Positions 1 through 64,000 of a stretch of 64,000 nt of DNA are shown here, one piece after another. The stretch spans positions 310,001 through 374,000 of the forward strand of contig NZ_CANNES010000002.1 in the NCBI RefSeq assembly GCF_947503705.1, read 5' to 3'. The first letter of the stretch is position 1; every line of letters begins with the position of its first letter. The notes below the pieces were generated by a model that saw nothing but the letters and a program-made list of their open reading frames with translations, was not told where the DNA came from and did not search any database. Made by a program: the position numbers and the translations under genes. The DNA is from an uncultured Tateyamaria sp. Lineage in GTDB: Bacteria > Pseudomonadota > Alphaproteobacteria > Rhodobacterales > Rhodobacteraceae.

Positions 1-378
1 ATCATCAAGGATTTTGACGTGCGCACGCCGGGGCCAGAGAACGCGGCACGGTCGCTATCGGGGGGTAATTTGCAGAAATTCGTAATCGGGCGCGAGGTGT
101 TGCAACGCCCTGAGGTTCTGGTCGTCAATCAGCCGACCTGGGGCGTGGATGCCTCCGCCGCTGCGGCGATCCGGCAATCCTTGATGGACCTGGCGGCAGG
201 CGGGGCCGCGGTGATCGTGATCAGCCAGGATCTGGACGAGTTGATGGAAATATCAGACCGCTTCGCCGCCTTGAATGAAGGCCGCTTATCGCCGCCAGTA
301 TCCACCCAAGGCCTGGACGTCGAACAGATCGGCCTGATGCTGGGCGGCGCCCACGGGATGGAGGTCGCACATGTTTGA
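1..378 (+). CDS. BMP-type ABC transporter ATP-binding protein, C-terminal part (partial)
   Basis: The frame is open from the first base, so only the last 125 residues are seen. They are the end of the second nucleotide-binding domain of a tandem sugar/nucleoside-type ATPase (RbsA/YufO-like). The signature LSGGNLQKFVIGRE is followed by a Walker B region, VLVVNQPTWGVDA. There the usual Asp-Glu is Asn-Gln, which is normal for the second domain of this family. A switch region VIVISQDLDEL follows. It stands directly upstream of two permeases and a BMP-family binding protein, so it should energise uptake of a nucleoside or related solute at the inner membrane. The 5' part lies outside the window. 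Confidence 0.93.
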   Translation: MIKDFDVRTPGPENAARSLSGGNLQKFVIGREVLQRPEVLVVNQPTWGVDASAAAAIRQSLMDLAAGGAAVIVISQDLDELMEISDRFAALNEGRLSPPVSTQGLDVEQIGLMLGGAHGMEVAHV

Positions 379-432
379 GTGCCGTCCTCCTGGGAGGATT
401 AATTTGGAACAGAGATGCAGGAGGCCGCGCCC

Positions 433-1515
433 ATGATCCGGCTTGAGGCGCGCCCACAGCCCTCGGCGGCGATGGCGTATGCAACGCCTGTCTTGGCGGT
501 TGTGCTGACCATGATCTTTGGCGGCGTGCTCTTTGCCATTCTGGGCAAGGACCCGATTGACGCGATCATCACCATTTTCTGGGAGCCGCTGTTTGGCGAG
601 TTTTCCTTCTTTTACCGCCCCCAACTGCTGATCAAAGGCGCGCCTTTGGTCCTGATCGCCATTGGCTTGGCGCTCGGATTCAAGGCAGGCATCTGGAACA
701 TTGGGGCCGAAGGGCAATACATCGTCGGCGCCATCTGTGGTGCTGCGGCGGGCCTTGCGTTTTACCCGCTGGAAAGTGTATTCATCTTTCCACTGATGAT
801 TTTGGCGGGCGCTTTGGGGGGATGTCTATGGGCGCTGATCCCCGGTATCCTGAAGGTGAAATTCGGCACGAACGAGATCCTCGTATCGCTGATGCTGGTC
901 TATGTAGCAGAGCAGCTTTTGGCCTCCATGTCATTGGGATTGCTGAAAAATCCGGAAGGGTTCGGATTTCCGGGCTCGCGCAACCTGCAACAGTATCCGT
1001 CCGCACATAATGCCGAACTGATTGCTGATACAGGCATGCATTGGGGCGTCGTGGCAGCCCTGATCGCAGTGATTTTCGCCTATGTGCTACTGAGCCGTCA
1101 TCGCCTTGGCTTTGCCATTCGGGTCACGGGCGAGGCGCCGCGCGCCGCCAAATTTGGTGGGGTAAACCCGAGCCGATTGATCCTGTTCTGCCTCGGGATG
1201 TCAGGGTTGTTGGCAGGGCTCGCCGGCTTTTTCGAGGTGTCGGGGCCTGCCGGACAAATCACCATAGACTTTAATGTGGGCTATGGGTTCACAGCTATCA
1301 TCGTGGCCTTCCTGGGGCGGCTCAATCCGCTGGGAATTGTGGCGGCGGGTTTGCTGATGGCGCTCACGTATATCGGCGGGGACATTGCGCAATCCCAACT
1401 GGGCCTGCCTGCAGCGGCGATACAGGTGTTTCAGGGGATGCTGTTGTTTTTCCTGCTCGCGCTGGACGTACTGACGAATTACCGCGTGCGGTTTGGAACG
1501 GGGGAAGTCGCGTGA
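433..1515 (+). CDS. BMP-family ABC transporter permease (first)
   Basis: About 360 residues, strongly hydrophobic with eight or more membrane segments. It has the family features IGLALGFKAGIWNIGAEGQ near residue 80 and RVTGEAPRAAKFGG in the cytoplasmic loop that meets the ATPase. This is the YufP/NupP-like subunit of a nucleoside-type importer. An ATG at 415 is also in frame, but the one at 433 is preferred: AGGAGG at 419-424 lies 8 nt before it, whereas 415 lacks a good ribosome site. The 3' end overlaps the next small gene by 4 nt. The substrate is inferred from the family, not shown here. Confidence 0.9.
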   Translation: MIRLEARPQPSAAMAYATPVLAVVLTMIFGGVLFAILGKDPIDAIITIFWEPLFGEFSFFYRPQLLIKGAPLVLIAIGLALGFKAGIWNIGAEGQYIVGAICGAAAGLAFYPLESVFIFPLMILAGALGGCLWALIPGILKVKFGTNEILVSLMLVYVAEQLLASMSLGLLKNPEGFGFPGSRNLQQYPSAHNAELIADTGMHWGVVAALIAVIFAYVLLSRHRLGFAIRVTGEAPRAAKFGGVNPSRLILFCLGMSGLLAGLAGFFEVSGPAGQITIDFNVGYGFTAIIVAFLGRLNPLGIVAAGLLMALTYIGGDIAQSQLGLPAAAIQVFQGMLLFFLLALDVLTNYRVRFGTGEVA

Positions 1516-1916
1516 GTGTGAGGATGGCGACGCTTTTCGTCTTGTTTGCAAGCAACCTCGCGTCGGCGAGTGCGTATCACGATTGCACCGCACCTTTGGT
1601 TTTGCCGCTGAATGTTTCTCCCCCGGAACCCGAACTCGTCTTTCAACTCACCCTGTCAGATCATGATCAACCTTCTCCATTTGTCGGGCAAGGCACTGCC
1701 TTCAATGGCGCTGTCGCAAACGATATGATTTGGCGCGGCTTTTGGTTCAAGAGACAAGGCGAATTGCATATGAGCGGGCTTGTCGAGGTGGACGGACAAA
1801 AAGAAGAGTGGCAGGCGAGCGGGATGTCCGTCGAAGACGTCTTTATGATCCTGACGATAGATCGCGGCGACGGCATCCCATTGATGGTGCGTTGCTTGCC
1901 GAAGGAGCATGTTTGA
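1512..1916 (+). CDS. Small secreted hypothetical protein inside the BMP transporter operon
   Basis: A 134-residue protein I do not recognise. The N terminus (MATLFVLFASNLASASA, from the in-frame ATG at 1524) looks like a signal peptide, so the mature product is probably periplasmic, with two cysteines. GTG starts at 1512 or 1518 are also possible. The gene overlaps the upstream permease stop by 4 nt, and its own stop overlaps the ATG of the second permease (TGATG), so it is translationally coupled on both sides. BMP operons normally have adjacent permease genes, so this is an insertion in the usual order. A role as an accessory or modulator of uptake is only inference from position. Confidence 0.7.
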   Translation: MSVRMATLFVLFASNLASASAYHDCTAPLVLPLNVSPPEPELVFQLTLSDHDQPSPFVGQGTAFNGAVANDMIWRGFWFKRQGELHMSGLVEVDGQKEEWQASGMSVEDVFMILTIDRGDGIPLMVRCLPKEHV

Positions 1917-2836
1917 TGGACCTTTCCGCAATCAACCCCGTCCTGCTGATCGCCGCCATGATCGCCGCCTCAACTCCCATTCTGTTGGCTGCAATTGGCG
2001 AGTTGGTCGTTGAACGGGCCGGTGTTCTGAACCTCGGGGTTGAGGGGATGATGATCACCGGAGCGGTTTGCGGGTTCATTATTGCAGTTAACACCGGATC
2101 CCCCGCCGTGGGGTTCCTTGCCGCCGCCGTTGGGGGCGCGGTTCTCAGCCTGCTCTTTGCTTTCCTCACGCAAGTAGCGCTGGCCAATCAGGTGGCCTCC
2201 GGCCTCGCCCTCACGCTCTTTGGGCTGGGGCTGTCGTCGCTTTTGGGTCAAAGCTATGTGGGAATCAAACCGCCAGCAATGCCGGACACGCCACTCGGGA
2301 CTTTGGCCGACATTCCTGTCATTGGGCCGATCATGTTTGGGCACGATATCATCGTCTACCTGGGGCTCGCCGTTGTGGCCGCCACCTGGGCGACACTCAA
2401 GTTCACACGTGTAGGGCTGATCTTGCGGGCGGTGGGCGAAAACCATGACGCGGCCCATGCGCTGGGGTACAAAGTGAAACGGATCCGCACGCTGGCGATC
2501 CTGTTTGGTGGGGCCTGTGCTGGGCTGGGCGGCGCCTATATCAGCCTCATCCGCGTGCCCCAGTGGACCGAAGGGATGACAGCCGGTGTGGGGTGGATCG
2601 CGCTCGCTCTGGTGGTCTTTGCCAGTTGGAAGCCTTGGCGGGTCCTGCTCGGCGCCTATCTTTTTGGCGGTATCACTCAATTGCAACTCAACCTGCAAGG
2701 CGCAGGCGTTGCCATTCCGGTCGAGTATTTGGCAATGTCCCCCTACATCGTGACAATCATCGTTCTGGTGATTCTGTCGCGCGACAAATCACGTGCTCCG
2801 GGCTCACTGGGGCGCACATTCCACGCCTCGCAATAG
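1916..2836 (+). CDS. BMP-family ABC transporter permease (second)
   Basis: About 306 residues, YufQ/NupQ-like. The start at ATG 1916 overlaps the preceding stop, with AAGGAG at 1902-1907 as ribosome site. The frame stays open upstream, but that stretch has no permease character. Early residues TPILLAAIGELVVERAGVLNLGVEGMM are characteristic of this permease family, and a loop LRAVGENHDAAHALGYKV is the probable ATPase-contact segment. It pairs with the permease at 433-1515 to form the membrane channel of the importer. The 46-nt gap to the binding-protein gene is consistent with one operon. Confidence 0.9.
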   Translation: MDLSAINPVLLIAAMIAASTPILLAAIGELVVERAGVLNLGVEGMMITGAVCGFIIAVNTGSPAVGFLAAAVGGAVLSLLFAFLTQVALANQVASGLALTLFGLGLSSLLGQSYVGIKPPAMPDTPLGTLADIPVIGPIMFGHDIIVYLGLAVVAATWATLKFTRVGLILRAVGENHDAAHALGYKVKRIRTLAILFGGACAGLGGAYISLIRVPQWTEGMTAGVGWIALALVVFASWKPWRVLLGAYLFGGITQLQLNLQGAGVAIPVEYLAMSPYIVTIIVLVILSRDKSRAPGSLGRTFHASQ

Positions 2837-2882
2837 GGGCACTGCCCCAGAGATGGGGCCAACAACCGGGGGTTAACTCTTT

Positions 2883-3965
2883 ATGAAACTGTCTCATCTT
2901 TTGGCCACAGCGGCGCTTGCCATGGGCCTTGCCGGTGCTGCTGCTGCAGACGGCCATGCCAAGACCAAGGTCGGCTTTGTCTATGTCGGTCCCGTGGGCG
3001 ACGGCGGCTGGACCTATGAACACGATAAGGGCCGCCTCGCGGTCGAGGCCGAGTTTGGCGATGCCGTCGAAACCGTCTTTGTCGAGAACGTGGCCGAGGG
3101 CCCGGATTCCGAGCGTGTGATGACGCAAATGGCGCTGGACGGGGCTGACCTGATCTTTACCACGTCCTTTGGTTATATGGACGCAACCAACAACGTTGCC
3201 GCCAAATTCCCCGATGTGAAATTCGAGCATGCGACCGGCTACAAGCGTCTGCACCCCAACGTGTCGACCTATTCGGCGCGCTTCTATGAGGGCCGGGCCA
3301 TTCAGGGCCATATCGCGGGCAAAATGACCAAGTCGAACATCATCGGCTATATCGGTTCCTTCCCGATCCCCGAAGTGATCCGGGGCATCAATTCGGCCTA
3401 TATCCACGCCAAAAAGGTGAACCCGGACGTCGAGTTCAAGATCATCTGGGTTTACACTTGGTTTGATCCCGCCAAAGAGGCGGATGCCGCCAATGTGCTG
3501 ATCGAGCAAGGCGCTGACGTTGTGCTTCAGCACACAGACTCCACCGCCCCTCAGGCGGCCGCCCAAGAGGCCGGCAATGTGGTAACCTTTGGTCAGGCCT
3601 CCGACATGGGCCAATACGCACCCTTCCCGCGCGTGTCCTCGATCATTGACGACTGGGCGCCCTACTACATCGCACGCACCCGCGCTGTGATGGACGGCAC
3701 ATGGGAAAGCATGGACACATGGGACGGCATCGGCCCAGGTATGGTCGGCATCGGCGAGATTTCGGATGCGGTGCCTGCAGACGTCAAAGCCGAGGCCCTG
3801 GCGATGAAAGCGGCCCTGGCAGATGGCTCATACCACGCCTTCACAGGTCCACTGAACAAGCAGGACGGCACGCCCTTCCTCGCCGAAGGTGAGACGGCAG
3901 ATGACGGCACGCTGGCCGGCATGAACTTCTATGTCGAAGGCATCGAAGGCGAGATCCCGAACTAA
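2883..3965 (+). CDS. BMP family (BmpA/PnrA-like) ABC transporter substrate-binding protein
   Basis: A 360-residue periplasmic binding protein. The first 22 residues form a signal peptide ending AGAAAADG. There is no lipobox cysteine, so it is probably a soluble periplasmic protein rather than a lipoprotein. The core has the BMP pattern: KVGFVYVGPVGDGGWTYEHD near the start, DLIFTTSFGYMDAT around residue 95 and IGYIGSFPIPEVIRGIN in the middle. It would deliver substrate to the permeases encoded just upstream. Related proteins bind purine nucleosides or other small solutes; the actual ligand cannot be read from the sequence. It is the last gene of the operon and a strong terminator follows 25 nt after the stop. 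Confidence 0.93.
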   Translation: MKLSHLLATAALAMGLAGAAAADGHAKTKVGFVYVGPVGDGGWTYEHDKGRLAVEAEFGDAVETVFVENVAEGPDSERVMTQMALDGADLIFTTSFGYMDATNNVAAKFPDVKFEHATGYKRLHPNVSTYSARFYEGRAIQGHIAGKMTKSNIIGYIGSFPIPEVIRGINSAYIHAKKVNPDVEFKIIWVYTWFDPAKEADAANVLIEQGADVVLQHTDSTAPQAAAQEAGNVVTFGQASDMGQYAPFPRVSSIIDDWAPYYIARTRAVMDGTWESMDTWDGIGPGMVGIGEISDAVPADVKAEALAMKAALADGSYHAFTGPLNKQDGTPFLAEGETADDGTLAGMNFYVEGIEGEIPN

Positions 3966-3989
3966 GCGGGTCACAACACCAGAGTTAAG

Positions 3990-4018
3990 AAAACCCCGCC
4001 ATCGCGCGGGGTTTTTTT
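3990..4018 (+). terminator. Rho-independent terminator of the BMP transporter operon
   Basis: A 10-bp perfect stem (AAAACCCCGC pairing with GCGGGGTTTT) around a 6-nt loop, followed by a run of seven T. It lies 25 nt after the binding-protein stop codon. Confidence 0.92.
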
Positions 4019-4242
4019 GTGGCCAGGAGGCAGCAAGAACTAAAGCGTTCGTGGGTCCGCACTACCCGCCAATACCGCGATATGTACAAAAAAAGATTTT
4101 TGCGCCGAATATCTAAATATGCCAAAAATTTCTAATTGCAGATCAATTTGCTTCGATTCCGCTATTACCCGTTATTATTGTCGTTAACCATGCAACCTGT
4201 TAAGCTTCCCGTTATATTCCAATTCATAAACGGTTGAACGCT

Positions 4243-5892
4243 ATGGAATTGCTGCTGCTGCTTGCTGGGATGATGACGATCGGGGCCGTGAGTTCTACCT
4301 CGTCTGGGACCGTCGAAACTGAAACAGATTCAGACGACGATCCCGTTGACGTAACGGATACCTCCGAAGACGGGCCCATCGACGTGCCGGAGCCCTCAGA
4401 AGACGAACTGATCGAAGGTACCGACGACAACGATAGTCTCAACGGCCTGGATGGGGATGACACGATCTTTGGCATGTCAGGTCATGACGCGCTGGCGGGC
4501 GGCGCGGGCAGTGATTTCATCGATGCGGGCGCAGGCGACGATAAGGTCTTGGAGAGCGGCTATTTGCTTGCGGACTACCCTGACGGTTTCGTTGACGGCG
4601 ATGACACCATTTTTGGCGGGGAAGGCAATGACTACCTCGATGGGTATGATGGCAACGACAGTGTTGATGGCGGTTCGGGCAACGACACGGTGCTGGGCAG
4701 AGATGGCGATGACACGCTGACAGGCGGCACAGGAAAAGACGACATCTACGGATTGGCGGATGATGACAGCATCGACGGTGGAGCGGGCGATGACACGCTT
4801 TCAGGCGGCGCTGGATCTGACACGATCATCGGCGGCAACGGCAACGATGCAATCAACGCCAAAAGCCGCGATGACCGCGACGATGAGATGTTCTCCGAGT
4901 CGCTGGATGGTGGAGCAGGCGATGATACCATCCGCTTTGGCGATGGCAGCGCCGTCACAGGTGGTAGCGGGGCGGACAGTTTTATCGCGCTGGAAAGCCT
5001 GTCCAACACGCTGGTCAGTGAAATAACCGACTTTGATCCGTCGCAAGACACTCTGTTCGTTGATTTGGGCGTGCCCAACGGGACGACAGGTGGCGAATTC
5101 ACGCTTCAAGAGCGCGACGACGGCCAGGGCCGCGATCTGTTTCTTGGGGATGAATTGGTGCTTCGGCTATCAGGCGACACGCCTTTTACGCTGGACGATA
5201 TTTCCCTTACCGTCAGGTTTGAATACAGTGACGGCACACCGGTGGAGTACACCATCGGTGACAGCGAAAACGGCTTTGGCACAAGCGTAATAGGCAGCGC
5301 TGGTGACGATATCATTACCGGCAGCAGTGCCGGAGATGCGATTGCCACCGAAGGCGGTTCCGACATTGTGAACGGTGGCGCGGGCGATGATATCATTTTC
5401 GCGCAAGGCGGTAACGTCGTAACCTACCGCGACGAAAGCGACGCCGTTACGATTGTTGACCTTGAGAGAGACACCATTGATGGCGGCGCGGGCGACGATA
5501 TCATCGTCTCCTTCAACAGCAACGATCTGACAGGCGGCGAAGGCGACGACGTATTTGTCCTGCAAAATGATCCCGGTGCCTTTAGTGAGAATGACGATGT
5601 CGTTTCTGGTGACCCAGACAAATTGGACCCGACAATCATCACGGACTTCACAGCCGGAGAGGACACGATCCTGGTGAGAGACGTGCCAGGAACAGCCCTC
5701 GATGAAAGCGACATTTCTATCACCGCTCTTGAAGACGGGACAGGCGCAGAACTGACCGTCGAAGGTCAGGTTGTTGCCATCATCATCGGCGGTCAGGATC
5801 TGACCATCGACGACATCGCAATACAAGAGCTACCGAATGGTGAATACGTCCCCTACGATGCCTACAACGTGATCGAAGGTTACCTATCATAG
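4243..5892 (+). CDS. RTX-type calcium-binding repeat protein
   Basis: About 549 residues, very acidic. The N terminus MELLLLLAGMMTIGAVSS is a short hydrophobic segment followed by an Asp/Glu/Thr-rich linker. From about residue 65 there are tandem nonapeptides of the type GGxGxDxLx (for example GGSGNDTVLGRDGDDTLTGG), the calcium-binding beta-roll of hemolysin-type proteins. Repeats occur in two blocks (about 65-230 and 355-440), separated and followed by segments of the type ITDFDPSQDTLFVDL. Such proteins usually leave the cell by a type I secretion system; none is encoded here. ATG 4243 is preferred over a TTG at 4234. It stands alone between a terminator and a 340-bp gap, and has no enzymatic domain I can see. 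Confidence 0.88.
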   Translation: MELLLLLAGMMTIGAVSSTSSGTVETETDSDDDPVDVTDTSEDGPIDVPEPSEDELIEGTDDNDSLNGLDGDDTIFGMSGHDALAGGAGSDFIDAGAGDDKVLESGYLLADYPDGFVDGDDTIFGGEGNDYLDGYDGNDSVDGGSGNDTVLGRDGDDTLTGGTGKDDIYGLADDDSIDGGAGDDTLSGGAGSDTIIGGNGNDAINAKSRDDRDDEMFSESLDGGAGDDTIRFGDGSAVTGGSGADSFIALESLSNTLVSEITDFDPSQDTLFVDLGVPNGTTGGEFTLQERDDGQGRDLFLGDELVLRLSGDTPFTLDDISLTVRFEYSDGTPVEYTIGDSENGFGTSVIGSAGDDIITGSSAGDAIATEGGSDIVNGGAGDDIIFAQGGNVVTYRDESDAVTIVDLERDTIDGGAGDDIIVSFNSNDLTGGEGDDVFVLQNDPGAFSENDDVVSGDPDKLDPTIITDFTAGEDTILVRDVPGTALDESDISITALEDGTGAELTVEGQVVAIIIGGQDLTIDDIAIQELPNGEYVPYDAYNVIEGYLS

Positions 5893-6232
5893 CGTTCATG
5901 ATGCGCGAAACATCGGTAGCCAGCGCACAAGTTGCCCCCCTTTTGAGTGAAGATTTATAGCCTTGTGTGTTTCTCCCGTGACCACCATCTTCGGTCGTGG
6001 TGGCGCAGACTGGACCGAGCGTTTCTCGCCACGAAATATGCGAACCCGTAGGGCCGATACAGAACGTCGCGCGGCCTTTTGCAGCTCGAACTGAGGTTTG
6101 GTGTCGTTCTGCTCCAGTTCAGGAAAAAGCCCTACGCCTCATCTACCATCTGATCAAATCCGTCCCGTACATCTGCCTCCTTTGCCCGTAAGGCGGATTT
6201 CAATCCGCCCGCACACGTGGCACCCTAGCACC
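5893..6232. other. 340-bp intergenic region without a recognisable gene
   Basis: No convincing coding sequence. Near 5979-6003 there is an imperfect dyad (CCACC ... GGTGG) that could end the RTX transcript, but no T-run follows it. At 6192-6209, 24 nt before the glutathione transferase start, is a perfect 8-bp inverted repeat, GGCGGATT / AATCCGCC, around a 2-nt loop. It could be a terminator or leader hairpin. Nothing else stands out. Confidence 0.5.
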
Positions 6233-6841
6233 ATGATCACCTTGCACCACCTCAACCGGTCCCGCTCGCACCGCATCCTTTGGCTCCTCGAAGAGGTCGA
6301 GGCCGACTATCAGATCAAACACTACACCCGCGACGCGCAAACCAACCTCGCCCCACCCGAGTTGACAGCGATCCACCCATTGGGCAAATCCCCGATGATC
6401 GAGATGGACGGGCGGTTGATTACCGAAAGTGCGGCCATCACCGAAATGATCTGCGCCCGTTTCGCACCCCACATGGTGCCCCCCATCACCACGCCAGCCT
6501 ATGTTTCGCATCTCGAACTGATGCATTTCGCCGAAGGGTCGGCCATGACGCCAATCCTGCTCAACCTTTATGTTGCGCGTTTGGGAGAGGCAGGCGCGCC
6601 GCTACACCCCCGGATCACGCAACAGCTTGATGCGCATTACGGCTATATGAACGATGTGCTGCGACCTTCCGGTCATTTCGTGCTCGACGGTCTGTCGGCG
6701 GTCGACATCATGCTCAGCTTTCCGGCCGAGATCGCGATGCGCCAAGACCGGGCGGCCGATTTCCCCCGGCTCGCCAAATTTGTCGAGATGATACACGCGC
6801 GGCCCGCCTATCAAAGGGCCACGGCCCTTGGGGCAGATTGA
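6233..6841 (+). CDS. Glutathione S-transferase family protein
   Basis: 202 residues, the normal size for the family. The N-terminal thioredoxin-like half reads HHLNRSRSHRILWLLEE, then HPLGKSPMIEMDGRLITESA. This contains the cis-Pro loop (KSPM) and the Glu-Ser pair that binds the gamma-glutamyl group of glutathione. The C-terminal half is the all-helical domain, with the sequence HFVLDGLSAVDIMLSFP containing the conserved N-capping Asp. The frame is open upstream, but the match begins at ATG 6233, so that start is used. The substrate is unknown; it could act in detoxification or in conjugation of an electrophile. Confidence 0.9.
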   Translation: MITLHHLNRSRSHRILWLLEEVEADYQIKHYTRDAQTNLAPPELTAIHPLGKSPMIEMDGRLITESAAITEMICARFAPHMVPPITTPAYVSHLELMHFAEGSAMTPILLNLYVARLGEAGAPLHPRITQQLDAHYGYMNDVLRPSGHFVLDGLSAVDIMLSFPAEIAMRQDRAADFPRLAKFVEMIHARPAYQRATALGAD

Positions 6842-6927
6842 CCTGTCCCCCAAGGACGGCCCCGGCCCAAGGCACCTGCGCGCATTAACCGTTGCACGTA
6901 CTGCGCTGGCCATGGCACCAATTGCCC

Positions 6928-7854
6928 ATGATCACATCCCCCAACGGCACCCCGCTCTCCGCCCTGACCTATGGCACCATGCAATTCGGCAGCAATGCAG
7001 ATGCCGCAGAAAGCCAGGCCATGTTCGACGCCGCCCGCGCGGCAGGCATCACCCATTTCGACACGGCTTACGTCTATAACGGCGGCGCCTCCGAAACGCT
7101 CTTGGGGCAGATGGTTCAGGCCGAGCGTGACAACCTGATCATCGCCACCAAGGCCGCATTCGAGGGCGGGTCCACCCGCCAGATCATCCTGGACGGGTTC
7201 CAGACCTCGCAACAACGCCTGCAACTTGACGTGGTCGATATCCTGTATCTGCACCGCTTTGACGACAACACACCGTTGCAAGAAACGTTTGACGCGCTGG
7301 CGACGCTCAAGCACTCGGGCAAGATCCGCTATATCGGCGTTTCCAATTTTGCCGCTTGGCAAGTGATGAAGGCGCAAGCGATTGCCGCCAAATTCGAGAT
7401 GCAAATCGACATCGTTCAGCCCATGTATAGCCTCGTCAAACGGCAGTCGGAGGTGGAGATTTTCCCCGCCTGCGTGGACCAGGGCATTGAACTGGCGCCC
7501 TATTCCCCGCTGGGCGGCGGGCTTTTGACCGGCAAGTACGCCGCTGGCGAAACCGGGCGACTGACTGTCGATCCCGCTTACAAGGCCCGCTATGATGTGG
7601 AGTGGATGCGCAACGCAGCCAAAGGCCTCAGCGCACTCGCCGCTGATCTTGACGTGCATCCCGCAACCCTTGCCGTGGCATGGACCATGGCGCATCCTGC
7701 CCGCCCCAAGACAATCATTTCGGGCCGATCCGCTGCGCAACTACAACCCTCTGTCGACGCGCTCGAGTTCAATATGACTGCCGAACTGTATGACCGGATC
7801 ACTGCCCTTTCGGTCACGCCTGCCCCCGCCACCGACCGGCTCGAAGAGGCATGA
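6928..7854 (+). CDS. Aldo/keto reductase
   Basis: 308 residues, a TIM-barrel NADPH-dependent oxidoreductase. The catalytic tetrad can be picked out: Asp and Tyr in FDTAYVYNGG, Lys in LIIATKAAF, and His in VVDILYLHRFD. YIGVSNFAAWQV and PYSPLGGGLLTGKY are further family landmarks. The C-terminal PKTIISGRSAAQL is the cofactor-binding part. ATG 6928 is taken as the start because homology begins there. The gene overlaps the following FAD oxidoreductase by 4 nt (ATGA), so the two are co-translated. The carbonyl substrate cannot be told. Confidence 0.9.
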   Translation: MITSPNGTPLSALTYGTMQFGSNADAAESQAMFDAARAAGITHFDTAYVYNGGASETLLGQMVQAERDNLIIATKAAFEGGSTRQIILDGFQTSQQRLQLDVVDILYLHRFDDNTPLQETFDALATLKHSGKIRYIGVSNFAAWQVMKAQAIAAKFEMQIDIVQPMYSLVKRQSEVEIFPACVDQGIELAPYSPLGGGLLTGKYAAGETGRLTVDPAYKARYDVEWMRNAAKGLSALAADLDVHPATLAVAWTMAHPARPKTIISGRSAAQLQPSVDALEFNMTAELYDRITALSVTPAPATDRLEEA

Positions 7855-8909
7855 CAGGCATCATCGTGATCGGCGGCGGCATCGCTGGCATCTCCGCCGC
7901 GGCGCGTCTCTCTGCCCATGCCCACGTCACGGTGATCGAGGCTGAGGATGCACTTGGCTACCACGCCTCGGGCCGGTCCGCGGCGCTGTTCGAAGAAAAC
8001 TACGGCTGCGCCTCGGTTGTCGCGCTGAATCGCGCAAGTGCTGCCTACCACCAACCCTACCTCACCCCGCGCGGCTTTCTCTTGCTGGGTCGCACGGGCG
8101 AGGACACGGGGTTCGAGGCCGATCTGGCCGACCTGAATTCGGTCGAGATCACAGTGGACGAGGCCCGCACCTTCGTCCCCATCCTGAATGATACCGTGAC
8201 GCGCGCTGCATATCACGCCAGCGCCCAGGATATCGACACCGACCGGATGATCCAGGATTTCGCAAAGGTGGTGCGTGGCAATGGTGGCCAGATCATTACC
8301 GGCAAACGGGTCACCGGGTTCGAACATGGATCAAATTGGACGGTACACTGCGGAACCGATGCATTCACCGCTCAAATGGTGGTGAATGCCGCTGGTGCCT
8401 GGGCCGACCAGATCGCGACACTGGCGGGTGTCAGACGAATTGGCATCACACCTTGTCGCCGCTCCATGGCGCGTATCCCGGCACCGGGCGGGCATGACGC
8501 AACGAAGTGGCCGATTTTCTTCGGCGTAGGCGAGACATGGTACGCCAAACCGGACGCGGGAAAATTGCTGGTGTCGCCCGCTGACGAGGACGCGGTAGAG
8601 CCGCACGACGCCTGGGCTGACGACATGGTGCTGGCCGAGGGTCTCGACCGCTACGCCCAGCACGTCACCGAACCTGTCACCCGGGTTGAAAACACCTGGG
8701 CGGGCTTGCGCAGCTTTGCCCCCGACCGCACGCTTGTGTTGGGCCGCGACCCGGCGCGCCCCAGTTTCATATGGTGCGCGGGCCAGGGCGGATATGGCTT
8801 TCAAACCGCCCCTGCAGCCAGTCAATTGGTGGCGGACCTGACGCTGGAACACCCGTCAGAACTGGACCCCGGGGTCATTGCCGCTCTGTCGCCGGAACGG
8901 TTCGCATGA
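7851..8909 (+). CDS. FAD-dependent oxidoreductase, D-amino acid oxidase family
   Basis: 352 residues. The N-terminal dinucleotide-binding fold reads IIVIGGGIAGISAAARL, ending with the Glu that binds ribose (VTVIEAE). It is followed by GYHASGRSAALFEENYG, typical of the DadA/GlyOx/sarcosine oxidase group. Near the C terminus FIWCAGQGGYGFQTAPA closes the FAD site. It likely oxidises an amine or amino acid. The start and stop both overlap neighbours by 4 nt (aldo/keto reductase before, DUF938 protein after), indicating one operon. The precise substrate is unknown. Confidence 0.88.
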   Translation: MTGIIVIGGGIAGISAAARLSAHAHVTVIEAEDALGYHASGRSAALFEENYGCASVVALNRASAAYHQPYLTPRGFLLLGRTGEDTGFEADLADLNSVEITVDEARTFVPILNDTVTRAAYHASAQDIDTDRMIQDFAKVVRGNGGQIITGKRVTGFEHGSNWTVHCGTDAFTAQMVVNAAGAWADQIATLAGVRRIGITPCRRSMARIPAPGGHDATKWPIFFGVGETWYAKPDAGKLLVSPADEDAVEPHDAWADDMVLAEGLDRYAQHVTEPVTRVENTWAGLRSFAPDRTLVLGRDPARPSFIWCAGQGGYGFQTAPAASQLVADLTLEHPSELDPGVIAALSPERFA

Positions 8910-9556
8910 GCAACAGGCTGCCCCCCTCCGCCTCCATCGCCACAGCCGCCGCAGGTGGGAAACTGCACGCGCCATCAGCCGAACGTAACGCCGACGCGCT
9001 GACCGAACTGCTCAGGCGGATCGCCCCATCCACGGGCCACGCCCTTGAGATTGCCAGCGGCACCGGACAGCACATCGCACGCTTTGCCACCACCTTTCCC
9101 GGGCTAACCTGGACACCGTCCGAGGTTGCCGCCGACCGTCTGGCCAGCATCGACGCCTATCGCACAGAAGCGATGCAGGCGAACCTGCGCCCCGCAATCC
9201 ACCTCGACGCCTGCACGGCAGGGTGGTCGGGCCACATCCCTGCGCAAGATCTGATCCTGACGATCAACCTGCTGCACCTGATTGCCGAAAACGCCGCCAG
9301 GACCCTTATCCAGGAGGCCGCACTTGCGCTATCAGCCAAAGGCACCCTGATGCTCTACGGCCCCTTCCTGCGGAACGGCAAGACAACCAGCGACGGCGAC
9401 GCGCAGTTTCATGCAGACCTGCAACGGGCCAACCCCGACATCGGATACAAAGATCGAGATCAAGTCATCAACTGGGCGACCAAAAACGGCCTCGCCCACG
9501 CTGAAACCGTGCAAATGCCCGCCAACAACCTCGCCCTGATCTTCACATCCCCATAA
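8906..9556 (+). CDS. DUF938 family class I SAM-dependent methyltransferase-like protein
   Basis: 216 residues. The beginning (KLHAPSAERNADALTELLRR) and ALEIASGTGQHIARFA, the glycine-rich SAM-binding loop, are the marks of the DUF938 family, whose members have a Rossmann methyltransferase fold but no well established substrate. TWTPSEVAADRLASI is the acidic region after strand 2. The chosen ATG overlaps the preceding stop (ATGA). The frame extends further upstream, but inside the oxidoreductase. It is the last gene of a four-gene plus-strand group and converges with the dimethylglycine dehydrogenase gene. Confidence 0.87.
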   Translation: MSNRLPPSASIATAAAGGKLHAPSAERNADALTELLRRIAPSTGHALEIASGTGQHIARFATTFPGLTWTPSEVAADRLASIDAYRTEAMQANLRPAIHLDACTAGWSGHIPAQDLILTINLLHLIAENAARTLIQEAALALSAKGTLMLYGPFLRNGKTTSDGDAQFHADLQRANPDIGYKDRDQVINWATKNGLAHAETVQMPANNLALIFTSP

Positions 9557-9575
9557 GGCGGAGGTGTGCTCCGCC
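9557..9575. terminator. Hairpin between convergent genes
   Basis: A 7-bp perfect stem, GGCGGAG / CTCCGCC, with loop GTGTG, placed in the 25-nt gap between the convergent DUF938 and dimethylglycine dehydrogenase genes. It starts at the first base after the DUF938 stop. There is no T-run, so its strength as a terminator is uncertain. Confidence 0.55.
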
Positions 9576-9581
9576 TCCCGC

Positions 9582-12083
9582 TCAGCCGTCCTTGCGGATC
9601 GTCTCGTTCTTGGGGTCATAGGGGCTGTCCACGACGATCTCGCAATCCCAAAGCTGGTCCAGCATCTTGACCTGCAATTTCGTGCCCGGTGCCGCCAGTT
9701 CGGGGCTGACATAGCCCATCCCGATAGACTTTCCAAAGGCCACCGAATACCCGCCCGACGTCAGACGACCCACGCGCGCGCCTTCGTGGTAAAGCACCTC
9801 ACGCCCCCAAGGGTCCGCATCGTCAGGCCCATCAATCAACAGCGTCACACATTTTGAGCGGACGCCAATCGCCTCCATCGCGTCCTTGCCGTGAAAGTCT
9901 TTGGACAAGTCCACAAAACGGGGCAAATCCGCTTCAATCGGTGTGGCATCCCGGCCTAGCTCAGTCCCAAAGGCGCGATAGGATTTCTCCTGCCGCAACC
10001 AGTTTTGGGCCCGCGCACCCACCAGCTTCATACCGTGGGGCTCACCGGCGGCAACCAACTGGTCCCAAAGGTAATTCTGCATCTCAATCGGATGATGCAA
10101 CTCCCAGCCCAGTTCCCCCGTATAGGCCACGCGGATCGCCCGCACCGGGCACATGCCAAGCTCAATGTCACGACAGCTCAACCAGGGGAACCGCTTGTTC
10201 GACAGGGCCGTCTCAGGCTCCGCATCCTTGATCAGCGACGCCAGAACATCCCGCGATTTTGGCCCCGCGATGGCAAAAACACCCCACTGCGTCGTCACCT
10301 CATGTGCGTTGATGCGGCCAAATTCCGGCTCTTTATCCTCAATCGCCTTATACAGGTAATCCTGATCATAAGCCGTCCAGGCCCCGGCCGAGACGAGGTA
10401 ATAATCATCCTCGGCAATCCGCACGATGGTATATTCGGTCCGCGTCGTCCCCGCTGCCGTCAGGGCATAGGTCAGGTTGATGCGGCCCACGCGTGGCAGC
10501 TTGTTGGTGGTGAACCAATCCAGAAACGCCGTGGCACCCGGCCCCGAAACCCGATGCTTGGTAAAGGCGGTCGCATCAATCAGGCCCACGCCCTCGCGCA
10601 CAGCCTTAGCCTCGTCCACAGCATATTGCCACCAGCCACCACGGCGGAACGACCGCGCGTCATGGTCAAAATTCTCCGGCGCATCCAGAGGGCCATAGTA
10701 ATTGGGCCGCTCCCACCCGTTCACAAAACCAAACTGCGCCCCCTTGGCCGCCTGCCGGTCATAGGCGGGCGAGGTGCGCAAGGGGCGACAGGCGGGCCGC
10801 TCCTCATCCGGATGGTGCAGGATATAAACGTGGTCGTAGCATTCCTCGTTCTTGCGCGCGGCGAACTCGGTTGTCATCCAGTCGCCATAGCGCTTGGGAT
10901 CAAGCGAGGCCATGTCGATCTCCGCCTCCCCCTCGACCATCATCTGCGCCAGGTAATAGCCCGTGCCACCCGCCGCCGTGATGCCAAACGAAAACCCTTC
11001 AGCCAGCCACATATTGCGCAAGCCAGGCGCCGGGCCCACCAGCGGATTGCCATCGGGCGTATAGCAGATCGGCCCGTTGAAATCATCTTTCAACCCGCTC
11101 TCTTCACATGACGGCACCCGGTGGATCATCGCCATATACTGCTCTTCGATCCGCTCCAGATCGAGCTGGAAAAGGTCCGCCCGGAAACTGTCTGGAACGC
11201 CATATTCAAAGCGCGCAGGCGCGTTTTTCTCATAGACACCCAGGATCCAGCCACCACGTTCTTCGCGGACATAAGACTGCGCATCCGCATCCCGAATAAC
11301 CGGGTGTTCGGCATTGCCCTCGGCGCGGAATTTCACCAGTTCCGGGTCCTGCTCCATCACGATGAACTGATGCTCGACAGGGATTGCAGGCATCTTGATA
11401 CCCAGCATCTTGGCAGTGCGCTGCGCGTGGTTGCCAGAGGCAGTGACCACGTGTTCCGCCGTGATGACAATCTGCTCGTCCGACGGGATCAGGTTGCCAC
11501 CTTTCTCCACCATCTTGGTGACGGTGACGTCCCAGGCCTTACCATTCCAGTGAAAGGCATCCGCCTGCCACTTGCGTTCAATCATCACCCCACGCTGACG
11601 GGCCCCTTTGGCCATCGCCATGGTCACATCAGCGGGGTTAATATAGCCGTCCGTCTGGTGGTAAAGCGCCCCCTTGAGGTCATCGGTCCGAATGAGGGGC
11701 CATTTCGCCTTGATCTGATCCGGGGTCATGAACTCATAAGGCACGCCACAGGTCTCAGCCGTCGAAGCGTAAAGCATATATTCATCCATACGTTCGTCGG
11801 TCTGCGCCATGCGCAGATTGCCCACCACGGCAAAGCCGGCGTTCAGGCCGGTCTCTTCCTCCAACGTCTTATAGAACTTGATGGAATAGTCATGAATATG
11901 GGTCGTCGCATAGGACATGTTGAAATAAGGCAGCAACCCCGCCGCGTGCCAGGTGGAGCCTGAGGTCAACTCATCGCGTTCCAGCAGCATGACGTCGTCC
12001 CAGCCCGCGCGCGCCAAATGATACGCAATCGAGGTGCCAACAGCGCCCCCACCCACAACCAGTGCCTTGACCTGCGTTTTCAT
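9582..12083 (-). CDS. Dimethylglycine/sarcosine dehydrogenase-type FAD protein with GcvT domain
   Basis: 833 residues. The N-terminal FAD domain begins VKALVVGGGAVGTSIAYHLA. GSTWHAAGLLPYF contains the His that carries covalent FAD in mitochondrial dimethylglycine dehydrogenase. The middle is the FAO_M region, and the C-terminal half is a GcvT-type aminomethyltransferase domain (GELGWELHHPIE, SGGYSVAFGKSIGMGYV) that would load the released methyl group onto tetrahydrofolate. The start at ATG 12083 is chosen because an AAAGGGA ribosome site precedes it. An 18-codon in-frame upstream extension is not supported. Likely role: demethylation of dimethylglycine or a related N-methylated osmolyte, as in glycine betaine breakdown by roseobacters. 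Confidence 0.9.
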   Translation of the reverse strand: MKTQVKALVVGGGAVGTSIAYHLARAGWDDVMLLERDELTSGSTWHAAGLLPYFNMSYATTHIHDYSIKFYKTLEEETGLNAGFAVVGNLRMAQTDERMDEYMLYASTAETCGVPYEFMTPDQIKAKWPLIRTDDLKGALYHQTDGYINPADVTMAMAKGARQRGVMIERKWQADAFHWNGKAWDVTVTKMVEKGGNLIPSDEQIVITAEHVVTASGNHAQRTAKMLGIKMPAIPVEHQFIVMEQDPELVKFRAEGNAEHPVIRDADAQSYVREERGGWILGVYEKNAPARFEYGVPDSFRADLFQLDLERIEEQYMAMIHRVPSCEESGLKDDFNGPICYTPDGNPLVGPAPGLRNMWLAEGFSFGITAAGGTGYYLAQMMVEGEAEIDMASLDPKRYGDWMTTEFAARKNEECYDHVYILHHPDEERPACRPLRTSPAYDRQAAKGAQFGFVNGWERPNYYGPLDAPENFDHDARSFRRGGWWQYAVDEAKAVREGVGLIDATAFTKHRVSGPGATAFLDWFTTNKLPRVGRINLTYALTAAGTTRTEYTIVRIAEDDYYLVSAGAWTAYDQDYLYKAIEDKEPEFGRINAHEVTTQWGVFAIAGPKSRDVLASLIKDAEPETALSNKRFPWLSCRDIELGMCPVRAIRVAYTGELGWELHHPIEMQNYLWDQLVAAGEPHGMKLVGARAQNWLRQEKSYRAFGTELGRDATPIEADLPRFVDLSKDFHGKDAMEAIGVRSKCVTLLIDGPDDADPWGREVLYHEGARVGRLTSGGYSVAFGKSIGMGYVSPELAAPGTKLQVKMLDQLWDCEIVVDSPYDPKNETIRKDG

Positions 12084-12219
12084 AGCGCGATTCCCTTTCA
12101 CGACCTTTGGCCTTGTTCTAAGCATCCCGCAGGCCACCCGCGCCAGCCACCCGACCGCTCACAGCAAAAAAACGACCTCAGAGCCGCTTCGCTTCTTCTC
12201 TTGTAAAATACTCCGGGGT

Positions 12220-12236
12220 TTGGGGCAGAGCCCCAA
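12220..12236 (-). terminator. Possible terminator downstream of the glcD/spondin transcript
   Basis: A 6-bp stem, TTGGGG / CCCCAA, with a 5-nt loop, about 50 nt after the end of the broken spondin gene on the minus strand. On the minus strand it is followed within about 10 nt by an A/T-rich stretch (GTATTTTAC). Confidence 0.4.
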
Positions 12237-12284
12237 GACCGCGTGTCAACGCAAATAAATCATGCCGCGCAAGCGTCCTTCGGA

Positions 12285-12932
12285 TCAACGGATGCGTTCA
12301 AAGGTGACGGTGCCAATCGGGTCCAGCCCATCAGGTCGCAAAAATGCCGGATGGCTCAACAGACGCACGGATTGGCGGGGCCGGGTGTCGATATTCGGCC
12401 CCTCGAAATCGAGGCCACTGTCAGCCCCCGCATCCCACACCCACAAGGGCAATACAGCAATGTCCTTCCAGTCGCCGCCACCGCGCAAATCGGCACCGCT
12501 GACACCGGAAAACCAATCCGGGCTGGGGGCCAGCATCGTGGCAAAGGAAACGCGGGCATGCCTCTCGGTCAGATCAATTTCGAACTCAAAGCGTCCGACC
12601 CCATCCGCGATACCCGGCAATACGACAGGCATGCCTGCCCGGCCACGGCGACGTGCCTCTGCCAGTTACGCCTCCAGCACTGACACCCGGCCATTCGTGG
12701 CCACCAGCGCCAACCCGCTTGACGCCGTTTGACCGTCTTCAAAGAGGGCATAGCGCGACGTATGTGCCACCGCGATCAACCGAGACCAATGCGGCATGTC
12801 GGGGTGCATGCCCCCCGCATCTCCTGCCCAATTCATGGCAACCGTCACCCGGTAGCGGGCCGCCGGGTCTTGGGCCAGGGCTGCTGTTGCCGCACTGATC
12901 AGCAGCACGAAAAAGGCGCAAACCAACCGCAC
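12285..12932 (-). pseudogene. Spondin-domain secreted protein, interrupted by an in-frame TAA
   Basis: Two open segments in one frame are separated by a single stop codon, TAA at 12668-12666. Segment 1 has a signal peptide (from GTG 12932: LVCAFFVLLISAATAALAQ), then YRVTVAMNW and ALFEDGQTASSGLAL. Segment 2 has VSFATMLAPSPDWFSGVSG and WVWDAGADSG. Together they make one Spondin_N-type domain of about 215 residues. Around the stop the codons read Glu-Ala-stop-Leu-Ala-Glu, so a single CAA (Gln) to TAA change would explain the break. No frameshift is needed. The GTG start has GGAAGG nearby and lies 5 nt after the glcD stop. An upstream TTG at 12956 is possible. Probably a recent pseudogene, or two fragments. 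Confidence 0.75.
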
Positions 12933-12936
12933 CGGA

Positions 12937-14349
12937 TCAATCCTTCCGCGGGCCAAAGATTTTGCCCGGGTTCATGATCCCCAGCGGATCAAGGGCCCCC
13001 TTGATCGCAGACATGAATTCGGTTGTCGCACCCAATTCCTTGACGAGATAGGGCATCTTGCCCTGACCGATCCCATGCTCGCCGGTACACGTGCCCTCCA
13101 TCGCGATAGCCTCATCCGCCAACCAGGCGACAAAGCGTTCGGCGCGGGCGACCTCGTCCGCGTCGTCCATGTCGATCAGCACGAGACAATGGAAATTGCC
13201 GTCCCCCACATGACCCACAATCGGCGACAACAGATCAAGCTCGGCCGCCTTGGCCTGCGCGCCTGTCACCGCCTCTGCCAGCCGGGAAATCGGCACGCAT
13301 ACGTCCGTTGAAATCCCTTGGGCTCCGGGCCGCAGTTGCAGCGTCGCCCAATAGAGATCATGGCGCGCCTTCCACAACTTGTTGCGCTCTTCGGTGCTGG
13401 TGGTGGCCGCGAAATCCGTGCCACCCACATCCTCTGCGATGGACGCAAACATCTCGGTCTGCTCCCGTACGCTCATGTCCGAGCCGTGAAATTCCAGCAG
13501 CAATAAAGGCACTTCCGGCAAGTCCAGGCCCGCATAGGCGTTGGCCGCGCGTACGTTCAACTCATCCATCAGCTCGATACGGGCCACGGGAATCCCGTAT
13601 TGAATCGTGGTCATCACCGCCTGACACGCCGCATCAATGGACGGAAAGGACATGCGCGCCGCCGAAATCGCCTCGGGAATGCCCTGCAATTTCAATGTGA
13701 TCTCGGTAATCAGGCCCAGCGTGCCTTCGGAACCGACCAAAAGCTGCGTCATGTTATAGCCCGCGCTGGTCTTTTTGGCCCGCTGCGCGGTGCAAATGAT
13801 CTGGCCATCGGCCATCACCGCCTCCAACGCGATCACATTGTCCTTCATCGTGCCATAGCGCACCGCATTCGTGCCCGACGCCCGGGTCGAGGCCATGCCG
13901 CCCAGCGACGCATTGGCCCCAGGGTCAATCGGGAAAAACAGGCCCCGATCCCGCAAATGGGTGTTCAACTGCTCGCGGGTCACTCCGGGTTGCACCACGC
14001 AATCCAGATCATCGGAGTGCACCGCCAGAATCTGATCCATCTGGCTCAGGTCCACCGAAATCCCGCCCGCCGGCGCGTTCACATGGCCCTCAAGCGAGGT
14101 GCCCGTGCCAAAGGGGATGACCGGTACCCTATGGGTGGCACAGACTTTGACAATCTCCGACACCTCACGGGTCGAGGTGGGAAAAACCACCGCATCCGGC
14201 GCCTGCGCCTTGATCCAGGTCGTGGTGTGGGCATGCTGGTCGCGGACCGCCTGACCGGTCTGTAATCTGTCCCCAAACTGCTGTTTGAGCACGCCCAGGG
14301 CAGTGGCGATGCCCTCTTCATTGCGCGGCATGTCAATGGCTTGCACCAT
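12937..14349 (-). CDS. FAD-binding D-lactate/glycolate dehydrogenase (GlcD/LDHD-like)
   Basis: 470 residues, a PCMH/VAO-type flavoprotein. The FAD-binding N-terminal half has VVFPTSTREVSEIVK, then VIPFGTGTSLEGHVNAP and DPGANASLGGMASTRASG. The C-terminal oxidase domain has VGHVGDGNFHCLVLID and ends with GTCTGEHGIGQGKMPYL, a conserved substrate/metal-site motif of D-2-hydroxyacid dehydrogenases. It oxidises a D-2-hydroxyacid such as D-lactate or glycolate and passes electrons to the respiratory chain. A ribosome site AGGGAGGA lies 7 nt before ATG 14349. It is followed by the spondin pseudogene and preceded by the gamma-glutamyltransferase gene (27-nt gap), all on the minus strand. Confidence 0.9.
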   Translation of the reverse strand: MVQAIDMPRNEEGIATALGVLKQQFGDRLQTGQAVRDQHAHTTTWIKAQAPDAVVFPTSTREVSEIVKVCATHRVPVIPFGTGTSLEGHVNAPAGGISVDLSQMDQILAVHSDDLDCVVQPGVTREQLNTHLRDRGLFFPIDPGANASLGGMASTRASGTNAVRYGTMKDNVIALEAVMADGQIICTAQRAKKTSAGYNMTQLLVGSEGTLGLITEITLKLQGIPEAISAARMSFPSIDAACQAVMTTIQYGIPVARIELMDELNVRAANAYAGLDLPEVPLLLLEFHGSDMSVREQTEMFASIAEDVGGTDFAATTSTEERNKLWKARHDLYWATLQLRPGAQGISTDVCVPISRLAEAVTGAQAKAAELDLLSPIVGHVGDGNFHCLVLIDMDDADEVARAERFVAWLADEAIAMEGTCTGEHGIGQGKMPYLVKELGATTEFMSAIKGALDPLGIMNPGKIFGPRKD

Positions 14350-14376
14350 ATATCGTTCCTCCCTGTCGCGCCGGGG

Positions 14377-16158
14377 CTAGTCGCCCAGCGCAATCCCCTC
14401 GCGGCGCGGATCGGCCCCGCCTTGCAAAACGTCGCCAATCGCAATGGCATGCAGACCCGAATTCAGGCCCCGCACATTCACCTCAAATCCCATCGCCTCC
14501 AACGCAGGGGCAAGGCCCTCGGCCTCGGTACCCTCTTCGACGTCAAAGGTGCCAAATCGGTTTACGGCGTGGGGCAGGTCAATGGCTTCCTGCACATTCA
14601 TGCCCCAGTCGATATGAGCAATGATCGCTTTCGCGGTATAGCCGATGATGCGACTGCCCCCGGGGGACCCAATGGCCAACACCGGTGCCCCATCCTTGAA
14701 CACAATCGTGGGCGACATCGAGGACCGGGGCCGCTTGCCCGGCGCCAGCGCATTGGCAATCGGCACACCGTCGCGGTGGGTGCGGAAACTGAAATCCGTC
14801 ATCTCGTTGTTCAGCAAGAAACCATTCACCATAAGCCGCGCGCCAAAGGCGTTCTCGATCGTTGTCGTCATCGAGGCCACATTGCCATAGCTGTCCACAA
14901 TCGAGATGTGCGAGGTCGAAGGCAGCTCAAGGCTCTCGTCATCCGCCCAATTCATTGCGTGATCAAAGGCCGGATTGCCAGGGGCCACTTCCTCCAATGA
15001 GGTCTCGCCTTCCAGCAAGGTAGCGCGATTGGCCAGGTAAGCGGGGTCAACGAGCCCCTTGGTCGGCATCGGCACAAAGTCACTGTCCGCCATGAACCGG
15101 CCCCGATCCGCAAAGGCCAGTCGCGAGGCATCCCCGATCAGCCGCCAGCTTTCGGGGCTCTCCGGGCCAAGCCCTGCCAGATCATAGGATTCGAGCATCC
15201 CCAGGATCTGGCCCACCGTCAGCGCCCCGGACGATGGCGGGCCCATCCCGCACACATCATGGGCGCGATACGTCGCACAAACAGCGGGGCGCGCCTTGAC
15301 CTGATAGGCGGCCAGATCACGCTGGCTCAGAACGCCGGGATTATCCGAGAACCCCTGAACGGTGGCCACAATATCGTCAGCCATCGACCCATGGTAAAAC
15401 GCATCCGCCCCCTCACTGGCCAGCGCCCGCAGCGTCTCCGCATAGGCGGCGTTTACCAATGTTGTCCCTTCGGCAATCGGTGTCCCGTCCGGCAAGAAAT
15501 AGGCGGCAGTGGTGGCCGCGCGACCCAACCGCTCCGCATCCCGTTCGACCAAACCGGCAAGGCGGGCCGACACGGCAAAGCCGCCTTCAGCCAGCCCAAT
15601 CGCATCCTCAAACAGCGTCTCCCACGGGGCCGTCCCCCAACGCGCATGCATCTCGGCCATCAAAGCAGGCGTGCCGGGCGTGCCAACAGACCGGCCCCCG
15701 ACAACCGCATCGAAAAAGCCCATCGGTTCCCCGTTTTCATCTTGAAACAAGGTCGGCGTAGCCGCCATCGGTGCTGTCTCCCGCCCATCAAGAGTGATCA
15801 AAGACTGCGTCGCCGCATCATACCAGACCAGGAATGCCCCGCCCCCCAGACCAGAGGATTGCGGCTCGACCAGACCCAATACGGCTTGGACGGCAACCAT
15901 CGCATCCGCCGCCGTTCCGCCAGCGGCCAGAATATCGACACCGGCCTGAACCGCCAGCGGGTTGGCCGCGGCCACCATATAGGTCTGCGCCGACACAGGC
16001 TGTCCTGCGGCTTTAGCGGCAAGCGAAGCTGCCACCGCCGCCGACCCTGCCACCACCGGTCCGTCCGTGCCCACTTCGGGCTGCACGGCATCGGCGGTCT
16101 GTTGGGCCAAAGCAGCCCCCGCAATCAAGGAAAACGCAACAGTCAGACAAAAACGCAT
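14377..16158 (-). CDS. ggt: Gamma-glutamyltransferase
   Basis: 593 residues with a signal peptide (MRFCLTVAFSLIAGAALAQ), so it is exported to the periplasm. The large subunit has AANPLAVQAGVDILAAGGTAADA and LEPQ-like LVEPQSSGLGGGAF. Autocleavage should occur before the Thr in STSHISIVDSYGNVAS, the nucleophile that starts the small subunit. Further on are the oxyanion-type region PRSSMSPTIVF and AIGSPGGSRIIGYT. It hydrolyses or transfers the gamma-glutamyl group of glutathione and similar peptides. The frame is open for 70 codons further upstream, but the signal peptide and the GAGAGACC before ATG 16158 fix the start. Confidence 0.93.
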   Translation of the reverse strand: MRFCLTVAFSLIAGAALAQQTADAVQPEVGTDGPVVAGSAAVAASLAAKAAGQPVSAQTYMVAAANPLAVQAGVDILAAGGTAADAMVAVQAVLGLVEPQSSGLGGGAFLVWYDAATQSLITLDGRETAPMAATPTLFQDENGEPMGFFDAVVGGRSVGTPGTPALMAEMHARWGTAPWETLFEDAIGLAEGGFAVSARLAGLVERDAERLGRAATTAAYFLPDGTPIAEGTTLVNAAYAETLRALASEGADAFYHGSMADDIVATVQGFSDNPGVLSQRDLAAYQVKARPAVCATYRAHDVCGMGPPSSGALTVGQILGMLESYDLAGLGPESPESWRLIGDASRLAFADRGRFMADSDFVPMPTKGLVDPAYLANRATLLEGETSLEEVAPGNPAFDHAMNWADDESLELPSTSHISIVDSYGNVASMTTTIENAFGARLMVNGFLLNNEMTDFSFRTHRDGVPIANALAPGKRPRSSMSPTIVFKDGAPVLAIGSPGGSRIIGYTAKAIIAHIDWGMNVQEAIDLPHAVNRFGTFDVEEGTEAEGLAPALEAMGFEVNVRGLNSGLHAIAIGDVLQGGADPRREGIALGD

Positions 16159-16179
16159 AGGTCTCTCCTCTGGGTGCAA

Positions 16180-16202
16180 AAGGCTTTTTCTTGAAAAGCC
16201 TT
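16180..16202 (-). terminator. Terminator between the 2-hydroxyacid dehydrogenase and ggt
   Basis: A 9-bp stem, AAGGCTTTT / AAAAGCCTT, with a 5-nt loop. On the minus strand it ends in TTTT. It lies 29 nt after the dehydrogenase stop and before the ggt start, so it may reduce read-through into ggt. Confidence 0.6.
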
Positions 16203-16231
16203 GGCCGGAAATCGTGTCGTTTCCCGGTCGG

Positions 16232-17218
16232 TCAAAGCATAGATGGAACCACCTGATCCGGTGGCCGATGCCCATCGTCGAAGGTTTTGATATTGATGAT
16301 GACTTTCTCGCCCATCTCGACCCGGCTTTCACGGGTGGCCGAGCCCATATGAGGCAACAACACAACATTGGGCAGTTCGCGCAAGCGCGGGTTCACCTTG
16401 GTCCCCTGTTCATACACATCCAGACCAGCGGCAGCCAGCTCACCGGAACGCAGCATCCGGGTCAACGCGTTCTCATCCAGAACCTCGCCCCGCGAGGTGT
16501 TCACAATCACCGCCTCCGGCTTCATCAGCTTGAGACGGCGCGCATTCATCAGGTGAAAGGTCGACGGCGTGTGCGGGCAGTTGATGCTCAGCACATCCAT
16601 CCGGGCCACCATCTGGTCCAGGCTCTCCCAATAGCTGGCGTCCAGCTCCTGTTCGATTTCGGGGCGCAGGCGGCGGCGGTTGTGGTAATGCACCTGCATA
16701 CCAAAGGCCGCCGCGCGGCGCGCTACGGCCTGACCAATCCGGCCCATGCCCAGAATGCCCAACCGACGACCACCGACGCGGCCCCCAAGAAAAGCGTTCG
16801 GCGCCCAACCATCCCAGTCATCGCCCTGCATGGCCGCCATTCCTTCGGGAATGCGGCGGGTCACGGCCAAGATCAGCGCCATGGTCATGTCGGCGGTGTC
16901 ATCGGTCAGGACACCCGGGGTGTTAGACACCAGTATGCCGCGCTGACGGGCTGTGGACACGTCAATGTTGTCCACGCCTGCCCCGTAATTCGCAATCAGC
17001 TTCAGCCGGTCGCCGGCCTGGCCGATCATCGCGGCATCCACCGTATCAGTGATCGTGGGCACCAGCACATCCGCGCTTTTCATCGCCTCCACAATCTCGG
17101 CCCGGCTCATGGCCGCATCACTGTCGCGCAGGCGCACATCAAAAAGCTCGCTCAGCCGGGTTTCCACCTCGGCGGGCAACCGTCGCGTTACGACAACACT
17201 CAGACGTTCCTTTGGCAT
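16232..17218 (-). CDS. D-isomer specific 2-hydroxyacid dehydrogenase (glyoxylate/hydroxypyruvate reductase-like)
   Basis: 328 residues. The nucleotide-binding motif is RRLGILGMGRIGQAVARRA, with NRRR in the following beta strand suggesting NADPH preference. Catalytic Arg lies in VIVNTSRGEVLDENAL, Glu in GLDVYEQ and His in VVLLPHMGSATRESR. LIANYGAGVDNIDV is the substrate loop. Family members reduce glyoxylate or hydroxypyruvate to glycolate or D-glycerate. ATG 17218 (MPKERLSV) is chosen over an in-frame start 11 codons upstream because the family match starts there. It is divergent from the SH3 gene, with which it shares the 98-bp promoter region 17219-17316. Confidence 0.9.
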   Translation of the reverse strand: MPKERLSVVVTRRLPAEVETRLSELFDVRLRDSDAAMSRAEIVEAMKSADVLVPTITDTVDAAMIGQAGDRLKLIANYGAGVDNIDVSTARQRGILVSNTPGVLTDDTADMTMALILAVTRRIPEGMAAMQGDDWDGWAPNAFLGGRVGGRRLGILGMGRIGQAVARRAAAFGMQVHYHNRRRLRPEIEQELDASYWESLDQMVARMDVLSINCPHTPSTFHLMNARRLKLMKPEAVIVNTSRGEVLDENALTRMLRSGELAAAGLDVYEQGTKVNPRLRELPNVVLLPHMGSATRESRVEMGEKVIINIKTFDDGHRPPDQVVPSML

Positions 17219-17316
17219 TGATGCCCTCCCCGCTCTTGGCGTGTTCGCCATTTAGGGGCATGGTGGCGGATGTGAGCACGAGGCACAAGAACCTCGGCCA
17301 TATCAAGAGGCAAGAG

Positions 17317-17835
17317 ATGCGCAGAACCAATCCTGTCATTTGGGCATATCGCCTGATTGTGAGCATTTTTTTGGCGATGGCCGTGGCCTTGCCCGCTGTT
17401 GCACGCGACACCGGCCCCGTGACCAACCTTCCCATGCCCCGCTATGTGTCTCTCAAGGCCAACGAGGGCAACGTGCGACGCGGCCCGTCCCTGACCCACC
17501 GCATCGACTGGGTGTTCCAACGCCGCGACATGCCCTTGCGCATCACCGCTGAACACGGCCACTGGCGCCGGGTCGAAGACCGCGATGGTCTGGGTGGCTG
17601 GGTGCATTACTCGCTGCTGTCGGGTACGCGTACCGTGATCGTCGAGCAAGACATGCTGACCCTGCGCACCAAGCCCGAGGCCGAAGCCCCGGTCACCGCC
17701 GCGCTTGAGGCAGGCGTGATCGCCCGGCTCGGCAAATGTGGGCCCGAATGGTGCCGCTTGACCTCTGCCGGGTTTCGGGGCTGGGCCCCCAAGGCGCGCC
17801 TTTGGGGTGTGGCCATGGACGAAGTCCGCGACTGA
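17317..17835 (+). CDS. Secreted SH3-domain protein
   Basis: 172 residues. The signal peptide is the hydrophobic stretch VIWAYRLIVSIFLAMAVALP, ending AVA-RD. Two bacterial SH3-like repeats follow: VSLKANEGNVRRGPSLTHRI with GWVHYSLLSG, and MLTLRTKPEAEAPVTAALEAG with GWAPKARLWG. Such domains bind peptidoglycan or act as cell-envelope adaptors; no catalytic domain is present. The start at ATG 17317 is preceded by a purine-rich AAGAGGCAAGAG. It converges with the RidA gene: the two stop codons are adjacent at 17835/17836. Confidence 0.87.
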   Translation: MRRTNPVIWAYRLIVSIFLAMAVALPAVARDTGPVTNLPMPRYVSLKANEGNVRRGPSLTHRIDWVFQRRDMPLRITAEHGHWRRVEDRDGLGGWVHYSLLSGTRTVIVEQDMLTLRTKPEAEAPVTAALEAGVIARLGKCGPEWCRLTSAGFRGWAPKARLWGVAMDEVRD

Positions 17836-18222
17836 CTAACCTACCTGAGCAACAATCCTAATTTCAACAATTGCGCCCACCCGCCTGAGGCCTGCAACCT
17901 CAACGGCGGTCCATGCCGGATAAGGGTCGTGCAATCGCGCACGCCTGATCTCGTCAAAAAGGTCGAAATGCCCGCGCAGCCCCACGTGATAGCTGGTCAT
18001 TTCGACCACCGCATCCAGCGTCAGGTGCGCCTCGGCCAAAACGGCCGCGATCTTGTCAAAACAGGCGTGGAACTGAGCCTCTGCCGTTTGAGGCATCGCA
18101 CCATCCGCGCCAGCGCCGGTGACCCCGGTCAAAAAGACATGGGTTCCCGACACGATCCCCGGTGACATGCCTGCCGCCGCACATGCGTCGCGCAGAGCGG
18201 GCGGGATCAGTGCCCGCTTCAC
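17836..18222 (-). CDS. RidA/YjgF family protein
   Basis: 128 residues, the standard length. VFLTGVTGAGADGAMPQTAEAQFHACFDKIAAVL and SYHVGLRGHFDLF follow the family pattern, and the C-terminal PAWTAVEVAGLRRVGAIVEI is the typical end, with the conserved Glu of the trimer-interface active site. RidA proteins hydrolyse reactive enamine/imine intermediates made by PLP enzymes. The Arg that anchors substrate in the best studied members is not in its usual context here, so the substrate may differ. The start is GTG 18222, overlapping the dehalogenase stop by 4 nt (GTGA). Confidence 0.85.
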   Translation of the reverse strand: MKRALIPPALRDACAAAGMSPGIVSGTHVFLTGVTGAGADGAMPQTAEAQFHACFDKIAAVLAEAHLTLDAVVEMTSYHVGLRGHFDLFDEIRRARLHDPYPAWTAVEVAGLRRVGAIVEIRIVAQVG

Positions 18223-19136
18223 CCTGCCTCACCGGTCGCTGCGATGAAGTCCAGTGTCGCCTGTGCCAGTTCCGGCCCCACATCCTCCTGAAGGAAATGA
18301 CCGGCCTCGGGCAGGATCTGATGCGCTTGGCCCGCCGCACCCGGCATCCGTTTCTGAAACACTCGTTCAATGCCCGCCATGATCTTGTCATCCGCCCCAA
18401 AGGCGGTCAGCACCGGCAGATCCAACCCACTCAACACGCGCCACGCGGCGCGATTGGGTTCAGAGGCCGGATCATCGGGATGGGATGGCACAAGGGTCGG
18501 AAACTGACGCGCACCCGCCTTGTAGCTTTCGTCCGGGTAAGGCGCGTTATACGCGGCAATCTCGGCTTCAGAAATCTTCTTGGTTGTGCCGCCATAAACG
18601 ATCCGTCCGGAATTGAAGTCTGGCACCGTCTGCGAATAGTCACGCCACGCCTCAAAAGCCGCGCCCATGGGCTGATCGCCCGTGGGCAGTGCCGTATTGG
18701 CCACGACCAGCCGGGCAAAGCGGTCGGGCATCGCGGCCAACAGGCGCAGACCGATCAAACCGCCCCAATCCTGACAGACCAGAGTGACCCCGCGCAAGTC
18801 TTGTTGCTCAAGCCAGGCGGTCATCCAATCCACATGGCGCTGATACGTGTAATCGCTGCGTTCGGCAGGTTTGTCCGACTTGCCAAAGCCCACCAGGTCC
18901 GGGGCCACAACCCGATGCCCCGCCGCAACAAAGACGGGGATCATCTTGCGATACAGATAGGACCAGGTCGGCTCCCCATGCATGCACAGGATCGGGGCGG
19001 CATCGCGCGGCCCCTCATCCAGATGATGAACACGCAACTCACCACCCTCGCCGTCGTCAATCTGGGTATAATTGGGCGCAAAATCATAGCCTGGCAGGTC
19101 GGCAAAAGCAGCATCAGGGGTACGCAGGGCTTTCAT
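18219..19136 (-). CDS. Haloalkane dehalogenase
   Basis: 305 residues, alpha/beta-hydrolase fold. The oxyanion/halide loop HGEPTWSYLYRKM (about 53-65) and the nucleophile elbow VCQDWGG, with Asp123 followed by Trp, are diagnostic for haloalkane dehalogenases. The pair of Trp residues (57 and 124) would bind the leaving halide. Catalytic acid is Asp in FGADDKIM and the base is His in EAGHFLQEDVG. The spacing is like the DhlA-type (HLD-I) subgroup. The reaction is hydrolytic release of halide from a haloalkane, giving an alcohol. Coupled to the RidA gene downstream. It is divergent from the quinone oxidoreductase gene. Confidence 0.9.
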   Translation of the reverse strand: MKALRTPDAAFADLPGYDFAPNYTQIDDGEGGELRVHHLDEGPRDAAPILCMHGEPTWSYLYRKMIPVFVAAGHRVVAPDLVGFGKSDKPAERSDYTYQRHVDWMTAWLEQQDLRGVTLVCQDWGGLIGLRLLAAMPDRFARLVVANTALPTGDQPMGAAFEAWRDYSQTVPDFNSGRIVYGGTTKKISEAEIAAYNAPYPDESYKAGARQFPTLVPSHPDDPASEPNRAAWRVLSGLDLPVLTAFGADDKIMAGIERVFQKRMPGAAGQAHQILPEAGHFLQEDVGPELAQATLDFIAATGEAG

Positions 19137-19224
19137 GGCATCCTCCTTTTACGGTAGGTCCAGCCTATCAATCCAATTCCGCATGACCAGCCCCATGGCC
19201 CTGCACCCCAAAAAGAGCATCAAA

Positions 19225-20217
19225 ATGCACGCAATATCCTACACCCGATTTGGCGCCGCCGCAGACGTATTGGAACCCGTGGCGCTGCCGACGCCCGATC
19301 CCGAGCCGGGCGAAGTGCTGGTGGAACTGGCGGTTTCGGGCGTTAATCCCTCGGACGTCAAGGCGCGCGCGGGCACGCGACCCGGTGTGGTCAAACCCGC
19401 CTTTGACCGGATCGTGCCGCACAGCGATGGCGCGGGCACGATCGTGGCTGTGGGCGAAGGGGTCGACACCACCCGGATCGGCACCCGCGTCTGGATCTGG
19501 AATGGCCAATGGCAGCGCGCCTTTGGTACAGCCGCCACGCATATCTGCGTTCCGGTGATGCAGGCCGTGCCGCTGCCCGATGCCGTCTCTTTCGAGACGG
19601 GGGCCACCTTGGGCATTCCGGGGCTGACGGCCTGTCACGCCGTCTTTGGCGGTGGCGAGGTCATGGGCAAAACGCTTTTGATCCAGGGCGGGGCAGGCAC
19701 CGTTGGGCTGCTGGCGGTGCAACTGGCCAAATGGGGCGGCGCAAAGGTCATCACGACCACCGGTGCCACGGGTTCCGAGGCCGCGACCAACGCGGGGGCG
19801 GACGTGGTGCTGGATTACGGCGCGGAAGAGATGGCCAATCAAATTCTCGCGGCCAATAACGGCCAACCCATTGACCGGATCATCGAGGTCGAATTTGGCC
19901 TCAACATCGACACCGACGCCGCCGTCATTGCCCCCAACGGCACCATCGCCGCCTATGGCTCGGCCAAGGCGATGACAGCCGAACTGAATTTTGGCCCCCT
20001 CCTTTTCAAGGCGGCGACCATCGACATCATCCTGATATATCTCTTGCCCAAACCCGAACGGGACGCGGCCATCGCGCGGCTGCATGCGGCACTGGCGGAT
20101 GGGGCGCTGCATTGCCCCGTGGCACAGGTCTTCGCCCTCAAGGACTGCGCCGCCGCCCACAAGGCGGTCGAGGCGGGCACGCGCAACGGCGCCATTCTGC
20201 TGGACACAACCGCATGA
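19225..20217 (+). CDS. NADPH:quinone oxidoreductase (zeta-crystallin-like, zinc-free MDR)
   Basis: 330 residues of the medium-chain dehydrogenase fold. AVSGVNPSDVKARAG replaces the zinc-ligand region of alcohol dehydrogenases, so it is a zinc-free quinone reductase type. The nucleotide-binding loop is LLIQGGAGTVGLLAVQLAKWGGAKVITTT. ATG 19225 is preferred: a purine-rich AAAAAGAGC precedes it and the family match begins there. Two upstream in-frame ATGs (19183, 19195) are alternatives. The stop overlaps the MscS start by 4 nt (ATGA). Confidence 0.87.
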   Translation: MHAISYTRFGAAADVLEPVALPTPDPEPGEVLVELAVSGVNPSDVKARAGTRPGVVKPAFDRIVPHSDGAGTIVAVGEGVDTTRIGTRVWIWNGQWQRAFGTAATHICVPVMQAVPLPDAVSFETGATLGIPGLTACHAVFGGGEVMGKTLLIQGGAGTVGLLAVQLAKWGGAKVITTTGATGSEAATNAGADVVLDYGAEEMANQILAANNGQPIDRIIEVEFGLNIDTDAAVIAPNGTIAAYGSAKAMTAELNFGPLLFKAATIDIILIYLLPKPERDAAIARLHAALADGALHCPVAQVFALKDCAAAHKAVEAGTRNGAILLDTTA

Positions 20218-21536
20218 TCCGCGTCCTTCTCATTCTGCTCTGCCTCGGGGCAAACCCGGTCTGGGCCCAGACCACCGAACAACCTCAAGGCAGCATCGAG
20301 GTTGAGGACAGCGCAACGCAGGACGCCGCCATCGCCGTGCGCATTCGCGACATCCTGAATGAATTGGACGGATATGAAGAAGTGACGGTGACCGTGTCCT
20401 CGGGCATCGTCACCTTGCGGGGCACCACGCTTGATGCCGCTGCCGCTGCGCGCCTGAACGAGATTGCAGCGCGGGTCGTGGGCGTCGTCGCCATCGAAAA
20501 CGAAGTGGTCGAAACCACCGATGTGGTGGCCCGGCTCAATCCGGCAGTCGAACGGTTCCAGAACCGGTTCAATCAGGCGGTGGCACTCTTGCCGCTGGCG
20601 GCTGTGGCACTGCTGTCATTTTTACTGATTCTGACGGCGGGGATATTCCTGGCGCGGATGCGCAATCCATGGGACCGGATCGCACCGAACAAGTTCATCG
20701 CTGACATCTACCGCCAGATCGTGCGCATCGCCTTCTTTGTGGGCGGGCTGGTAATTGCACTCGATATCCTCGGGGCCACTGCGCTTTTGGGCACGATCCT
20801 CGGGGCTGCGGGTATCGTGGGCCTCGCCATCGGTTTTGCCGTGCGCGATTCGGTCGAAAACTTTATCGCCTCGATCATGCTGTCGATCCGGCAGCCCTTT
20901 CGGCCAAACGACATCGTCGAGATCGAAGGGGACATCGGCAAGGTGATCCGGCTCACCAGCCGCGCCACCATCCTGCTCAGCTTTGATGGCAACCACATCC
21001 GCATTCCCAATGCGACCGTCTTCAAAAGCCGGATCGTGAACTATTCCACAAATGACGCCCGCCGCTTCGACTTCGAGATCGGTGTCGCCTCGGATGCGGA
21101 TCTCGATCAGGTGCGGACCCTGACCGACGACGTGGTTGCAGGCCTGCCCTTTGTGCTGGCCGAACCGGCGCCGATGTCCTGGATCGACAGGATCGGGGAC
21201 GGGGCCGTGATCCTCTTTGTGACAGGCTGGATTGACCAAAACCACACCTCGCTGGCCCTGGCCAAGGGCGAAGCGATCCGCATGGTCAAAGCCGCCATCG
21301 AGGCCGAAGACATCGAAGTGCCTGACACCACCTACCGCATCCAGATGGTCGGCGGCACGCCAGCACCATTTGAAGCCACAAGCCCCGCACCCAAAGCGCC
21401 AGAGCAAAAAATCACCCCTGTCGTGGCAACAGATGTCGAAGACACATCCAAGGCTGCCCTGGACCGCATCGTGGAAGCCGAGCGCAGCGACCCGGAAACG
21501 CCGGACCTGCTGACAGAGAACGGGTTGAAGGAATGA
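20214..21536 (+). CDS. BON-domain mechanosensitive ion channel (MscS family)
   Basis: 440 residues. There is a signal peptide (MIRVLLILLCLGANPVWAQ). A BON domain at about 35-105 (VTVTVSSGIVTLRGTTLD) should lie in the periplasm and bind lipid or envelope components. Two to three transmembrane segments follow, the last being the pore helix with LLGTILGAAGIVGLAIGFA. The cytoplasmic MscS beta domain follows (FIASIMLSIRQPFRPNDIVEIEG, IRIPNATVFKSRIVNYS). The last 60 residues are Pro/Ala/Glu-rich and probably disordered. It would release solutes upon osmotic downshock. Start by overlap with the upstream stop. Confidence 0.9.
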   Translation: MIRVLLILLCLGANPVWAQTTEQPQGSIEVEDSATQDAAIAVRIRDILNELDGYEEVTVTVSSGIVTLRGTTLDAAAAARLNEIAARVVGVVAIENEVVETTDVVARLNPAVERFQNRFNQAVALLPLAAVALLSFLLILTAGIFLARMRNPWDRIAPNKFIADIYRQIVRIAFFVGGLVIALDILGATALLGTILGAAGIVGLAIGFAVRDSVENFIASIMLSIRQPFRPNDIVEIEGDIGKVIRLTSRATILLSFDGNHIRIPNATVFKSRIVNYSTNDARRFDFEIGVASDADLDQVRTLTDDVVAGLPFVLAEPAPMSWIDRIGDGAVILFVTGWIDQNHTSLALAKGEAIRMVKAAIEAEDIEVPDTTYRIQMVGGTPAPFEATSPAPKAPEQKITPVVATDVEDTSKAALDRIVEAERSDPETPDLLTENGLKE

Positions 21537-21599
21537 TGCGTTTTTTGCCGCAAAAGGCCTTGCGTGCCGAGCCACACCAGACTAATTAGCCCCTCACGT

Positions 21600-21674
21600 T
21601 GGGATGTAGCCAAGTGGTAAGGCAACTGTTTTTGGTACAGTGTACCGTAGGTTCGAATCCTACCATCCCAGCCA
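21600..21674 (+). tRNA. tRNA-Gln (anticodon TTG)
   Basis: A complete cloverleaf. The acceptor arms are TGGGATG / CATCCCA, the D arm GCC / GGC, the anticodon stem ACTGT / ACAGT with loop TTTTGGT (anticodon TTG), and the T arm GTAGG-TTCGAAT-CCTAC. The discriminator is G and the 3' CCA is encoded in the DNA (21672-21674). Confidence 0.97.
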
Positions 21675-21832
21675 CCTTCTCCGTCCAGTTCCGCACGCTA
21701 TAGGGATCGCATAGAGCGACCGGTTAAAGCAGTCTGTCTCGCGCACATCAAAACGATCTCGGGAATCGGTCCGGCCTGACCAACATCAGTGCGCACCGGT
21801 TTACAAACGGCACACCGCGCAGGCGATATTCG

Positions 21833-22978
21833 TCAGTCGCGGATGCGGCCAAAGGTGGACAGCCGGTTGATCTCGTCCAACCGCTCCAGGTTAACCACCG
21901 TGGACAGCATCAGCCTGTCATGGCTCCAATCGCCAGGGCTTTGGATCGCCATCGCCGTCAGCATCACGGCCGCCATCAAGGGCAAAACCGTGGCCGCATA
22001 GACCAGACGCGGGTGGCGCAGGCTGCGGGCGTCGAACAGGGTCATGATCCGCCGCTCAAGAAAGCTCATCTTGCCATCGCGCAGCGCCGAACGATCCGCC
22101 GTCACCAGCGTCACCTTTGGCACCGCGACAACAAACGTGCGATCCCGGCGCAGGGTCTGTTGGCACACGTTCAACAGCGTATCGCTATAGGCCTTGATCC
22201 CGATCCGTCCCGAGGTCAGCACTTGCTGATCACAGCTCAGCTCGCGCAAGTCTTCGACGTGGCGCTTCCACGCATGGTAGGCGGGGTTGAGGAAAAAGAA
22301 GGGCTTGAGGACCTCCAGCAGGATTTCCCACTCGATATCGCCCTGGCGCAGATGCTGGAACTCATGCGCGATAGACACCTTGAGCGCCTCGCTATCGGTC
22401 AGCATATGGGATGGAATCACCACGTAGTAATGGCGCAGCCCCCGGGTCGAGAACGGCACCAACGTACGATCCGACAGCCGGATATGGACCCGCCCAAAAG
22501 ACCGCCAATCATAGCTGGCCGATACAATCTTGCCCAGGCAGAACATCGAAAACACAAGCCGCCCGGTGCCGACGACAAGGCCCGTCAAAAAGGCAGCAAT
22601 GGCGGCCCAGGCCACCCAACTGCCCGCCCGCATAACATCGGCCGTAAACGTGTCACGCAATTGCAAGAGCCGCTCAAACTCGCTCGCCTTCATCTCGAAT
22701 CCGCCATTGAGGTAATAGGCGACAATCATGTCAGAGAAGGTCACATTGACCCCCGGCCCCAGCAGCGCGGTCTGCGCGGCACTCAGCCCGAGGATCAAAA
22801 AGGGCGAAAAGACGATGGCCAGAAAGACGGTGTTCAGCAACAGCAATTGCGTTGTGTAGGCGTGGCGCAGCCCGGTGTGATCCAGCACAAGGCGCGCTGC
22901 GCGCCACAGGACAAAAGCCACAAGAAAGAGGATATTGGCATTGAGGAAAGCGTCGAGGACGACATCACCCGGTATCAT
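21833..22978 (-). CDS. M56 family (BlaR1-like) membrane metallopeptidase
   Basis: 381 residues. There are N-terminal membrane segments (NANILFLVAFVLW, LLLLNTVFLAIVFSPFLILG), another at about 120-140 and a C-terminal one. The zinc-protease motif HExxH is present in VSIAHEFQHLRQGDIEW, with the third ligand probably in LRELSCDQQVL. This is the sensor-protease of the BlaR1/MecR1 type. There is no penicillin-binding sensor domain at the C terminus, where BlaR1 has one, so the signal is not a beta-lactam bound in that way. It overlaps the BlaI-like gene upstream by 14 nt, and should cleave that repressor on signal. Confidence 0.87.
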   Translation of the reverse strand: MIPGDVVLDAFLNANILFLVAFVLWRAARLVLDHTGLRHAYTTQLLLLNTVFLAIVFSPFLILGLSAAQTALLGPGVNVTFSDMIVAYYLNGGFEMKASEFERLLQLRDTFTADVMRAGSWVAWAAIAAFLTGLVVGTGRLVFSMFCLGKIVSASYDWRSFGRVHIRLSDRTLVPFSTRGLRHYYVVIPSHMLTDSEALKVSIAHEFQHLRQGDIEWEILLEVLKPFFFLNPAYHAWKRHVEDLRELSCDQQVLTSGRIGIKAYSDTLLNVCQQTLRRDRTFVVAVPKVTLVTADRSALRDGKMSFLERRIMTLFDARSLRHPRLVYAATVLPLMAAVMLTAMAIQSPGDWSHDRLMLSTVVNLERLDEINRLSTFGRIRD

Positions 22979-23360
22979 TTTTCAACCTCCGATCCACGAG
23001 TGCCCGGATTTGCCCCAATGCCTCTTCGGTCAGGCTGTCATCATTGACCAGCCGCGCCACAAGGGACGCGGGCGTGTCATCAAACAGTTTCATCGAGAGG
23101 TCTTTCAGTGAGCGGGTCTGATACGCGTCCTTGGCCAGTGTCGGGATAAAAACATGGCGTTTGCCATCCTTCCGACTGGTCACGAATTCCTTTTGTTCCA
23201 GGATGCGCAGGATGGTCGCCGCAGAGGTATAGGCCAGGTTCCGGGTCTCGGGCAGTTGGTTCAGCACATCACGCACTGTTCCCTCGCCCAGGGCCCAAAG
23301 CTCATTCATGAACTCAAGCTCAACTTCCGTCAGCAGATCGCTTTTCTTCTTCTGTCTCAT
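22965..23360 (-). CDS. BlaI/MecI/CopY family transcriptional repressor
   Basis: 131 residues with a winged helix: LTEVELEFMNELWALGEGTVRDVL, then the recognition part YTSAATILRILEQKEFVTSRKDGKRHVFIP. The C-terminal dimer helix is LFDDTPASLVARLVNDDSL. It is co-transcribed with the M56 protease, the classic repressor-plus-protease arrangement. A perfect palindrome 49 nt upstream of ATG 23360 is a likely operator for autoregulation. No beta-lactamase or transporter target gene is adjacent, so its regulon lies elsewhere. Start chosen because family homology begins at this ATG; the frame stays open upstream. Confidence 0.9.
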   Translation of the reverse strand: MRQKKKSDLLTEVELEFMNELWALGEGTVRDVLNQLPETRNLAYTSAATILRILEQKEFVTSRKDGKRHVFIPTLAKDAYQTRSLKDLSMKLFDDTPASLVARLVNDDSLTEEALGQIRALVDRRLKNDTG

Positions 23361-23408
23361 ACCATCCCATTCGCGTGCATCTGCCCACTCGTTATGGGGG
23401 GCGAGTAA

Positions 23409-23426
23409 ATACGAAAACTTTCGTAT
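23409..23426 (-). promoter_or_regulatory. Palindromic operator of the BlaI-like repressor
   Basis: Perfect inverted repeat ATACGAAA-AC-TTTCGTAT, 49 bp upstream of the BlaI-like start codon and in the only gap of this operon. The spacing and AT-rich arms are like BlaI/MecI/CopY operators (TACA-type half sites), though the bases differ. Confidence 0.7.
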
Positions 23427-23440
23427 CTCAAAATGATTTC

Positions 23441-23719
23441 TCAGACCTTCCAGAAGCAGAAGACGCCCCAGGCCAGTGAAATGCCCAAAGGCACCCACAG
23501 CGGTTCACCAAAAATGCCCAGCCAGGCGAGGAAGACATAAGCCGATCCAAGCAGCGTCAGAAACAGCCGGTCGCCCCGCGTCGTGGTCAGGCCCAGCGCG
23601 CCTTTGCGCTCGGAGGTCCCGGGCTTTTTGATCTCGATAAAGGTGATGATCGCCATGGCCGTGAACAGGGCGATGAAAAACGCGCCCGTGGGCCAGGTCC
23701 ATGCCATCCAGGTCAACAT
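23441..23719 (-). CDS. DUF2160 family membrane protein of the glycerol ABC transporter operon
   Basis: 92 residues with three hydrophobic segments (WTWPTGAFFIALFTAMAIITFIE, LFLTLLGSAYVFLAWLGIF, WVPLGISLAWGVFCFW). GTSERKGALGLTTTRGDRLF in the loop is a family signature. DUF2160 proteins are found with the GlpSTPQV glycerol ABC importer of alphaproteobacteria, and this gene is exactly there, 1 nt after the permease glpQ stop. The function is unknown; an accessory membrane subunit is plausible. ATG 23719 is used because the membrane protein begins there. Confidence 0.85.
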   Translation of the reverse strand: MLTWMAWTWPTGAFFIALFTAMAIITFIEIKKPGTSERKGALGLTTTRGDRLFLTLLGSAYVFLAWLGIFGEPLWVPLGISLAWGVFCFWKV

Positions 23720-23720
23720 C

Positions 23721-24518
23721 TCACACCCTCCCCATTGCAAAGCCCTTGGCGATATAGTTCCGCACAAAATAGATCACGATGGCGCCCGGGATGATGGTCA
23801 GGGTCCCTGCGGCAGCCAGCAGGCCCAGCTCATAGCCCGCCGACGAGGCCGTCTTGGTCATCTCCGCCGCAATGGGTTTGGCCTGCACCGCCGTCAGAGT
23901 CTTGGCCAGCAGCAGCTCGACCCAAGAGAACATGAAGCAGAAGAACGCCGCGACCCCCACGCCCGCCTTGATCGTCGGCAGGAAAATGGTGACGAAAAAG
24001 CGCGGGAAGGAATAACCATCGACATAGGCCGTCTCGTCCAGCTCTTTCGGCACGCCGCTCATGAACCCCTCCAGAATCCACACCGCCAGCGGGATGTTAA
24101 AGAGGCAATGGGCCAGCGCCACGGCCAGATGCGTGTCAAACAGGCCGACAGAGGAATAGAGTTGAAAGAACGGCAAGGCAAACACAGCCGCCGGCGCCAT
24201 CCGGTTCGTCAGCAGCCAGAAAAACAGCGTCTTGTCCCCAAGGAACCGATAACGCGAGAACGCATAGGCCGCAGGCAGCGCGACACAGATCGAGATGACG
24301 GTGTTCAGCGACACATAGATGATCGAGTTGAAATAGCCCCAATACCAGCTCGGATCGGTGAAAATGACCCGGTAATTCTCCAGCGTGAAGGTCTGGGGAA
24401 AGAGGCTGAAACCCGACAGAATCTCGTTCGTGGTGCGGAAACTCATGGCGACAAGCCAGTAGATCGGCAGCATCAGAAACAGGATGTAGACGATGGGGAT
24501 CAAAGAGCGTTTACGCAT
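23721..24518 (-). CDS. glpQ: Glycerol-type ABC transporter permease GlpQ
   Basis: 265 residues, MalG-type permease with six membrane segments. The cytoplasmic coupling motif for the ATPase is KELDETAYVDGYSFPRFFVTIFLP (EAA loop, ending xxxxxFFxIxLP). It forms the channel with GlpP. The start at ATG 24518 (MRKRSLIPIVYILFLMLP) is at the beginning of homology. The frame remains open through the whole 204-nt gap to a TTG at 24713, but that extension is Pro/Gly/Arg-rich and is the translation of a repeat element, so it is not accepted. Followed 1 nt later by the DUF2160 gene. Confidence 0.9.
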   Translation of the reverse strand: MRKRSLIPIVYILFLMLPIYWLVAMSFRTTNEILSGFSLFPQTFTLENYRVIFTDPSWYWGYFNSIIYVSLNTVISICVALPAAYAFSRYRFLGDKTLFFWLLTNRMAPAAVFALPFFQLYSSVGLFDTHLAVALAHCLFNIPLAVWILEGFMSGVPKELDETAYVDGYSFPRFFVTIFLPTIKAGVGVAAFFCFMFSWVELLLAKTLTAVQAKPIAAEMTKTASSAGYELGLLAAAGTLTIIPGAIVIYFVRNYIAKGFAMGRV

Positions 24519-24540
24519 GGCCAAAATCTCCGCCAAAGCC

Positions 24541-24673
24541 CGCCTGCGCCAAGCCCGACCTCGGGAGGCGATCAAGCTTGTTCCACCCTTCGAGCCAAGA
24601 ACGGCAGATGTCCCAAGCACGACGGTCGTTGCAGAAAGCCCTCCTGGGGGGGAGGTCGGGCTTGGCGCATGCG
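24541..24673 (-). repeat. Long inverted-repeat element between glpP and glpQ
   Basis: Arms 24546-24562 and 24652-24668 are perfect 17-bp reverse complements (GCGCCAAGCCCGACCTC / GAGGTCGGGCTTGGCGC). Pairing continues for one more base and, after one mismatch, for three more, giving about 21 paired bases round an 89-nt loop. The loop contains a G/C run and a small dyad, ACGAC / GTCGT. It fills the only large gap (204 nt) between otherwise overlapping or nearly touching genes of the glp operon. It may be a dispersed palindromic repeat (miniature-element-like) or an RNA structure tuning glpQ expression. No target-site duplication was found. Confidence 0.7.
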
Positions 24674-24722
24674 CGCCGGTCATGCACGACATCAGCCGTC
24701 CCGCGATGTACAAACGACCCCA

Positions 24723-25586
24723 TCATTGCGCGTCATCCTTAGTCATCAAGGTATAGAACAGCCACGACACCAGCAGCGTGATCGCGAAATAGATCAGCGA
24801 CATCGCCGCCGCCGGACCCAGATCAAACTGGCCAAGCGCGATCTTCACCAGATCAATCGACAGCAAGGTCGTCGAGTTGCCCGGGCCCCCACCGGTCAAA
24901 ACAAACGGCTCCGTATAGATGTTGAAGCTGTCCATGAAGCGCAGCAAAATCGCGATGGTCAGAACCGTCTTCATCTTGGGCAACTGGATATAGCGGAACA
25001 CCTTCCAGGGGGACGCCCCGTCAATCTTGGCCGCCTGGTAATAGGCATCCGGGATCGACACGAGGCCCGCATAGCTCAGCAACACAACCAGCGAGGTCCA
25101 GTGCCAGACATCCATCGTCACAATGGTGATCCAGGCCGCCAGCGGGCTACGGGTCATGTTATATTCAATGCCCAGAACCTCGTTCACGAAATACCCCAAA
25201 AGACCGATATCCGGCAGGGTAAAGATGTTCCACATCGCCCCCACCACGTTCCACGGTATCAGCATGGGCAGGGCCATGGTCACCAGACAAACAGGCACCC
25301 AAATGCCCTTGCGGGGCATCGACAGGGCGATGATAATGCCCAAAGGCACCTCGATGATCAGGATCAGAAAGGTGAACAGAAACTGCCGCCCCAACGCGTC
25401 GTGAAAGCGATCCGAGCGCAGGATTTGCTCGAACCAGCTCAGCCCCTCCCAGAAAAACAGGTTGTTCCCAAAGGTTTCCTGCACCGAGTAATTGACCACC
25501 GTCATGATCGGAATCAGCGCGTTGAACGCAACCAGCAGCAGCACCGGCAGAACAAAGAACCACGCCTTCTGGTTTTCGGTTTTCAT
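24723..25586 (-). CDS. glpP: Glycerol-type ABC transporter permease GlpP
   Basis: 287 residues, MalF-type permease with about six membrane segments, beginning KAWFFVLPVLLLVAFNALIP. The EAA loop is SIPDAYYQAAKIDGASPWKVFRYIQLP and is followed by FVLTGGGPGNSTTLLSID, a hallmark of this sugar/polyol permease group. The start overlaps the glpT stop by 4 nt (ATGA). Its stop is followed by the unusual 204-nt gap before glpQ. Confidence 0.92.
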   Translation of the reverse strand: MKTENQKAWFFVLPVLLLVAFNALIPIMTVVNYSVQETFGNNLFFWEGLSWFEQILRSDRFHDALGRQFLFTFLILIIEVPLGIIIALSMPRKGIWVPVCLVTMALPMLIPWNVVGAMWNIFTLPDIGLLGYFVNEVLGIEYNMTRSPLAAWITIVTMDVWHWTSLVVLLSYAGLVSIPDAYYQAAKIDGASPWKVFRYIQLPKMKTVLTIAILLRFMDSFNIYTEPFVLTGGGPGNSTTLLSIDLVKIALGQFDLGPAAAMSLIYFAITLLVSWLFYTLMTKDDAQ

Positions 25587-26656
25587 GACGCAATCTCCGT
25601 TGCTAGCCAGCCATCGCGATAAAGCCGCGTTTGATCCGCGCGAAAGGCCAGATGCACGGTCGCGCCCTGTTCCGGCGCGGCCCCTTCAATGATCGCTTTG
25701 ACAGAGGTATCGCCCACCATCGCCTCAACCACACTGTGGCGTCCCACATCCGACACCTTGCGCACACGCGCTTCCAAACCCGCATCACCCAGCGACACAA
25801 ATTCAGGGCGGATACCGATCTGCGTAGCCCCCCCCTGCCCTGTGACTTTACCTTCAATCGCAATAGGTTGCCCTTCGAACCGAACTGTGCCGCCGTCTTC
25901 GGACGCATCCAAAACGTTCATGCCGGGCGAGCCGATGAAGTGGCCCACAAAGGTGTGCTGCGGCCGCTCGAACAGCTCAACCGGCGTGCCGATCTGCACA
26001 ATTTCACCGTCCTGCATCACGACGACCTGATCGGCAAAGGTCAGCGCCTCTGTCTGATCATGGGTCACATAGATCATCGTCGCGCGGACCTGCTGGTGCA
26101 GCTCTTTCAACTTGCTCCGCAGCTTCCACTTCAAATGCGGATCAATCACGGTCAGAGGTTCGTCAAACATCACGACATTCACGTCGTCGCGGACAAGGCC
26201 CCGGCCCATGGAAATCTTCTGCTTGTTGTCAGGTGACAGATGCGAGGCGCGGGTCTTCAGCATCTCGGTCACTTCGAGCATCTCGGCAATCTCGCGGACC
26301 CGCGTATCGACATGCGCCTCTGCCACGCCGCGATTGCGCAGGGGAAAGGCCAGATTGTCGTAGACAGTCATGGTGTCGTAGATCACCGGAAACTGAAACA
26401 CCTGCGCGATGTTGCGTTGATCGGGGGGCAGGCCCGTCACGTCGCGGTCGTCAAACAGGATACGCCCCTCGGACGGCGTCAGCAGACCCGAAATGATGTT
26501 GAGCAACGTGGACTTGCCACAGCCCGACGGGCCCAGCAGCGCATAGGCGCCGCCATCCTGCCAATCGAGGTCAATCTTCTTGAGCGCGTAGTCCGCGGGT
26601 TTGCCGGGCTTCGGCAAATAGGAGTGACGCAGGTTGGAGAGGGTGATTTTAGCCAC
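25583..26656 (-). CDS. glpT: Glycerol-type ABC transporter ATPase GlpT (degenerate signature motif)
   Basis: 357 residues. Walker A GPSGCGKST, Q-loop in IAQVFQFPVIYD, Walker B VVMFDEPLTVID and switch His in YVTHDQTEA are all intact. The signature motif, normally LSGGQ, is LSPDNKQKISMGRGL, so this subunit cannot offer a consensus signature to its partner. The C-terminal regulatory beta domain is of the MalK type. It pairs with GlpS, whose defect is complementary. The start is GTG 26656, whose G is also the last base of the glpS TAG stop. Confidence 0.92.
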   Translation of the reverse strand: MAKITLSNLRHSYLPKPGKPADYALKKIDLDWQDGGAYALLGPSGCGKSTLLNIISGLLTPSEGRILFDDRDVTGLPPDQRNIAQVFQFPVIYDTMTVYDNLAFPLRNRGVAEAHVDTRVREIAEMLEVTEMLKTRASHLSPDNKQKISMGRGLVRDDVNVVMFDEPLTVIDPHLKWKLRSKLKELHQQVRATMIYVTHDQTEALTFADQVVVMQDGEIVQIGTPVELFERPQHTFVGHFIGSPGMNVLDASEDGGTVRFEGQPIAIEGKVTGQGGATQIGIRPEFVSLGDAGLEARVRKVSDVGRHSVVEAMVGDTSVKAIIEGAAPEQGATVHLAFRADQTRLYRDGWLATEIAS

Positions 26657-27720
26657 TAGGCGACGAGCCTCCCATCATCCGAGAAGTAGAATGCGTGGGA
26701 CGCATCCATATAGAAATCATGCGCCTCACCCACCTCATAAGGATGCACGCCATGGGCCAGCGACACCCAGCCGTCATCCCCCAATTGGAAGTGTGCGCTG
26801 GACTCAGACCCGGACAATTCCGTTACCAAAACGTTACCGGATAATTTAACATAATCTGTCCCCGCGGGGACAGGCGTGACATGGTGCGGCCGAATGGCAA
26901 GGGTGTATGTCCCGTCCGCCAGGTCCGCCGCCTTGCCCGCCAGCGTCCAGGTGGCACCTGTATCCATGCGTGCTTGACCGCCCGCTTTGGTGATCCGTGC
27001 TGCGTTGATCGGCGGGTCGCTGAACACACGCGCGGCGGTCAGGTTCTCGGGGTTGCGATAAATTTCTGCCGTGGGGCCAAACTGGGTGACAACGCCATCG
27101 TCCATCAGGGCCGTCTTGCCACCCAGCAAAAGCGCCTCTTCCGGCTCGGACGTGGCATAGACAACCACCGACCCGCGCCCGGCAAATAGTTCGGGCAGTT
27201 GCTCGCGCAACTCTTCGCGCAATTTGTAATCGAGGTTCGCCAAAGGCTCGTCCAGAAACACCGCGCGGCTTTCCTTGGCGATGGCGCGCGCCAGGGCGCA
27301 GCGTTGCTGCTGCCCACCCGACAATTCCTGCGGGCGGCGCTTCAGCATCGGACCAAGTTGGAGGATGTTGGCGGCTTCCTCGACCCGGCCCGCGATCTCG
27401 GACTTGGCCATGCCTGCAACCCGCAAGGGGGAGGCAATATTGTCGAACACCGTCATCTGCGGATAGTTCACAAAAAACTGGTGGACGAGGGAAATGTTGC
27501 GCTTCTGCGTGGACAGTTTGGACACGTCCGTGCCGTCCATGAAAATCTGACCGGACGCCAGGGTATCGAGACCCGCCATCAGCTTGATCAGCGATGTTTT
27601 GCCCGACCCGGTCTGGCCCAGCAAAACGTTGAAATGGCCGGTCTCCAGCACCAGCGACGTCGGCTTGATATGGGTGATCCCGCGGGTCACCTTGCTGGCC
27701 TGTTTCAGCTCGATTGTCAT
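26656..27720 (-). CDS. glpS: Glycerol-type ABC transporter ATPase GlpS (switch His replaced)
   Basis: 354 residues. Walker A GQTGSGKTS, Q-loop in VHQFFVNYPQ, canonical signature ELSGGQQQRCALARAI and Walker B AVFLDEPLANLD are present. The switch (H-loop) region reads VVVYATSEPEEALLL: the usual His of THD is Ser. A C-terminal regulatory domain follows. With GlpT it should form a heterodimer with one good and one degenerate ATP site. ATG 27720 (MTIELKQASK) is chosen over an ATG-like start 6 codons upstream because homology begins there. Confidence 0.92.
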   Translation of the reverse strand: MTIELKQASKVTRGITHIKPTSLVLETGHFNVLLGQTGSGKTSLIKLMAGLDTLASGQIFMDGTDVSKLSTQKRNISLVHQFFVNYPQMTVFDNIASPLRVAGMAKSEIAGRVEEAANILQLGPMLKRRPQELSGGQQQRCALARAIAKESRAVFLDEPLANLDYKLREELREQLPELFAGRGSVVVYATSEPEEALLLGGKTALMDDGVVTQFGPTAEIYRNPENLTAARVFSDPPINAARITKAGGQARMDTGATWTLAGKAADLADGTYTLAIRPHHVTPVPAGTDYVKLSGNVLVTELSGSESSAHFQLGDDGWVSLAHGVHPYEVGEAHDFYMDASHAFYFSDDGRLVA

Positions 27721-27742
27721 GTGGTCTACCTGTTGCAAAAGC

Positions 27743-27768
27743 GGCCGGAGGTGTTGGGTCCCCCGGCC
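27743..27768 (-). terminator. Hairpin between glpV and glpS (attenuator or 3'-end stabiliser)
   Basis: A 6-bp stem, GGCCGG / CCGGCC, with a 14-nt loop in the 93-nt gap between the binding-protein gene and glpS. Such hairpins commonly protect binding-protein mRNA and reduce read-through into transporter genes. There is no T-run. Confidence 0.45.
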
Positions 27769-27813
27769 AGTGTCAGCCCGCGCAGCCTGAGCCGCGCGGA
27801 CCGAACGTGGAGT

Positions 27814-29547
27814 TTACTTGCTCCAACGTGCCACAAGCGCGTCGTAGTTCACGGTCTCGCCTTGCGGCTTCTCGTTGTCGAGCTTGGGCTTGGCGCCGCC
27901 ATTGGCGAACCACCAGTCGGCGTCGCGCGGCTCGTTCAGACGTGGACCACAGCCGCCATAGACGTTGGCTGCCTCATCCGCGGCCTGCATCCGGGCCATG
28001 GTGATGTCCATCTCTTCGGCCAGACGATCCATCGCCTCTTGGGGTGTGAAAGCGCCCGAGTTCACGTCACCGATCTGCTGCCACCAGATTTGGGCCAGCT
28101 TGGGATAGTCCGGCACGTTGATGCCCGTTGGCGACCAGGCCACACGATCAGGCGAGCGGTAGAACTCGACCAGACCGCCCAGTTTCGGGGCGCGTTCGGT
28201 AAAGCTTTCGTGGTTCACCGTCGTATCGCGGATGAACGTCAGACCCACGTGGCTTTTCTTCACGTCGACCGTCTTGGACGTCACGAACTGCGCATAGAGC
28301 CACGCGGCCTGTGCCCGATCCGACGGGGTGGATTTCAGGAAGGTCCAGGAGCCAACGTCCTGATAGCCAACCTTCTGGCCAGTTTCCCAGTAAGGACCAT
28401 GCGGGCTGGGTGCCATCCGCCACAGTGGGTTGCCTTCGGCATCCACGGTGTTGTTGCCCTCGGACTGCGGCTTGACCATGTCGGCGGTAAAGGCGGTGTA
28501 CCAGAAGATCTGCTGGGCCACGTTGCCTTGGGCCAATGCCGGCAAGGATTGGTAGAAGTCATAAGACGCCGCACCGGGAGGGGCGTAGGCGCGCAGCCAT
28601 TCGTCCCATTTGCGGATCGCATAGACCGCCGCCGGACCGTTCGCGGCACCGCCACGTGTCACGCTTGCACCCGCAGGGTTGCACGACCCCGCTTCCATGC
28701 GGATGCCCCATTCGTCGATGGGCACGCCGTTGGGCTCACCCACGGAACCGGCACCGGCCATGGACAGCCAGGCATCTGTCATCCGCCAGCCCAGGTCAGG
28801 CGCACGTTTTCCGTAATCCATGTGGCCATAGATATCGACACCGTCGATCTGTTTGACGTCTTCCGAGAAGAACTCGGCGATGTCCTCATAGGCCGACCAG
28901 TTGACCGGCACGCCCAGTTCGTAGCCATATTTGGCTTGGAACGCGGCCTTGTAATCCTCGTTGTCGAACCAGTCCTTGCGGAACCAGTAGAGGTTTGCAA
29001 ATTGCTGGTCGGGCAACTGGTACAAGTCCCCATCGGGACCGGTGGTAAACTGGATCCCCATGAAATCCTCAAGGTCCAGCGTGGGCGAGGTGGTGCTTGC
29101 CCATTCGCCCGCCATCTGGTCAGTCAGGTTATAGGCCAGTTGCAGGCGTGAGTGCGTGCCAATCAGGTCAGAATCATTGACATACCCATCATAGAGGTTC
29201 CGCTTGGTCTGCATCTGTGTTTGCACAGCCTGCACGACTTCGCCCTCGCCCAGGATCTGGTGATTGACCTTGATACCGGTGATTTCCTCAAAGGCTTTGG
29301 TCAGCACTTCGGACTCATAGCCATGCGTCGGAATGCCTTCGGACAGGACGTTGATTTCCATGCCTGCATAAGGCTCTGCCGCGCTGATGAACCACTGCAT
29401 TTCGGCCAGTTGCTCAGCTTTGGACAGCGTCGATGGTTGGAATTCGGAATCAATCCATTTTTGGGCTGCGGCCTCATCGGCAAAAGCAGTCCCATGCCCC
29501 GCAACGACGGCCAAGACCGCGGTCGCGGAAAGCAGATACTTGCGCAT
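27814..29547 (-). CDS. glpV: Glycerol-type ABC transporter substrate-binding protein GlpV
   Basis: 577 residues, long for a solute-binding protein, as is usual for the GlpV group. The signal peptide is MRKYLLSATAVLAVVAGHGTAFA. IDSEFQPSTLSKAEQLAEMQWF and INVLSEGIPTHGYES begin the mature domain; many Trp and Tyr residues line the later part. It is the first gene of the operon glpV-S-T-P-Q-DUF2160, with a good ribosome site (GGGAGGAGA) before ATG 29547. The glycerol substrate is inferred from the full operon match to the rhizobial Glp ABC system. No glpK, glpD or glpR is in the window. Confidence 0.9.
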   Translation of the reverse strand: MRKYLLSATAVLAVVAGHGTAFADEAAAQKWIDSEFQPSTLSKAEQLAEMQWFISAAEPYAGMEINVLSEGIPTHGYESEVLTKAFEEITGIKVNHQILGEGEVVQAVQTQMQTKRNLYDGYVNDSDLIGTHSRLQLAYNLTDQMAGEWASTTSPTLDLEDFMGIQFTTGPDGDLYQLPDQQFANLYWFRKDWFDNEDYKAAFQAKYGYELGVPVNWSAYEDIAEFFSEDVKQIDGVDIYGHMDYGKRAPDLGWRMTDAWLSMAGAGSVGEPNGVPIDEWGIRMEAGSCNPAGASVTRGGAANGPAAVYAIRKWDEWLRAYAPPGAASYDFYQSLPALAQGNVAQQIFWYTAFTADMVKPQSEGNNTVDAEGNPLWRMAPSPHGPYWETGQKVGYQDVGSWTFLKSTPSDRAQAAWLYAQFVTSKTVDVKKSHVGLTFIRDTTVNHESFTERAPKLGGLVEFYRSPDRVAWSPTGINVPDYPKLAQIWWQQIGDVNSGAFTPQEAMDRLAEEMDITMARMQAADEAANVYGGCGPRLNEPRDADWWFANGGAKPKLDNEKPQGETVNYDALVARWSK

Positions 29548-29598
29548 CTTGTCTCCTCCCTAGATTTTTGGATGGGCCGTTTATTGCCCATGCCGATC

Positions 29599-29642
29599 AG
29601 CGTAGAGCGAAGATCACAAAGCTGTCAAACTAATTTATTAGT
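29599..29642 (-). promoter_or_regulatory. Promoter and palindromic operator of the glp operon
   Basis: On the minus strand TTGACA (29628-29623) and TACGCT (29604-29599) are separated by 18 nt, a sigma-70-like pair about 50-80 nt before the glpV start. Directly upstream of the -35 is the perfect 14-bp palindrome ACTAATTTATTAGT (29629-29642), placed where an activator or repressor could act. Confidence 0.55.
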
Positions 29643-29829
29643 AGTTTTTTAATGTTTATTTACAGATACTTGAATGATCCAAAGCGCTGTAAGTGATGGC
29701 TGACGCAACGTTCCCTAAACCGGTGCTGGTTGCGAGGTCGGGCCATTTCTGGCCGATGCGGAGCACACCGAAATGCCCGCCCATCATTCACACACGCGCC
29801 GTAAGCTGTGCCTGAATTGGGCGCGGACA

Positions 29830-31485
29830 TCAAATCCCCTTGCCCCACGCCGCCGCAGCAAAAGGAGCCAGCCGCAATTTGCGATCTGCGCCGATCTTTA
29901 TGCTTGGCAGGTTAGAGAGTAGGCAGGTCCACCCGTCGGCCCCGACTGCATCAGGCACTTTGACCTCGACGGATGTTGCGGCAAAGCTGGCCACGACCAG
30001 CAGTTCCTGACCCTGCCAGCGCCGGATATAGGCAAAGACATCCGGGTGTTCGTCATAAAGCAGGGTGAAATCGCCATGGGTGATCACCGGCGCGTTTCGA
30101 CGCAGCGCGATCATGTTGCGGTAGAATGCGAACACCCCGTCCGGGTCGGCCCGGTCCTGGTCCAGGTTGATCGACCTGTGATTGGGGTTTACGTCTATCC
30201 ACGGCGTCCCTTGGGTAAAGCCCGCCGCGTGCCCCGCATCCCATTGCATTGGCGTGCGCGCATTGTCCCGCCCGTTGGCATTGGCGCCATCTATAAACGC
30301 CTGCGGGTCCTTGCCTGCCGCGATCTGATCCTTGAACTGGCCCAGCGTTTCGATGTCGCGAAACTGTTCAAACCTGTCAAAGCGCACATTGGTCATCCCG
30401 ATCTCTTCGCCCTGATAGATGAACGGCGTGCCCTTCATCATATGTGTCACCAATCCCAGCATCTTGGCTGAGCGCACGCGGTAATCGCCATCGTCGGCGT
30501 AATGCGAAACAGGGCGGGGCAGATCATGGTTTGACAGGTAGAGCGAGTTCCATCCGTCCTCGGCAAGCGCCACCTGCCAGTCGTTCAGGATCATCTTGTG
30601 CGTGACCAGGTCAAAGAGGTTAGGGCCGAACCGCCCCTGATGCGGGTCCCAGGCGGCCTGGATATGGTTGAAGTTAAAGACCATGTCGAGTTCGGCGCGG
30701 TCGCGCCCGCAATAGCCCAGCGCGGTGTCCGGCGTGGCCGCCCAGGTTTCGCCTACCGTCATCACATCGCGCCCCTTGAGGCATTTTTGGTGCATTTCCC
30801 GGATGAACCGGTGCATATCCGGCCCTTCATAATAGTGCCGTGCATCCACGTCCTTGCCGATCAGTTCGATCACATCCATCCGAAAACCACCGATCCCCTT
30901 GTCGAGCCACCAGTTCATCATGTCATAGATATCGTGCCGCAGCGCCGGGTTGTGCCAGTTCAGGTCTGGCTGTTGCGCCCCGAAGTGAGCGTAGTAGTAG
31001 CGCCCCACGCTTTCGACCCAGACCCAGGCCGGGCCGCCAAAGCAAGCCCGTTGATCGTCAGGTGGGCCGTTGGTCGACGGTTGGGGATCGCGCCAGTAAA
31101 AATAGTCGTGTTCGGGGCAATCCCGCGTCTCGCAGGCCCGTTGGAACCAAGCGTGATCGGAGGAGCAGTGGTTGACCACCAGATCCATCACGATGCGAAT
31201 GTCCCGCTTGCCCGCCTCGGCCACCAGTTGGTCGAAATCGGCCAGCGTGCCGAACTCTGCCGCGATGTCGCGGTAGTCCGAAATGTCGTACCCGTTGTCG
31301 CGCATGGGCGAGGCATAGACCGGCGACAACCAGACAAAGCCGATCCCGAGGTCGGCCAGATGGTCCAGCTTTGAGATGATCCCCGGAATATCCCCGATCC
31401 CGTCGCCATTGCTGTCACAAAAGCTGCGGGGGTAGATCTGGTAACCGGTGGCGGTTTTCCACCAGGGGAGCGTGTCGGCGGTCAT
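29830..31485 (-). CDS. Alpha-glucosidase (GH13 family, AglA/TreC-like)
   Basis: 551 residues. The TIM-barrel glycoside hydrolase motifs are in order: VMDLVVNHCSSDHAWF (region I), GIGGFRMDVIELI with the nucleophile Asp (II), VMTVGETWA with the acid/base Glu (III) and LYLSNHDLPRPVSHY with the stabilising Asp (IV). GDGIGDIPGIISKLDHLADLG near the start is typical of oligo-1,6-glucosidase and alpha-glucosidase types. There is no signal peptide, so it is cytoplasmic and acts on imported alpha-glucosides. It follows the AglE-like binding protein gene (82-nt gap) on the same strand. Confidence 0.92.
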   Translation of the reverse strand: MTADTLPWWKTATGYQIYPRSFCDSNGDGIGDIPGIISKLDHLADLGIGFVWLSPVYASPMRDNGYDISDYRDIAAEFGTLADFDQLVAEAGKRDIRIVMDLVVNHCSSDHAWFQRACETRDCPEHDYFYWRDPQPSTNGPPDDQRACFGGPAWVWVESVGRYYYAHFGAQQPDLNWHNPALRHDIYDMMNWWLDKGIGGFRMDVIELIGKDVDARHYYEGPDMHRFIREMHQKCLKGRDVMTVGETWAATPDTALGYCGRDRAELDMVFNFNHIQAAWDPHQGRFGPNLFDLVTHKMILNDWQVALAEDGWNSLYLSNHDLPRPVSHYADDGDYRVRSAKMLGLVTHMMKGTPFIYQGEEIGMTNVRFDRFEQFRDIETLGQFKDQIAAGKDPQAFIDGANANGRDNARTPMQWDAGHAAGFTQGTPWIDVNPNHRSINLDQDRADPDGVFAFYRNMIALRRNAPVITHGDFTLLYDEHPDVFAYIRRWQGQELLVVASFAATSVEVKVPDAVGADGWTCLLSNLPSIKIGADRKLRLAPFAAAAWGKGI

Positions 31486-31567
31486 GTCTGTTCCTGTCTT
31501 TTGTCGCTCTTTGGGCCCCCGAGAGCATTCGCCCCCGGAAGCCCCTGTTTGGGATCTTGGGAGGATC

Positions 31568-32914
31568 CTATTTCAAATTGTCCCAGGCCGCTTGGATATC
31601 GCGCGCCACCTCTGCCGCCGGGGCACCACCCGAGAAATCGACCATGCCTGTCCAGAACGCTCCGGCCCCAATCGCCCCCGGCATCAGGTCGGACGCATCA
31701 AAACGGAAGGTGGTCGCGTTTTGCAAAATCTCGCCCTGACGGCGCAGGCTGGTGTTGTGATAGGTGTCGAGATTGACGGATGTGTGCGGTGTCAGGAAGC
31801 CTTGGGTTTCGATCGACATCCAAATCTCGTGCGCGATGGGGGTTTTCAGGAATTCGATCAGGCCGCGGGTGGCGGGGCTGTCGCGGGTGATGGACACAAG
31901 CGTGCCCGCCCCCAGTACGGGTCGGCCAAGGTCCTTGCCCTCGTAGCTGGGAAAATAGAAGAAATCGGCGTCCTCGCCCAGTGTTGTCCCCTCGGGGAAA
32001 AAGGCGGGGATGAACGAGGCCTGGCGGTGCAGGAAACAGTCGGGCGGCGAGGCAAAGAGCCCTTTGGGACTGTCGCGGAAATCCGTGGCCGCGATGGCGT
32101 CGGCCTGGCCCACAACAAAGGCGTCGTTGCGCGCGAACCAGCCGAATTCTTGAATCGCCGCCACCACGCGCGGATCATCAAAGCGCATGTCGTTGGCGAC
32201 CCAGGCGTCATAGGTTGCGGGGGGTTGGGTACGCAGCATCAGATCCTCGACCCAGTCGGTTGCGGGCCAGCCCGTGGCCCCGCCGGACCCGATCCCGATG
32301 CACCACGGTGTTCCGCCATCGGCCACGATCTGCTGGGTCAGCGCCTTGAGCGCTTCCATAGTTTTGGGCACCTCGTACCCTGCGTCCTCGAAGTTTTCGG
32401 GCACGAACCAGACCAGCGATTTAACGTTCACGTTGTAGGCCAGCCCATAAAAACCATCGACCCCGTCGCACGAGCCCAGCGCTTGCCAGGAGGCACCCGC
32501 CGCATAGGTGCTTGCAATCCATTTGGCGGTGTCCGTGCCCAGATCGGCCAACTGCCCGCGCCGCGCCAGATCGCACATCAGTCCAGGTTGCGGGAACACC
32601 GCGATATTGGGTGCAGACCCGCCTTCGGTGTCGATCAGGATTTGCTGCTCAAAGCTGTCAGAGCCGGACACGATCACCTCGGCCCCTGTGGCATGGGAGA
32701 AGTAGGCCATGACCGCCTTGCCCGCCGCAGCATCGGGGCCAAGCCAGGGACCCGCCAGAGTGACAGTCTGGCCGGAATAGTCATGGGCGGCGGCGAAGGC
32801 ACTCAGGCTGTCCCAGTTGAAGGCGCCTTCACCCGGTGTGTGAATGAGGTTTGTGTCGGCCCAGGTGATTGGTGCGGTCAGGCACAGAAGCGCGGTGGTT
32901 GTGGTGGTTTTCAT
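31568..32914 (-). CDS. AglE-like alpha-glucoside ABC transporter substrate-binding protein
   Basis: 448 residues with an N-terminal signal peptide (TALLCLTAPITWA-D). VIVSGSDSFEQQILIDTE and PNIAVFPQPGLMCDLARRG are close to AglE-type binding proteins for alpha-glucosides. ATG 32914 is the start because the signal peptide begins there; an upstream in-frame ATG lacks support. The usual AglF/AglG permeases and AglK ATPase are absent here: the gene is flanked only by the alpha-glucosidase and a divergent LysR regulator. It must use permeases encoded elsewhere, or be a relic of a larger operon. Confidence 0.87.
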   Translation of the reverse strand: MKTTTTTALLCLTAPITWADTNLIHTPGEGAFNWDSLSAFAAAHDYSGQTVTLAGPWLGPDAAAGKAVMAYFSHATGAEVIVSGSDSFEQQILIDTEGGSAPNIAVFPQPGLMCDLARRGQLADLGTDTAKWIASTYAAGASWQALGSCDGVDGFYGLAYNVNVKSLVWFVPENFEDAGYEVPKTMEALKALTQQIVADGGTPWCIGIGSGGATGWPATDWVEDLMLRTQPPATYDAWVANDMRFDDPRVVAAIQEFGWFARNDAFVVGQADAIAATDFRDSPKGLFASPPDCFLHRQASFIPAFFPEGTTLGEDADFFYFPSYEGKDLGRPVLGAGTLVSITRDSPATRGLIEFLKTPIAHEIWMSIETQGFLTPHTSVNLDTYHNTSLRRQGEILQNATTFRFDASDLMPGAIGAGAFWTGMVDFSGGAPAAEVARDIQAAWDNLK

Positions 32915-33001
32915 GGATGTATCCTCCCCCTGTTTGGAACGTGTCGCTTTGGTCGATAGGGGAAGGCGCTCCATCAAGGAAATACGAATTGTAGCGACTA
33001 C

Positions 33002-33018
33002 TATAGGATTAACCTATA
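33002..33018. promoter_or_regulatory. Palindrome in the aglE-lysR divergent promoter region
   Basis: TATAGG-ATTAA-CCTATA, a perfect dyad 10 nt before the LysR start and 88 nt before the divergent aglE-like start. It has the size and T-N11-A form of a LysR-type regulator box. Confidence 0.55.
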
Positions 33019-33028
33019 CCATGACAGT

Positions 33029-33940
33029 ATGGACCGTCGCCTGACCCAATTCCTTGCCGTTGCCGAGGCCGGCAATGTCTCTGCCGCCGCAGCAGCCCTG
33101 AACGTGTCGCAGCCGACAATTTCAGTGAACATCCGCAAGCTGGAGGAGGAGCATGGCGTGCCGCTTTTCACTCGCAGTTCGCGGGGTGTTGTGCTGACCG
33201 AATTTGGCAAGGTGTTGTGCGAGCACGTGCGGGTGATGGCGCGCCTGAACGACCACGCCAAGGCCGAGATCAGGGCGATGAAACAGGCCAACCGACCAAG
33301 CCTCAAGATCGCTTGCGGCTTCACCTGGTGGCATCTCTTTGTGCGCGACGCTATCCGCGACTGTGCGACGGATGCGCCTGACGCGGCCCTGCATGTGGAC
33401 ATTTGCAGCAGTCTGGACGGGTTGCGCCACCTGATGTCGGGGGATGTATCCTGCTTTATCGGCACCAGGGTGGACAATATCACCGGGGGCATGGGTTTTC
33501 GGTTCGCGCCGCTTTTGGCTGTCGAGGATGCCTATTTCACACGTCAGGATCACCCGCTGATTGGGCAGGTCATCACGCGCCGGGACTTGTCCGCCTATCC
33601 GCGCATGGATGTCGCCCCGTTCGTCAACCGGCACTTTGGGATTGCCGAACCAACGGGCACGCCCGGGCTTTGGCCCAAAGAAGCGCCCGCGCACCTGTCT
33701 ACCAACTCGATGACTGCGGGGATCGGGATGCTCAAGGACAGTGAGGCCTATCTGATCTATCCGATGTTGACCCAGGAGTATTTCGCGGCACAGGGCATCG
33801 GGATGCTGAATGTCAGCGACCGCCCCACGCACAAGATCCAGATCGGGACCTACACGCTGGCGGAAAAGACGCCGAGTGAATTGCAGATCGCCTTTCTTGA
33901 TCGGATTACGCAGGTCGTGGCGGGCGAGAGGATGCCCTGA
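33029..33940 (+). CDS. LysR family transcriptional regulator
   Basis: 303 residues. The N-terminal winged helix is RRLTQFLAVAEAGNVSAAAAALNVSQPTISVNIRKLEEEHG, with the recognition helix at about 28-40. The remainder is the effector-binding domain, with DHPLIGQVITRRDL characteristic of the co-inducer fold. It is transcribed divergently from the aglE-like gene, the usual layout for a LysR regulator and its target. Its 3' end overlaps the convergent LacI-type gene by 35 nt. The start ATG 33029 lies close to a palindrome that may be its binding site. Confidence 0.92.
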   Translation: MDRRLTQFLAVAEAGNVSAAAAALNVSQPTISVNIRKLEEEHGVPLFTRSSRGVVLTEFGKVLCEHVRVMARLNDHAKAEIRAMKQANRPSLKIACGFTWWHLFVRDAIRDCATDAPDAALHVDICSSLDGLRHLMSGDVSCFIGTRVDNITGGMGFRFAPLLAVEDAYFTRQDHPLIGQVITRRDLSAYPRMDVAPFVNRHFGIAEPTGTPGLWPKEAPAHLSTNSMTAGIGMLKDSEAYLIYPMLTQEYFAAQGIGMLNVSDRPTHKIQIGTYTLAEKTPSELQIAFLDRITQVVAGERMP

Positions 33941-34937
33941 CCACCAGTTCGGGCGCGCAATGCTCGCCCGTGATCGGAGTGTCGGGCGTCTTGATCGCGG
34001 CGGCCAACCCCTGGCCTGCCTTGCGTCCAATCCGCTGTGCGGGCAGGCGCACGGTGGTCAAAGATGGCTCTATGTCTGCCGACCCTTTGAAGTCGCCAAT
34101 GCCCACGATTGAGACGTCCTCGGGCACGCGCAAGCCCGCCGTCATCGCCGCATAGATCGCACCGGTGGCCAGAATGTCATTGCCACAGATCAAGGCGGTC
34201 GGTTTGCGGTCTTGGGCAAAAAGCTCGCTTGCGTCTCGTTTCGACGCCGAGATGCTGTAGATCGTTGTGCGTGTCCAAGTCTCAGGCACCTGAACGCCCG
34301 CCTGCGCAAGCGTGTCGAGGATCGCGGTGCTGCGCGCTTTGGCCCGGTCGTTGCCTTCGGTTGGCGCGAACATGCAGGCCACATCGCGATGGCCCAGTGA
34401 CAGGACGTGATCCGCGATCATCTGGCCCGCCAATTCATTGCTCGCCCCAATAGAGGGGTATTGGGACCCGTTGGCATAGTTCCACATCAGCACGGTCGGC
34501 ACCGCCTGGCTGTCGAGCAGTTGAAACACCGCCGCGTCATGATCCAGGCCTGTTAGGGCGACCCCGTCCACCCGGTGTTCAAGGAATTTGCGCAGGATGG
34601 CGTATTCGCGCTGCTGATCATAACCATGCGAGGCCAGCAGGATTGTGAACCCTTCGTCGGCCACGGTTTCGGAGAAGGCCTGCACCACTTCGGCAAAGAT
34701 CGTATGTTCGATCGTGGGCACCAAAACCCCGATGGTTCCAGAGCGGATCCCATGGATCGTCTGGGCCGCGCGGTTGCGAATATAGCCCTGGCTGCGCACC
34801 GCCCGTTCGATCCGCCTGCGCGTCGACAGCTTGAGCAATTCGGGGTGGTTGAAGTAGCGCGAGACGGTGGAAGCAGAGACCTTAGCCGCCTTGGCGACCG
34901 TCAGGATATCCGCTTTTTTTCGTTCTTTTTCAGTCAT
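33906..34937 (-). CDS. LacI family transcriptional regulator
   Basis: 343 residues. The helix-turn-helix with hinge is ILTVAKAAKVSASTVSRYFNHPELL, followed by RRRIERAVRSQGYIRNRAAQTIHG. The periplasmic-binding-like effector domain starts TIGVLVPTIEHTIFAEVVQAF, with HVLSLGHRDVACMF and PTALICGNDILATGAI, all standard for the family. It is divergent from the tctA gene with a 94-bp gap holding an AT-rich dyad, so it most likely represses the transporter / sauS / sauT genes. The convergent LysR gene overlaps its 3' end. Confidence 0.92.
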   Translation of the reverse strand: MTEKERKKADILTVAKAAKVSASTVSRYFNHPELLKLSTRRRIERAVRSQGYIRNRAAQTIHGIRSGTIGVLVPTIEHTIFAEVVQAFSETVADEGFTILLASHGYDQQREYAILRKFLEHRVDGVALTGLDHDAAVFQLLDSQAVPTVLMWNYANGSQYPSIGASNELAGQMIADHVLSLGHRDVACMFAPTEGNDRAKARSTAILDTLAQAGVQVPETWTRTTIYSISASKRDASELFAQDRKPTALICGNDILATGAIYAAMTAGLRVPEDVSIVGIGDFKGSADIEPSLTTVRLPAQRIGRKAGQGLAAAIKTPDTPITGEHCAPELVVRASSRPPRPA

Positions 34938-34961
34938 CTGGATGCGCTTTTGAGCTAATTT

Positions 34962-34989
34962 ATGAAAACATTTGCAAAACTATTTTCAT
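34962..34989 (+). promoter_or_regulatory. Probable LacI-type operator upstream of the tct-sau genes
   Basis: Inverted arms ATGAAAA and TTTTCAT flank 14 nt that include ATTTGCAAAA, making overlapping half-sites of the form TGAAAAC/TGCAAAA. It lies between the LacI-type gene and tctA, 42 nt upstream of the tctA start. AT-rich dyads of this kind are usual LacI-family operators. Confidence 0.6.
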
Positions 34990-35031
34990 GCCATAGCCTA
35001 GTTCGTCAAGCAGCGTTGCGGGGAGGCAGCG

Positions 35032-36543
35032 ATGGAATTTCTGTTCTATATGGGCGACGTGTTCACCCCGATCAATTTCGGCCTTTTGCTGCTGGGCACC
35101 ATTGGCGGGTTGATCCTTGGGGCCACCCCGGGCCTTTCACCGACGATGGCGGTGGCTCTGCTTATCCCCTTCACCTTTCAGCTTGAGGCGGCGCAGGGTC
35201 TGATCCTGCTTGGGGCCGCCTATACCTCGACTGTTGCAGGCGGGGCCGTCAGTGCCATCCTGCTGAAAATCCCCGGTGCGCCTGCCAATATCGCGACGAC
35301 CCTTGATGGCCATACAATGGCGCAAAAGGGTCAGGGCGCGAAGGCGTTGCAGATCAGTTTTCTGGCCTCGGCCGTGGGTGGCGTCTTTGGCGTTTTGCTG
35401 CTGATCTTCCTGACCCCCGTTCTGGCGCAATGGGCATTGGCGTTTGGGCCAAGTCACCTCTTTTGGCTCGCAATTCTGGGTGTGACTGTCATCGGATCGC
35501 TGGACAGCAAGTCGGTGGTCAAGGGCCTGCTGTCGGGTTGTATCGGGCTGTGGCTGGCCACCATCGGCTTTGACGACATCATGGGGGCGCAGCGGTTTAT
35601 ATTTCACCCGGCTTTAGGCGGCGGGATCAACATAATTGCCGCTCTCATCGGTCTCTTTGCCATCCCACAGGTCATCACCATGTTCGCCAAGGGGCGTCAC
35701 AATGACGGGGCCGAGGTGATCAAGGTGCAAAAGCATCCCATTTCGGGTGCCTTTCGCGAATTGATGCGCAGCAAGCGTGCCCTTGGCATCGGCACTGCAA
35801 CCGGGTCGATCATTGGGCTGATCCCCGGTGTCGGCGGGCAGATTGCGGGTCTTGTGGCCTATGACCAATCTAAGAAGTTCAGCCCCGATCGCGAAAAATT
35901 CGGCACGGGCCATTCCGAAGGCGTCATTGCCGCAGAGTCCGCAAACAACGCCATGGTTGGCCCCTCTCTGGTGCCCTTGCTGACACTGTCGATCCCTGGA
36001 TCGCCTACGGCGGCGGTGCTGCTGGGGGGCCTGTTGATCCACGGGATTTTCCCCGGCTCGGACCTGTTTGACAACCACCCTGATGTGGCGTGGACCTTTA
36101 TCAATTCCATGCTGATCGGGCAGATCCTGATGTGCATCTTTGGGCTGTATGTTGCCGGTCTGGCGGCACGTGTGGCCCAAGTGCCGCAATCGGTGATGGC
36201 CGCGGTCGTGTTGGGTCTTGCCGTCTTTGGCAGCTATTCGGTGCAGTCGTCCATGGGCGACGTCTATGTCATGGCAAGCCTTGGGGTGATGATGTATTTC
36301 CTGGAACGCTTCGGCTTTTCCGCCGCCCCGTTGGTACTTGGCCTGATCCTTGGGCCCATTGCGGAGGCGAACTTTATCCAAGGATCGATGATCGCCAATG
36401 CCACCGACGGCATGGCCCCCTATTTCCTCGGCGGTCGTCTGAACATCCTGCTGATCGGGGTGGTGGTCGCCTCGATCCTCTATTCCGGCTACATGGAGCT
36501 GCGCACACGCCGCTACACCTCAAAAGAGGAGATTATTGCATGA
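35032..36543 (+). CDS. Tripartite tricarboxylate-type transporter, large membrane subunit (TctA)
   Basis: 503 residues with about 11-12 membrane segments. The family signature GGLILGATPGLSPTMAVALLIPFTF lies at about 25-50. Later there is a duplicated motif GIGTATGSIIGLIPGVGGQIAGLVAYD near 245-270, followed by GVIAAESANNAMVGPSLVPLLTLSIPGSPTAAVLLG. It is the main transport subunit of a secondary carrier that takes solute from a periplasmic binding protein. The stop overlaps the TctB start by 4 nt. Clustering with sauS/sauT suggests a sulfonate or carboxylate substrate. Confidence 0.93.
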   Translation: MEFLFYMGDVFTPINFGLLLLGTIGGLILGATPGLSPTMAVALLIPFTFQLEAAQGLILLGAAYTSTVAGGAVSAILLKIPGAPANIATTLDGHTMAQKGQGAKALQISFLASAVGGVFGVLLLIFLTPVLAQWALAFGPSHLFWLAILGVTVIGSLDSKSVVKGLLSGCIGLWLATIGFDDIMGAQRFIFHPALGGGINIIAALIGLFAIPQVITMFAKGRHNDGAEVIKVQKHPISGAFRELMRSKRALGIGTATGSIIGLIPGVGGQIAGLVAYDQSKKFSPDREKFGTGHSEGVIAAESANNAMVGPSLVPLLTLSIPGSPTAAVLLGGLLIHGIFPGSDLFDNHPDVAWTFINSMLIGQILMCIFGLYVAGLAARVAQVPQSVMAAVVLGLAVFGSYSVQSSMGDVYVMASLGVMMYFLERFGFSAAPLVLGLILGPIAEANFIQGSMIANATDGMAPYFLGGRLNILLIGVVVASILYSGYMELRTRRYTSKEEIIA

Positions 36544-37010
36544 GCGCGCCGTCCCTGCCCCGCCTTCAGCATATCGTCGGGTCTGGCATCGTTGCCGCCG
36601 TGGGCGTCGTAGTGGCCTATATCAGCTATACCCAGCAACCCTCCGAGGCGTTCCTGTTTCCGCGCCTGATCGCGACCGTCTTTGTCGTTCTGGCGTTGTG
36701 GACCTTTGCCAAGGCGTGCCTTGGCTGGACAAAGGTCGGCAACGGGATCAGCGGGCGGCAATTTGCCAATCTGCTGCCCGGGCTGGTCGTGGCACTGATC
36801 TATATCTTCTGGGCAGCCAAGGGGGTGGGATTTTACACCGCCACGACCATCGCCTTTTTCATTCTGCTGAGCCTGTATGATCCGGCGCCCCACATGGCGC
36901 TGAAGTCATGGGTCAAGCGCATCATCATCACGGCTGGTTTCATGGCCGTTATGTACGGTCTCTTTGCGAAACTGTTGAACGTCTACACACCGCGAGAGGT
37001 CTTTTTCTGA
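36540..37010 (+). CDS. Tripartite tricarboxylate-type transporter, small membrane subunit (TctB)
   Basis: 156 residues with four hydrophobic segments, as expected for TctB. SEAFLFPRLIATVFVVLALW in the first half is the conserved family part. The ATG overlaps the TctA stop (ATGA). The frame is open for 150 codons further upstream, but inside tctA. It completes the membrane part of the transporter. The gene order tctA-tctB-tctC is the reverse of the order in classic tctCBA operons. Confidence 0.87.
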   Translation: MSAPSLPRLQHIVGSGIVAAVGVVVAYISYTQQPSEAFLFPRLIATVFVVLALWTFAKACLGWTKVGNGISGRQFANLLPGLVVALIYIFWAAKGVGFYTATTIAFFILLSLYDPAPHMALKSWVKRIIITAGFMAVMYGLFAKLLNVYTPREVFF

Positions 37011-37055
37011 ACCGCAAGAGCGGCAGGAAATTCACATCCTAGGGAGGAACTGACT

Positions 37056-38024
37056 ATGAAATCTTTACTTGCAGGAGCGGCCATCGCATTGGCCGGAATG
37101 ACCGGGGCGGTCATGGCCGACGGACACGCGAATTACCCCGAGCGGCCCATCATGATGATGGTCAGCTATGGGGCCGGTGGGGCCACCGACTTTCAGGCGC
37201 GCATCGTGACCATGACGGCGGGCAATGAGGATGCCCTGGGCATGCCCATCGCCATCATCAACAAGCCCGGTGCGGGCGGGCGCGTCGGTTGGAACTGGCT
37301 GGCGGGGCAAGCCGAGGCCGATGGCTATACGCTGGGGGCCTATAACATTCCCCATTTCATCGCCCAGTCCATCAAGGGCGGCGTGCAATACTCGCGCGAC
37401 AGCTTTGAACCTATCGCCAACTGGGGCGCTGATCCTGCCGTTCTGGTCGTGGGTGCCGACAGCGCATTCAACACGCTTGAGGATGTTGTGAGCTTTGCCA
37501 AGGAGAACCCCGGCAAGCTGACCACCTCTGGTGCGGGCCTCTTTGTTGGTCACCATATTGCAGCGCTCCAGATGGAAAAAGCGGGCGACATGAAGATGGC
37601 CTATATTCCCACCAAAGGGGGCGGGGCCGCAGCCATGAAGGCCGTGATCGCGGGTGACGTGATGGCAGGCATCAATAACCTCAGCGACGCGTTCCGCGCC
37701 CGTGAGGCGGGCAACGTCAAAATCCTCGCCGTGGCCGACCTTGAGCGGAACGCGTTTCTGCCGGATGTGCCCACCATGATGGAAGCGGGACTGGATGTGG
37801 ACAACTCGTCCGTCAACTTCCGGGGTGTCATGGTGCCCAAGGGCACGCCGCAAGGCATCATCGACAAGCTGGCCGAAACCGTGCCAACAATGTTCGAAAA
37901 CAGCCGCGTCGCAGGCAAGATGAAAGCAGGCGGTTCGCCCATGCACGTCATGACCCGTGACGAAGTGCTGGACATGTGGGCGGCGCGCGAGGAAACCCTC
38001 AAGGAACTGCTTGCAGGTCTCTGA
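37056..38024 (+). CDS. Tripartite tricarboxylate-type transporter substrate-binding protein (TctC/Bug)
   Basis: 322 residues. The signal peptide is MKSLLAGAAIALAGMTGAVMADG. The Bug-family hallmarks are YPERPIMMMVSYGAGGATDFQAR and NKPGAGGRVGWNWLA near the N terminus, plus LPDVPTMMEAGLDV near the C terminus. It captures the solute in the periplasm for the TctAB carrier. A strong ribosome site (AGGGAGGA) precedes the ATG. The downstream enzyme genes make sulfoacetate the best guess for ligand, but this is inference. Confidence 0.92.
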   Translation: MKSLLAGAAIALAGMTGAVMADGHANYPERPIMMMVSYGAGGATDFQARIVTMTAGNEDALGMPIAIINKPGAGGRVGWNWLAGQAEADGYTLGAYNIPHFIAQSIKGGVQYSRDSFEPIANWGADPAVLVVGADSAFNTLEDVVSFAKENPGKLTTSGAGLFVGHHIAALQMEKAGDMKMAYIPTKGGGAAAMKAVIAGDVMAGINNLSDAFRAREAGNVKILAVADLERNAFLPDVPTMMEAGLDVDNSSVNFRGVMVPKGTPQGIIDKLAETVPTMFENSRVAGKMKAGGSPMHVMTRDEVLDMWAAREETLKELLAGL

Positions 38025-38078
38025 AACCATATCGGCGGGGCGCATCACTCGCCCCGCCGCACCCTGAAGGATTTCACC

Positions 38079-39482
38079 ATGAATGCCCCTGATGATCTAG
38101 CCGAAGTGGACGCCATCGTTGCCCGCGCCCGTGCTGCACAGGCCCGGTTTGAGGCGGATGGATCGCAAGCACTTTATGACCGCGCCGCACAGGCCGCCGG
38201 TTGGGCCATCATGGAACCTGCCCGCAATCGCCATTTGGCCGAGCTGGCCGTCGAGACGACGGGCCTGGGCAACGTGCCCGACAAAATCACCAAGAACCAT
38301 CGCAAGACGCTGGGCCTGATGCGCGACATCGCGACGGCCAAGACCTTTGGCGTGATCCGCGATGACCCGGCCACCGGCATCACCGAGATTGCCCGCCCCA
38401 TCGGCGTTATTGGGGCGGTCGTGCCCTCGACCAATCCCGGGGCGACGCCCGCCAACAACATCATCAACGCGGTGAAGTGCGGCAATGCCATTGTCGTGTC
38501 CCCTTCGCCCAAAGGCGTGCCCACCTGCGAGGCGCTGCTGGGCTATATCCATGCAGAGTTCGACAAGGCCGGGATCGACCGCGATCTGGTCCAGATGATC
38601 CCCGGGCGTGGGTCCAAGGACAAGACGCAGCGGTTGCTAGAGACTGCCGACCTTATCGTCGTGACGGGCAGCCAGAACAACGTGCGCCGCGCCTATACGT
38701 CGGGCACGCCTGCGCTGGCCGTGGGGGCCGGGAATGTAACCGTGATCGTGGACGAGACTGCCGATCTGGCGGCGGCGGCGGACAAAATCCGCGCCTCGAA
38801 AACCTTTGACAATGCGACGTCCTGTTCGTCCGAAAACTCGGTTGTGGTGGTCGATGCGATTTATGATGCGTTTGTCGCGGAAATGGCCCGCACCGGCGGC
38901 GCGCTGATCAAAGATGAAAGCAAAGTTACCTGCAAACTGTGGGTCAAGGGCCACCTTAACCCCCATGCCATCGCGCGGGACGCGGATCAGATGATCGACG
39001 CGTTGGGCCTGAGCGGCGAAGTGCCCGAGGGTACCGAATACCTGGCTGTGGAAAGTACCGGCATTGGCCCCGATCATCCGTTGTCGGGTGAGAAGCTGAG
39101 CCGGGTTTTGACTGTCTACCGGGCCTCTGATTTTGACGCGGCTGTCCAGACTGCCCGCGCCATTCAATTGCATCAGGGGGTGGGTCATTCGGTGGGCATT
39201 CACACCGCTGATCCCGAACGCCCCTTGACCTTGGCGACCGCCATTCCGACCAGTCGGATCATTGTAAATCAGGCTCATACCTTTGCCACTGGCGGCTCCT
39301 TTACCAACGGGATGCCTTTCTCGCTGTCTATGGGCTGTGGCTCCTGGGGGGGTAATTCGATCGACACGAATGTGCATTGGCGCCATTTCATGCAGACCAC
39401 AAAAATCGTGCGCGAAATTCCGGGGCACGAACCTGATCCAAGCGCGTTTTTCGCCGACTATTGGGCAGCCTACGGCAAATGA
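38079..39482 (+). CDS. sauS: Acylating aldehyde dehydrogenase, probable sulfoacetaldehyde dehydrogenase (SauS-like)
   Basis: 467 residues, CoA-acylating aldehyde dehydrogenase of the AdhE/EutE side of the superfamily. RPIGVIGAVVPSTNPGATP and KCGNAIVVSPSPKGVPT bind the dinucleotide. The catalytic Cys is about residue 249 in FDNATSCSSEN. FATGGSFTNGMPFSLSMGCGSWGG near the C terminus is typical of the SauS group. SauS interconverts sulfoacetyl-CoA and sulfoacetaldehyde. A general acylating aldehyde dehydrogenase remains possible, but the next gene is a small-acid CoA ligase overlapping by 4 nt, which is the sauST arrangement known from sulfoacetate degraders. Confidence 0.8.
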   Translation: MNAPDDLAEVDAIVARARAAQARFEADGSQALYDRAAQAAGWAIMEPARNRHLAELAVETTGLGNVPDKITKNHRKTLGLMRDIATAKTFGVIRDDPATGITEIARPIGVIGAVVPSTNPGATPANNIINAVKCGNAIVVSPSPKGVPTCEALLGYIHAEFDKAGIDRDLVQMIPGRGSKDKTQRLLETADLIVVTGSQNNVRRAYTSGTPALAVGAGNVTVIVDETADLAAAADKIRASKTFDNATSCSSENSVVVVDAIYDAFVAEMARTGGALIKDESKVTCKLWVKGHLNPHAIARDADQMIDALGLSGEVPEGTEYLAVESTGIGPDHPLSGEKLSRVLTVYRASDFDAAVQTARAIQLHQGVGHSVGIHTADPERPLTLATAIPTSRIIVNQAHTFATGGSFTNGMPFSLSMGCGSWGGNSIDTNVHWRHFMQTTKIVREIPGHEPDPSAFFADYWAAYGK

Positions 39483-40984
39483 TCTTTACGCCTGACCATC
39501 CGCCCCAAGGCACCATTCGCGATTGGCTGAACGGCCGTGCGGCGGATGGTGGCACGGCGATTGTGTTTCCTGAAACGGGCGAGGTACTGAAATGGGCCGC
39601 GCTGCGCGATACGGCGGCGGCCATGGCTCAGGCGATGTACGATCAGGGCATCGTCAAGGGCGAGAGCGTCGCCATCATACACCCCAACGGAAAAGATGGC
39701 GTTCTGGCCATTTACGCGGCCCTGTATGGCGGATTTCGGGCGACGATGATCAACCTTGCGGCCGGACCTGATGCCATCGCCTATGCGCTGGAGCATTCCG
39801 GTGCACGCTTTGCCTTGGTGCATGACAGTCAGCGCGAAACCTTTGCTCAAGTGGCACCGGACGGGATGCAACGGCTTGATCCTGCGCGTGGCGGCGCGGC
39901 GGCGTTGCCTGCACTTTCGCCGGATGATCATGCGTTGCTCATGTATACCTCAGGCACGACTGGCAAGCCCAAAGGCGTCGTGCACAGCCATTCCAGCCTG
40001 CTGGCGGGCGGATGGACAACCGCTGTGGCTCATGCGCTTGCGCCCGAGGATCGTGGGTTTTGCGTCTTGCCCATCTATCACATCAACGGGCTGTGCGTGA
40101 CGATGATGGGGGCGCTGGTGTCGGGGGGATCGCTTGCCATGACGGCCCGCTTCTCCGCCAGCAAGTTCTGGGATCAGGCGGATCAGGCGCAGGTCACCTG
40201 GTTTTCGGTTGTGCCCACCATCGTCAGCCATCTGTTGCACGGCGCGGCCAGCCCGACGCCTGCCTTGCGCGACCGGCTGCGCTTTGGCCGTTCGGCGTCT
40301 TCGGCCCTTGCGGTAGAGACGCAATCGGCCTTCGAAGCCCGGTTTGGCGTGCCCATCGTCGAGACCATGGGGCTGACCGAAACCGCCGCCCAAATTCTGT
40401 CAAACCCCCTGCCCCCCGGCATCCGCAAAGTGGGCTCGCCCGGCGTGCCGTTCGGCAATGAGGTTCGGATTCTGGATGCGGCTTTGGCCGAGGCCCCGCG
40501 GATGCAAGAGGGCGAGATTGCCATTCGCGGCCCCAATGTGATGCGCGAGTATCTGAACAACCCTGAGGCGACGGCCCAGACATTCGCAGGCGAATGGTTG
40601 CGTACCGGCGATCTAGGACACATGGATGCGGATGGCTACGTCTTTGTCACCGGGCGGCTCAAGGAGTTGATCATCAAGGGCGGCGAGAACATTGCGCCGC
40701 GCGAGATTGACGAGGTTCTGTACTCGAACGCGGATGTGGTCGAGGCGGCCGCCTTTGCCCGGTCCTGCCCGCGCTATGGCGAAACTGTCGAGGCGGCGGT
40801 GGCCCTGACCGATGGATCGGGTCAGACCGGAGCCGATCTGGTGGCGCTGTGCCAAAGCCGCTTGGGGAAGTTCAAGTCGCCCGATATCATCCATATTCTG
40901 GATGAGCTGCCCAAGGGGCCATCGGGCAAGATCCAGCGGCTGAAATTGTCAGACCTGATCCCGGCCCCGCAAGCCGCCGAATGA
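39479..40984 (+). CDS. sauT: AMP-forming acyl-CoA ligase, probable sulfoacetate-CoA ligase (SauT-like)
   Basis: 501 residues, ANL superfamily. The P-loop-like AMP motif is LLMYTSGTTGKPKGVVHSHS (about 152-171). VETMGLTETAAQILSNPLPP is the adenylation core, LRTGDLGHMDADGYVFVTGR carries the hinge Asp, and GPSGKIQRLKLSD near the end carries the catalytic Lys. It activates a short carboxylic acid as the CoA ester. Being fused by an ATGA overlap to the SauS-like gene, its substrate is most probably sulfoacetate, giving sulfoacetyl-CoA. It converges with the transglutaminase gene 6 nt later. Confidence 0.8.
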   Translation: MIFTPDHPPQGTIRDWLNGRAADGGTAIVFPETGEVLKWAALRDTAAAMAQAMYDQGIVKGESVAIIHPNGKDGVLAIYAALYGGFRATMINLAAGPDAIAYALEHSGARFALVHDSQRETFAQVAPDGMQRLDPARGGAAALPALSPDDHALLMYTSGTTGKPKGVVHSHSSLLAGGWTTAVAHALAPEDRGFCVLPIYHINGLCVTMMGALVSGGSLAMTARFSASKFWDQADQAQVTWFSVVPTIVSHLLHGAASPTPALRDRLRFGRSASSALAVETQSAFEARFGVPIVETMGLTETAAQILSNPLPPGIRKVGSPGVPFGNEVRILDAALAEAPRMQEGEIAIRGPNVMREYLNNPEATAQTFAGEWLRTGDLGHMDADGYVFVTGRLKELIIKGGENIAPREIDEVLYSNADVVEAAAFARSCPRYGETVEAAVALTDGSGQTGADLVALCQSRLGKFKSPDIIHILDELPKGPSGKIQRLKLSDLIPAPQAAE

Positions 40985-40990
40985 TTGGCC

Positions 40991-41767
40991 TTAGAGGCGT
41001 GTGACAACCACGCTTTGATGGATGAAGTCCGCCCAATGGGACGTTTCCATGAACGCCACGTCGCCTGCATCGCGCCCGCAGGCGACGACGGCCATGCCCT
41101 CGGCCACGCTCATCCCTGTGGCGTCCACCAGATGCCACGCATCGTTGAGCCAGACCTGCGCCACCGCATGAAAATCCTGCGGATCCACATCGGCCCCATA
41201 GACCGAAGCGTAGCGTGCCGGAAGGCCCGCAGCTCGGGCCAAAGTACAGACCAGATGGGTATAGTCGCGACACACCCCCTGACGCGATACAAACGTATCC
41301 ATGGCGGTTGTGCCGCCGTGCGAGCTGCCGGGTCTGTATTCGATTTCCTGGCGGACCCAATCGAGGATGGCGGTGGTTTTCGCGCCGCCCTCCAGATGGC
41401 CGAACTGCCGCTGCGCAAAGGTGGTGAAAAGGTCGGACTGGCAATAACGCGAGGGGCGCAGATAGGTCAGAACCGTGCTTGGCAGGCTGTGCGCGGGGCT
41501 TGCCGCCAACACATCCAAAGTGACAGCAGGGCGCGTGATCTCGACCGTCGCACCATAGCGCAAATCAAGGCGCGTGCCCGGCACCATGGCCCAGACCCAT
41601 TGGCCCACCTCCGCCTGCCCACTTACTCGCTGCAAACTCGCATCAGTGATGTCCAGTGCGCTGTCCAGGATCGTCTGACCTTCGGCGACCGCAACCTCGA
41701 GCGCCAAGAGAACGGGGTCGGCCTTGGCAATCTGATAGGCCATTTCAACGTCAATTCTGATGCGCAT
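40991..41767 (-). CDS. Transglutaminase-like cysteine protease family protein
   Basis: 258 residues. An N-terminal beta domain (about 1-110) precedes the transglutaminase fold, whose triad is visible: Cys in VSRQGVCRDYTHLVCTLAR, His in PQDFHAVAQVWL and Asp in WHLVDATGMSVAEG. Such bacterial proteins are usually cytoplasmic peptidases or amidases of unknown substrate. ATG 41767 (MRIRIDVEMAY) is the family start; the open frame upstream is not supported. It is last in a minus-strand run after the PhyH-like gene, separated by 177 nt. Confidence 0.87.
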   Translation of the reverse strand: MRIRIDVEMAYQIAKADPVLLALEVAVAEGQTILDSALDITDASLQRVSGQAEVGQWVWAMVPGTRLDLRYGATVEITRPAVTLDVLAASPAHSLPSTVLTYLRPSRYCQSDLFTTFAQRQFGHLEGGAKTTAILDWVRQEIEYRPGSSHGGTTAMDTFVSRQGVCRDYTHLVCTLARAAGLPARYASVYGADVDPQDFHAVAQVWLNDAWHLVDATGMSVAEGMAVVACGRDAGDVAFMETSHWADFIHQSVVVTRL

Positions 41768-41944
41768 GTGTGCCCCCATTCTCATACGCCCGGCACATCG
41801 TCCGCCGGGATTGCGGAGCACTATGCGACAGGTTGCGGCACGGAAAGCAGATTTTCAGGTCACGGGCCGCGACACGGACGCACAGCACCGGAGCACTGCC
41901 GAAAAATGCGGCGCGATGTAGCGTTGAGGAATAAGTCCCTGCGC

Positions 41945-42727
41945 TTAGTGCAGGATCGGAAACCAGTCGGTACGCAGCCTGTCACCCGGTGCCATGCCAT
42001 GGCCCGGAAAGGGCGGCGAGGTGGGGCCGGGGCGCGCGACATAGCGCGCGTCGTCTCCCACCATCCGCACCGAGAACGCTCGCCGTCGCGTTGTGCTTGT
42101 GTTGCCGCGCGCGCCATGCAGCGTGCGGAAGTGAAAGGCCACTGCGTCGCCCGGCTCCATCTCGAATTCGACGATCCGCATCCCTTCCGACTCTGGATCC
42201 GGCACCGGGATATAGTCCCCTTCAAAGAAGGCTGCTTCGGACACCCAGCGGGTCGGCACCACATCCTTGGGCCACAAATGCGAACCCGCCACGCAGCGCA
42301 GCGTTGCCGCGCGCACCGGATCGAGGGGCGACCAAAAGCTGATCGTCTGCCGCCCTTCGACGAAATAGTATGGATTGTCCTGATGCCAGGGCGTGGCCAT
42401 CGAGGTGCCCGGCTCTTTGACCAGCACATGGTCGTGAAAAAGCTGCACAGTTTTTGACCCCATAAGGTCCGCCGCCACCGTCGCTGCGGGAGCCGCCCGC
42501 AACACCTGAGCGAATTCGGGGATACGCTGCCAATTGCAATAGTCGTCAAAGAAGAGGCCCGTTTCGCCCGCCCGGTCATTGGTCGAGGCATAAGGGCCGG
42601 GATCGGCCATGTTGCGCGCCACACCCGCGCGCAAATCCTCAACGTAATCGGCAAAGAGGCCACGGATCAACACCACGCCGTCCGCCTGATAGGTGGCAAT
42701 GTCGTCCGGGGTTAAAATAGGGTGCAT
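41945..42727 (-). CDS. Phytanoyl-CoA dioxygenase (PhyH) family Fe(II)/2-oxoglutarate oxygenase
   Basis: 260 residues. The iron ligands HxD are in TPWHQDNPYYFVEG, the distal His in FRTLHGARGN and the 2-oxoglutarate-binding Arg in RRRAFSVRMVGDD. GDAVAFHFRTLHG is a PhyH family mark. It hydroxylates a small organic molecule with O2 and 2-oxoglutarate. Bacterial PhyH proteins act on substrates from ectoine to secondary metabolites, so none is assigned. It lies 9 nt downstream of irr on the same strand, so an iron-dependent enzyme is expressed together with an iron regulator. Confidence 0.87.
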   Translation of the reverse strand: MHPILTPDDIATYQADGVVLIRGLFADYVEDLRAGVARNMADPGPYASTNDRAGETGLFFDDYCNWQRIPEFAQVLRAAPAATVAADLMGSKTVQLFHDHVLVKEPGTSMATPWHQDNPYYFVEGRQTISFWSPLDPVRAATLRCVAGSHLWPKDVVPTRWVSEAAFFEGDYIPVPDPESEGMRIVEFEMEPGDAVAFHFRTLHGARGNTSTTRRRAFSVRMVGDDARYVARPGPTSPPFPGHGMAPGDRLRTDWFPILH

Positions 42728-42736
42728 GAAGGCGTG

Positions 42737-43156
42737 TCAGCCCTTGCGGCGCAAGCGAATCACAACATCGACAGAGGCGATTTCGGCACCTTCAGGCGCG
42801 TCGGGCAGTTGCGCGATCACCAGTTGGTCAGAGGGCGCGTCGGTCAGCTTGGCCTCGTCCTCCCAAAAGAAATGCGGGTGGTCGTGGGTGTTGGTGTCGA
42901 AATAGCTTTTGGAGCCGTCGACCGTCACCTCCTGCATGAGGCCCGCATCGCAAAAGGCACGCAGCGTGTTGTAAACAGTCGCCAGCGACACGGCTTCGCC
43001 CTGATCCTTGGCAGCCTCAAAAAGGCTTTCGGCGGTCACGTGGCGGTGCTGGCCGTCTCCGATCAGCAGCGCGGCAAGCGTCACGCGCTGGCGCGTGGGG
43101 CGCAGCCCTGCACCGGTGAGCCAAGTGCTTCCGACTTGATGCTGATCTTCAATCAT
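42737..43156 (-). CDS. irr: Iron response regulator Irr (Fur family)
   Basis: 139 residues. The DNA-binding N terminus has LRPTRQRVTLAALLIGDGQHRHVTAESLFEAA and VSLATVYNTLRAFCDAGLMQEV, the Fur-fold recognition region. SYFDTNTHDHPHFFWEDEA is the His-rich heme/metal region typical of Irr rather than Fur. The Cys-Pro heme motif of the Bradyrhizobium protein is absent, as in many other Irr proteins. It represses or activates iron and heme genes under iron limitation. The neighbourhood irr divergent to fabA is found across Rhodobacterales. ATG 43156 is the family start. Confidence 0.93.
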   Translation of the reverse strand: MIEDQHQVGSTWLTGAGLRPTRQRVTLAALLIGDGQHRHVTAESLFEAAKDQGEAVSLATVYNTLRAFCDAGLMQEVTVDGSKSYFDTNTHDHPHFFWEDEAKLTDAPSDQLVIAQLPDAPEGAEIASVDVVIRLRRKG

Positions 43157-43200
43157 TGCGTCCTCGCGTTGCCTTACAACATATAAAGGGCCAAACCGCC

Positions 43201-43213
43201 GCAATTCAATTGC
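43201..43213 (-). promoter_or_regulatory. Palindrome upstream of irr
   Basis: GCAATT-C-AATTGC, a perfect 13-bp dyad in the 72-bp gap between the 2OG-oxygenase stop and the irr start, 45 nt before the irr ATG. The AT-rich palindrome fits a Fur-superfamily operator and could serve autoregulation by Irr. Confidence 0.45.
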
Positions 43214-43228
43214 AAATGAGTCGCAACC

Positions 43229-44014
43229 TCACGCAGTGCGACCGAAAAAGCCCATCTGCTCGGACGGCGAAAACCGCGCGCCGGGCCGGTCATAATGCGC
43301 CAGTACGGCCACGATCCGCGATCTGTCCCCTTTGATCCGCGACACACGGTGTGCGGTATTGCGGCCCAGAAACACGTTCAAGGTGCCCGCATCCTGCGGC
43401 ATTTGCGTGGGTGTCATCCGCCCTTGCAGCAGGTCGGCAATCCCTGAGTGGTTTGGATCATCGTCGCTGCGCAGGTTCTGGGCATATTCAAACACGCCAC
43501 CGCCCTTCGGGGCTTGCAACAGCAACGTGGTCGTAAAGATCGAGCGATCAAAATGCCAGTTCAGCGCCTCGCCATCGCGGTATTCCAGCACGTTGAGCCC
43601 AGAAAGCGGGTCGTCCATGACAAAAAGCTGCGGCTGATCCATCACGACCGCCAGAAACTCCATGAACGGCGCCCAATTATAAAGCTGGTCCAAGGCTGTA
43701 CCCTGCATCTGGTCATGACAGAGCGTGTGATTAGCCGTCTCGACCTTGGTCAGGGCCGGATCATCAGGAGCGAGGCCGTCGACTTCGTCCTTGAAATAGA
43801 TGTTGTGCCACCGGCTGTGGTTGAAGGATTCCGTCGCCATACGCGGGCGCACATGGTCCAGCGTTGCCTCCACGGCCTCGGGCCGCATCAGGCCCACCAG
43901 GTTAAACAGCCCGTCACGTCCCAGCCCTGCCTTGGCCGCCGTGACCATGGCCTGCCATTCGGGGCTGCCGGGTTGGTCCAGCGGGTAGCGGTCCAGATCA
44001 AGAATATGTTCCAT
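43229..44014 (-). CDS. Fe(II)/2-oxoglutarate-dependent oxygenase (HalD/ArpA-like)
   Basis: 261 residues. The metal ligands HxD are in ALNWHFDRSIFTT and the third His with the 2OG Arg in GRNTAHRVSRIKGDRSR. NIYFKDEVDGLAPDDPAL and GLNVLEYRDGEALNWHFD resemble a little studied group of bacterial oxygenases acting on small hydrophilic compounds. It has no homology to the PhyH protein two genes on, so two different O2/Fe(II) enzymes flank irr. Start ATG 44014 is chosen because the frame upstream runs antisense through fabA and has no homology. It is divergent from fabA. Confidence 0.85.
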   Translation of the reverse strand: MEHILDLDRYPLDQPGSPEWQAMVTAAKAGLGRDGLFNLVGLMRPEAVEATLDHVRPRMATESFNHSRWHNIYFKDEVDGLAPDDPALTKVETANHTLCHDQMQGTALDQLYNWAPFMEFLAVVMDQPQLFVMDDPLSGLNVLEYRDGEALNWHFDRSIFTTTLLLQAPKGGGVFEYAQNLRSDDDPNHSGIADLLQGRMTPTQMPQDAGTLNVFLGRNTAHRVSRIKGDRSRIVAVLAHYDRPGARFSPSEQMGFFGRTA

Positions 44015-44152
44015 GCGCGGACCCTGCGCCAATTCATCCCGCGCCTGCAAGTCTCTTTGCCGCGCCCCCTGCACTTGCGCCCCCGCGCGCTGCGGTGATA
44101 GACGGTTTCGAACCGGCGCGTCCGGACAGTTGCGCAACAAAATGAGGCCCAG

Positions 44153-44662
44153 ATGGCGGATTTTCCCACCAGCTTTGACAAAGATGACCTGTTGAAATGC
44201 GCGCGCGGCGAGCTGTTTGGCCCCGGCAACGCACAGTTGCCCGAACCACCCATGCTGATGATGGACCGGATCACTGACGTGTCGGCCGATGCCGGTGCTC
44301 ATGGCAAGGGCCATATCGTGGCCGAGTTCGACATAACGCCCGACCTTTGGTTTTTTGACTGCCACTTTCCCGGCAACCCGATCATGCCCGGGTGCCTCGG
44401 CCTTGACGGCCTGTGGCAATTGACCGGCTTTAACCTCGGTTGGCGCGGCTGGACCGGGCGCGGCTATGCCCTGGGCGTAGGCGAAGTCAAGCTGAAGGGC
44501 ATGGTGCGTCCAGACCGCAAGATGCTGACCTACAAGATCGACTTTACCAAGGCGATCCAGACCCGTCGCCTGACCATGGGTGTGGCCGACGGCATCGTCG
44601 AGGCGGATGGTGAAGTCATCTATGAGGTCAAGGACATGAAGGTCGCGTTGAGCGATAGCTAA
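44153..44662 (+). CDS. fabA: 3-hydroxydecanoyl-ACP dehydratase/isomerase FabA
   Basis: 169 residues, the usual length. The catalytic His71 lies in [13 protein letters not shown] and Asp85 in [29 protein letters not shown] is the N-terminal hot-dog entrance. It dehydrates beta-hydroxydecanoyl-ACP and isomerises trans-2- to cis-3-decenoyl-ACP, the branch point of unsaturated fatty acid synthesis. It is normally directly followed by fabB, but here an unknown gene lies between. A TGAGG precedes the ATG. Confidence 0.96.
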
Positions 44663-44794
44663 GAAATCACGCGCCCTGCGTGCTGTGCCAAATACCAGCG
44701 TACCTGTGAACGCCAAAAAAAAATCAGTTCGGGTTCCGACAGATTGAAATTTGTTCAGTAGCGTATCTGACGTTACATGAACAAAGAGGTAGAT

Positions 44795-45598
44795 ATGTCG
44801 ACTGACCAAACTGCAAGCGCGCTGTGTGAAGCGCAAATAGAAGAGTTCCTCAAGCCTGGTGGGTTCAAAAGTTGGCCCAACATAGCGAAACGTCTGCTTT
44901 CGCGGCGGCGGGAGTTAACTGAGGCATATTATGATATTTCTGAACAATGTAGGCAGGACCCGCGTCTCATCTATTGCTTTATGGACGCTCTGTTTTGCAG
45001 CGCCAGCGCATGGAGTGAGTCCGCGGTAAAAAAGATGCGGCATGATGAGAAGCGAATGTACTCCGTCAACGCAGAGATCAGCGAAGTTGCACACCAACTT
45101 AGTGACCTATTGGCAGAACGCGATGACTTGCAGAACAAAAGCAGTTTTGGAACGGATACATATTATCACATCATCGACGTTGTCGAAGCCGCAGCACGTG
45201 GCAACGGGTCGTTCAATTTATGGGTCAAAGAACCGCTTGATAAGATACGAGGCCAATTCGACATGAAATACTGGCCGGATTTGCATGAGTGCATTCATGT
45301 GATTTCAGCTGACGCAGATCGGGCTAAGATAAGGTTTAGCAGCCAGGTCACACAGGCTGCATTGGACAGTTCGCGGTCATCACGATCGGATATCGTGCGC
45401 GCACTTTTTCGACGTACACAAGACAGCGTTGGCTCATCGGCGGTGGACCTCCCAGATGGGTTTAAACTCAAGGACGACACGTGGGCATCTTTGATCAACG
45501 TAGCATACGATTTGCACGCAGACAGCCTAGTGGATGGCCCTTACATCAAGCGGCTGCGTCAGCGTGACCGGCAGAAGAAGCGAGAAACTACGCCATAA
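44795..45598 (+). CDS. Unknown protein gene inserted between fabA and fabB
   Basis: 267 residues that I do not recognise. It is predicted soluble: no signal peptide or membrane segment. A stretch from about residue 80 to 115 (KRMYSVNAEISEVAHQLSDL, then LAERDDLQNK) looks like a coiled coil, and the C terminus is basic (KRLRQRDRQKKRETT). The base composition is clearly less G/C-rich than neighbours, about half by eye, and it uses AT-ending codons (ATA, TTA) rare nearby, which suggests acquisition. ATG 44795 follows AGAGGT; an upstream in-frame ATG at 44777 has no ribosome site. The 132-nt leader may hold its own promoter. No integrase or repeats flank it. Confidence 0.75.
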   Translation: MSTDQTASALCEAQIEEFLKPGGFKSWPNIAKRLLSRRRELTEAYYDISEQCRQDPRLIYCFMDALFCSASAWSESAVKKMRHDEKRMYSVNAEISEVAHQLSDLLAERDDLQNKSSFGTDTYYHIIDVVEAAARGNGSFNLWVKEPLDKIRGQFDMKYWPDLHECIHVISADADRAKIRFSSQVTQAALDSSRSSRSDIVRALFRRTQDSVGSSAVDLPDGFKLKDDTWASLINVAYDLHADSLVDGPYIKRLRQRDRQKKRETTP

Positions 45599-45685
45599 GT
45601 CCCTGGCCGCACCAAGGCTAAACGGGTTGCACCCAACACCACCCCTGTCCTACATGGGGCAACACTGAGTTGAAGGAGCGCGCAC

Positions 45686-46915
45686 ATGCGCAGGGTCGTT
45701 GTCACTGGGTTGGGGATCGTCTCATCCATCGGGAATAATGCCGACGAAGTTCTGGCCAGCCTCAAGGCAGGCACATCCGGGATCGTCGCCAGCGAAGAAA
45801 TGGCCGAACACGGCTTTCGCAGCCAGATCGCGGGCACGCTCAAACTCGACGTGACCGAGCATGTGGAAAAGCGCGCCTTGCGGTTCATGGGGCCGGGTGC
45901 AGCCTATGCCCATATCGCCATGAGCCAGGCGATTGCCGATGCGGGCCTCGAAGAGGACGACATCGTGAACCCGCGTACGGGCCTTGTGGCCGGATCGGGC
46001 GGGCCATCGACCTCCGCCATGCTGACCGCGCATCAGACCGTGCTCAAGACCGGCGCAACAAAGCGGATTGGCCCCTTTGCCGTGCCAAAGTGCATGTCCT
46101 CTACTATTTCGGCCAACCTCGCCACCGGCTTCAAGATCAAGGGCATCAACTATTCCATCACGTCGGCTTGCTCGACCTCGCTGCATTGCATCGGCAACGC
46201 AGCCGAACAGATCATGCTGGGCAAGCAGGACGTGATGTTTGCGGGCGGTGCCGAAGAACTGGATTGGACCCTGTCCTGCCTCTTTGACGCGATGGGCGCA
46301 ATGTCGTCAAAATATAACGATGCGCCCGCCACGGCGAGCCGCGCATTTGACGCCGATCGCGACGGGTTCGTAATTTCGGGCGGCGGCGGTATCGTCGTGC
46401 TGGAAGAGCTGGAACATGCCCGCGCGCGCGGGGCCAAGATTTACGCAGAAGTCACCGGCTACGCGGCCACATCGGACGGCCACGACATGGTCGCACCCTC
46501 TGGCGAGGGCGGCGAGCGCGCAATGCGCCTTGCGCTGCAAACCCTGCCGGACGACCGCGCCGTCAGCTATATCAACGCGCACGGCACCTCGACCCCCGTC
46601 GGCGACGTGGGCGAGATCGAGGCGGTGCGCCGCGTCTTTGGCCAGGGCAGCACACCGCCCGTCAGCTCTACCAAGTCGATGACCGGCCACGCCCAAGGGG
46701 CGGCAGGCGCCCTTGAGGCGATCTTTAGCCTGCTGATGCTCGACAACGATTTTATCGCGCCGTCCATCAATGTGGCGACGCTTGACCCCGCCCTCGCGCT
46801 CGAAGAGATCGCGACAGCGATGAAGGCAGAGGCGGGCCTCGATTCCGTCATGACAAACTCCTTTGGGTTTGGCGGCACCAACGGATCAATGATCCTTTCG
46901 AAATTTCACGGGTAA
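45686..46915 (+). CDS. fabB: Beta-ketoacyl-ACP synthase I FabB
   Basis: 409 residues. The triad is Cys in SITSACSTSLHCIG, His in YINAHGTSTPVGD and His in STKSMTGHAQGAAG. GFGGTNGSMILSKF closes the thiolase fold. It elongates cis-3-decenoyl-ACP made by FabA, feeding unsaturated fatty acid synthesis. The ribosome site GAAGGAG lies 7 nt before the ATG. It is followed 9 nt later by fabI. It is separated from fabA by the unknown gene. Confidence 0.96.
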   Translation: MRRVVVTGLGIVSSIGNNADEVLASLKAGTSGIVASEEMAEHGFRSQIAGTLKLDVTEHVEKRALRFMGPGAAYAHIAMSQAIADAGLEEDDIVNPRTGLVAGSGGPSTSAMLTAHQTVLKTGATKRIGPFAVPKCMSSTISANLATGFKIKGINYSITSACSTSLHCIGNAAEQIMLGKQDVMFAGGAEELDWTLSCLFDAMGAMSSKYNDAPATASRAFDADRDGFVISGGGGIVVLEELEHARARGAKIYAEVTGYAATSDGHDMVAPSGEGGERAMRLALQTLPDDRAVSYINAHGTSTPVGDVGEIEAVRRVFGQGSTPPVSSTKSMTGHAQGAAGALEAIFSLLMLDNDFIAPSINVATLDPALALEEIATAMKAEAGLDSVMTNSFGFGGTNGSMILSKFHG

Positions 46916-46924
46916 GATTTGAAC

Positions 46925-47716
46925 ATGTCGGAATTGCTCAAGGGAAAACGCGGCCTGATCATGGGTGTTGCGAATGATCGCTCTATCGCGTGGGGGATCG
47001 CAAAGGCGCTGCACGAGGCGGGGGCAGAACTGGCCTTTACCTATCAGGGCGAGGCCTTTGGCAAACGGCTGGAACCGCTCGCTGCTTCCGTTGGCTCTGA
47101 TTTCATGGTGGATGTTGACGTGACGGATGACGCGTCCCTGGATGCGGCCTTTGAAGGACTGGGCGCGCGCTGGCCCACCATCGACTTTGTGGTCCATGCC
47201 ATCGCCTTTTCGGACAAATCCGAGCTGACGGGCCGGTTCCTGAACACGAGCCGGGCGAACTTCAAACACTCGATGGATATTTCGGCCTATTCCTTTATCG
47301 AAGTGGCGCGCCGCGCCCATCCCCTGATGATTGAAAATGGTGGGACACTGCTGACCCTGACCTATCAAGGCAGCAACCGGGTTGTACCCAATTACAACGT
47401 GATGGGTGTGGCAAAGGCGGCGCTGGAATCGGCGACCCGTTACCTTGCCAACGATCTTGGCCCCGAGGGCATCCGCGTGAACGCCATTTCCCCTGGCCCG
47501 ATGAAGACCCTGGCCGGGGCCGCCATCGGCGGGGCGCGCAAGACCTACAAGCACACTGATCTGAACGCGCCTTTGCGCTCGAACGCGACGCTTGAGGCCG
47601 TTGGCGGCACGGCGGTGTACCTGTGTTCCGATGCAGGCGTCTGCACTACGGGCGAGATAATCCGCGTGGACGGCGGATTTCACGTGCTGGGCATGCCGCA
47701 GCCTGAATTTCTCTGA
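46925..47716 (+). CDS. fabI: Enoyl-ACP reductase FabI
   Basis: 263 residues, short-chain dehydrogenase fold. KRGLIMGVANDRSIAWGIA is the modified nucleotide-binding motif of FabI. The active-site Tyr and Lys are in VVPNYNVMGVAKAALES (Y-x6-K). ISPGPMKTLAGAAI is the flexible substrate lid where triclosan binds in homologues. It catalyses the last reduction of each elongation cycle. ATG 46925 is chosen over a TTG two codons upstream. It ends the fab cluster. Confidence 0.95.
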   Translation: MSELLKGKRGLIMGVANDRSIAWGIAKALHEAGAELAFTYQGEAFGKRLEPLAASVGSDFMVDVDVTDDASLDAAFEGLGARWPTIDFVVHAIAFSDKSELTGRFLNTSRANFKHSMDISAYSFIEVARRAHPLMIENGGTLLTLTYQGSNRVVPNYNVMGVAKAALESATRYLANDLGPEGIRVNAISPGPMKTLAGAAIGGARKTYKHTDLNAPLRSNATLEAVGGTAVYLCSDAGVCTTGEIIRVDGGFHVLGMPQPEFL

Positions 47717-47745
47717 CCGCCAAATTTTCGCCAAACTGATATGCG

Positions 47746-48138
47746 ATGGTTTGGCTCATGGATATGGGCCAACTTGACCGCGCGCAACACACCGAGCGCA
47801 TCTTGAACCGCCGCGCGGCACGCGCAAAGCGGTCGAAATGGCTGGGCCGTTTACTGTTTTCGCTGATTGGAATGGGTCTTTTGATGCTCTTGCGCCTGTA
47901 TCCCGAAACCGTCGCCGATGTGGTGGCATTGGCGCAGATGCCGAAGTCGGAACAGCACCCGCAACCCATGATCCAAAGGCCCAGCGACGTGCTGGTGCGC
48001 CGAATGCCCAATGATGCAGTGCCGGTGCGCCGTGGTGGTGCACTGCCCGGCAATGGGAGCAGCGTACCTCAGACAGACACCAGGGCGCAGGCGGATTCTA
48101 TTGCGCAGCAGCTGCGCGATTTTGCACCGGGCGGTTAA
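47746..48138 (+). CDS. Small single-pass membrane protein of unknown function
   Basis: 130 residues, or 126/124 if ATG 47758 or 47764 is used. The N-terminal part is basic (ILNRRAARAKRSKW), followed by one membrane span, LGRLLFSLIGMGLLMLLRLYP, then a Pro/Gln-rich, low-complexity tail probably exposed on the periplasmic side. I do not recognise a family. It lies 29 nt after fabI on the same strand and ends before a hairpin, so it is probably the last gene of the fab transcript. Confidence 0.65.
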   Translation: MVWLMDMGQLDRAQHTERILNRRAARAKRSKWLGRLLFSLIGMGLLMLLRLYPETVADVVALAQMPKSEQHPQPMIQRPSDVLVRRMPNDAVPVRRGGALPGNGSSVPQTDTRAQADSIAQQLRDFAPGG

Positions 48139-48172
48139 AGTGCGACGGCCCATGGGACGGCGGGCGGGGCGT

Positions 48173-48189
48173 CTTTGCCAAAGGCAAAG
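48173..48189. terminator. Hairpin between the fab cluster and the convergent FKBP gene
   Basis: A 7-bp stem, CTTTGCC / GGCAAAG, with loop AAA in the 66-nt gap between the two convergent genes. It has no long T-run, but the position fits bidirectional termination. Confidence 0.5.
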
Positions 48190-48204
48190 AGCGTCCGACC
48201 AGCG

Positions 48205-48639
48205 TCACGCAGGATCGAAAGACACTACTTCAAAGTCAAAGGTCAGATCCTTGCCCGCCAGGGGATGATTGGCGTCCAGCATGACTTCCTCTTCGCCCAC
48301 CTCAACAACGGTCACGGGCATGGGATGCCCTTCCGGCGTTTGCATCTGTAACTGCAAGCCGACCTCAAGCGGGATCTCGGCCGGGATCGCATCGCGCGGC
48401 ACTCCCTGGCGCATCGCAGGGTTGATCGGGCCATAGGCGTCAGCGCAGGCGATCTTGACCACCTTCTTTTCGCCCGCCGCCATGCCTGGCAAGGCTACGT
48501 CCAGACCCGGAATGATCTGGCCAGACCCTACCACAAACTCCAACGGGTCACGGCCCTCAGAGCTGTCAAAGACGGTCTCATCCATCAAAGTGCCCGTGTA
48601 ATGAATGCGTACGGTATCCCCGTCCTTGATCTCGCCCAT
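48205..48639 (-). CDS. FKBP-type peptidyl-prolyl isomerase (SlyD-like)
   Basis: 144 residues. VRIHYTGTLMDETVFDSSEG is the FKBP N terminus, FVVGSGQIIPGLDVALPGM the central FKBP/IF-domain border, and the insert AYGPINPAMRQGVPRDAIP with DANHPLAGKDLTFDFEVV is typical of SlyD. It assists folding by proline isomerisation and chaperoning in the cytoplasm. The His-rich metal-binding tail of Escherichia coli SlyD is absent. ATG 48639 is chosen because homology starts there. Convergent to the fabI transcript. Confidence 0.92.
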   Translation of the reverse strand: MGEIKDGDTVRIHYTGTLMDETVFDSSEGRDPLEFVVGSGQIIPGLDVALPGMAAGEKKVVKIACADAYGPINPAMRQGVPRDAIPAEIPLEVGLQLQMQTPEGHPMPVTVVEVGEEEVMLDANHPLAGKDLTFDFEVVSFDPA

Positions 48640-48775
48640 CTTGTCATTCTCCCTTTTTCCGCGCTTTACCGGCGGTCCGGGGCACCCTGCCCGCACAATC
48701 AGGGGCGGTAAACCCCATCTGGCCCCTTTTCGCCGCGCGGCCCACATGCCAAGCTGCCGTAAAAGCGGAGGTTCC

Positions 48776-49462
48776 ATGCCCATCACCACCTGCATCTTTG
48801 ACGCCTATGGCACCCTGTTCGATGTGGCCGCCGCCGCACGGCAAGCGGCGGGGGAACCCGAGTTCGCCGACCTTAAAGAGGACTGGCCTGTTCTGGCCGA
48901 ACAGTGGCGTCTGAAGCAGTTGCAATACACCTGGCTGCGCGCCATCACCCGCGCCCATACCGATTTCTGGCAAGTGACGCAGGAAGGCCTTGACTGGGCA
49001 CTGGAAAAGACCGGGCACGCGGGCAAACCTGCCATGCGCGAAAGGCTTTTGGCTCTTTATTGGGAGTTACAGGCCTATCCAGAGGTGCCCGAGATGTTGC
49101 ACCGTCTCAAGGCTGCCGGGCTGAACACCGCGATCCTGTCCAACGGCTCACCCGACATGCTGGCGGGTGCGGTCCAATCGGCGGGTATCGCCGACGTGCT
49201 GGATGACAGCCTGTCGGTCGAAAGCGTGGGCATCTTCAAACCCGATGCGCGCGTATACGACCTGGTGGGTGAACGCTTTGCCTGCGCCAGTGCCGAGGTT
49301 CTGTTTGTATCCTCCAACGGCTGGGACGCGGCGGGGGCCGCTGGGTACGGATTTACGACCGCTTGGGTGAACCGCGCAGACGAACCGGTCGACCGTCTGC
49401 CTTGGACACCACAGCACATCCTTTCTGACCTCAGGGGCATTCCCGAGTTGGCGGGCGTCTGA
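48776..49462 (+). CDS. Haloacid dehalogenase type II ((S)-2-haloacid dehalogenase-like)
   Basis: 228 residues, HAD superfamily. FDAYGTLFDV has the nucleophile Asp and Thr. QYTWLRA holds the Arg/Tyr context, AILSNGSPDML the Ser, GIFKPDARVYDL the Lys, and FVSSNGWDAAGAAGYGF the Asn/Asp of motif III. The order matches L-2-haloacid dehalogenases, which hydrolyse 2-haloacids to hydroxy acids. ATG 48776 follows GCGGAGG. It is the first of a plus-strand run of overlapping genes. It is the second dehalogenase in the window. Confidence 0.88.
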   Translation: MPITTCIFDAYGTLFDVAAAARQAAGEPEFADLKEDWPVLAEQWRLKQLQYTWLRAITRAHTDFWQVTQEGLDWALEKTGHAGKPAMRERLLALYWELQAYPEVPEMLHRLKAAGLNTAILSNGSPDMLAGAVQSAGIADVLDDSLSVESVGIFKPDARVYDLVGERFACASAEVLFVSSNGWDAAGAAGYGFTTAWVNRADEPVDRLPWTPQHILSDLRGIPELAGV

Positions 49463-50280
49463 TGCCGCAGTTCACCACCTCTGACGGGTTGCGCCTGCAT
49501 TACACCGACGCAGGCGCGGGCCTGCCCATCCTATGTCTGGCCGGGCTGACGCGCAGCACGGCCGATTTCGACTATGTTGCGCCGCATCTGCCGGCCTGCC
49601 GCCTGATCCGCATGGACTATCGCGGGCGCGGGCAATCGGACTGGGACAAGACCTGGCAAAATTATACGCTGCCCATCGAAATCCGGGATGTCATCGAATT
49701 GCTCGATCATCTTGGAATTGATGCTGTTGCCATCCTCGGCACATCGCGCGGGGGGCTCAATGCGATGGGCTTTGCCGCGACTGTGCCTGATCGGTTCCTT
49801 GGCGCGGCCTTGAATGATGTGGGACCGGAACTGGCCCCGGCGGGCCTTGCGATGATCATGACATATCTCGGCAAACGCCCAGCCGCTCGCACCCATGCAG
49901 AGGCCGCCGCCGCCCTCGCCCATGTGATGATCGGATTTCCCGGCGTCTCGGCGGACCGCTGGATGCAAGAAGCGCGCACGCATTTTCGCGCGGTCGATGA
50001 TGGCCTCGATATCACGTACGACCCCGCTCTGCGCAGCGCCGTTGAGGCAGGGGGCGACGTGCCCGATCTCTGGCCCTTCTTCGATGCCCTTGCGGGCAAA
50101 CCGCTCTGCCTGATCCGGGGGGCCAATTCCGATTTACTAGCCGAGGCCACGGTGCAAAAAATGCAGGAGCGCCGCCCCGACATGATCTATGCCAACGTGC
50201 CTGACCGGGGCCATGTCCCCTTTTTGGACGAACCCTTGGCACTGGACGCGCTGCATACCTGGATGAAAGCCCTGAGATGA
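49462..50280 (+). CDS. Alpha/beta-hydrolase
   Basis: 272 residues. ILCLAGLTRSTADFDYVAPHL gives the oxyanion loop, AILGTSRGGLNAMG the nucleophile Ser, and the His is in VPDRGHVPFLDEP, with an acid in IRGANSDLL. It is a small hydrolase; substrate unknown. The start overlaps the last base of the dehalogenase stop (TGATG) and the stop overlaps the next gene by 4 nt, so the three genes are coupled. Confidence 0.87.
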   Translation: MPQFTTSDGLRLHYTDAGAGLPILCLAGLTRSTADFDYVAPHLPACRLIRMDYRGRGQSDWDKTWQNYTLPIEIRDVIELLDHLGIDAVAILGTSRGGLNAMGFAATVPDRFLGAALNDVGPELAPAGLAMIMTYLGKRPAARTHAEAAAALAHVMIGFPGVSADRWMQEARTHFRAVDDGLDITYDPALRSAVEAGGDVPDLWPFFDALAGKPLCLIRGANSDLLAEATVQKMQERRPDMIYANVPDRGHVPFLDEPLALDALHTWMKALR

Positions 50281-51248
50281 ATATCGACATGATCCGCGCT
50301 GCTGCTGCCCGCCTTGAGGGTCACGCCCGGCGCACACCGCTGCTCAATTCACCCTTCATCGACGAGATCGCGGGCCGACGCGTCTGGATTAAACCCGAAT
50401 GCCTGCAACATACCGGCAGCTTCAAGTTTCGCGGCGCGTGGTCGGCCATCTCTGCTCTGGACGAAGACCTCCGCGACAAAGGTGTCATTGCTTATTCCAG
50501 CGGCAATCACGCCCAAGGCGTGGCCATGGCCGCCACGCGCCACGGCATTACCAGCGTTATCGTCATGCCCAGTGATGCCCCCACCATCAAGATCGAGAAC
50601 ACGCGCGCCTTGGGCGGTGAGGTGGTCCTTTATGACCGCGAAACCGAGGATCGCGACGCCATTGGCTCAGCCCTTGCCGAAGAACGCAGCCTGACCCTGA
50701 TCAAACCCTTTGACAATCCGCAGGTCATCGCGGGCCAGGGCACCACCGGGCTTGAGATCGCGGCCCAAGCCGCCGAAATGGGCGTGACAGAGGCGCAAGT
50801 GCTGGTCTGTTGCGGCGGCGGCGGACTGACCAGCGGCATCGCGCTTGCCCTAGAGGCCGACGCGCCAGGAATGCGCGTGCGCCCGGTCGAACCTGAGGGC
50901 TTTGACGATGTGGCCCGATCCCTTCGTTCGGGTGCGATCGAGCGGAACGCCAGAACCTCGGGCAATATCTGTGACGCAATCATCAGTCCGGAACCGGGCC
51001 AAATGACTTTCCCGATCATGCAGCGCCTGTGCGGTCCGGGGATCACCGTGACCGAGGAGGATGCACTGCGGGCCATGGGTTTGGCGTTTTTGCGCCTCAA
51101 GCTGGTGGCGGAACCAGGTGGGGCCGTCGCTCTTGCTGCCGCGATCTGTCGTCAGGACGAGATAGAGGGAGAGGACGTTGTCGTCACGATTTCGGGCGGC
51201 AATGTGGACTCTGCCCTTTTTGCCAAAGCATTGGATACAGCCCTATGA
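50277..51248 (+). CDS. Threonine/serine dehydratase family PLP enzyme
   Basis: 323 residues, fold-type II. The PLP lysine is in QHTGSFKFRGAWSA, SSGNHAQGVAMAA is the Asn/His loop, VCCGGGGLTSGIALA is the phosphate-binding glycine cluster and SGGNVD ends the fold. No C-terminal regulatory ACT domain is present, so it is a short catabolic-type enzyme, converting threonine or serine to a 2-oxoacid with ammonia. A racemase or beta-hydroxyaspartate dehydratase activity is also possible for this family. Overlaps both neighbours by 4 nt (ATGA). Confidence 0.88.
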   Translation: MNIDMIRAAAARLEGHARRTPLLNSPFIDEIAGRRVWIKPECLQHTGSFKFRGAWSAISALDEDLRDKGVIAYSSGNHAQGVAMAATRHGITSVIVMPSDAPTIKIENTRALGGEVVLYDRETEDRDAIGSALAEERSLTLIKPFDNPQVIAGQGTTGLEIAAQAAEMGVTEAQVLVCCGGGGLTSGIALALEADAPGMRVRPVEPEGFDDVARSLRSGAIERNARTSGNICDAIISPEPGQMTFPIMQRLCGPGITVTEEDALRAMGLAFLRLKLVAEPGGAVALAAAICRQDEIEGEDVVVTISGGNVDSALFAKALDTAL

Positions 51249-52438
51249 CCGAATTCAGTATCGCCAGCTTCAACGTGAAAAATCTGATCGGCCCGGATCA
51301 GGAATATTACCGTTTTCAGCAATACACGCCCGAAGAATACGCTTGGAAGGTCGATTGGCTCGCCGAACAGATCCAGACGATGGATGCTGATGTCATTGGG
51401 TTCCAAGAGATTTTCGAAGAAAGCGCCCTGCGCGATGTGATCCGAGAGGCTGATGCCGAAGGGATTGCGGGCAATGCAGAGCATATCCCGGGCCGTGACA
51501 AACGCTATCGACGCAAGGCCATCTTTCGCAAGCTGGCCTATGGCCCCTACACTGATGCGGCCCTCGCCGTGGCGCCGAATGTGAATGACGGCCGCCCCGG
51601 TCAGCGGCGGCCCGGCGTGGCCATTCTGTCCCGTATGGGATTTGTCGGTGCGCCCGAGATCATTCAGGATCTGTCAGAGCCTTTGGACATTGATTTTTGC
51701 TGCATGGGCGATGCGGGCGGCGGTGGGTCGTTCCAACTGACCCGCCTCAGCCGCCCGATCCTCAAGGTGCAGGTGCCGGTGGGCAACCACGTTGTGACCG
51801 TATTCAACTGCCACCTGAAATCCAAACTGGGTGAATATGTGCGGCCTCCTGGCGCGGCCCTTGCCCCCGAAGTTGATCTGACTCAATACGATGCCGTTGG
51901 TCGCGCCTTGGGGGGGCTGCGCGCTGCGTTGCGTCGCATGGCCGAAGCCTGGGTGCTGCGCCGCGCCATCGTGGCAGAGCTAGAGCAAGGCAACCCCGTC
52001 ATCGCAATGGGCGATTTCAATGATGGTGAGCACGCGGTCAGTTCAGAGATTATCAGCGGCGAACATCCGTTCAAAAATTATGCCTGGATGCTGCGCCACG
52101 GTGCCCAGACGCCGCGCGACCGCTATTCCGACGCGGAAAACGAACAAATCCGTGAAGACATCGAAAGGGTCCGCCTGCATTCGGCTGAAAAGCAATTCGT
52201 GCGCAAATCCGCCCGCGACATGGTCTATACCTCGGCCTTTGGCGGCGTCTTCGAGAGCATTGATCAGATTTACATGTCCCGCCATTTCATCGAAGGGGCC
52301 AAGGACAGCATCGGGCAGATGGACTATTTCAGCGTGCTGAACGATCATCTCACAGATGGCAGCCACGCCGAGGCGCCATATAACAAGCTGGCATCCGATC
52401 ACGGGCAAATCATTGCCCATATACGACTGAAGGACTGA
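51245..52438 (+). CDS. Endonuclease/exonuclease/phosphatase family protein
   Basis: 397 residues. The metal-binding features of the EEP fold are in order: SIASFNVKNLIGPDQEYY, DADVIGFQEIFEESALRD, VFNCHLKSKLGEYV and VIAMGDFNDGEH. A final SDHGQIIAHIRL gives the general-base His. It probably hydrolyses a phosphodiester, though no substrate can be assigned. ATG 51245 overlaps the dehydratase stop; the frame is open upstream inside that gene. Followed 4 nt later by pcaD. Confidence 0.87.
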   Translation: MTEFSIASFNVKNLIGPDQEYYRFQQYTPEEYAWKVDWLAEQIQTMDADVIGFQEIFEESALRDVIREADAEGIAGNAEHIPGRDKRYRRKAIFRKLAYGPYTDAALAVAPNVNDGRPGQRRPGVAILSRMGFVGAPEIIQDLSEPLDIDFCCMGDAGGGGSFQLTRLSRPILKVQVPVGNHVVTVFNCHLKSKLGEYVRPPGAALAPEVDLTQYDAVGRALGGLRAALRRMAEAWVLRRAIVAELEQGNPVIAMGDFNDGEHAVSSEIISGEHPFKNYAWMLRHGAQTPRDRYSDAENEQIREDIERVRLHSAEKQFVRKSARDMVYTSAFGGVFESIDQIYMSRHFIEGAKDSIGQMDYFSVLNDHLTDGSHAEAPYNKLASDHGQIIAHIRLKD

Positions 52439-52442
52439 CATC

Positions 52443-53231
52443 ATGCACATGGCTGACCTGGGCGACGTACGCCTGCATTACCGGATTGATGGGCCCGAGG
52501 ACGGTGCGCCGGTGGTCTTTGCCAACTCACTTGGCACCGATATGCGGCTTTGGGATCCGATCATGCCGCTCTTGCCAGGCGGGTTACGTGTGCTGCGCTA
52601 TGACAAACGGGGGCACGGGTTGTCGACCTGCCCCTCCGGCCCTTATGGCATGGGCACGCTGGTCAGTGATGTTGAACAGTTGATGGACCATCTGGGATTT
52701 CGCGATGCATTCTTTGTTGGTCTGTCCATTGGTGGGCTGATTGCCCAAGGCTTGGCTGTCAAACGGCTGGACCTGATGCGCGCCATGGTCCTGTCGAACA
52801 CAGGCGCCAAGATCGGGACCAAGGATATGTGGGCGGACCGGATCGCCGCCGTCGAAGCGGGCGGGATCGAAGCGCTGGCCGATGCCACGATGGAGCGGTG
52901 GTTTTCACGCGCCTTTCTGGACACGCCGGAATTGGAATTGTGGCGCAACCTTTTGGTCCGTCAGCCGGATGCAGGTTATGCCGGGTGCTCAGCCGCCATT
53001 TCGGGCACGGATTTCTATGCGACCACGGCCACCCTGCGCCTGCCCACCTTGGGCATTGCAGGCAGCGAGGACGGCGCAACGCCCCCTGATCTGGTCCGCG
53101 AGATGGTCGATCTGGTGCCGGGCAGCAAATTTCATCTGATCCGCAAGGCCGGCCACCTGCCCTGCGTCGAACAGCCAGAGGAATACGCCCGCGTCCTGAC
53201 TGATTTCATGCGCGCGACGGGGCATATCTGA
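52443..53231 (+). CDS. pcaD: 3-oxoadipate enol-lactonase PcaD
   Basis: 262 residues, alpha/beta-hydrolase. VVFANSLGTDMRLWDPIMPLL is the PcaD N-terminal signature, YDKRGHGLS follows, FVGLSIGGLIAQGLA holds the catalytic Ser, and IRKAGHLPCVEQPE the His. PcaD hydrolyses 3-oxoadipate enol-lactone to 3-oxoadipate in the protocatechuate branch of the beta-ketoadipate pathway. The neighbouring pcaB supports the assignment. pcaC, pcaH, pcaG and pcaQ are absent from the window. ATG 52449 is an alternative start. Confidence 0.88.
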   Translation: MHMADLGDVRLHYRIDGPEDGAPVVFANSLGTDMRLWDPIMPLLPGGLRVLRYDKRGHGLSTCPSGPYGMGTLVSDVEQLMDHLGFRDAFFVGLSIGGLIAQGLAVKRLDLMRAMVLSNTGAKIGTKDMWADRIAAVEAGGIEALADATMERWFSRAFLDTPELELWRNLLVRQPDAGYAGCSAAISGTDFYATTATLRLPTLGIAGSEDGATPPDLVREMVDLVPGSKFHLIRKAGHLPCVEQPEEYARVLTDFMRATGHI

Positions 53232-53234
53232 TCC

Positions 53235-54560
53235 ATGGCGGCCAGCGTGTTTTCCTCTGCCCTGTATGGGCAGCTTTTTCCGACGGGAGAGGTCGGCCGC
53301 TTGTGGTCAGACAGCGCGGAAGTTCGCGCGATGCTTTTGGTCGAGGGAGCCTTGGCCAAAGTGCAGGGGGCGCAAGGGGTTATCCCCGAGTTGAGCGCCG
53401 CCTTTATCCACCGCTCAAGCCTTGAGGTGCAGATTGATCCCGCGGGCCTTGCCAAGGCCACAGGCCAGAACGGCGTGTCTGTGCCCGGCCTCGTGGCCGC
53501 CTTTCGCACGGCAATGGAAGCGCCCGAACATGCGCAATTTGCCCATTGGGGCGCTACCAGTCAGGATATCATCGACACCGGGTTGATGTTGCGTCTGCGC
53601 CAGACACTGGCCGCGCAAGAGGAGCGCGCGCGCGCTTTGCTGAAAGCGCTTGCAGCCCAGGCCCGCGCCTATGCCGAAACGCCGATGACGGCGCGCACTT
53701 ATGGACAGCATGCTACGCCGACCTCCTGGGGGGCGGTCTGTGCGCAATGGGGCGGGCCAATTGCCGACGCGGTCGAGGTGTTGCCGGGCCTGCGCGATGG
53801 GGCGCTTTGGGTCTCGCTCAGCGGTGCGTCCGGCACGGCATCCGAACTGGGGGCCGATCCGGCGGCCACCCGCGCGGCGCTGGCCAAGGCCTTGAACCTG
53901 AACGATCCGGGGCGGACATGGCACACCGACCGCGGGGCGATCTTGCGCATTGCGAATTGGATGGGCGATCTAGTGGCGGTTTTGGCCGGAATGGCTCAGG
54001 GCCTGCTGGGTTTGACGGGATCGGACACGGGCGAGGTGCGTCTAGGTGGTGCCGGGTCATCCTCTACCATGCCACAAAAGCAGAACCCTGTGGGCCCTTC
54101 CGCTTTGGTGGCGTTGAACCACCAGATGGCGGGGCTGCGTGCGTCGCTGCAAGCGGCCTCAACGCATCAATTCCAGAGGGACGGGGCGGCATGGTTCACC
54201 GAATGGATGGTGCTGCCGCAGATTGCGCTTTGCGCCGCATCTGCGCTGGAAATCGCCTGCAGGCTGGCCGAGGGGATGGAACCTGTACCAGACCGTATGG
54301 CGGAAAACACTGGTGGTTTGGGTCTGATCCATGCCGAAGCGCTCAGCTTTGCGCTGGCCGCGACGATGTCACGCCCCGACGCGCAAGCGCGGACCAAGGA
54401 ACTGGTGGCCGAAGCCGTGCAGTCTGCCGCGCCGCTGGGCCGGGTCGCGCAGGCAGCGCATCCTGATTTGCCAGCCACCCTCTTTGATCCAAGCTCCCAA
54501 ATGGGTGCCGCCCCCGCAGAGGCGCGCGCCTTTGCCGCTCGTGTGGACGCCTTGCGTTGA
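53235..54560 (+). CDS. pcaB: 3-carboxy-cis,cis-muconate cycloisomerase PcaB
   Basis: 441 residues, fumarase/aspartase superfamily. HWGATSQDIIDTGLMLRLRQ is the substrate region, MTARTYGQHATPTSWGA another, and GGAGSSSTMPQKQNPVGP is the signature catalytic Ser loop. It converts 3-carboxymuconate to the lactone that PcaC and PcaD process. It lies 3 nt after pcaD and overlaps the MFS gene by 4 nt. Confidence 0.9.
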   Translation: MAASVFSSALYGQLFPTGEVGRLWSDSAEVRAMLLVEGALAKVQGAQGVIPELSAAFIHRSSLEVQIDPAGLAKATGQNGVSVPGLVAAFRTAMEAPEHAQFAHWGATSQDIIDTGLMLRLRQTLAAQEERARALLKALAAQARAYAETPMTARTYGQHATPTSWGAVCAQWGGPIADAVEVLPGLRDGALWVSLSGASGTASELGADPAATRAALAKALNLNDPGRTWHTDRGAILRIANWMGDLVAVLAGMAQGLLGLTGSDTGEVRLGGAGSSSTMPQKQNPVGPSALVALNHQMAGLRASLQAASTHQFQRDGAAWFTEWMVLPQIALCAASALEIACRLAEGMEPVPDRMAENTGGLGLIHAEALSFALAATMSRPDAQARTKELVAEAVQSAAPLGRVAQAAHPDLPATLFDPSSQMGAAPAEARAFAARVDALR

Positions 54561-55786
54561 GGCTGCCGGTTGTTTTCATCCTGATCTCGGTCATGCTCGA
54601 TTCCATGGGCATCGGGTTGATCATCCCGGTAATGCCCGACCTCATTCGCGAGGTGAACGGCAGTACAATCGCCGCGGCGGCCTTGTGGGGTGGGGTCTTG
54701 TCGACCTCGTTCGCAGTGATGCAATTCCTATTTGGTCCGGTTTTGGGGGGATTGTCGGACAGGTTTGGGCGCAGGCCGGTCTTGTTGGTGTCACTCATCG
54801 TCATGTCGTTGGACTACCTGGTTATGGCCGTGGCGGGCACAATCTGGCTTCTGCTGGCAGGGCGGGTCGTAGGCGGGATAACGGCAGCGACCCAGGCCAC
54901 GGCTGCCGCCTATATGGCCGACATCTCTGCGCCCGAGAAAAAGGCCGCAAACTTTGGGTTGATCGGTGCTGCCTTTGGCCTTGGCTTTGTCATCGGGCCG
55001 GTGATGGGCGGGCTTCTTGCCGAATATGGGACGCGGGCCCCGTTTTACGCTGCCGCCGCTTTGGCCGCGCTAAACGCCGCCTTTGGCTGGATAGTCCTGA
55101 CCGAAACGGTAACCGACCGCATCCGCCGCCCGTTCTCTTGGACCCGCGCCAACCCGCTGGGCACGCTCCGAACCTTGCGCGCCTTGCCGGGTCTAGGACC
55201 GCTCTTGCTGGTCTTTTTCCTCTATCAATTGGCATTCATCGTCTACCCCGCGATCTGGAGCTATTTTGGCCAGGAACGGTTTGGGTGGAGCCCGGCGATG
55301 ATCGGGCTAAGCCTTGCGCTTTTTGGGATCATGCTGGCCATTGTTCAAGGCGGGCTCATGCCCTTGGTGTTGCGGGTGCTGGGCGAACGAGGGGCGGTGA
55401 TCTATGGCCACGGATTTGACGTTCTGGCCTTTCTCGCATTGGCCTTTGTAACTTCGGGCACGCTCGCCCTAGTCCTGACGCCATTGGCCGCCCTTGCGGG
55501 CGTGATCACGCCCGCCCTGCAAGGCATCATGTCCAAGTCGGTGGGTGATGATCAACAAGGTGAATTGCAGGGCGCACTGACCTCGATCAGTGCCTTTGCG
55601 ATGATCCTGTCGCCCATGGTCATGACATCGGTCTTTGCCGCGTTTTCGCGGGAAGGCGCACCGATCTACCTCCCCGGCGCGCCCTTTATCCTTTCTGCCG
55701 TCCTGATCCTGATCGGGCTTTCTGTCTTTGTCCGGGCGGGCCATGTCCGCCCCTCGTCCGGCGTCCGCAGCACACCTGCGCCATAA
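54557..55786 (+). CDS. MFS exporter, TetA-like
   Basis: 409 residues with about 12 membrane spans. MLDSMGIGLIIPVMPDL and FGPVLGGLSDRFGRRPVLLVSL (GxxSDRxGRRP, motif A) place it with tetracycline/drug:H+ antiporters of the TetA(A/B/C) type, and FGLIGAAFGLGFVIGPVMGG is motif C, marking an exporter. Real tetracycline efflux is not implied; the gene is in a metabolic context and could export an aromatic or acid. The probable start is TTG 54557, overlapping the pcaB stop. Confidence 0.85.
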   Translation: MRLPVVFILISVMLDSMGIGLIIPVMPDLIREVNGSTIAAAALWGGVLSTSFAVMQFLFGPVLGGLSDRFGRRPVLLVSLIVMSLDYLVMAVAGTIWLLLAGRVVGGITAATQATAAAYMADISAPEKKAANFGLIGAAFGLGFVIGPVMGGLLAEYGTRAPFYAAAALAALNAAFGWIVLTETVTDRIRRPFSWTRANPLGTLRTLRALPGLGPLLLVFFLYQLAFIVYPAIWSYFGQERFGWSPAMIGLSLALFGIMLAIVQGGLMPLVLRVLGERGAVIYGHGFDVLAFLALAFVTSGTLALVLTPLAALAGVITPALQGIMSKSVGDDQQGELQGALTSISAFAMILSPMVMTSVFAAFSREGAPIYLPGAPFILSAVLILIGLSVFVRAGHVRPSSGVRSTPAP

Positions 55787-55852
55787 CAACGTCGCATTCC
55801 GCCTTGCAGCGGCGCGCAGGCTGGGCCACCGTCACCCCAACGCCAGACAAAG

Positions 55853-55872
55853 CCGCCCCGCCAAAGGGGCGG
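55853..55872 (+). terminator. Hairpin after the MFS gene
   Basis: A 7-bp G/C stem, CCGCCCC / GGGGCGG, with loop GCCAAA, 67 nt after the MFS stop and 14 nt before the alcohol dehydrogenase start. No T-run. It overlaps the leader of the next gene. Confidence 0.4.
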
Positions 55873-55886
55873 AGCAAGGGACAGAC

Positions 55887-56978
55887 ATGCAAACCATCAA
55901 AGCCGCCGTGTGCCACGAATTCGGCACCCCCCTCGTGATCGAAAACATCCTGCTGCGCGCGCCCGAGATGGGCGAGGTCGAAGTGACGCTCGACGCCGTG
56001 GCGATCTGCCATTCGGATATTTCCTATGCGGATGGGGCCTGGGGCGGCAGCCTGCCAGCGGTTTATGGCCATGAGGCGGCAGGTATCGTCAGCGCGGTTG
56101 GTCCAGGCGTCACGGGGGCTGCCGTGGGCGACAGCGTGGTTGTGACCCTGATCCGATCCTGCGGCACCTGCCCCACCTGCGCAGGCGGCCAGCCCACGGG
56201 CTGCGAAACCCCTTATGACGGGGACAAGGGGCCGATCCGCACGGAGCAGGATACCAAGCTGCATCAGGCGATGGCCTGCGGGGCCTTTGCCGAAAAGGTA
56301 GTCGTAGACCAAAAGCAACTGGTCAAAATCCCTGACACCATCGCCAAGGATGCCGCCAGTCTGATTGCGTGCGGCGTGATCACCGGCGTCGGCGCTGTGG
56401 TCAACGCGGCGGGCCTGCGCGCGGGCCAAGACGTGGTGGTCATCGGGGCCGGAGGCGTGGGATTGAACGCCATTCAAGGCGCACGGATCGCAGGGGCCCG
56501 CCGCATTGTGGCCGTCGACATGACCGAGGAAAAGCTGGAGGACGCCAAGGCCTTTGGCGCGACCCATGGCGTTTTGGCCACCGGCAAATGTCCTTGGCGC
56601 AACAGCTATAAAGCCTTGGGCGGCAAAGGGGCAGAGGCCGTCATCGTGACGGTTGGCGCAATCCCTGCTTATGAGCAAGCGCCCCGTTATCTGGGCCGGG
56701 GCGGCAAGGTCATCATGGTCGGCATGCCCCATTCCGGGGCCATGGCCAGCTATGAACCGGTTGTACTGGCGGCGGTGGGTCAGGGCATGGTCGGCTCCAA
56801 AATGGGGGACGTGGTCATTCAGCGGGACATTCCGTGGATGGTGGACCTGTACCAGCAGGGGCGTTTGCAACTGGACAGCTTGATTTCGGGGCGCTGGACC
56901 CTTGACCAGATCAACGAGGCGATTGCCGATACCAAATCAGGCACGGCGCGCCGCAACGTGATCATGTTCGATCGGTAG
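55887..56978 (+). CDS. Zinc-dependent alcohol dehydrogenase
   Basis: 363 residues. The catalytic zinc ligands are in AICHSDISYADG and VYGHEAAGIV; the structural zinc lobe is CGTCPTCAGGQPTGC. The cofactor loop is VVIGAGGVGLNAIQGARIAGA, with Asp in AVDMTEE, so it uses NAD. It is of the class III/formaldehyde-dehydrogenase-like branch and could oxidise an alcohol or S-hydroxymethyl adduct. Start ATG 55887 is preceded by AAGGGA. The next gene encodes an enolase-superfamily protein, so a joint pathway is possible. Confidence 0.9.
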   Translation: MQTIKAAVCHEFGTPLVIENILLRAPEMGEVEVTLDAVAICHSDISYADGAWGGSLPAVYGHEAAGIVSAVGPGVTGAAVGDSVVVTLIRSCGTCPTCAGGQPTGCETPYDGDKGPIRTEQDTKLHQAMACGAFAEKVVVDQKQLVKIPDTIAKDAASLIACGVITGVGAVVNAAGLRAGQDVVVIGAGGVGLNAIQGARIAGARRIVAVDMTEEKLEDAKAFGATHGVLATGKCPWRNSYKALGGKGAEAVIVTVGAIPAYEQAPRYLGRGGKVIMVGMPHSGAMASYEPVVLAAVGQGMVGSKMGDVVIQRDIPWMVDLYQQGRLQLDSLISGRWTLDQINEAIADTKSGTARRNVIMFDR

Positions 56979-57005
56979 ACGCGGCTCTGCAACGGCTGCT
57001 TTGTA

Positions 57006-57020
57006 GGGGGCTTTGCCCCC
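57006..57020 (+). terminator. Hairpin between the alcohol dehydrogenase and enolase-superfamily genes
   Basis: A 6-bp stem, GGGGGC / GCCCCC, with loop TTT, 28 nt after the dehydrogenase stop. No T-run, so partial termination at best. Confidence 0.4.
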
Positions 57021-57062
57021 CCACCACGACCTTTTTGGAACACAGAAGAGAGACCCATCGCG

Positions 57063-58295
57063 ATGAAACTGGCCGATCTTGATATCATTGTGACCGCGCC
57101 CCCTGCCCCCGGCTGGGGCGGGCGGTACTGGATTTTGGTCAAGCTGACCACCGATGATGGGATTATCGGCTGGGGGGAATGCTATGCGTCCTCTGTCGGG
57201 CCCGATGCGATGCGCGGCGTGATCGAAGACGTGTTTGCCCGCCATATGGCGGGCGAAAACCCCGAGAACATCGAGCTGATGTTTCGCCGGGCCTATTCAT
57301 CGGGCTTTACCCAGCGCCCTGACCTGACCGTCATGGGCGCGTTTTCGGGGCTTGAGATTGCCTGTTGGGATATCCTCGGCAAGGCGCGGGGCCGTCCTGT
57401 GCATGCGTTGCTCGGCGGTTGTATGAATGATCGCGTTCGCGCCTACACCTATCTCTATCCGCTGCCGCATCACGACTTGAACGACTTTTGGACTTCACCC
57501 GAGATGGCGGCAGAGTCCGCTCTGGACTGCGTCGAGCGCGGCTACACCGCCGTGAAATTTGACCCCGCTGGCCCCTATACGTTGCGTGGTGGCCATATGC
57601 CGGGCATGCGCGATATCGAGATGTCGGTCGCCTTTTGCAAAGCAATCCGTGAAGCCGTTGGCAGCCGTGCCGATCTGCTGTTTGGCACCCACGGGCAGTT
57701 CACCACTGCTGGCGCAATTCGTTTGGGGCAGGGCTTGGAACCCTATAGCCCGCTCTGGTTTGAAGAGCCCATTCCGCCGGATGCGGTTGAGGAGATGGCC
57801 AAGGTCGCCCGTGCCGTACGCATCCCCGTGGCCACCGGCGAACGTCTGACCACCAAAGCCGAGTTTGCGCCAATCCTGCGCAGCGGAGCCGCAGCTATCC
57901 TACAACCTGCGCTGGGTCGCGCTGGCGGGATCTGGGAGATGAAGAAGGTGGCGGCAATGGCCGAGGCCTATAACGCACAGATGGCTCCGCATCTTTATGC
58001 GGGCCCCGTGGAATGGGCCGCCAATGTGCAACTGGCCGCCTCAATCCCGAACATCCTAATGTGCGAATGTATCGAAACGCCGTTTCATGATCAGCTGATC
58101 AAAGGGACAATCCGGGTCGAGGATGGGTTTATCACGCCGTCAGATGCGCCCGGCCTTGGGATTGAGGTCGACGAGGCGCTGGCCCGCGCCCATCCTTATA
58201 CCGGCGACGGTCTGCATTTGCAGATGCAGGAAGCGCCCTGTGACTATGCGCATGGTAACAGCTTTGCCGGGGGTGCACCGCTGGTGCCGGACTGA
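57063..58295 (+). CDS. Mandelate racemase/muconate lactonizing enzyme family protein with altered metal site
   Basis: 410 residues, enolase superfamily. The capping domain has IIGWGECYAS, and DILGKARGRPVHALLGG starts the barrel. ERGYTAVKFDPAG lies before the second strand. By spacing with D-galactonate dehydratase-type members, Gly208 in LLFGTHGQF falls where the first metal-binding Asp (Asp-Phe-His) should be. His210, Glu234 (WFEEP), Glu260 (TGERL) and His309 (MAPHLYAG) keep the other positions. So it may be a dehydratase with a weakened metal site or a new function. It overlaps nothing and converges with a minus-strand operon two bases later. Confidence 0.85.
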   Translation: MKLADLDIIVTAPPAPGWGGRYWILVKLTTDDGIIGWGECYASSVGPDAMRGVIEDVFARHMAGENPENIELMFRRAYSSGFTQRPDLTVMGAFSGLEIACWDILGKARGRPVHALLGGCMNDRVRAYTYLYPLPHHDLNDFWTSPEMAAESALDCVERGYTAVKFDPAGPYTLRGGHMPGMRDIEMSVAFCKAIREAVGSRADLLFGTHGQFTTAGAIRLGQGLEPYSPLWFEEPIPPDAVEEMAKVARAVRIPVATGERLTTKAEFAPILRSGAAAILQPALGRAGGIWEMKKVAAMAEAYNAQMAPHLYAGPVEWAANVQLAASIPNILMCECIETPFHDQLIKGTIRVEDGFITPSDAPGLGIEVDEALARAHPYTGDGLHLQMQEAPCDYAHGNSFAGGAPLVPD

Positions 58296-58297
58296 CG

Positions 58298-58564
58298 TTA
58301 CCCGGGTGTGAGCAGGCCTGAGAGTCCTGCCATGCCAACGCCAAATCCAAAGATCGCAAGCAGCATGATCGTCACGCTCAGGAATATCCAGGGCACGCTT
58401 GGTTTGCGGATGGCCAGGATGATCAGGGTGCTCCAACTGATCAGGCAGGTCCCGATGATGGTCGCAATGCCCCAGCCCCAACCCATTTCCGCGACAAGCG
58501 AAATCGTGTCGCCCAAGCCCGAGACCACGTCATAGGTGCTCAACTGAGGTATCAGAGTGATCAT
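58298..58564 (-). CDS. Small membrane protein of unknown function
   Basis: 88 residues with two or three membrane segments (IATIIGTCLISWSTLIILAI, IFLSVTIMLLAIFGFGVGMA). No recognised family. The start overlaps the CIA30 gene stop by 4 nt (ATGA), so it is the last gene of that minus-strand operon. It may act with the secreted CIA30 protein, but this is only from position. Confidence 0.65.
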   Translation of the reverse strand: MITLIPQLSTYDVVSGLGDTISLVAEMGWGWGIATIIGTCLISWSTLIILAIRKPSVPWIFLSVTIMLLAIFGFGVGMAGLSGLLTPG

Positions 58565-59094
58565 CTGTAAAGCCGGACCTGGGATACAGCGATGTCGGCT
58601 TGCATCTCGCGCCCGATGGCGAGGACGCCAATGCGGCGCAGGCGCGCGGGGTTGAATTTGGCCTCTGTCTTGTGCGCCTCAAGATCGGCAAATTGGATTT
58701 TGATCGTTGTCCAACTGTCTGGCGCGAGGAAGTCAGCGCGAAAGCTCTGCCAGGGCCGCGTGATCTGATCCGTACGCAGGCGTAGGTCATAGACCTCTCC
58801 GTTGCCCAATACATCCAGTGCGATGCCGCGCCAATCGCTGGCATCAAAGGTCTCGCCACCGGCCGGATCAAAAGCGACTTGAACAAAGCCGCCATTGTTC
58901 TCAAGCGACACCGCGCCGGTCAGATGGATCGCGGCACGGCCGTGTACCGTGGCCCGCACCGCCTGCCCGCGAGACACGCCGCCCATCACCGTATCGGCGA
59001 CATATTCCCAGTCTGGTGACAATTCCATCAAGGGCTCCTCAGCCTGAGTGTTCATCGGCAACAACGCCAGCGCAAAAGCCAGCGCACGGATCAC
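58561..59094 (-). CDS. CIA30 family protein with signal peptide
   Basis: 177 residues. The signal peptide is MIRALAFALALLPMNTQA. The mature part has the CIA30 (NADH:ubiquinone oxidoreductase intermediate-associated protein 30) pattern, WEYVADTVMGGVSRGQ, and GGFVQVAFDPAGG with WTTIKIQFADLEAHK. Bacterial CIA30 domains are galactose-binding-like beta sandwiches of unknown function. The preferred start is GTG 59094, which overlaps the RraA gene stop (GTGA) and gives a clean signal peptide. An earlier in-frame start (59121) adds nine residues. Confidence 0.83.
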   Translation of the reverse strand: MIRALAFALALLPMNTQAEEPLMELSPDWEYVADTVMGGVSRGQAVRATVHGRAAIHLTGAVSLENNGGFVQVAFDPAGGETFDASDWRGIALDVLGNGEVYDLRLRTDQITRPWQSFRADFLAPDSWTTIKIQFADLEAHKTEAKFNPARLRRIGVLAIGREMQADIAVSQVRLYR

Positions 59095-59783
59095 GTGCGC
59101 GCAGCCTCGAACGCGGCCCATGCGACCTCGAACTCGGCAAAGCCGATTTGTTTACCTTTAACGGCATCGAACACGATCTGTTCAGACCGCATGAGCGTTT
59201 GGATCGCGCTTTGCAGAGTCGGGATCACATCCGTAGGCACCACAACCGCCCCGTGCCGGTCGGCGTGCACCAGATCGCCGGGGCGGATGTCGAGGCCATG
59301 GATCCGAACCGGTGCGTCGAAATCCACAACATGGACATAGCCGTGACTGGGGCCAACCGATCCGGCCACCACGGGATAACCCTCTGCCACATCGCCCAAG
59401 TCGCGCATCACCCCATCGGTCAGCGTACCTGCCAGGCCAAAGGCCTTGTGAATGTTGGTGTTCACTTCGCCCCAATAGGCACCGATGGCGTTGGGCACGT
59501 CCAAGTCCTGCACCACACAGACGGCTGGGCGCGCCCCATCCGCCATGTATCTGTAATAGGCCATCCGCCGCGCCTTGATCACCTCTGGTGCTTCGGTCGG
59601 CGGGGCGACGGCCCTGATCCGTGCCGTGCGGGCATAGCCCACCATGACGCCCGCAGGGTCCGAGGCCAGCATTGTGCCGCGCGTGAAACCATTAAAGCCC
59701 CGCTTGCCCTGCGCCACCTCAATGGCATTGCAAACGGTGGGTGTATCGACAGACTTCAGCACGTCAAAAAGAGCGTTGTCCAT
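59091..59783 (-). CDS. RraA/HMG aldolase family protein
   Basis: 230 residues. The active-site motif of 4-hydroxy-4-methyl-2-oxoglutarate aldolases is present: LAGTLTDGVMRDLGD gives the Arg-Asp pair, and ADRHGAVVVPTDVI follows. The first part, LKSVDTPTVCNAIEV, is typical. Family members cleave 4-hydroxy-2-oxoacids, or bind RNase E in Escherichia coli. The catalytic residues here support an aldolase or decarboxylase. It lies in an operon with a MetE-like protein, 3 nt upstream. Confidence 0.88.
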   Translation of the reverse strand: MDNALFDVLKSVDTPTVCNAIEVAQGKRGFNGFTRGTMLASDPAGVMVGYARTARIRAVAPPTEAPEVIKARRMAYYRYMADGARPAVCVVQDLDVPNAIGAYWGEVNTNIHKAFGLAGTLTDGVMRDLGDVAEGYPVVAGSVGPSHGYVHVVDFDAPVRIHGLDIRPGDLVHADRHGAVVVPTDVIPTLQSAIQTLMRSEQIVFDAVKGKQIGFAEFEVAWAAFEAART

Positions 59784-59786
59784 GGC

Positions 59787-60911
59787 CTACCCCTTGACCA
59801 TCGCGGCACCTTCGCACAGCGAAGTGAGCTTGGCATAAGCGATATCGGGATCGACGGCCCCGAAGCCTGCAAAGGTGCCAAAGCCGCAATCGCTGCCCGC
59901 AATAACCCGGTCAGAACCGACGATTTCCGTGAACCGCTCCAGCCGCTGTGCCACGACCTGCGGATGTTCGACAAAGTTCGTCGTGGTGTCGACAACGCCG
60001 GGCACCAGCACTTTGTCATCGGGGATTTCTGCCCGGCGATCCCGGAACACAGCCCATTCATGAGCGTGGCGCGGGTTTGACGTCTCGAACAGAACGTAAC
60101 GGGACTTGGTCGCCATCAACGTGGGAAAGACGGTGTCCATTGCAATGTCACAGGTGTGCGGCCCCTCGTAATTGCCCCAACAGATGTGCACGCGAACCTT
60201 TTCGGCAGGCACATCTGACAGCGCATGATTCAGCGCATCGACATGGGCGTCCGCAATTTTGACAAACTCGGCGTCAGTGAGATCGGCAAAGAGCATGTGA
60301 CGGCTGAGCGCCAGATCGGGGCAGTCAAGTTGCAAGTCGAGCCCGGCGCCCACGATGGTTTCGTATTCGGCCTTCATCGCGTCGGCCAGTGCCGCGAGAT
60401 AAGCGTCACGCGTGGGATAGAAATCGTTTTGCAAAAACAGTGAGATCACGCCCGGCGAGGCTGCGTTCATGAACCCGCGTGTGGCCCCATGTTCGGCCAT
60501 GGCGGCCTTGAGGTTGGAGATGTCTTTTTCCAGCTCGCCCTGCCCCTTGCTGCGCACCTCGCCCGTGCACATGGGGCGGGCATATTTGGGCGTGCCCCCA
60601 TCGTCTGCCAAACGTTTGAGAAAGCTGGGAAATTGTTTCAGATCACCGGGCGCATTGCGCGGGCTGTCGCCGGAAAAACCGGTATAGCGGTCTTTGACAT
60701 AGGTCGCATAGCTGATCTTGGAGGTCTCGCCGTCGCTGACGATGTCCACCCCGGCGGCCACCTGTTTGGCAACGGTTTCCGACACAGCGCGGGCCATCGC
60801 CGCATCAAATGCTGCCTGGTCATAGGGTTCTTCGCGTTCGCGGGAAAAGATGAAATCGACGACCTCTTGGGTCCGGGGCAAGCTGCCCACATGGGTTGTG
60901 AGGATAGTCAA
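59787..60911 (-). CDS. Cobalamin-independent methionine synthase (MetE) C-terminal-like protein
   Basis: 374 residues, about half of MetE and lacking the N-terminal folate domain. It starts LTTHVGSLPRTQEVVDF. The zinc ligands are probably His and Cys in RVHICWGNYEGPH and Cys in IAGSDCGFGTFAG, the usual MetE-core and coenzyme M transferase arrangement. Stand-alone proteins of this family act in methyl or thiol transfer rather than folate-dependent methionine synthesis. The start is TTG 60911 after AGGAGAG. It precedes the RraA gene and follows a methyltransferase gene, 10 nt away. Confidence 0.87.
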   Translation of the reverse strand: MTILTTHVGSLPRTQEVVDFIFSREREEPYDQAAFDAAMARAVSETVAKQVAAGVDIVSDGETSKISYATYVKDRYTGFSGDSPRNAPGDLKQFPSFLKRLADDGGTPKYARPMCTGEVRSKGQGELEKDISNLKAAMAEHGATRGFMNAASPGVISLFLQNDFYPTRDAYLAALADAMKAEYETIVGAGLDLQLDCPDLALSRHMLFADLTDAEFVKIADAHVDALNHALSDVPAEKVRVHICWGNYEGPHTCDIAMDTVFPTLMATKSRYVLFETSNPRHAHEWAVFRDRRAEIPDDKVLVPGVVDTTTNFVEHPQVVAQRLERFTEIVGSDRVIAGSDCGFGTFAGFGAVDPDIAYAKLTSLCEGAAMVKG

Positions 60912-60921
60912 GTCGGCTCTC

Positions 60922-61533
60922 CTAGTCTTTGCGCGCCATCAGGACGCTGTGTTTGTCTGTTTCAGGGTCTTCGGCCAGAAATCCGGTCAGGCGCAGCCCG
61001 TTTTGCTCAAGACAGGCGACATATTCAGCGGGCGACAGGGATGCGTGATAGACGGGTTCGCCGCCCACTGTGCCACTGGCCTCGCCCGCTTTGGGCCCGA
61101 CGGTTAGCAAAAGCGATCCGCCCGGTTCCAGGTGCCGTGCCATATGCGCGATGCAGGTGCGTTGTTCGTCCGGGCGCAGATGGAAAAAACTGTCCCAGGC
61201 GATGATCCCGTCATAGGTCTCGGCCAGATCAAGCTGTTTCATATCCGCATGCCGCCAATCACCATCCGGCCAGCGGGCGCGCGCAATAGCGAGCATGGGT
61301 TCAGCAAAATCGACGCCAGTCACGCGGAACCCTTCAGCGATGAACCAGCGGGCAATGGGTTCGCCCGCGCCGCATCCCAAGTCCAGCACCCGTGCCCCAG
61401 TAGGCAAACATGCCGAAAACCGTGCCAGCCATCGCGCTTCGAAAAGGGCCCGCGAACGTTTGGCGTCGTAGGCCGCGGCCTGGCGTTCATAAACGTCGCG
61501 CGTCTGATCCGGTGATGCGCTTATCCGGTCCAT
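60922..61533 (-). CDS. Class I SAM-dependent methyltransferase
   Basis: 203 residues. ARVLDLGCGAGEPIARWFI is motif I, VTGVDFAEPMLAIA the acidic motif, and IIAWDSFFHLRPDEQRTCI the substrate side. Small-molecule type. ATG 61533 is chosen; it overlaps the cupin gene stop by 13 nt. The frame is open further upstream inside the cupin gene. Confidence 0.87.
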   Translation of the reverse strand: MDRISASPDQTRDVYERQAAAYDAKRSRALFEARWLARFSACLPTGARVLDLGCGAGEPIARWFIAEGFRVTGVDFAEPMLAIARARWPDGDWRHADMKQLDLAETYDGIIAWDSFFHLRPDEQRTCIAHMARHLEPGGSLLLTVGPKAGEASGTVGGEPVYHASLSPAEYVACLEQNGLRLTGFLAEDPETDKHSVLMARKD

Positions 61534-62486
61534 GTGGGGCCTGCCGGATCGTCGGTCGCCACCACGTGATACAGCGACGCCTCGCCCGTCATCGAAGGCA
61601 CAGCACAGTGGGGCAGGTTTTCCGGAACACTCATCGTATCGCCGGGGGCGAGGGTTGTTGCGCCCCCCTCCCAAGTCACCCGCCAGTGTCCGCGCATCGG
61701 CATCAGAACCGAGGGGCGGTCATGTATGTGCATCTCGTCCGTCGCGCTGCCCCGGGTGATGAAATCGACCTCAAACCCCGGCTTGTCCCGAATAATCCCG
61801 GTCTCGCCAATAACCTTGCACGGGCTGTGCTGCCCAAGGGCCATCATGTCGTTGTAGCGGCGCACGCCCATTCCGACGACCTGCATGGGCGTCATTTCAG
61901 GATAGTCCTTTAACGCGTCGTCGGTCAGCACAGGCATCGGCGCGACACCGGCGGGCAAGGCCTCGCCCTTCTTGCTATCATACAGCTTGCCATTCTCGCC
62001 CAGAACCAGACCGTGATCGCTGGCATCCTCGATCACCTGAGGCGCCCAGATAACGCCGCCGCCTGCATCGTCACCCCCAAGAATGGCCATGATCATCCCA
62101 TAGTCGGTGCCGATATTCTCAAAGCCCCGGAAAATGCCGGTGGGAATGTTGATGATGTCGCCTTCCTCCAGCACGACCTCGCCCGCGTCGCCCCAACGGC
62201 CCCAGAAAAACCGCCAACGGCCCGACAGGACAAAAAACACCTCGGCGGTGCGGTGCGAATGCAACGAGTTGCGGCATTTGGGTGGCTGACCCGCCGCCCC
62301 GATGTTGAACCCATGCGGGATACCGATATGGACATGTTGGTCCGGACTTTCCGAGACGCCGCCACCAATGATGGTAAAATTCTCCTTTTGATCCGATCCA
62401 GGCGTATGCGCGTCGATAAACGCGGTTTTGCAAGGCATCAGATCGCCGTAACGCACGATGCGCGGCTCCATCTCGGCGGGGGTCAT
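61521..62486 (-). CDS. Bicupin domain protein
   Basis: 321 residues with two cupin barrels. The first has RNSLHSHRTAEVFFVLSGRW and EGDIINIPTGIFRGFENIG. The second has DEMHIHDRPSVLMPMRGHW and APGDTMSVPENLPHCAV. His/His/Glu/His-type metal ligands are plausible in the first domain. It resembles gentisate-type bicupins in architecture, but I cannot assign a substrate. The start overlaps the DUF6653 gene stop by 4 nt. Confidence 0.8.
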   Translation of the reverse strand: MTPAEMEPRIVRYGDLMPCKTAFIDAHTPGSDQKENFTIIGGGVSESPDQHVHIGIPHGFNIGAAGQPPKCRNSLHSHRTAEVFFVLSGRWRFFWGRWGDAGEVVLEEGDIINIPTGIFRGFENIGTDYGMIMAILGGDDAGGGVIWAPQVIEDASDHGLVLGENGKLYDSKKGEALPAGVAPMPVLTDDALKDYPEMTPMQVVGMGVRRYNDMMALGQHSPCKVIGETGIIRDKPGFEVDFITRGSATDEMHIHDRPSVLMPMRGHWRVTWEGGATTLAPGDTMSVPENLPHCAVPSMTGEASLYHVVATDDPAGPTWTG

Positions 62487-63019
62487 ATCGGGGTCCTTTC
62501 AGGTGGTAAAAGCGGTTCGGGCAAAGGCGTGCGCGGGGTTGTGCCCGTCATCTCGGCGTGGATCCAGACCATGCGATCGCAAAACCAGACCTTGGGCAGC
62601 ACTGTGGCTATCACACCGAGAAGCGTGGCCCAGGGGTTCAAAACGATCAGGCCATAGATCAGGGGCAGCAGGCCGAGGCCTGATAAGCCCGTCAGCACAT
62701 GTGCCGCCCGGATGTGATGAGCGGCGACATCGTAGCGGTCGCGGGCCAAGAACACCCGCTCACCAAGTGTGGCGCGTGCGGCCCAAGACCCAAAGTCGGC
62801 AGGCGGTGCGAAGGCACGCGGGTTGAAAAACGTCCAGAGGGCGGCCAGCAAAAAGACAGGCAGTGCCCACCAACCAATCCAGACCCGGCTCCAGATCGCA
62901 AGGACCAGCAGCGGCAAACAGCTAAACCGCGTCCAAACGCTAAGCGGGTTGGCATGGCGGCGCCAGTCGGCGTCGCCCATACCCATCATCCGTTCTGCCA
63001 GCGCATAGACGTCTGCCAT
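62483..63019 (-). CDS. DUF6653-like membrane protein
   Basis: 178 residues with several hydrophobic stretches (FSCLPLLVLAIWSRVWIGWW, LPVFLLAALWTFFNP, GLLPLIYGLIVLNPWATLLG). The form RHANPLSVWTRF, FNPRAFAPP and PKVWFCDRMVWIH is like the DUF6653 family; the number is from memory. Function unknown. Start ATG 63019 lies 2 nt after the PPOX gene stop. Confidence 0.65.
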   Translation of the reverse strand: MADVYALAERMMGMGDADWRRHANPLSVWTRFSCLPLLVLAIWSRVWIGWWALPVFLLAALWTFFNPRAFAPPADFGSWAARATLGERVFLARDRYDVAAHHIRAAHVLTGLSGLGLLPLIYGLIVLNPWATLLGVIATVLPKVWFCDRMVWIHAEMTGTTPRTPLPEPLLPPERTPI

Positions 63020-63021
63020 TG

Positions 63022-63630
63022 CTATCCTCGCAACCTCGCGTTCTCGGCTTCCAGTTCAGCAATGCGCGCGTTGAGTTTTTTCATCTCAGGACCCACCAAT
63101 TGCGCAATCTCGGTAGCATCAAAGCGAGGTGTAATGAATTGCGGGCAGTTCCAGTCAAATGCGTCCAGCTTGATGGTCACCAACCGTTCAACCCGGCCTT
63201 GGCCCTCGACCGCCAGTTGTTCGGCCAAGGCCGGATCGTCAGCGGCGTTCTGAAAGGTCGCATGGCCTTGCAGCTTCATTCGGGCCTTGCGCGGATAATC
63301 CATCGCGAACAACGACACACGCGCATCGCCCGCCACGTTGCCTTCGGAAATATGCTGTTTGTTGCCGCGATAATCCGCAAAGCCAATCATGTGATCGTCC
63401 AGCACCTTGAGAAATCCCACAGGCCCGCCACGATGCTGAATATAGGGCCAACCAGTTTCGGACACGGACGCCATATAAATCGAGCTGCGGCTTTCCAGAA
63501 AAGCGATGTCATCAGGACCCAGCGCCCTGGTCCGCGGCCCATAGCTGCGGGCATACATCTCGCGCGATCCTTCGATGTCTTGCAGGGCCTGAACCGCAGG
63601 CGTGAACATCAATTCGTCATAGCGTTGCAT
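63022..63630 (-). CDS. Pyridoxamine 5'-phosphate oxidase (PPOX) family flavoprotein
   Basis: 202 residues. SSIYMASVSETGWPYIQHRGGPVGFLKVLDD is the split-barrel FMN-binding part, IGFADYRGNKQHISEGNVAGD continues it, and the last 30 residues (MKKLNARIAELEAENARLRG) form a short coiled coil. It could reduce or bind FMN/F420-like cofactors; substrate unknown. A strong ribosome site (AAAGGAG) lies before ATG 63630. It is the first gene of the minus-strand operon and has a 24-bp palindrome upstream. Confidence 0.85.
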   Translation of the reverse strand: MQRYDELMFTPAVQALQDIEGSREMYARSYGPRTRALGPDDIAFLESRSSIYMASVSETGWPYIQHRGGPVGFLKVLDDHMIGFADYRGNKQHISEGNVAGDARVSLFAMDYPRKARMKLQGHATFQNAADDPALAEQLAVEGQGRVERLVTIKLDAFDWNCPQFITPRFDATEIAQLVGPEMKKLNARIAELEAENARLRG

Positions 63631-63675
63631 TGGAAACTCCTTTGGAACACCCGCAACAGACACGGGCACATCCAA

Positions 63676-63699
63676 ATTGGGAACCAATAGGTTCCCAAT
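63676..63699. promoter_or_regulatory. 24-bp perfect palindrome upstream of the PPOX gene
   Basis: Arms of 10 bp, ATTGGGAACC and GGTTCCCAAT, around AATA. It sits 46 nt before the PPOX start, in the 124-bp gap after the NTF2-like gene. It could be an operator for a MarR-, TetR- or HxlR-type regulator. No such gene is in the window. No T-run, so it is not a clear terminator. Confidence 0.6.
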
Positions 63700-63754
63700 C
63701 AAGACATCCCCGCCCCTTTCGCTTCATTGTTCCTAAAATATGCAAATCCCGACC

Positions 63755-64000
63755 TCAGCCCGTTTGCAGCAGTATCTGCTTCCAAATCGCTGTCTCATCA
63801 AAGAGCGCATATTCCCGACGCAAGCCCCAGGGGCCGAATTCGGCATGGGAAATCCCCAGCACATAAACCTCGGCCCCCGTGGGCGCGCCGAAGTAACCCC
63901 ACCCGTCATGCTTGCCATGCAAGCTCCAACGCAGGGCGGCACGCGGCGGCATCATCGGATCGTCTCGACCAATCTGGTGGTCGATGGTGAATGTTGCATC
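63755..64000 (-). CDS. NTF2-like/SnoaL-like protein, C-terminal part (partial)
   Basis: Open to the window end, so only the last 81 residues are seen. LRWSLHGKHDGWGYFGAP, TGAEVYVLGISHAEFGPWG and FDETAIWKQILLQTG match the C-terminal half of a SnoaL-like/NTF2-fold protein of the bacterial polyketide-cyclase-like group. Catalytic residues cannot be judged. It is transcribed toward the PPOX gene on the same strand, with the 24-bp palindrome between. Confidence 0.7.
   Translation of the reverse strand, partial: DATFTIDHQIGRDDPMMPPRAALRWSLHGKHDGWGYFGAPTGAEVYVLGISHAEFGPWGLRREYALFDETAIWKQILLQTG

Follow-up and report, generated by a model that had tools for sequence, protein, structure and literature searches.

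Small sulfonates are exchanged in the sea, sulfoacetate among them, and what is least certain about the cycling of this compound is how it is carried into cells. The sauRSTU locus of Cupriavidus necator H16 reportedly goes back to Weinitschke 2010. The SauR protein has been reported to respond to sulfonatoacetate (PMC7057948). SauXYZ of Bilophila wadsworthia is cited in PMC12625764 as a previously identified TTT carrier, and the same paper (mSystems 2025) describes sauST genes with a TTT carrier in Arctic sponge symbionts, a type that it regards as a hybrid between the systems of Cupriavidus and Bilophila.

In the present work we analysed the operon tctA-tctB-tctC-sauS-sauT of an uncultured Tateyamaria sp., carried on a stretch of 64,000 nucleotides that is called the window at its full length. 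Its best explanation, with a probability of roughly 0.85, is an operon for the uptake and activation of sulfoacetate. The gene set is self-contained and most likely serves to import sulfoacetate and convert it to a degradable form.

Layout and conservation of the operon

A LacI-type regulator gene on the minus strand, located just outside the interval 34938-40984 singled out by an earlier note on this DNA, is divergent to the five genes of the operon (35032-40984, Table 1). The open reading frames and the Pfam matches to LacI and Peripla_BP_3, TctA, TctB and TctC confirm what that note had proposed, a LacI-type regulator divergent to tctABC, and the sauS and sauT genes that it placed next, overlapping by 4 nt (ATGA, 39479-39482), are borne out by the reading frames and by the NF047625 and AMP-binding matches. 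The tripartite carrier that it expected instead of the MFS protein SauU indeed stands between the regulator and sauS; the proposal of a dedicated divergent regulator also holds, with LacI orthologues (46-78% identical) that relatives carry in the same divergent arrangement.

Table 1 Features of the operon and its regulator (positions in the window)
Feature	Positions	Strand	Basis
LacI-family regulator, probable repressor of the operon	33906..34937	-	Pfam LacI and Peripla_BP_3; orthologues in relatives
28-bp operator-like site ATGAAAACATTTGCAAAACTATTTTCAT	34962..34989		Kept in LacI/first-gene intergenic regions
tctA, large membrane subunit of TTT carrier	35032..36543	+	Pfam TctA, 454 bits
tctB, small membrane subunit of TTT carrier, 4-nt overlap with tctA	36540..37010	+	Pfam TctB, 51 bits
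tctC, periplasmic binding protein	37056..38024	+	Pfam TctC, 131 bits
tctC-sauS intergenic hairpin, probable mRNA processing or stabilising element	38033..38059	+	10-bp stem
sauS, predicted acylating (CoA-dependent) sulfoacetaldehyde dehydrogenase, catalytic Cys249	38079..39482	+	NF047625, 668.4 bits
sauT, AMP-forming acyl-CoA ligase, probable sulfoacetate-CoA ligase	39479..40984	+	Pfam AMP-binding, 233 bits, and C-terminal domain; beside sauS

Related loci were collected with SauT, and the set comprises the best 80 of 129, including 49 close relatives at 57-80% identity. Within this set sauS lies directly upstream of sauT in 47 of the 49 close loci, so the arrangement is not due to chance; of the other two, L053 is truncated at the contig start and L061 holds a SauT fragment. 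The same TTT genes accompany 43 of the 47 pairs and another TTT carrier the remaining four, while in genomes of the sauS-sauT kind TTT genes are adjacent in 39 of 40, the fortieth (L168) being cut by the contig end. Among protein clusters present in at least 5 of 48 loci, the only further neighbour of the cassette is an ABC ATPase (8 loci, mostly about 8 kb off). For GC-rich loci (e.g. L132, L138, L191 and L198) longest-frame calling mislabelled antisense frames, and gene positions were taken from tblastn.

The carriers found beside the sauS-sauT pair belong to three TTT lineages that are only 32-36% alike in a comparison of TctA (19 sequences selected, with L139 dropped as too short); the lineage of L169 is that of L161, L162 and L166. 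Solved relatives of TctC include BugD, Bug27 and a terephthalate-binding protein. The presence of three distant lineages beside the same enzyme pair gives genomic support for the carriage of sulfoacetate by TTT systems.

SauS, SauT and the substrate

SauS matches NF047625, the curated equivalog for acylating sulfoacetaldehyde dehydrogenase, with 668.4 bits over residues 9-467 (cut-off 600), a score lower than those of other SauS groups (up to 779 bits); the next best family is AdhE, with 337 bits. As evidence against its reading the earlier note had named a closer kinship with enzymes for propionaldehyde or succinate semialdehyde. This was not found: SauS shares 35% identity with SucD and 36% with AdhE, but 46-56% with relatives of the SauS type that belong to other lineages. 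The active-site check that the earlier note called for gave a consistent picture, with the catalytic Cys249 conserved in all 42 aligned rows. In an alignment of 34 SauS-type sequences (L197 left out), the SauS letter is absent from SucD and AdhE at 32 positions, 23 of them kept in 34/34 rows and nine in 33/34; three of the 32 lie beyond the compared SucD and AdhE segments, and some are common to a second subfamily that scores under the cut-off. The SauS tree displays 49 of the 119 extracted sequences; dropped beforehand were the short loci L184-L188 (five in all) and two more in which no SauS exceeded 400 residues. The window clade (23 rows) is supported at 100/99 and joins a Burkholderiales-type group at 95/93, values that cover the join and not the order inside; a member of this group, L195, has the gene order MFS-sauS-sauT. 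Thus the assignment of SauS to the acylating sulfoacetaldehyde dehydrogenases is supported at the family level, and the corresponding activity is predicted.

SauT exceeds no curated cut-off among the best 25 of 106 families, and no SauT model is among those 25. Its nearest solved structures are oxalate-CoA ligases. Judging from the gene context, its substrate is probably sulfoacetate. AMP-forming ligase chemistry favours activation.

Xsc, which acts on sulfoacetaldehyde, and Pta perform the next steps of sulfoacetaldehyde breakdown. In the genome of the window, xsc (897 bits, cut-off 676) adjoins a phosphotransacetylase gene (TIGR00651, 354 bits, cut-off 311) on another contig. In locus L132 the LacI gene is followed by tctABC-sauS-sauT-xsc-pta, all on one strand, with gaps of 37 nt between sauT and xsc (951 bits) and of 10 or 31 nt between xsc and pta; among the examined loci with a window-clade sauS, only this one has xsc adjacent. 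Locus L130 carries another TTT carrier, then sauS, two genes of the ADP-forming ligase type and xsc, and among 13 sauS loci of the Burkholderiales type three have an xsc on the opposite strand at a distance of about 6 kb (L193 and L200, at 937 and 912 bits, over the cut-off; L195, cut by the locus end, just under it at 661 bits). In L169 a TauE/SafE-type sulfite exporter gene is found downstream of sauT. At the genome level, xsc occurs in 41 of the 44 genomes whose sauS passes the cut-off and in 146 of the other 251 (Fisher p 2e-6, with kinship ignored and counts collated by eye from match listings); 187 genomes hold xsc at E 1e-190 or better, 186 of them over the cut-off. No xsc was detected in three of the 44 genomes, which are 86-96% complete, two of them (G160 and G181) being scored so by its absence from the matches listed.

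The earlier suggestion of a probable sulfoacetate module is therefore sustained by the sauS-sauT pair and by the cassette running into xsc-pta in L132, and the sulfoacetate reading of the operon is well supported by inference. According to the proposed pathway, TctC would bind sulfoacetate in the periplasm and TctAB would import it; SauT would then convert sulfoacetate, ATP and CoA to sulfoacetyl-CoA, AMP and PPi, SauS would reduce sulfoacetyl-CoA to sulfoacetaldehyde, and Xsc and Pta, encoded elsewhere in the genome, would yield sulfite and acetyl-CoA, as expected from their families.

A different sulfonate, for example 3-sulfopropionate, could be handled by the same chemistry of ligase and acylating dehydrogenase; for this compound such a pair exists (HpfX and HpfYZ, PMC12890257), and the specificity of SauS and SauT for sulfoacetate is itself predicted. 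We consider this unlikely, since xsc, whose product acts on sulfoacetaldehyde, stands in the same gene run in L132 and L130 and co-occurs with sauS. A route without any sulfonate, in which oxalate, malonate or another carboxylic acid is activated and its CoA ester reduced to the aldehyde, is very unlikely. The solved relatives nearest SauT would fit such a route, as would the fact that TTT carriers move carboxylates too, e.g. citrate, to which a tctABC of Ruegeria pomeroyi has been assigned (PMC10130141); against it, SauS scores over its curated cut-off, and oxalate and malonate were set aside because of the xsc linkage in L132 and L130 and the residues that all 34 SauS-type rows share but SucD and AdhE lack. 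Enzymes running backwards to make sulfoacetate for export, in the manner of the reverse route described for SqwD and the ADP-forming ligase SqwKL (PMC12890257), are hardly credible here, as SauT is of the AMP-forming type, which favours activation, the periplasmic binding protein indicates uptake, and xsc-pta comes next in the L132 gene run.

The regulator and its operator-like site

The 28-bp site upstream of tctA is found in all 66 distinct LacI/first-gene intergenic regions; these derive from 74 regions, because several loci come from the same genome (e.g. L013 and L151 share one). Sixty-five match a pattern drawn after seeing the sites, with wildcards at variable positions, and the 66th differs by one mismatch; 36 of the 65 are identical to the site of the window. 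Of 295 family genomes, 32 hold the site, once each, and every one of these belongs to the 44 that have sauS; the reversed pattern used as a control gave 0 in all genomes listed. In its own genome the site is single copy at up to 3 mismatches. A wider LacI regulon was rejected on this ground, as the scan gave no further target and xsc is not predicted to be one.

Acting from this conserved site, the LacI protein most likely holds the operon repressed until sulfoacetate, or a product derived from it, lifts the repression. A literature search found no description of a dedicated sulfoacetate-sensing LacI regulator. We regard the chances as even that LacI is devoted to sensing sulfoacetate and works through a single, near-invariant operator of 28 bp, in a modular pathway whose enzyme pair is fixed and whose transporter is exchanged between distant TTT lineages. 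The conserved cassette and the single-copy site can serve as a precise marker by which likely users of sulfoacetate are counted, in genomes as well as in metatranscriptomes; as regulator, site and operon form one unit, they also suggest a biosensor.

A second conserved non-coding element is located between tctC and sauS, where a helix of at least 8 bp is found in 64 of 67 distinct gaps vs 6% of single-base shuffles. This hairpin is probably an mRNA processing or stabilising element.

Comparison with described sulfoacetate systems

Like sauRSTU of C. necator H16, the operon combines SauS and SauT with a dedicated regulator, but the carrier there is the single MFS protein SauU (PMC12625764, PMC7057948) and here TctABC; no SauU was found among the genes scanned, TctABC standing in its place. 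With sauXYZ-sauSCD of B. wadsworthia (Liu 2023) it shares a TTT carrier and SauS, whereas the ligase there is the ADP-forming SauCD and sulfoacetaldehyde goes to isethionate (PMC12625764, PMC12890257), in contrast to the AMP-forming SauT and the proposed route to Xsc here. No SauCD was found in the operon, whose ligase is the AMP-binding enzyme.

The operon fits the hybrid type as defined in PMC12625764, since sauS, sauT and TTT genes stand together. By the description in that paper, the Arctic sponge-symbiont clusters likewise have a TTT carrier grouped with SauS and an AMP-type SauT, and sulfoacetate uptake and breakdown are predicted for them as for the operon of the window. The earlier note had suggested that the combination is a distinct version of the pathway; that the version with a TTT carrier is a new kind is not supported, because sauST with TTT is already described there. 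The organisms of that paper are sponge symbionts, and the operon of the window comes from an uncultured Tateyamaria sp.; a marine character of the operon type is plausible from the names of relatives. The account of the sponge-symbiont clusters in PMC12625764 mentions neither a LacI regulator nor an operator-like site, both of which the operon of the window has. The present analysis adds the sauS-sauT pairing in 47/49 close loci, the three TTT lineages, the conserved 28-bp site and the tctC-sauS hairpin.

Gene order and conservation of the sau operon

The sau operon of the window is real and conserved. Its five genes follow a divergent LacI-family regulator gene, with 4-nt overlaps at tctA/tctB and sauS/sauT. 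A SauT scan of bacterial genome contigs returned 129 relatives; among the best 80 of these 129 loci, 49 are close relatives at 57-80% identity; the other 31 are remote ligases (27-36% identity) alongside which SauS was not detected. Within the same 80, sauS lies directly upstream of sauT in 47 of the 49 close loci; of the two others, L053 is cut by its contig start and L061 holds a fragment of SauT. In the 3.5 kb before this fragment neither SauS nor the N-terminus of SauT was detected, L061 possibly being a decayed cassette. The window's TTT genes precede sauS in 43 of the 47 sauS-sauT loci, and LacI is also seen in 39 of these 43, the DNA of the other four ending there (L021, L041, L043, L054). 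In the remaining 4/47 (L042, L044, L045, L046), LacI is followed by sauS-sauT and then by a different TTT. No further neighbour recurs among 48 loci beyond an ABC ATPase (8/48). The window's LysR-type, transglutaminase-like and phytanoyl-CoA dioxygenase-like genes were not detected next to the cassette in relatives.

Features of the window and of related loci
Feature	Position	Strand	Remarks
LysR-type regulator gene	33029-33940	plus	35-nt overlap with 3' end of LacI gene
LacI-family regulator gene	33906-34937	minus	family assignment clear; divergent to operon
28-bp operator-like site ATGAAAACATTTGCAAAACTATTTTCAT	34962-34989		between LacI and first gene; conserved pattern
tctA, tctB, tctC, sauS, sauT	35032-40984	plus	five genes; TTT-subunit families clear
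Transglutaminase-like and phytanoyl-CoA dioxygenase-like genes	40991-42727	minus	right after sauT
xsc and pta, contig C1 of the window's own genome	L097:7633-18843		near MocR-type regulator, aminotransferase and taurine-type ABC ATPase genes
SauT C-terminal fragment	L061:3494-3967		71% identity, residues 337-494
Run with second dehydrogenase subfamily	L181:2232-10796		similar in L171, L173, L175, L177, L179, L182, L183

SauS exceeds its curated cut-off in 44 of the 295 genomes of the window's family. By context, 33 of the 44 carry the window's TTT type, L145 being counted on the strength of its tctC, as its contig ends, and the sauT of L160 being cut off. Another TTT stands downstream of sauT in two (L138, L139), upstream in four (L161, L162, L166, L169), and beside sauS without sauT in two (L127, L130). 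In L130, sauS is followed by two ADP-forming-ligase-type genes; ORFs of similar size in L127 are known by size alone. In L128 a TTT lies on the opposite strand, about 3 kb downstream; in L129 the opposite strand carries a tctC-like gene 5-7 kb away, and TctA was not detected within the fetched stretch; L168 has sauS-sauT in a locus cut by the contig end. The sauS-sauT kind comprises 40 genomes, with an adjacent TTT in 39.

Enzymes and predicted substrate

With the curated acylating sulfoacetaldehyde dehydrogenase model (cut-off 600 bits), the window's SauS gives 668.4 bits, and AdhE is the second-best family at 337 bits. When 34 SauS-type sequences forming three groups (the window's clade, a Burkholderiales-type clade and loci without sauT) were aligned, the window's SauS shared 46-56% identity with the other two groups, versus 35% with SucD and 36% with AdhE; closer kinship to propionaldehyde or succinate-semialdehyde enzymes, which the earlier note had named as a refutation, was not found. 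Thirty-two positions, three of which fall outside the compared SucD and AdhE segments, carry a letter absent from both of these enzymes, and 23 of the 32 are invariant across the 34 rows, among them Asn126, Ser143, Ser198, Thr247-Ser248, Asn253 and His400. The catalytic Cys249 is common to 42/42 aligned rows. In the SauS tree the window's clade (23 rows, support 100/99) joins the Burkholderiales-type rows at 95/93, the branching order within this join being unsettled. SauT is an AMP-forming CoA ligase by family assignment; it reached no curated cut-off among the best 25 of 106 families, and its closest solved structures are oxalate-CoA ligases.

A second acylating dehydrogenase subfamily, which shares 35-38% identity with the window's SauS and stays below the cut-off at 415-468 bits, occurs in a conserved run with an acetolactate-synthase-type ThDP enzyme and a xylose-isomerase-like TIM barrel; the L181 run also encodes a citryl-CoA-lyase-like protein, a QuiC/HPPD-like protein and a TRAP carrier.

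The strongest evidence on the substrate comes from locus L132, where LacI is followed by tctABC-sauS-sauT-xsc-pta in a single same-strand run (sauT to xsc 37 nt; xsc to pta 10 or 31 nt), with Xsc at 951 bits and a pta product 57% identical to that of the window's own genome. Xsc acts on sulfoacetaldehyde, and for this reason sulfoacetate is the best candidate substrate of SauT and of the TTT carrier. The earlier note had proposed sulfoacetate uptake and activation, a correct reading of the probable function. A single run in L130 joins a different TTT, a SauS at 45-47% identity, xsc and the two ligase-type genes. In 3 of 13 Burkholderiales-type loci, sauS and an opposite-strand xsc are about 6 kb apart; scores of 937 bits (L193) and 912 bits (L200) exceed the xsc cut-off of 676 bits, and in L195 the locus end cuts the gene (661 bits). 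A TauE/SafE-family gene lies immediately 3' of sauT in L169. In the window's own genome, xsc (897 bits) directly adjoins a phosphotransacetylase gene on contig C1, the window itself belonging to C2. A MocR-like regulator gene adjoins this xsc, an aminotransferase-like gene is about 4.6 kb off, and at about 7.6 kb there is a gene for a taurine-type ABC ATPase that scores under its cut-off; this neighbourhood looks like a taurine pathway region. Moreover, xsc is present in 41 of the 44 genomes with SauS over the cut-off versus 146 of 251 others, relatedness being ignored in these counts; the three lacking it are drafts, 86-96% complete.

Two points count against sulfoacetate. Among loci of the window's kind, xsc is adjacent only in L132, and TTT carriers can serve carboxylates, a tctABC of Ruegeria pomeroyi serving citrate according to a passage of PMC10130141.

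Carrier exchange and putative regulatory elements

Grouping of 18 TctA sequences gave three lineages beside sauS-sauT in the window's clade, with 32-36% identity between them and 74-87% (window's), 85-90% (downstream) and 86-99% (upstream; L161, L162, L166, L169) within them. The upstream lineage shares 59-62% identity with the TTT of L127 and L130. In the SauS tree, the downstream-TTT type forms one group (99/93), L161, L162 and L166 are nested inside the window's type (100/97), L162 coming from the window's own genus, and L169 is placed elsewhere on a long branch. The tree suggests at least three carrier changes with the enzyme pair kept, some joins, among them those around L169 and L133, being weak.

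The 28-bp pattern, which contains a LacI-type operator core, matched in 65 of 66 distinct LacI/first-gene intergenic regions, the 66th having one mismatch, and 36 of the 66 are identical to the window in site letters. It is single-copy in the window's own genome at up to 3 mismatches, and occurs once each in 32 of the 295 family genomes, all among the 44 with SauS; the reversed pattern, used as control, matched in none of the 295. Thirty-one of the 32 sites lie within sau loci; in genome G158 the site and sauS are on separate contigs. Six genomes with upstream room and without an adjacent LacI (L159, L160, L161, L162, L166, L169) gave no match to the site, even when 2 mismatches were allowed; L166 has a partial LacI match 8.6 kb off and L161 an IclR-type gene upstream. 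The site also precedes sauS where the TTT is downstream, and therefore goes with the regulator rather than with the carrier. LacI would repress at this site and respond to an inducer.

Between tctC and sauS there is a strong hairpin of variable letters. A helix of at least 8 bp is formed by 64 of the 67 distinct gaps, versus 6% of single-base shuffles, in which dinucleotides are not preserved; the helix of the remaining three gaps is 6 bp. Hairpins of this kind commonly protect the transcript of a binding-protein gene, and this one may do likewise.

Relation to known systems

In the Burkholderiales-type group, L195 carries an IclR-type regulator gene and an MFS gene, then sauS-sauT directly, similar in carrier arrangement to the reported locus of C. 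necator, whose SauR is described in a passage of PMC7057948 as responding to sulfonatoacetate. A lone TctC-like binding protein (29-33%) is encoded just 5' of sauS-sauT in 8 of 13 over-cut-off Burkholderiales-type loci (L191, L192, L193, L194, L196, L199, L200, L201), and TctA was not detected within their fetched stretches. SauCD and SauS of B. wadsworthia are summarised in PMC12890257, and in passages of PMC13372026 sulfoacetate appears only as a sulfoquinovose-breakdown product. In the literature searched, no account of a LacI protein controlling sulfoacetate genes was found.

The earlier note took the cassette to suggest a distinct marine version of the pathway. The version with a TTT carrier is not new, as passages of PMC12625764 already describe sauST clusters with such a carrier, termed hybrid type, in two dominant sponge symbionts, and give SauXYZ of B. 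wadsworthia as a putative sulfoacetate carrier of the TTT type. The new details are the operator-like site, the hairpin and the carrier exchange, and the window's operon is a further, widespread member of the sponge-symbiont hybrid type as presented in that source.
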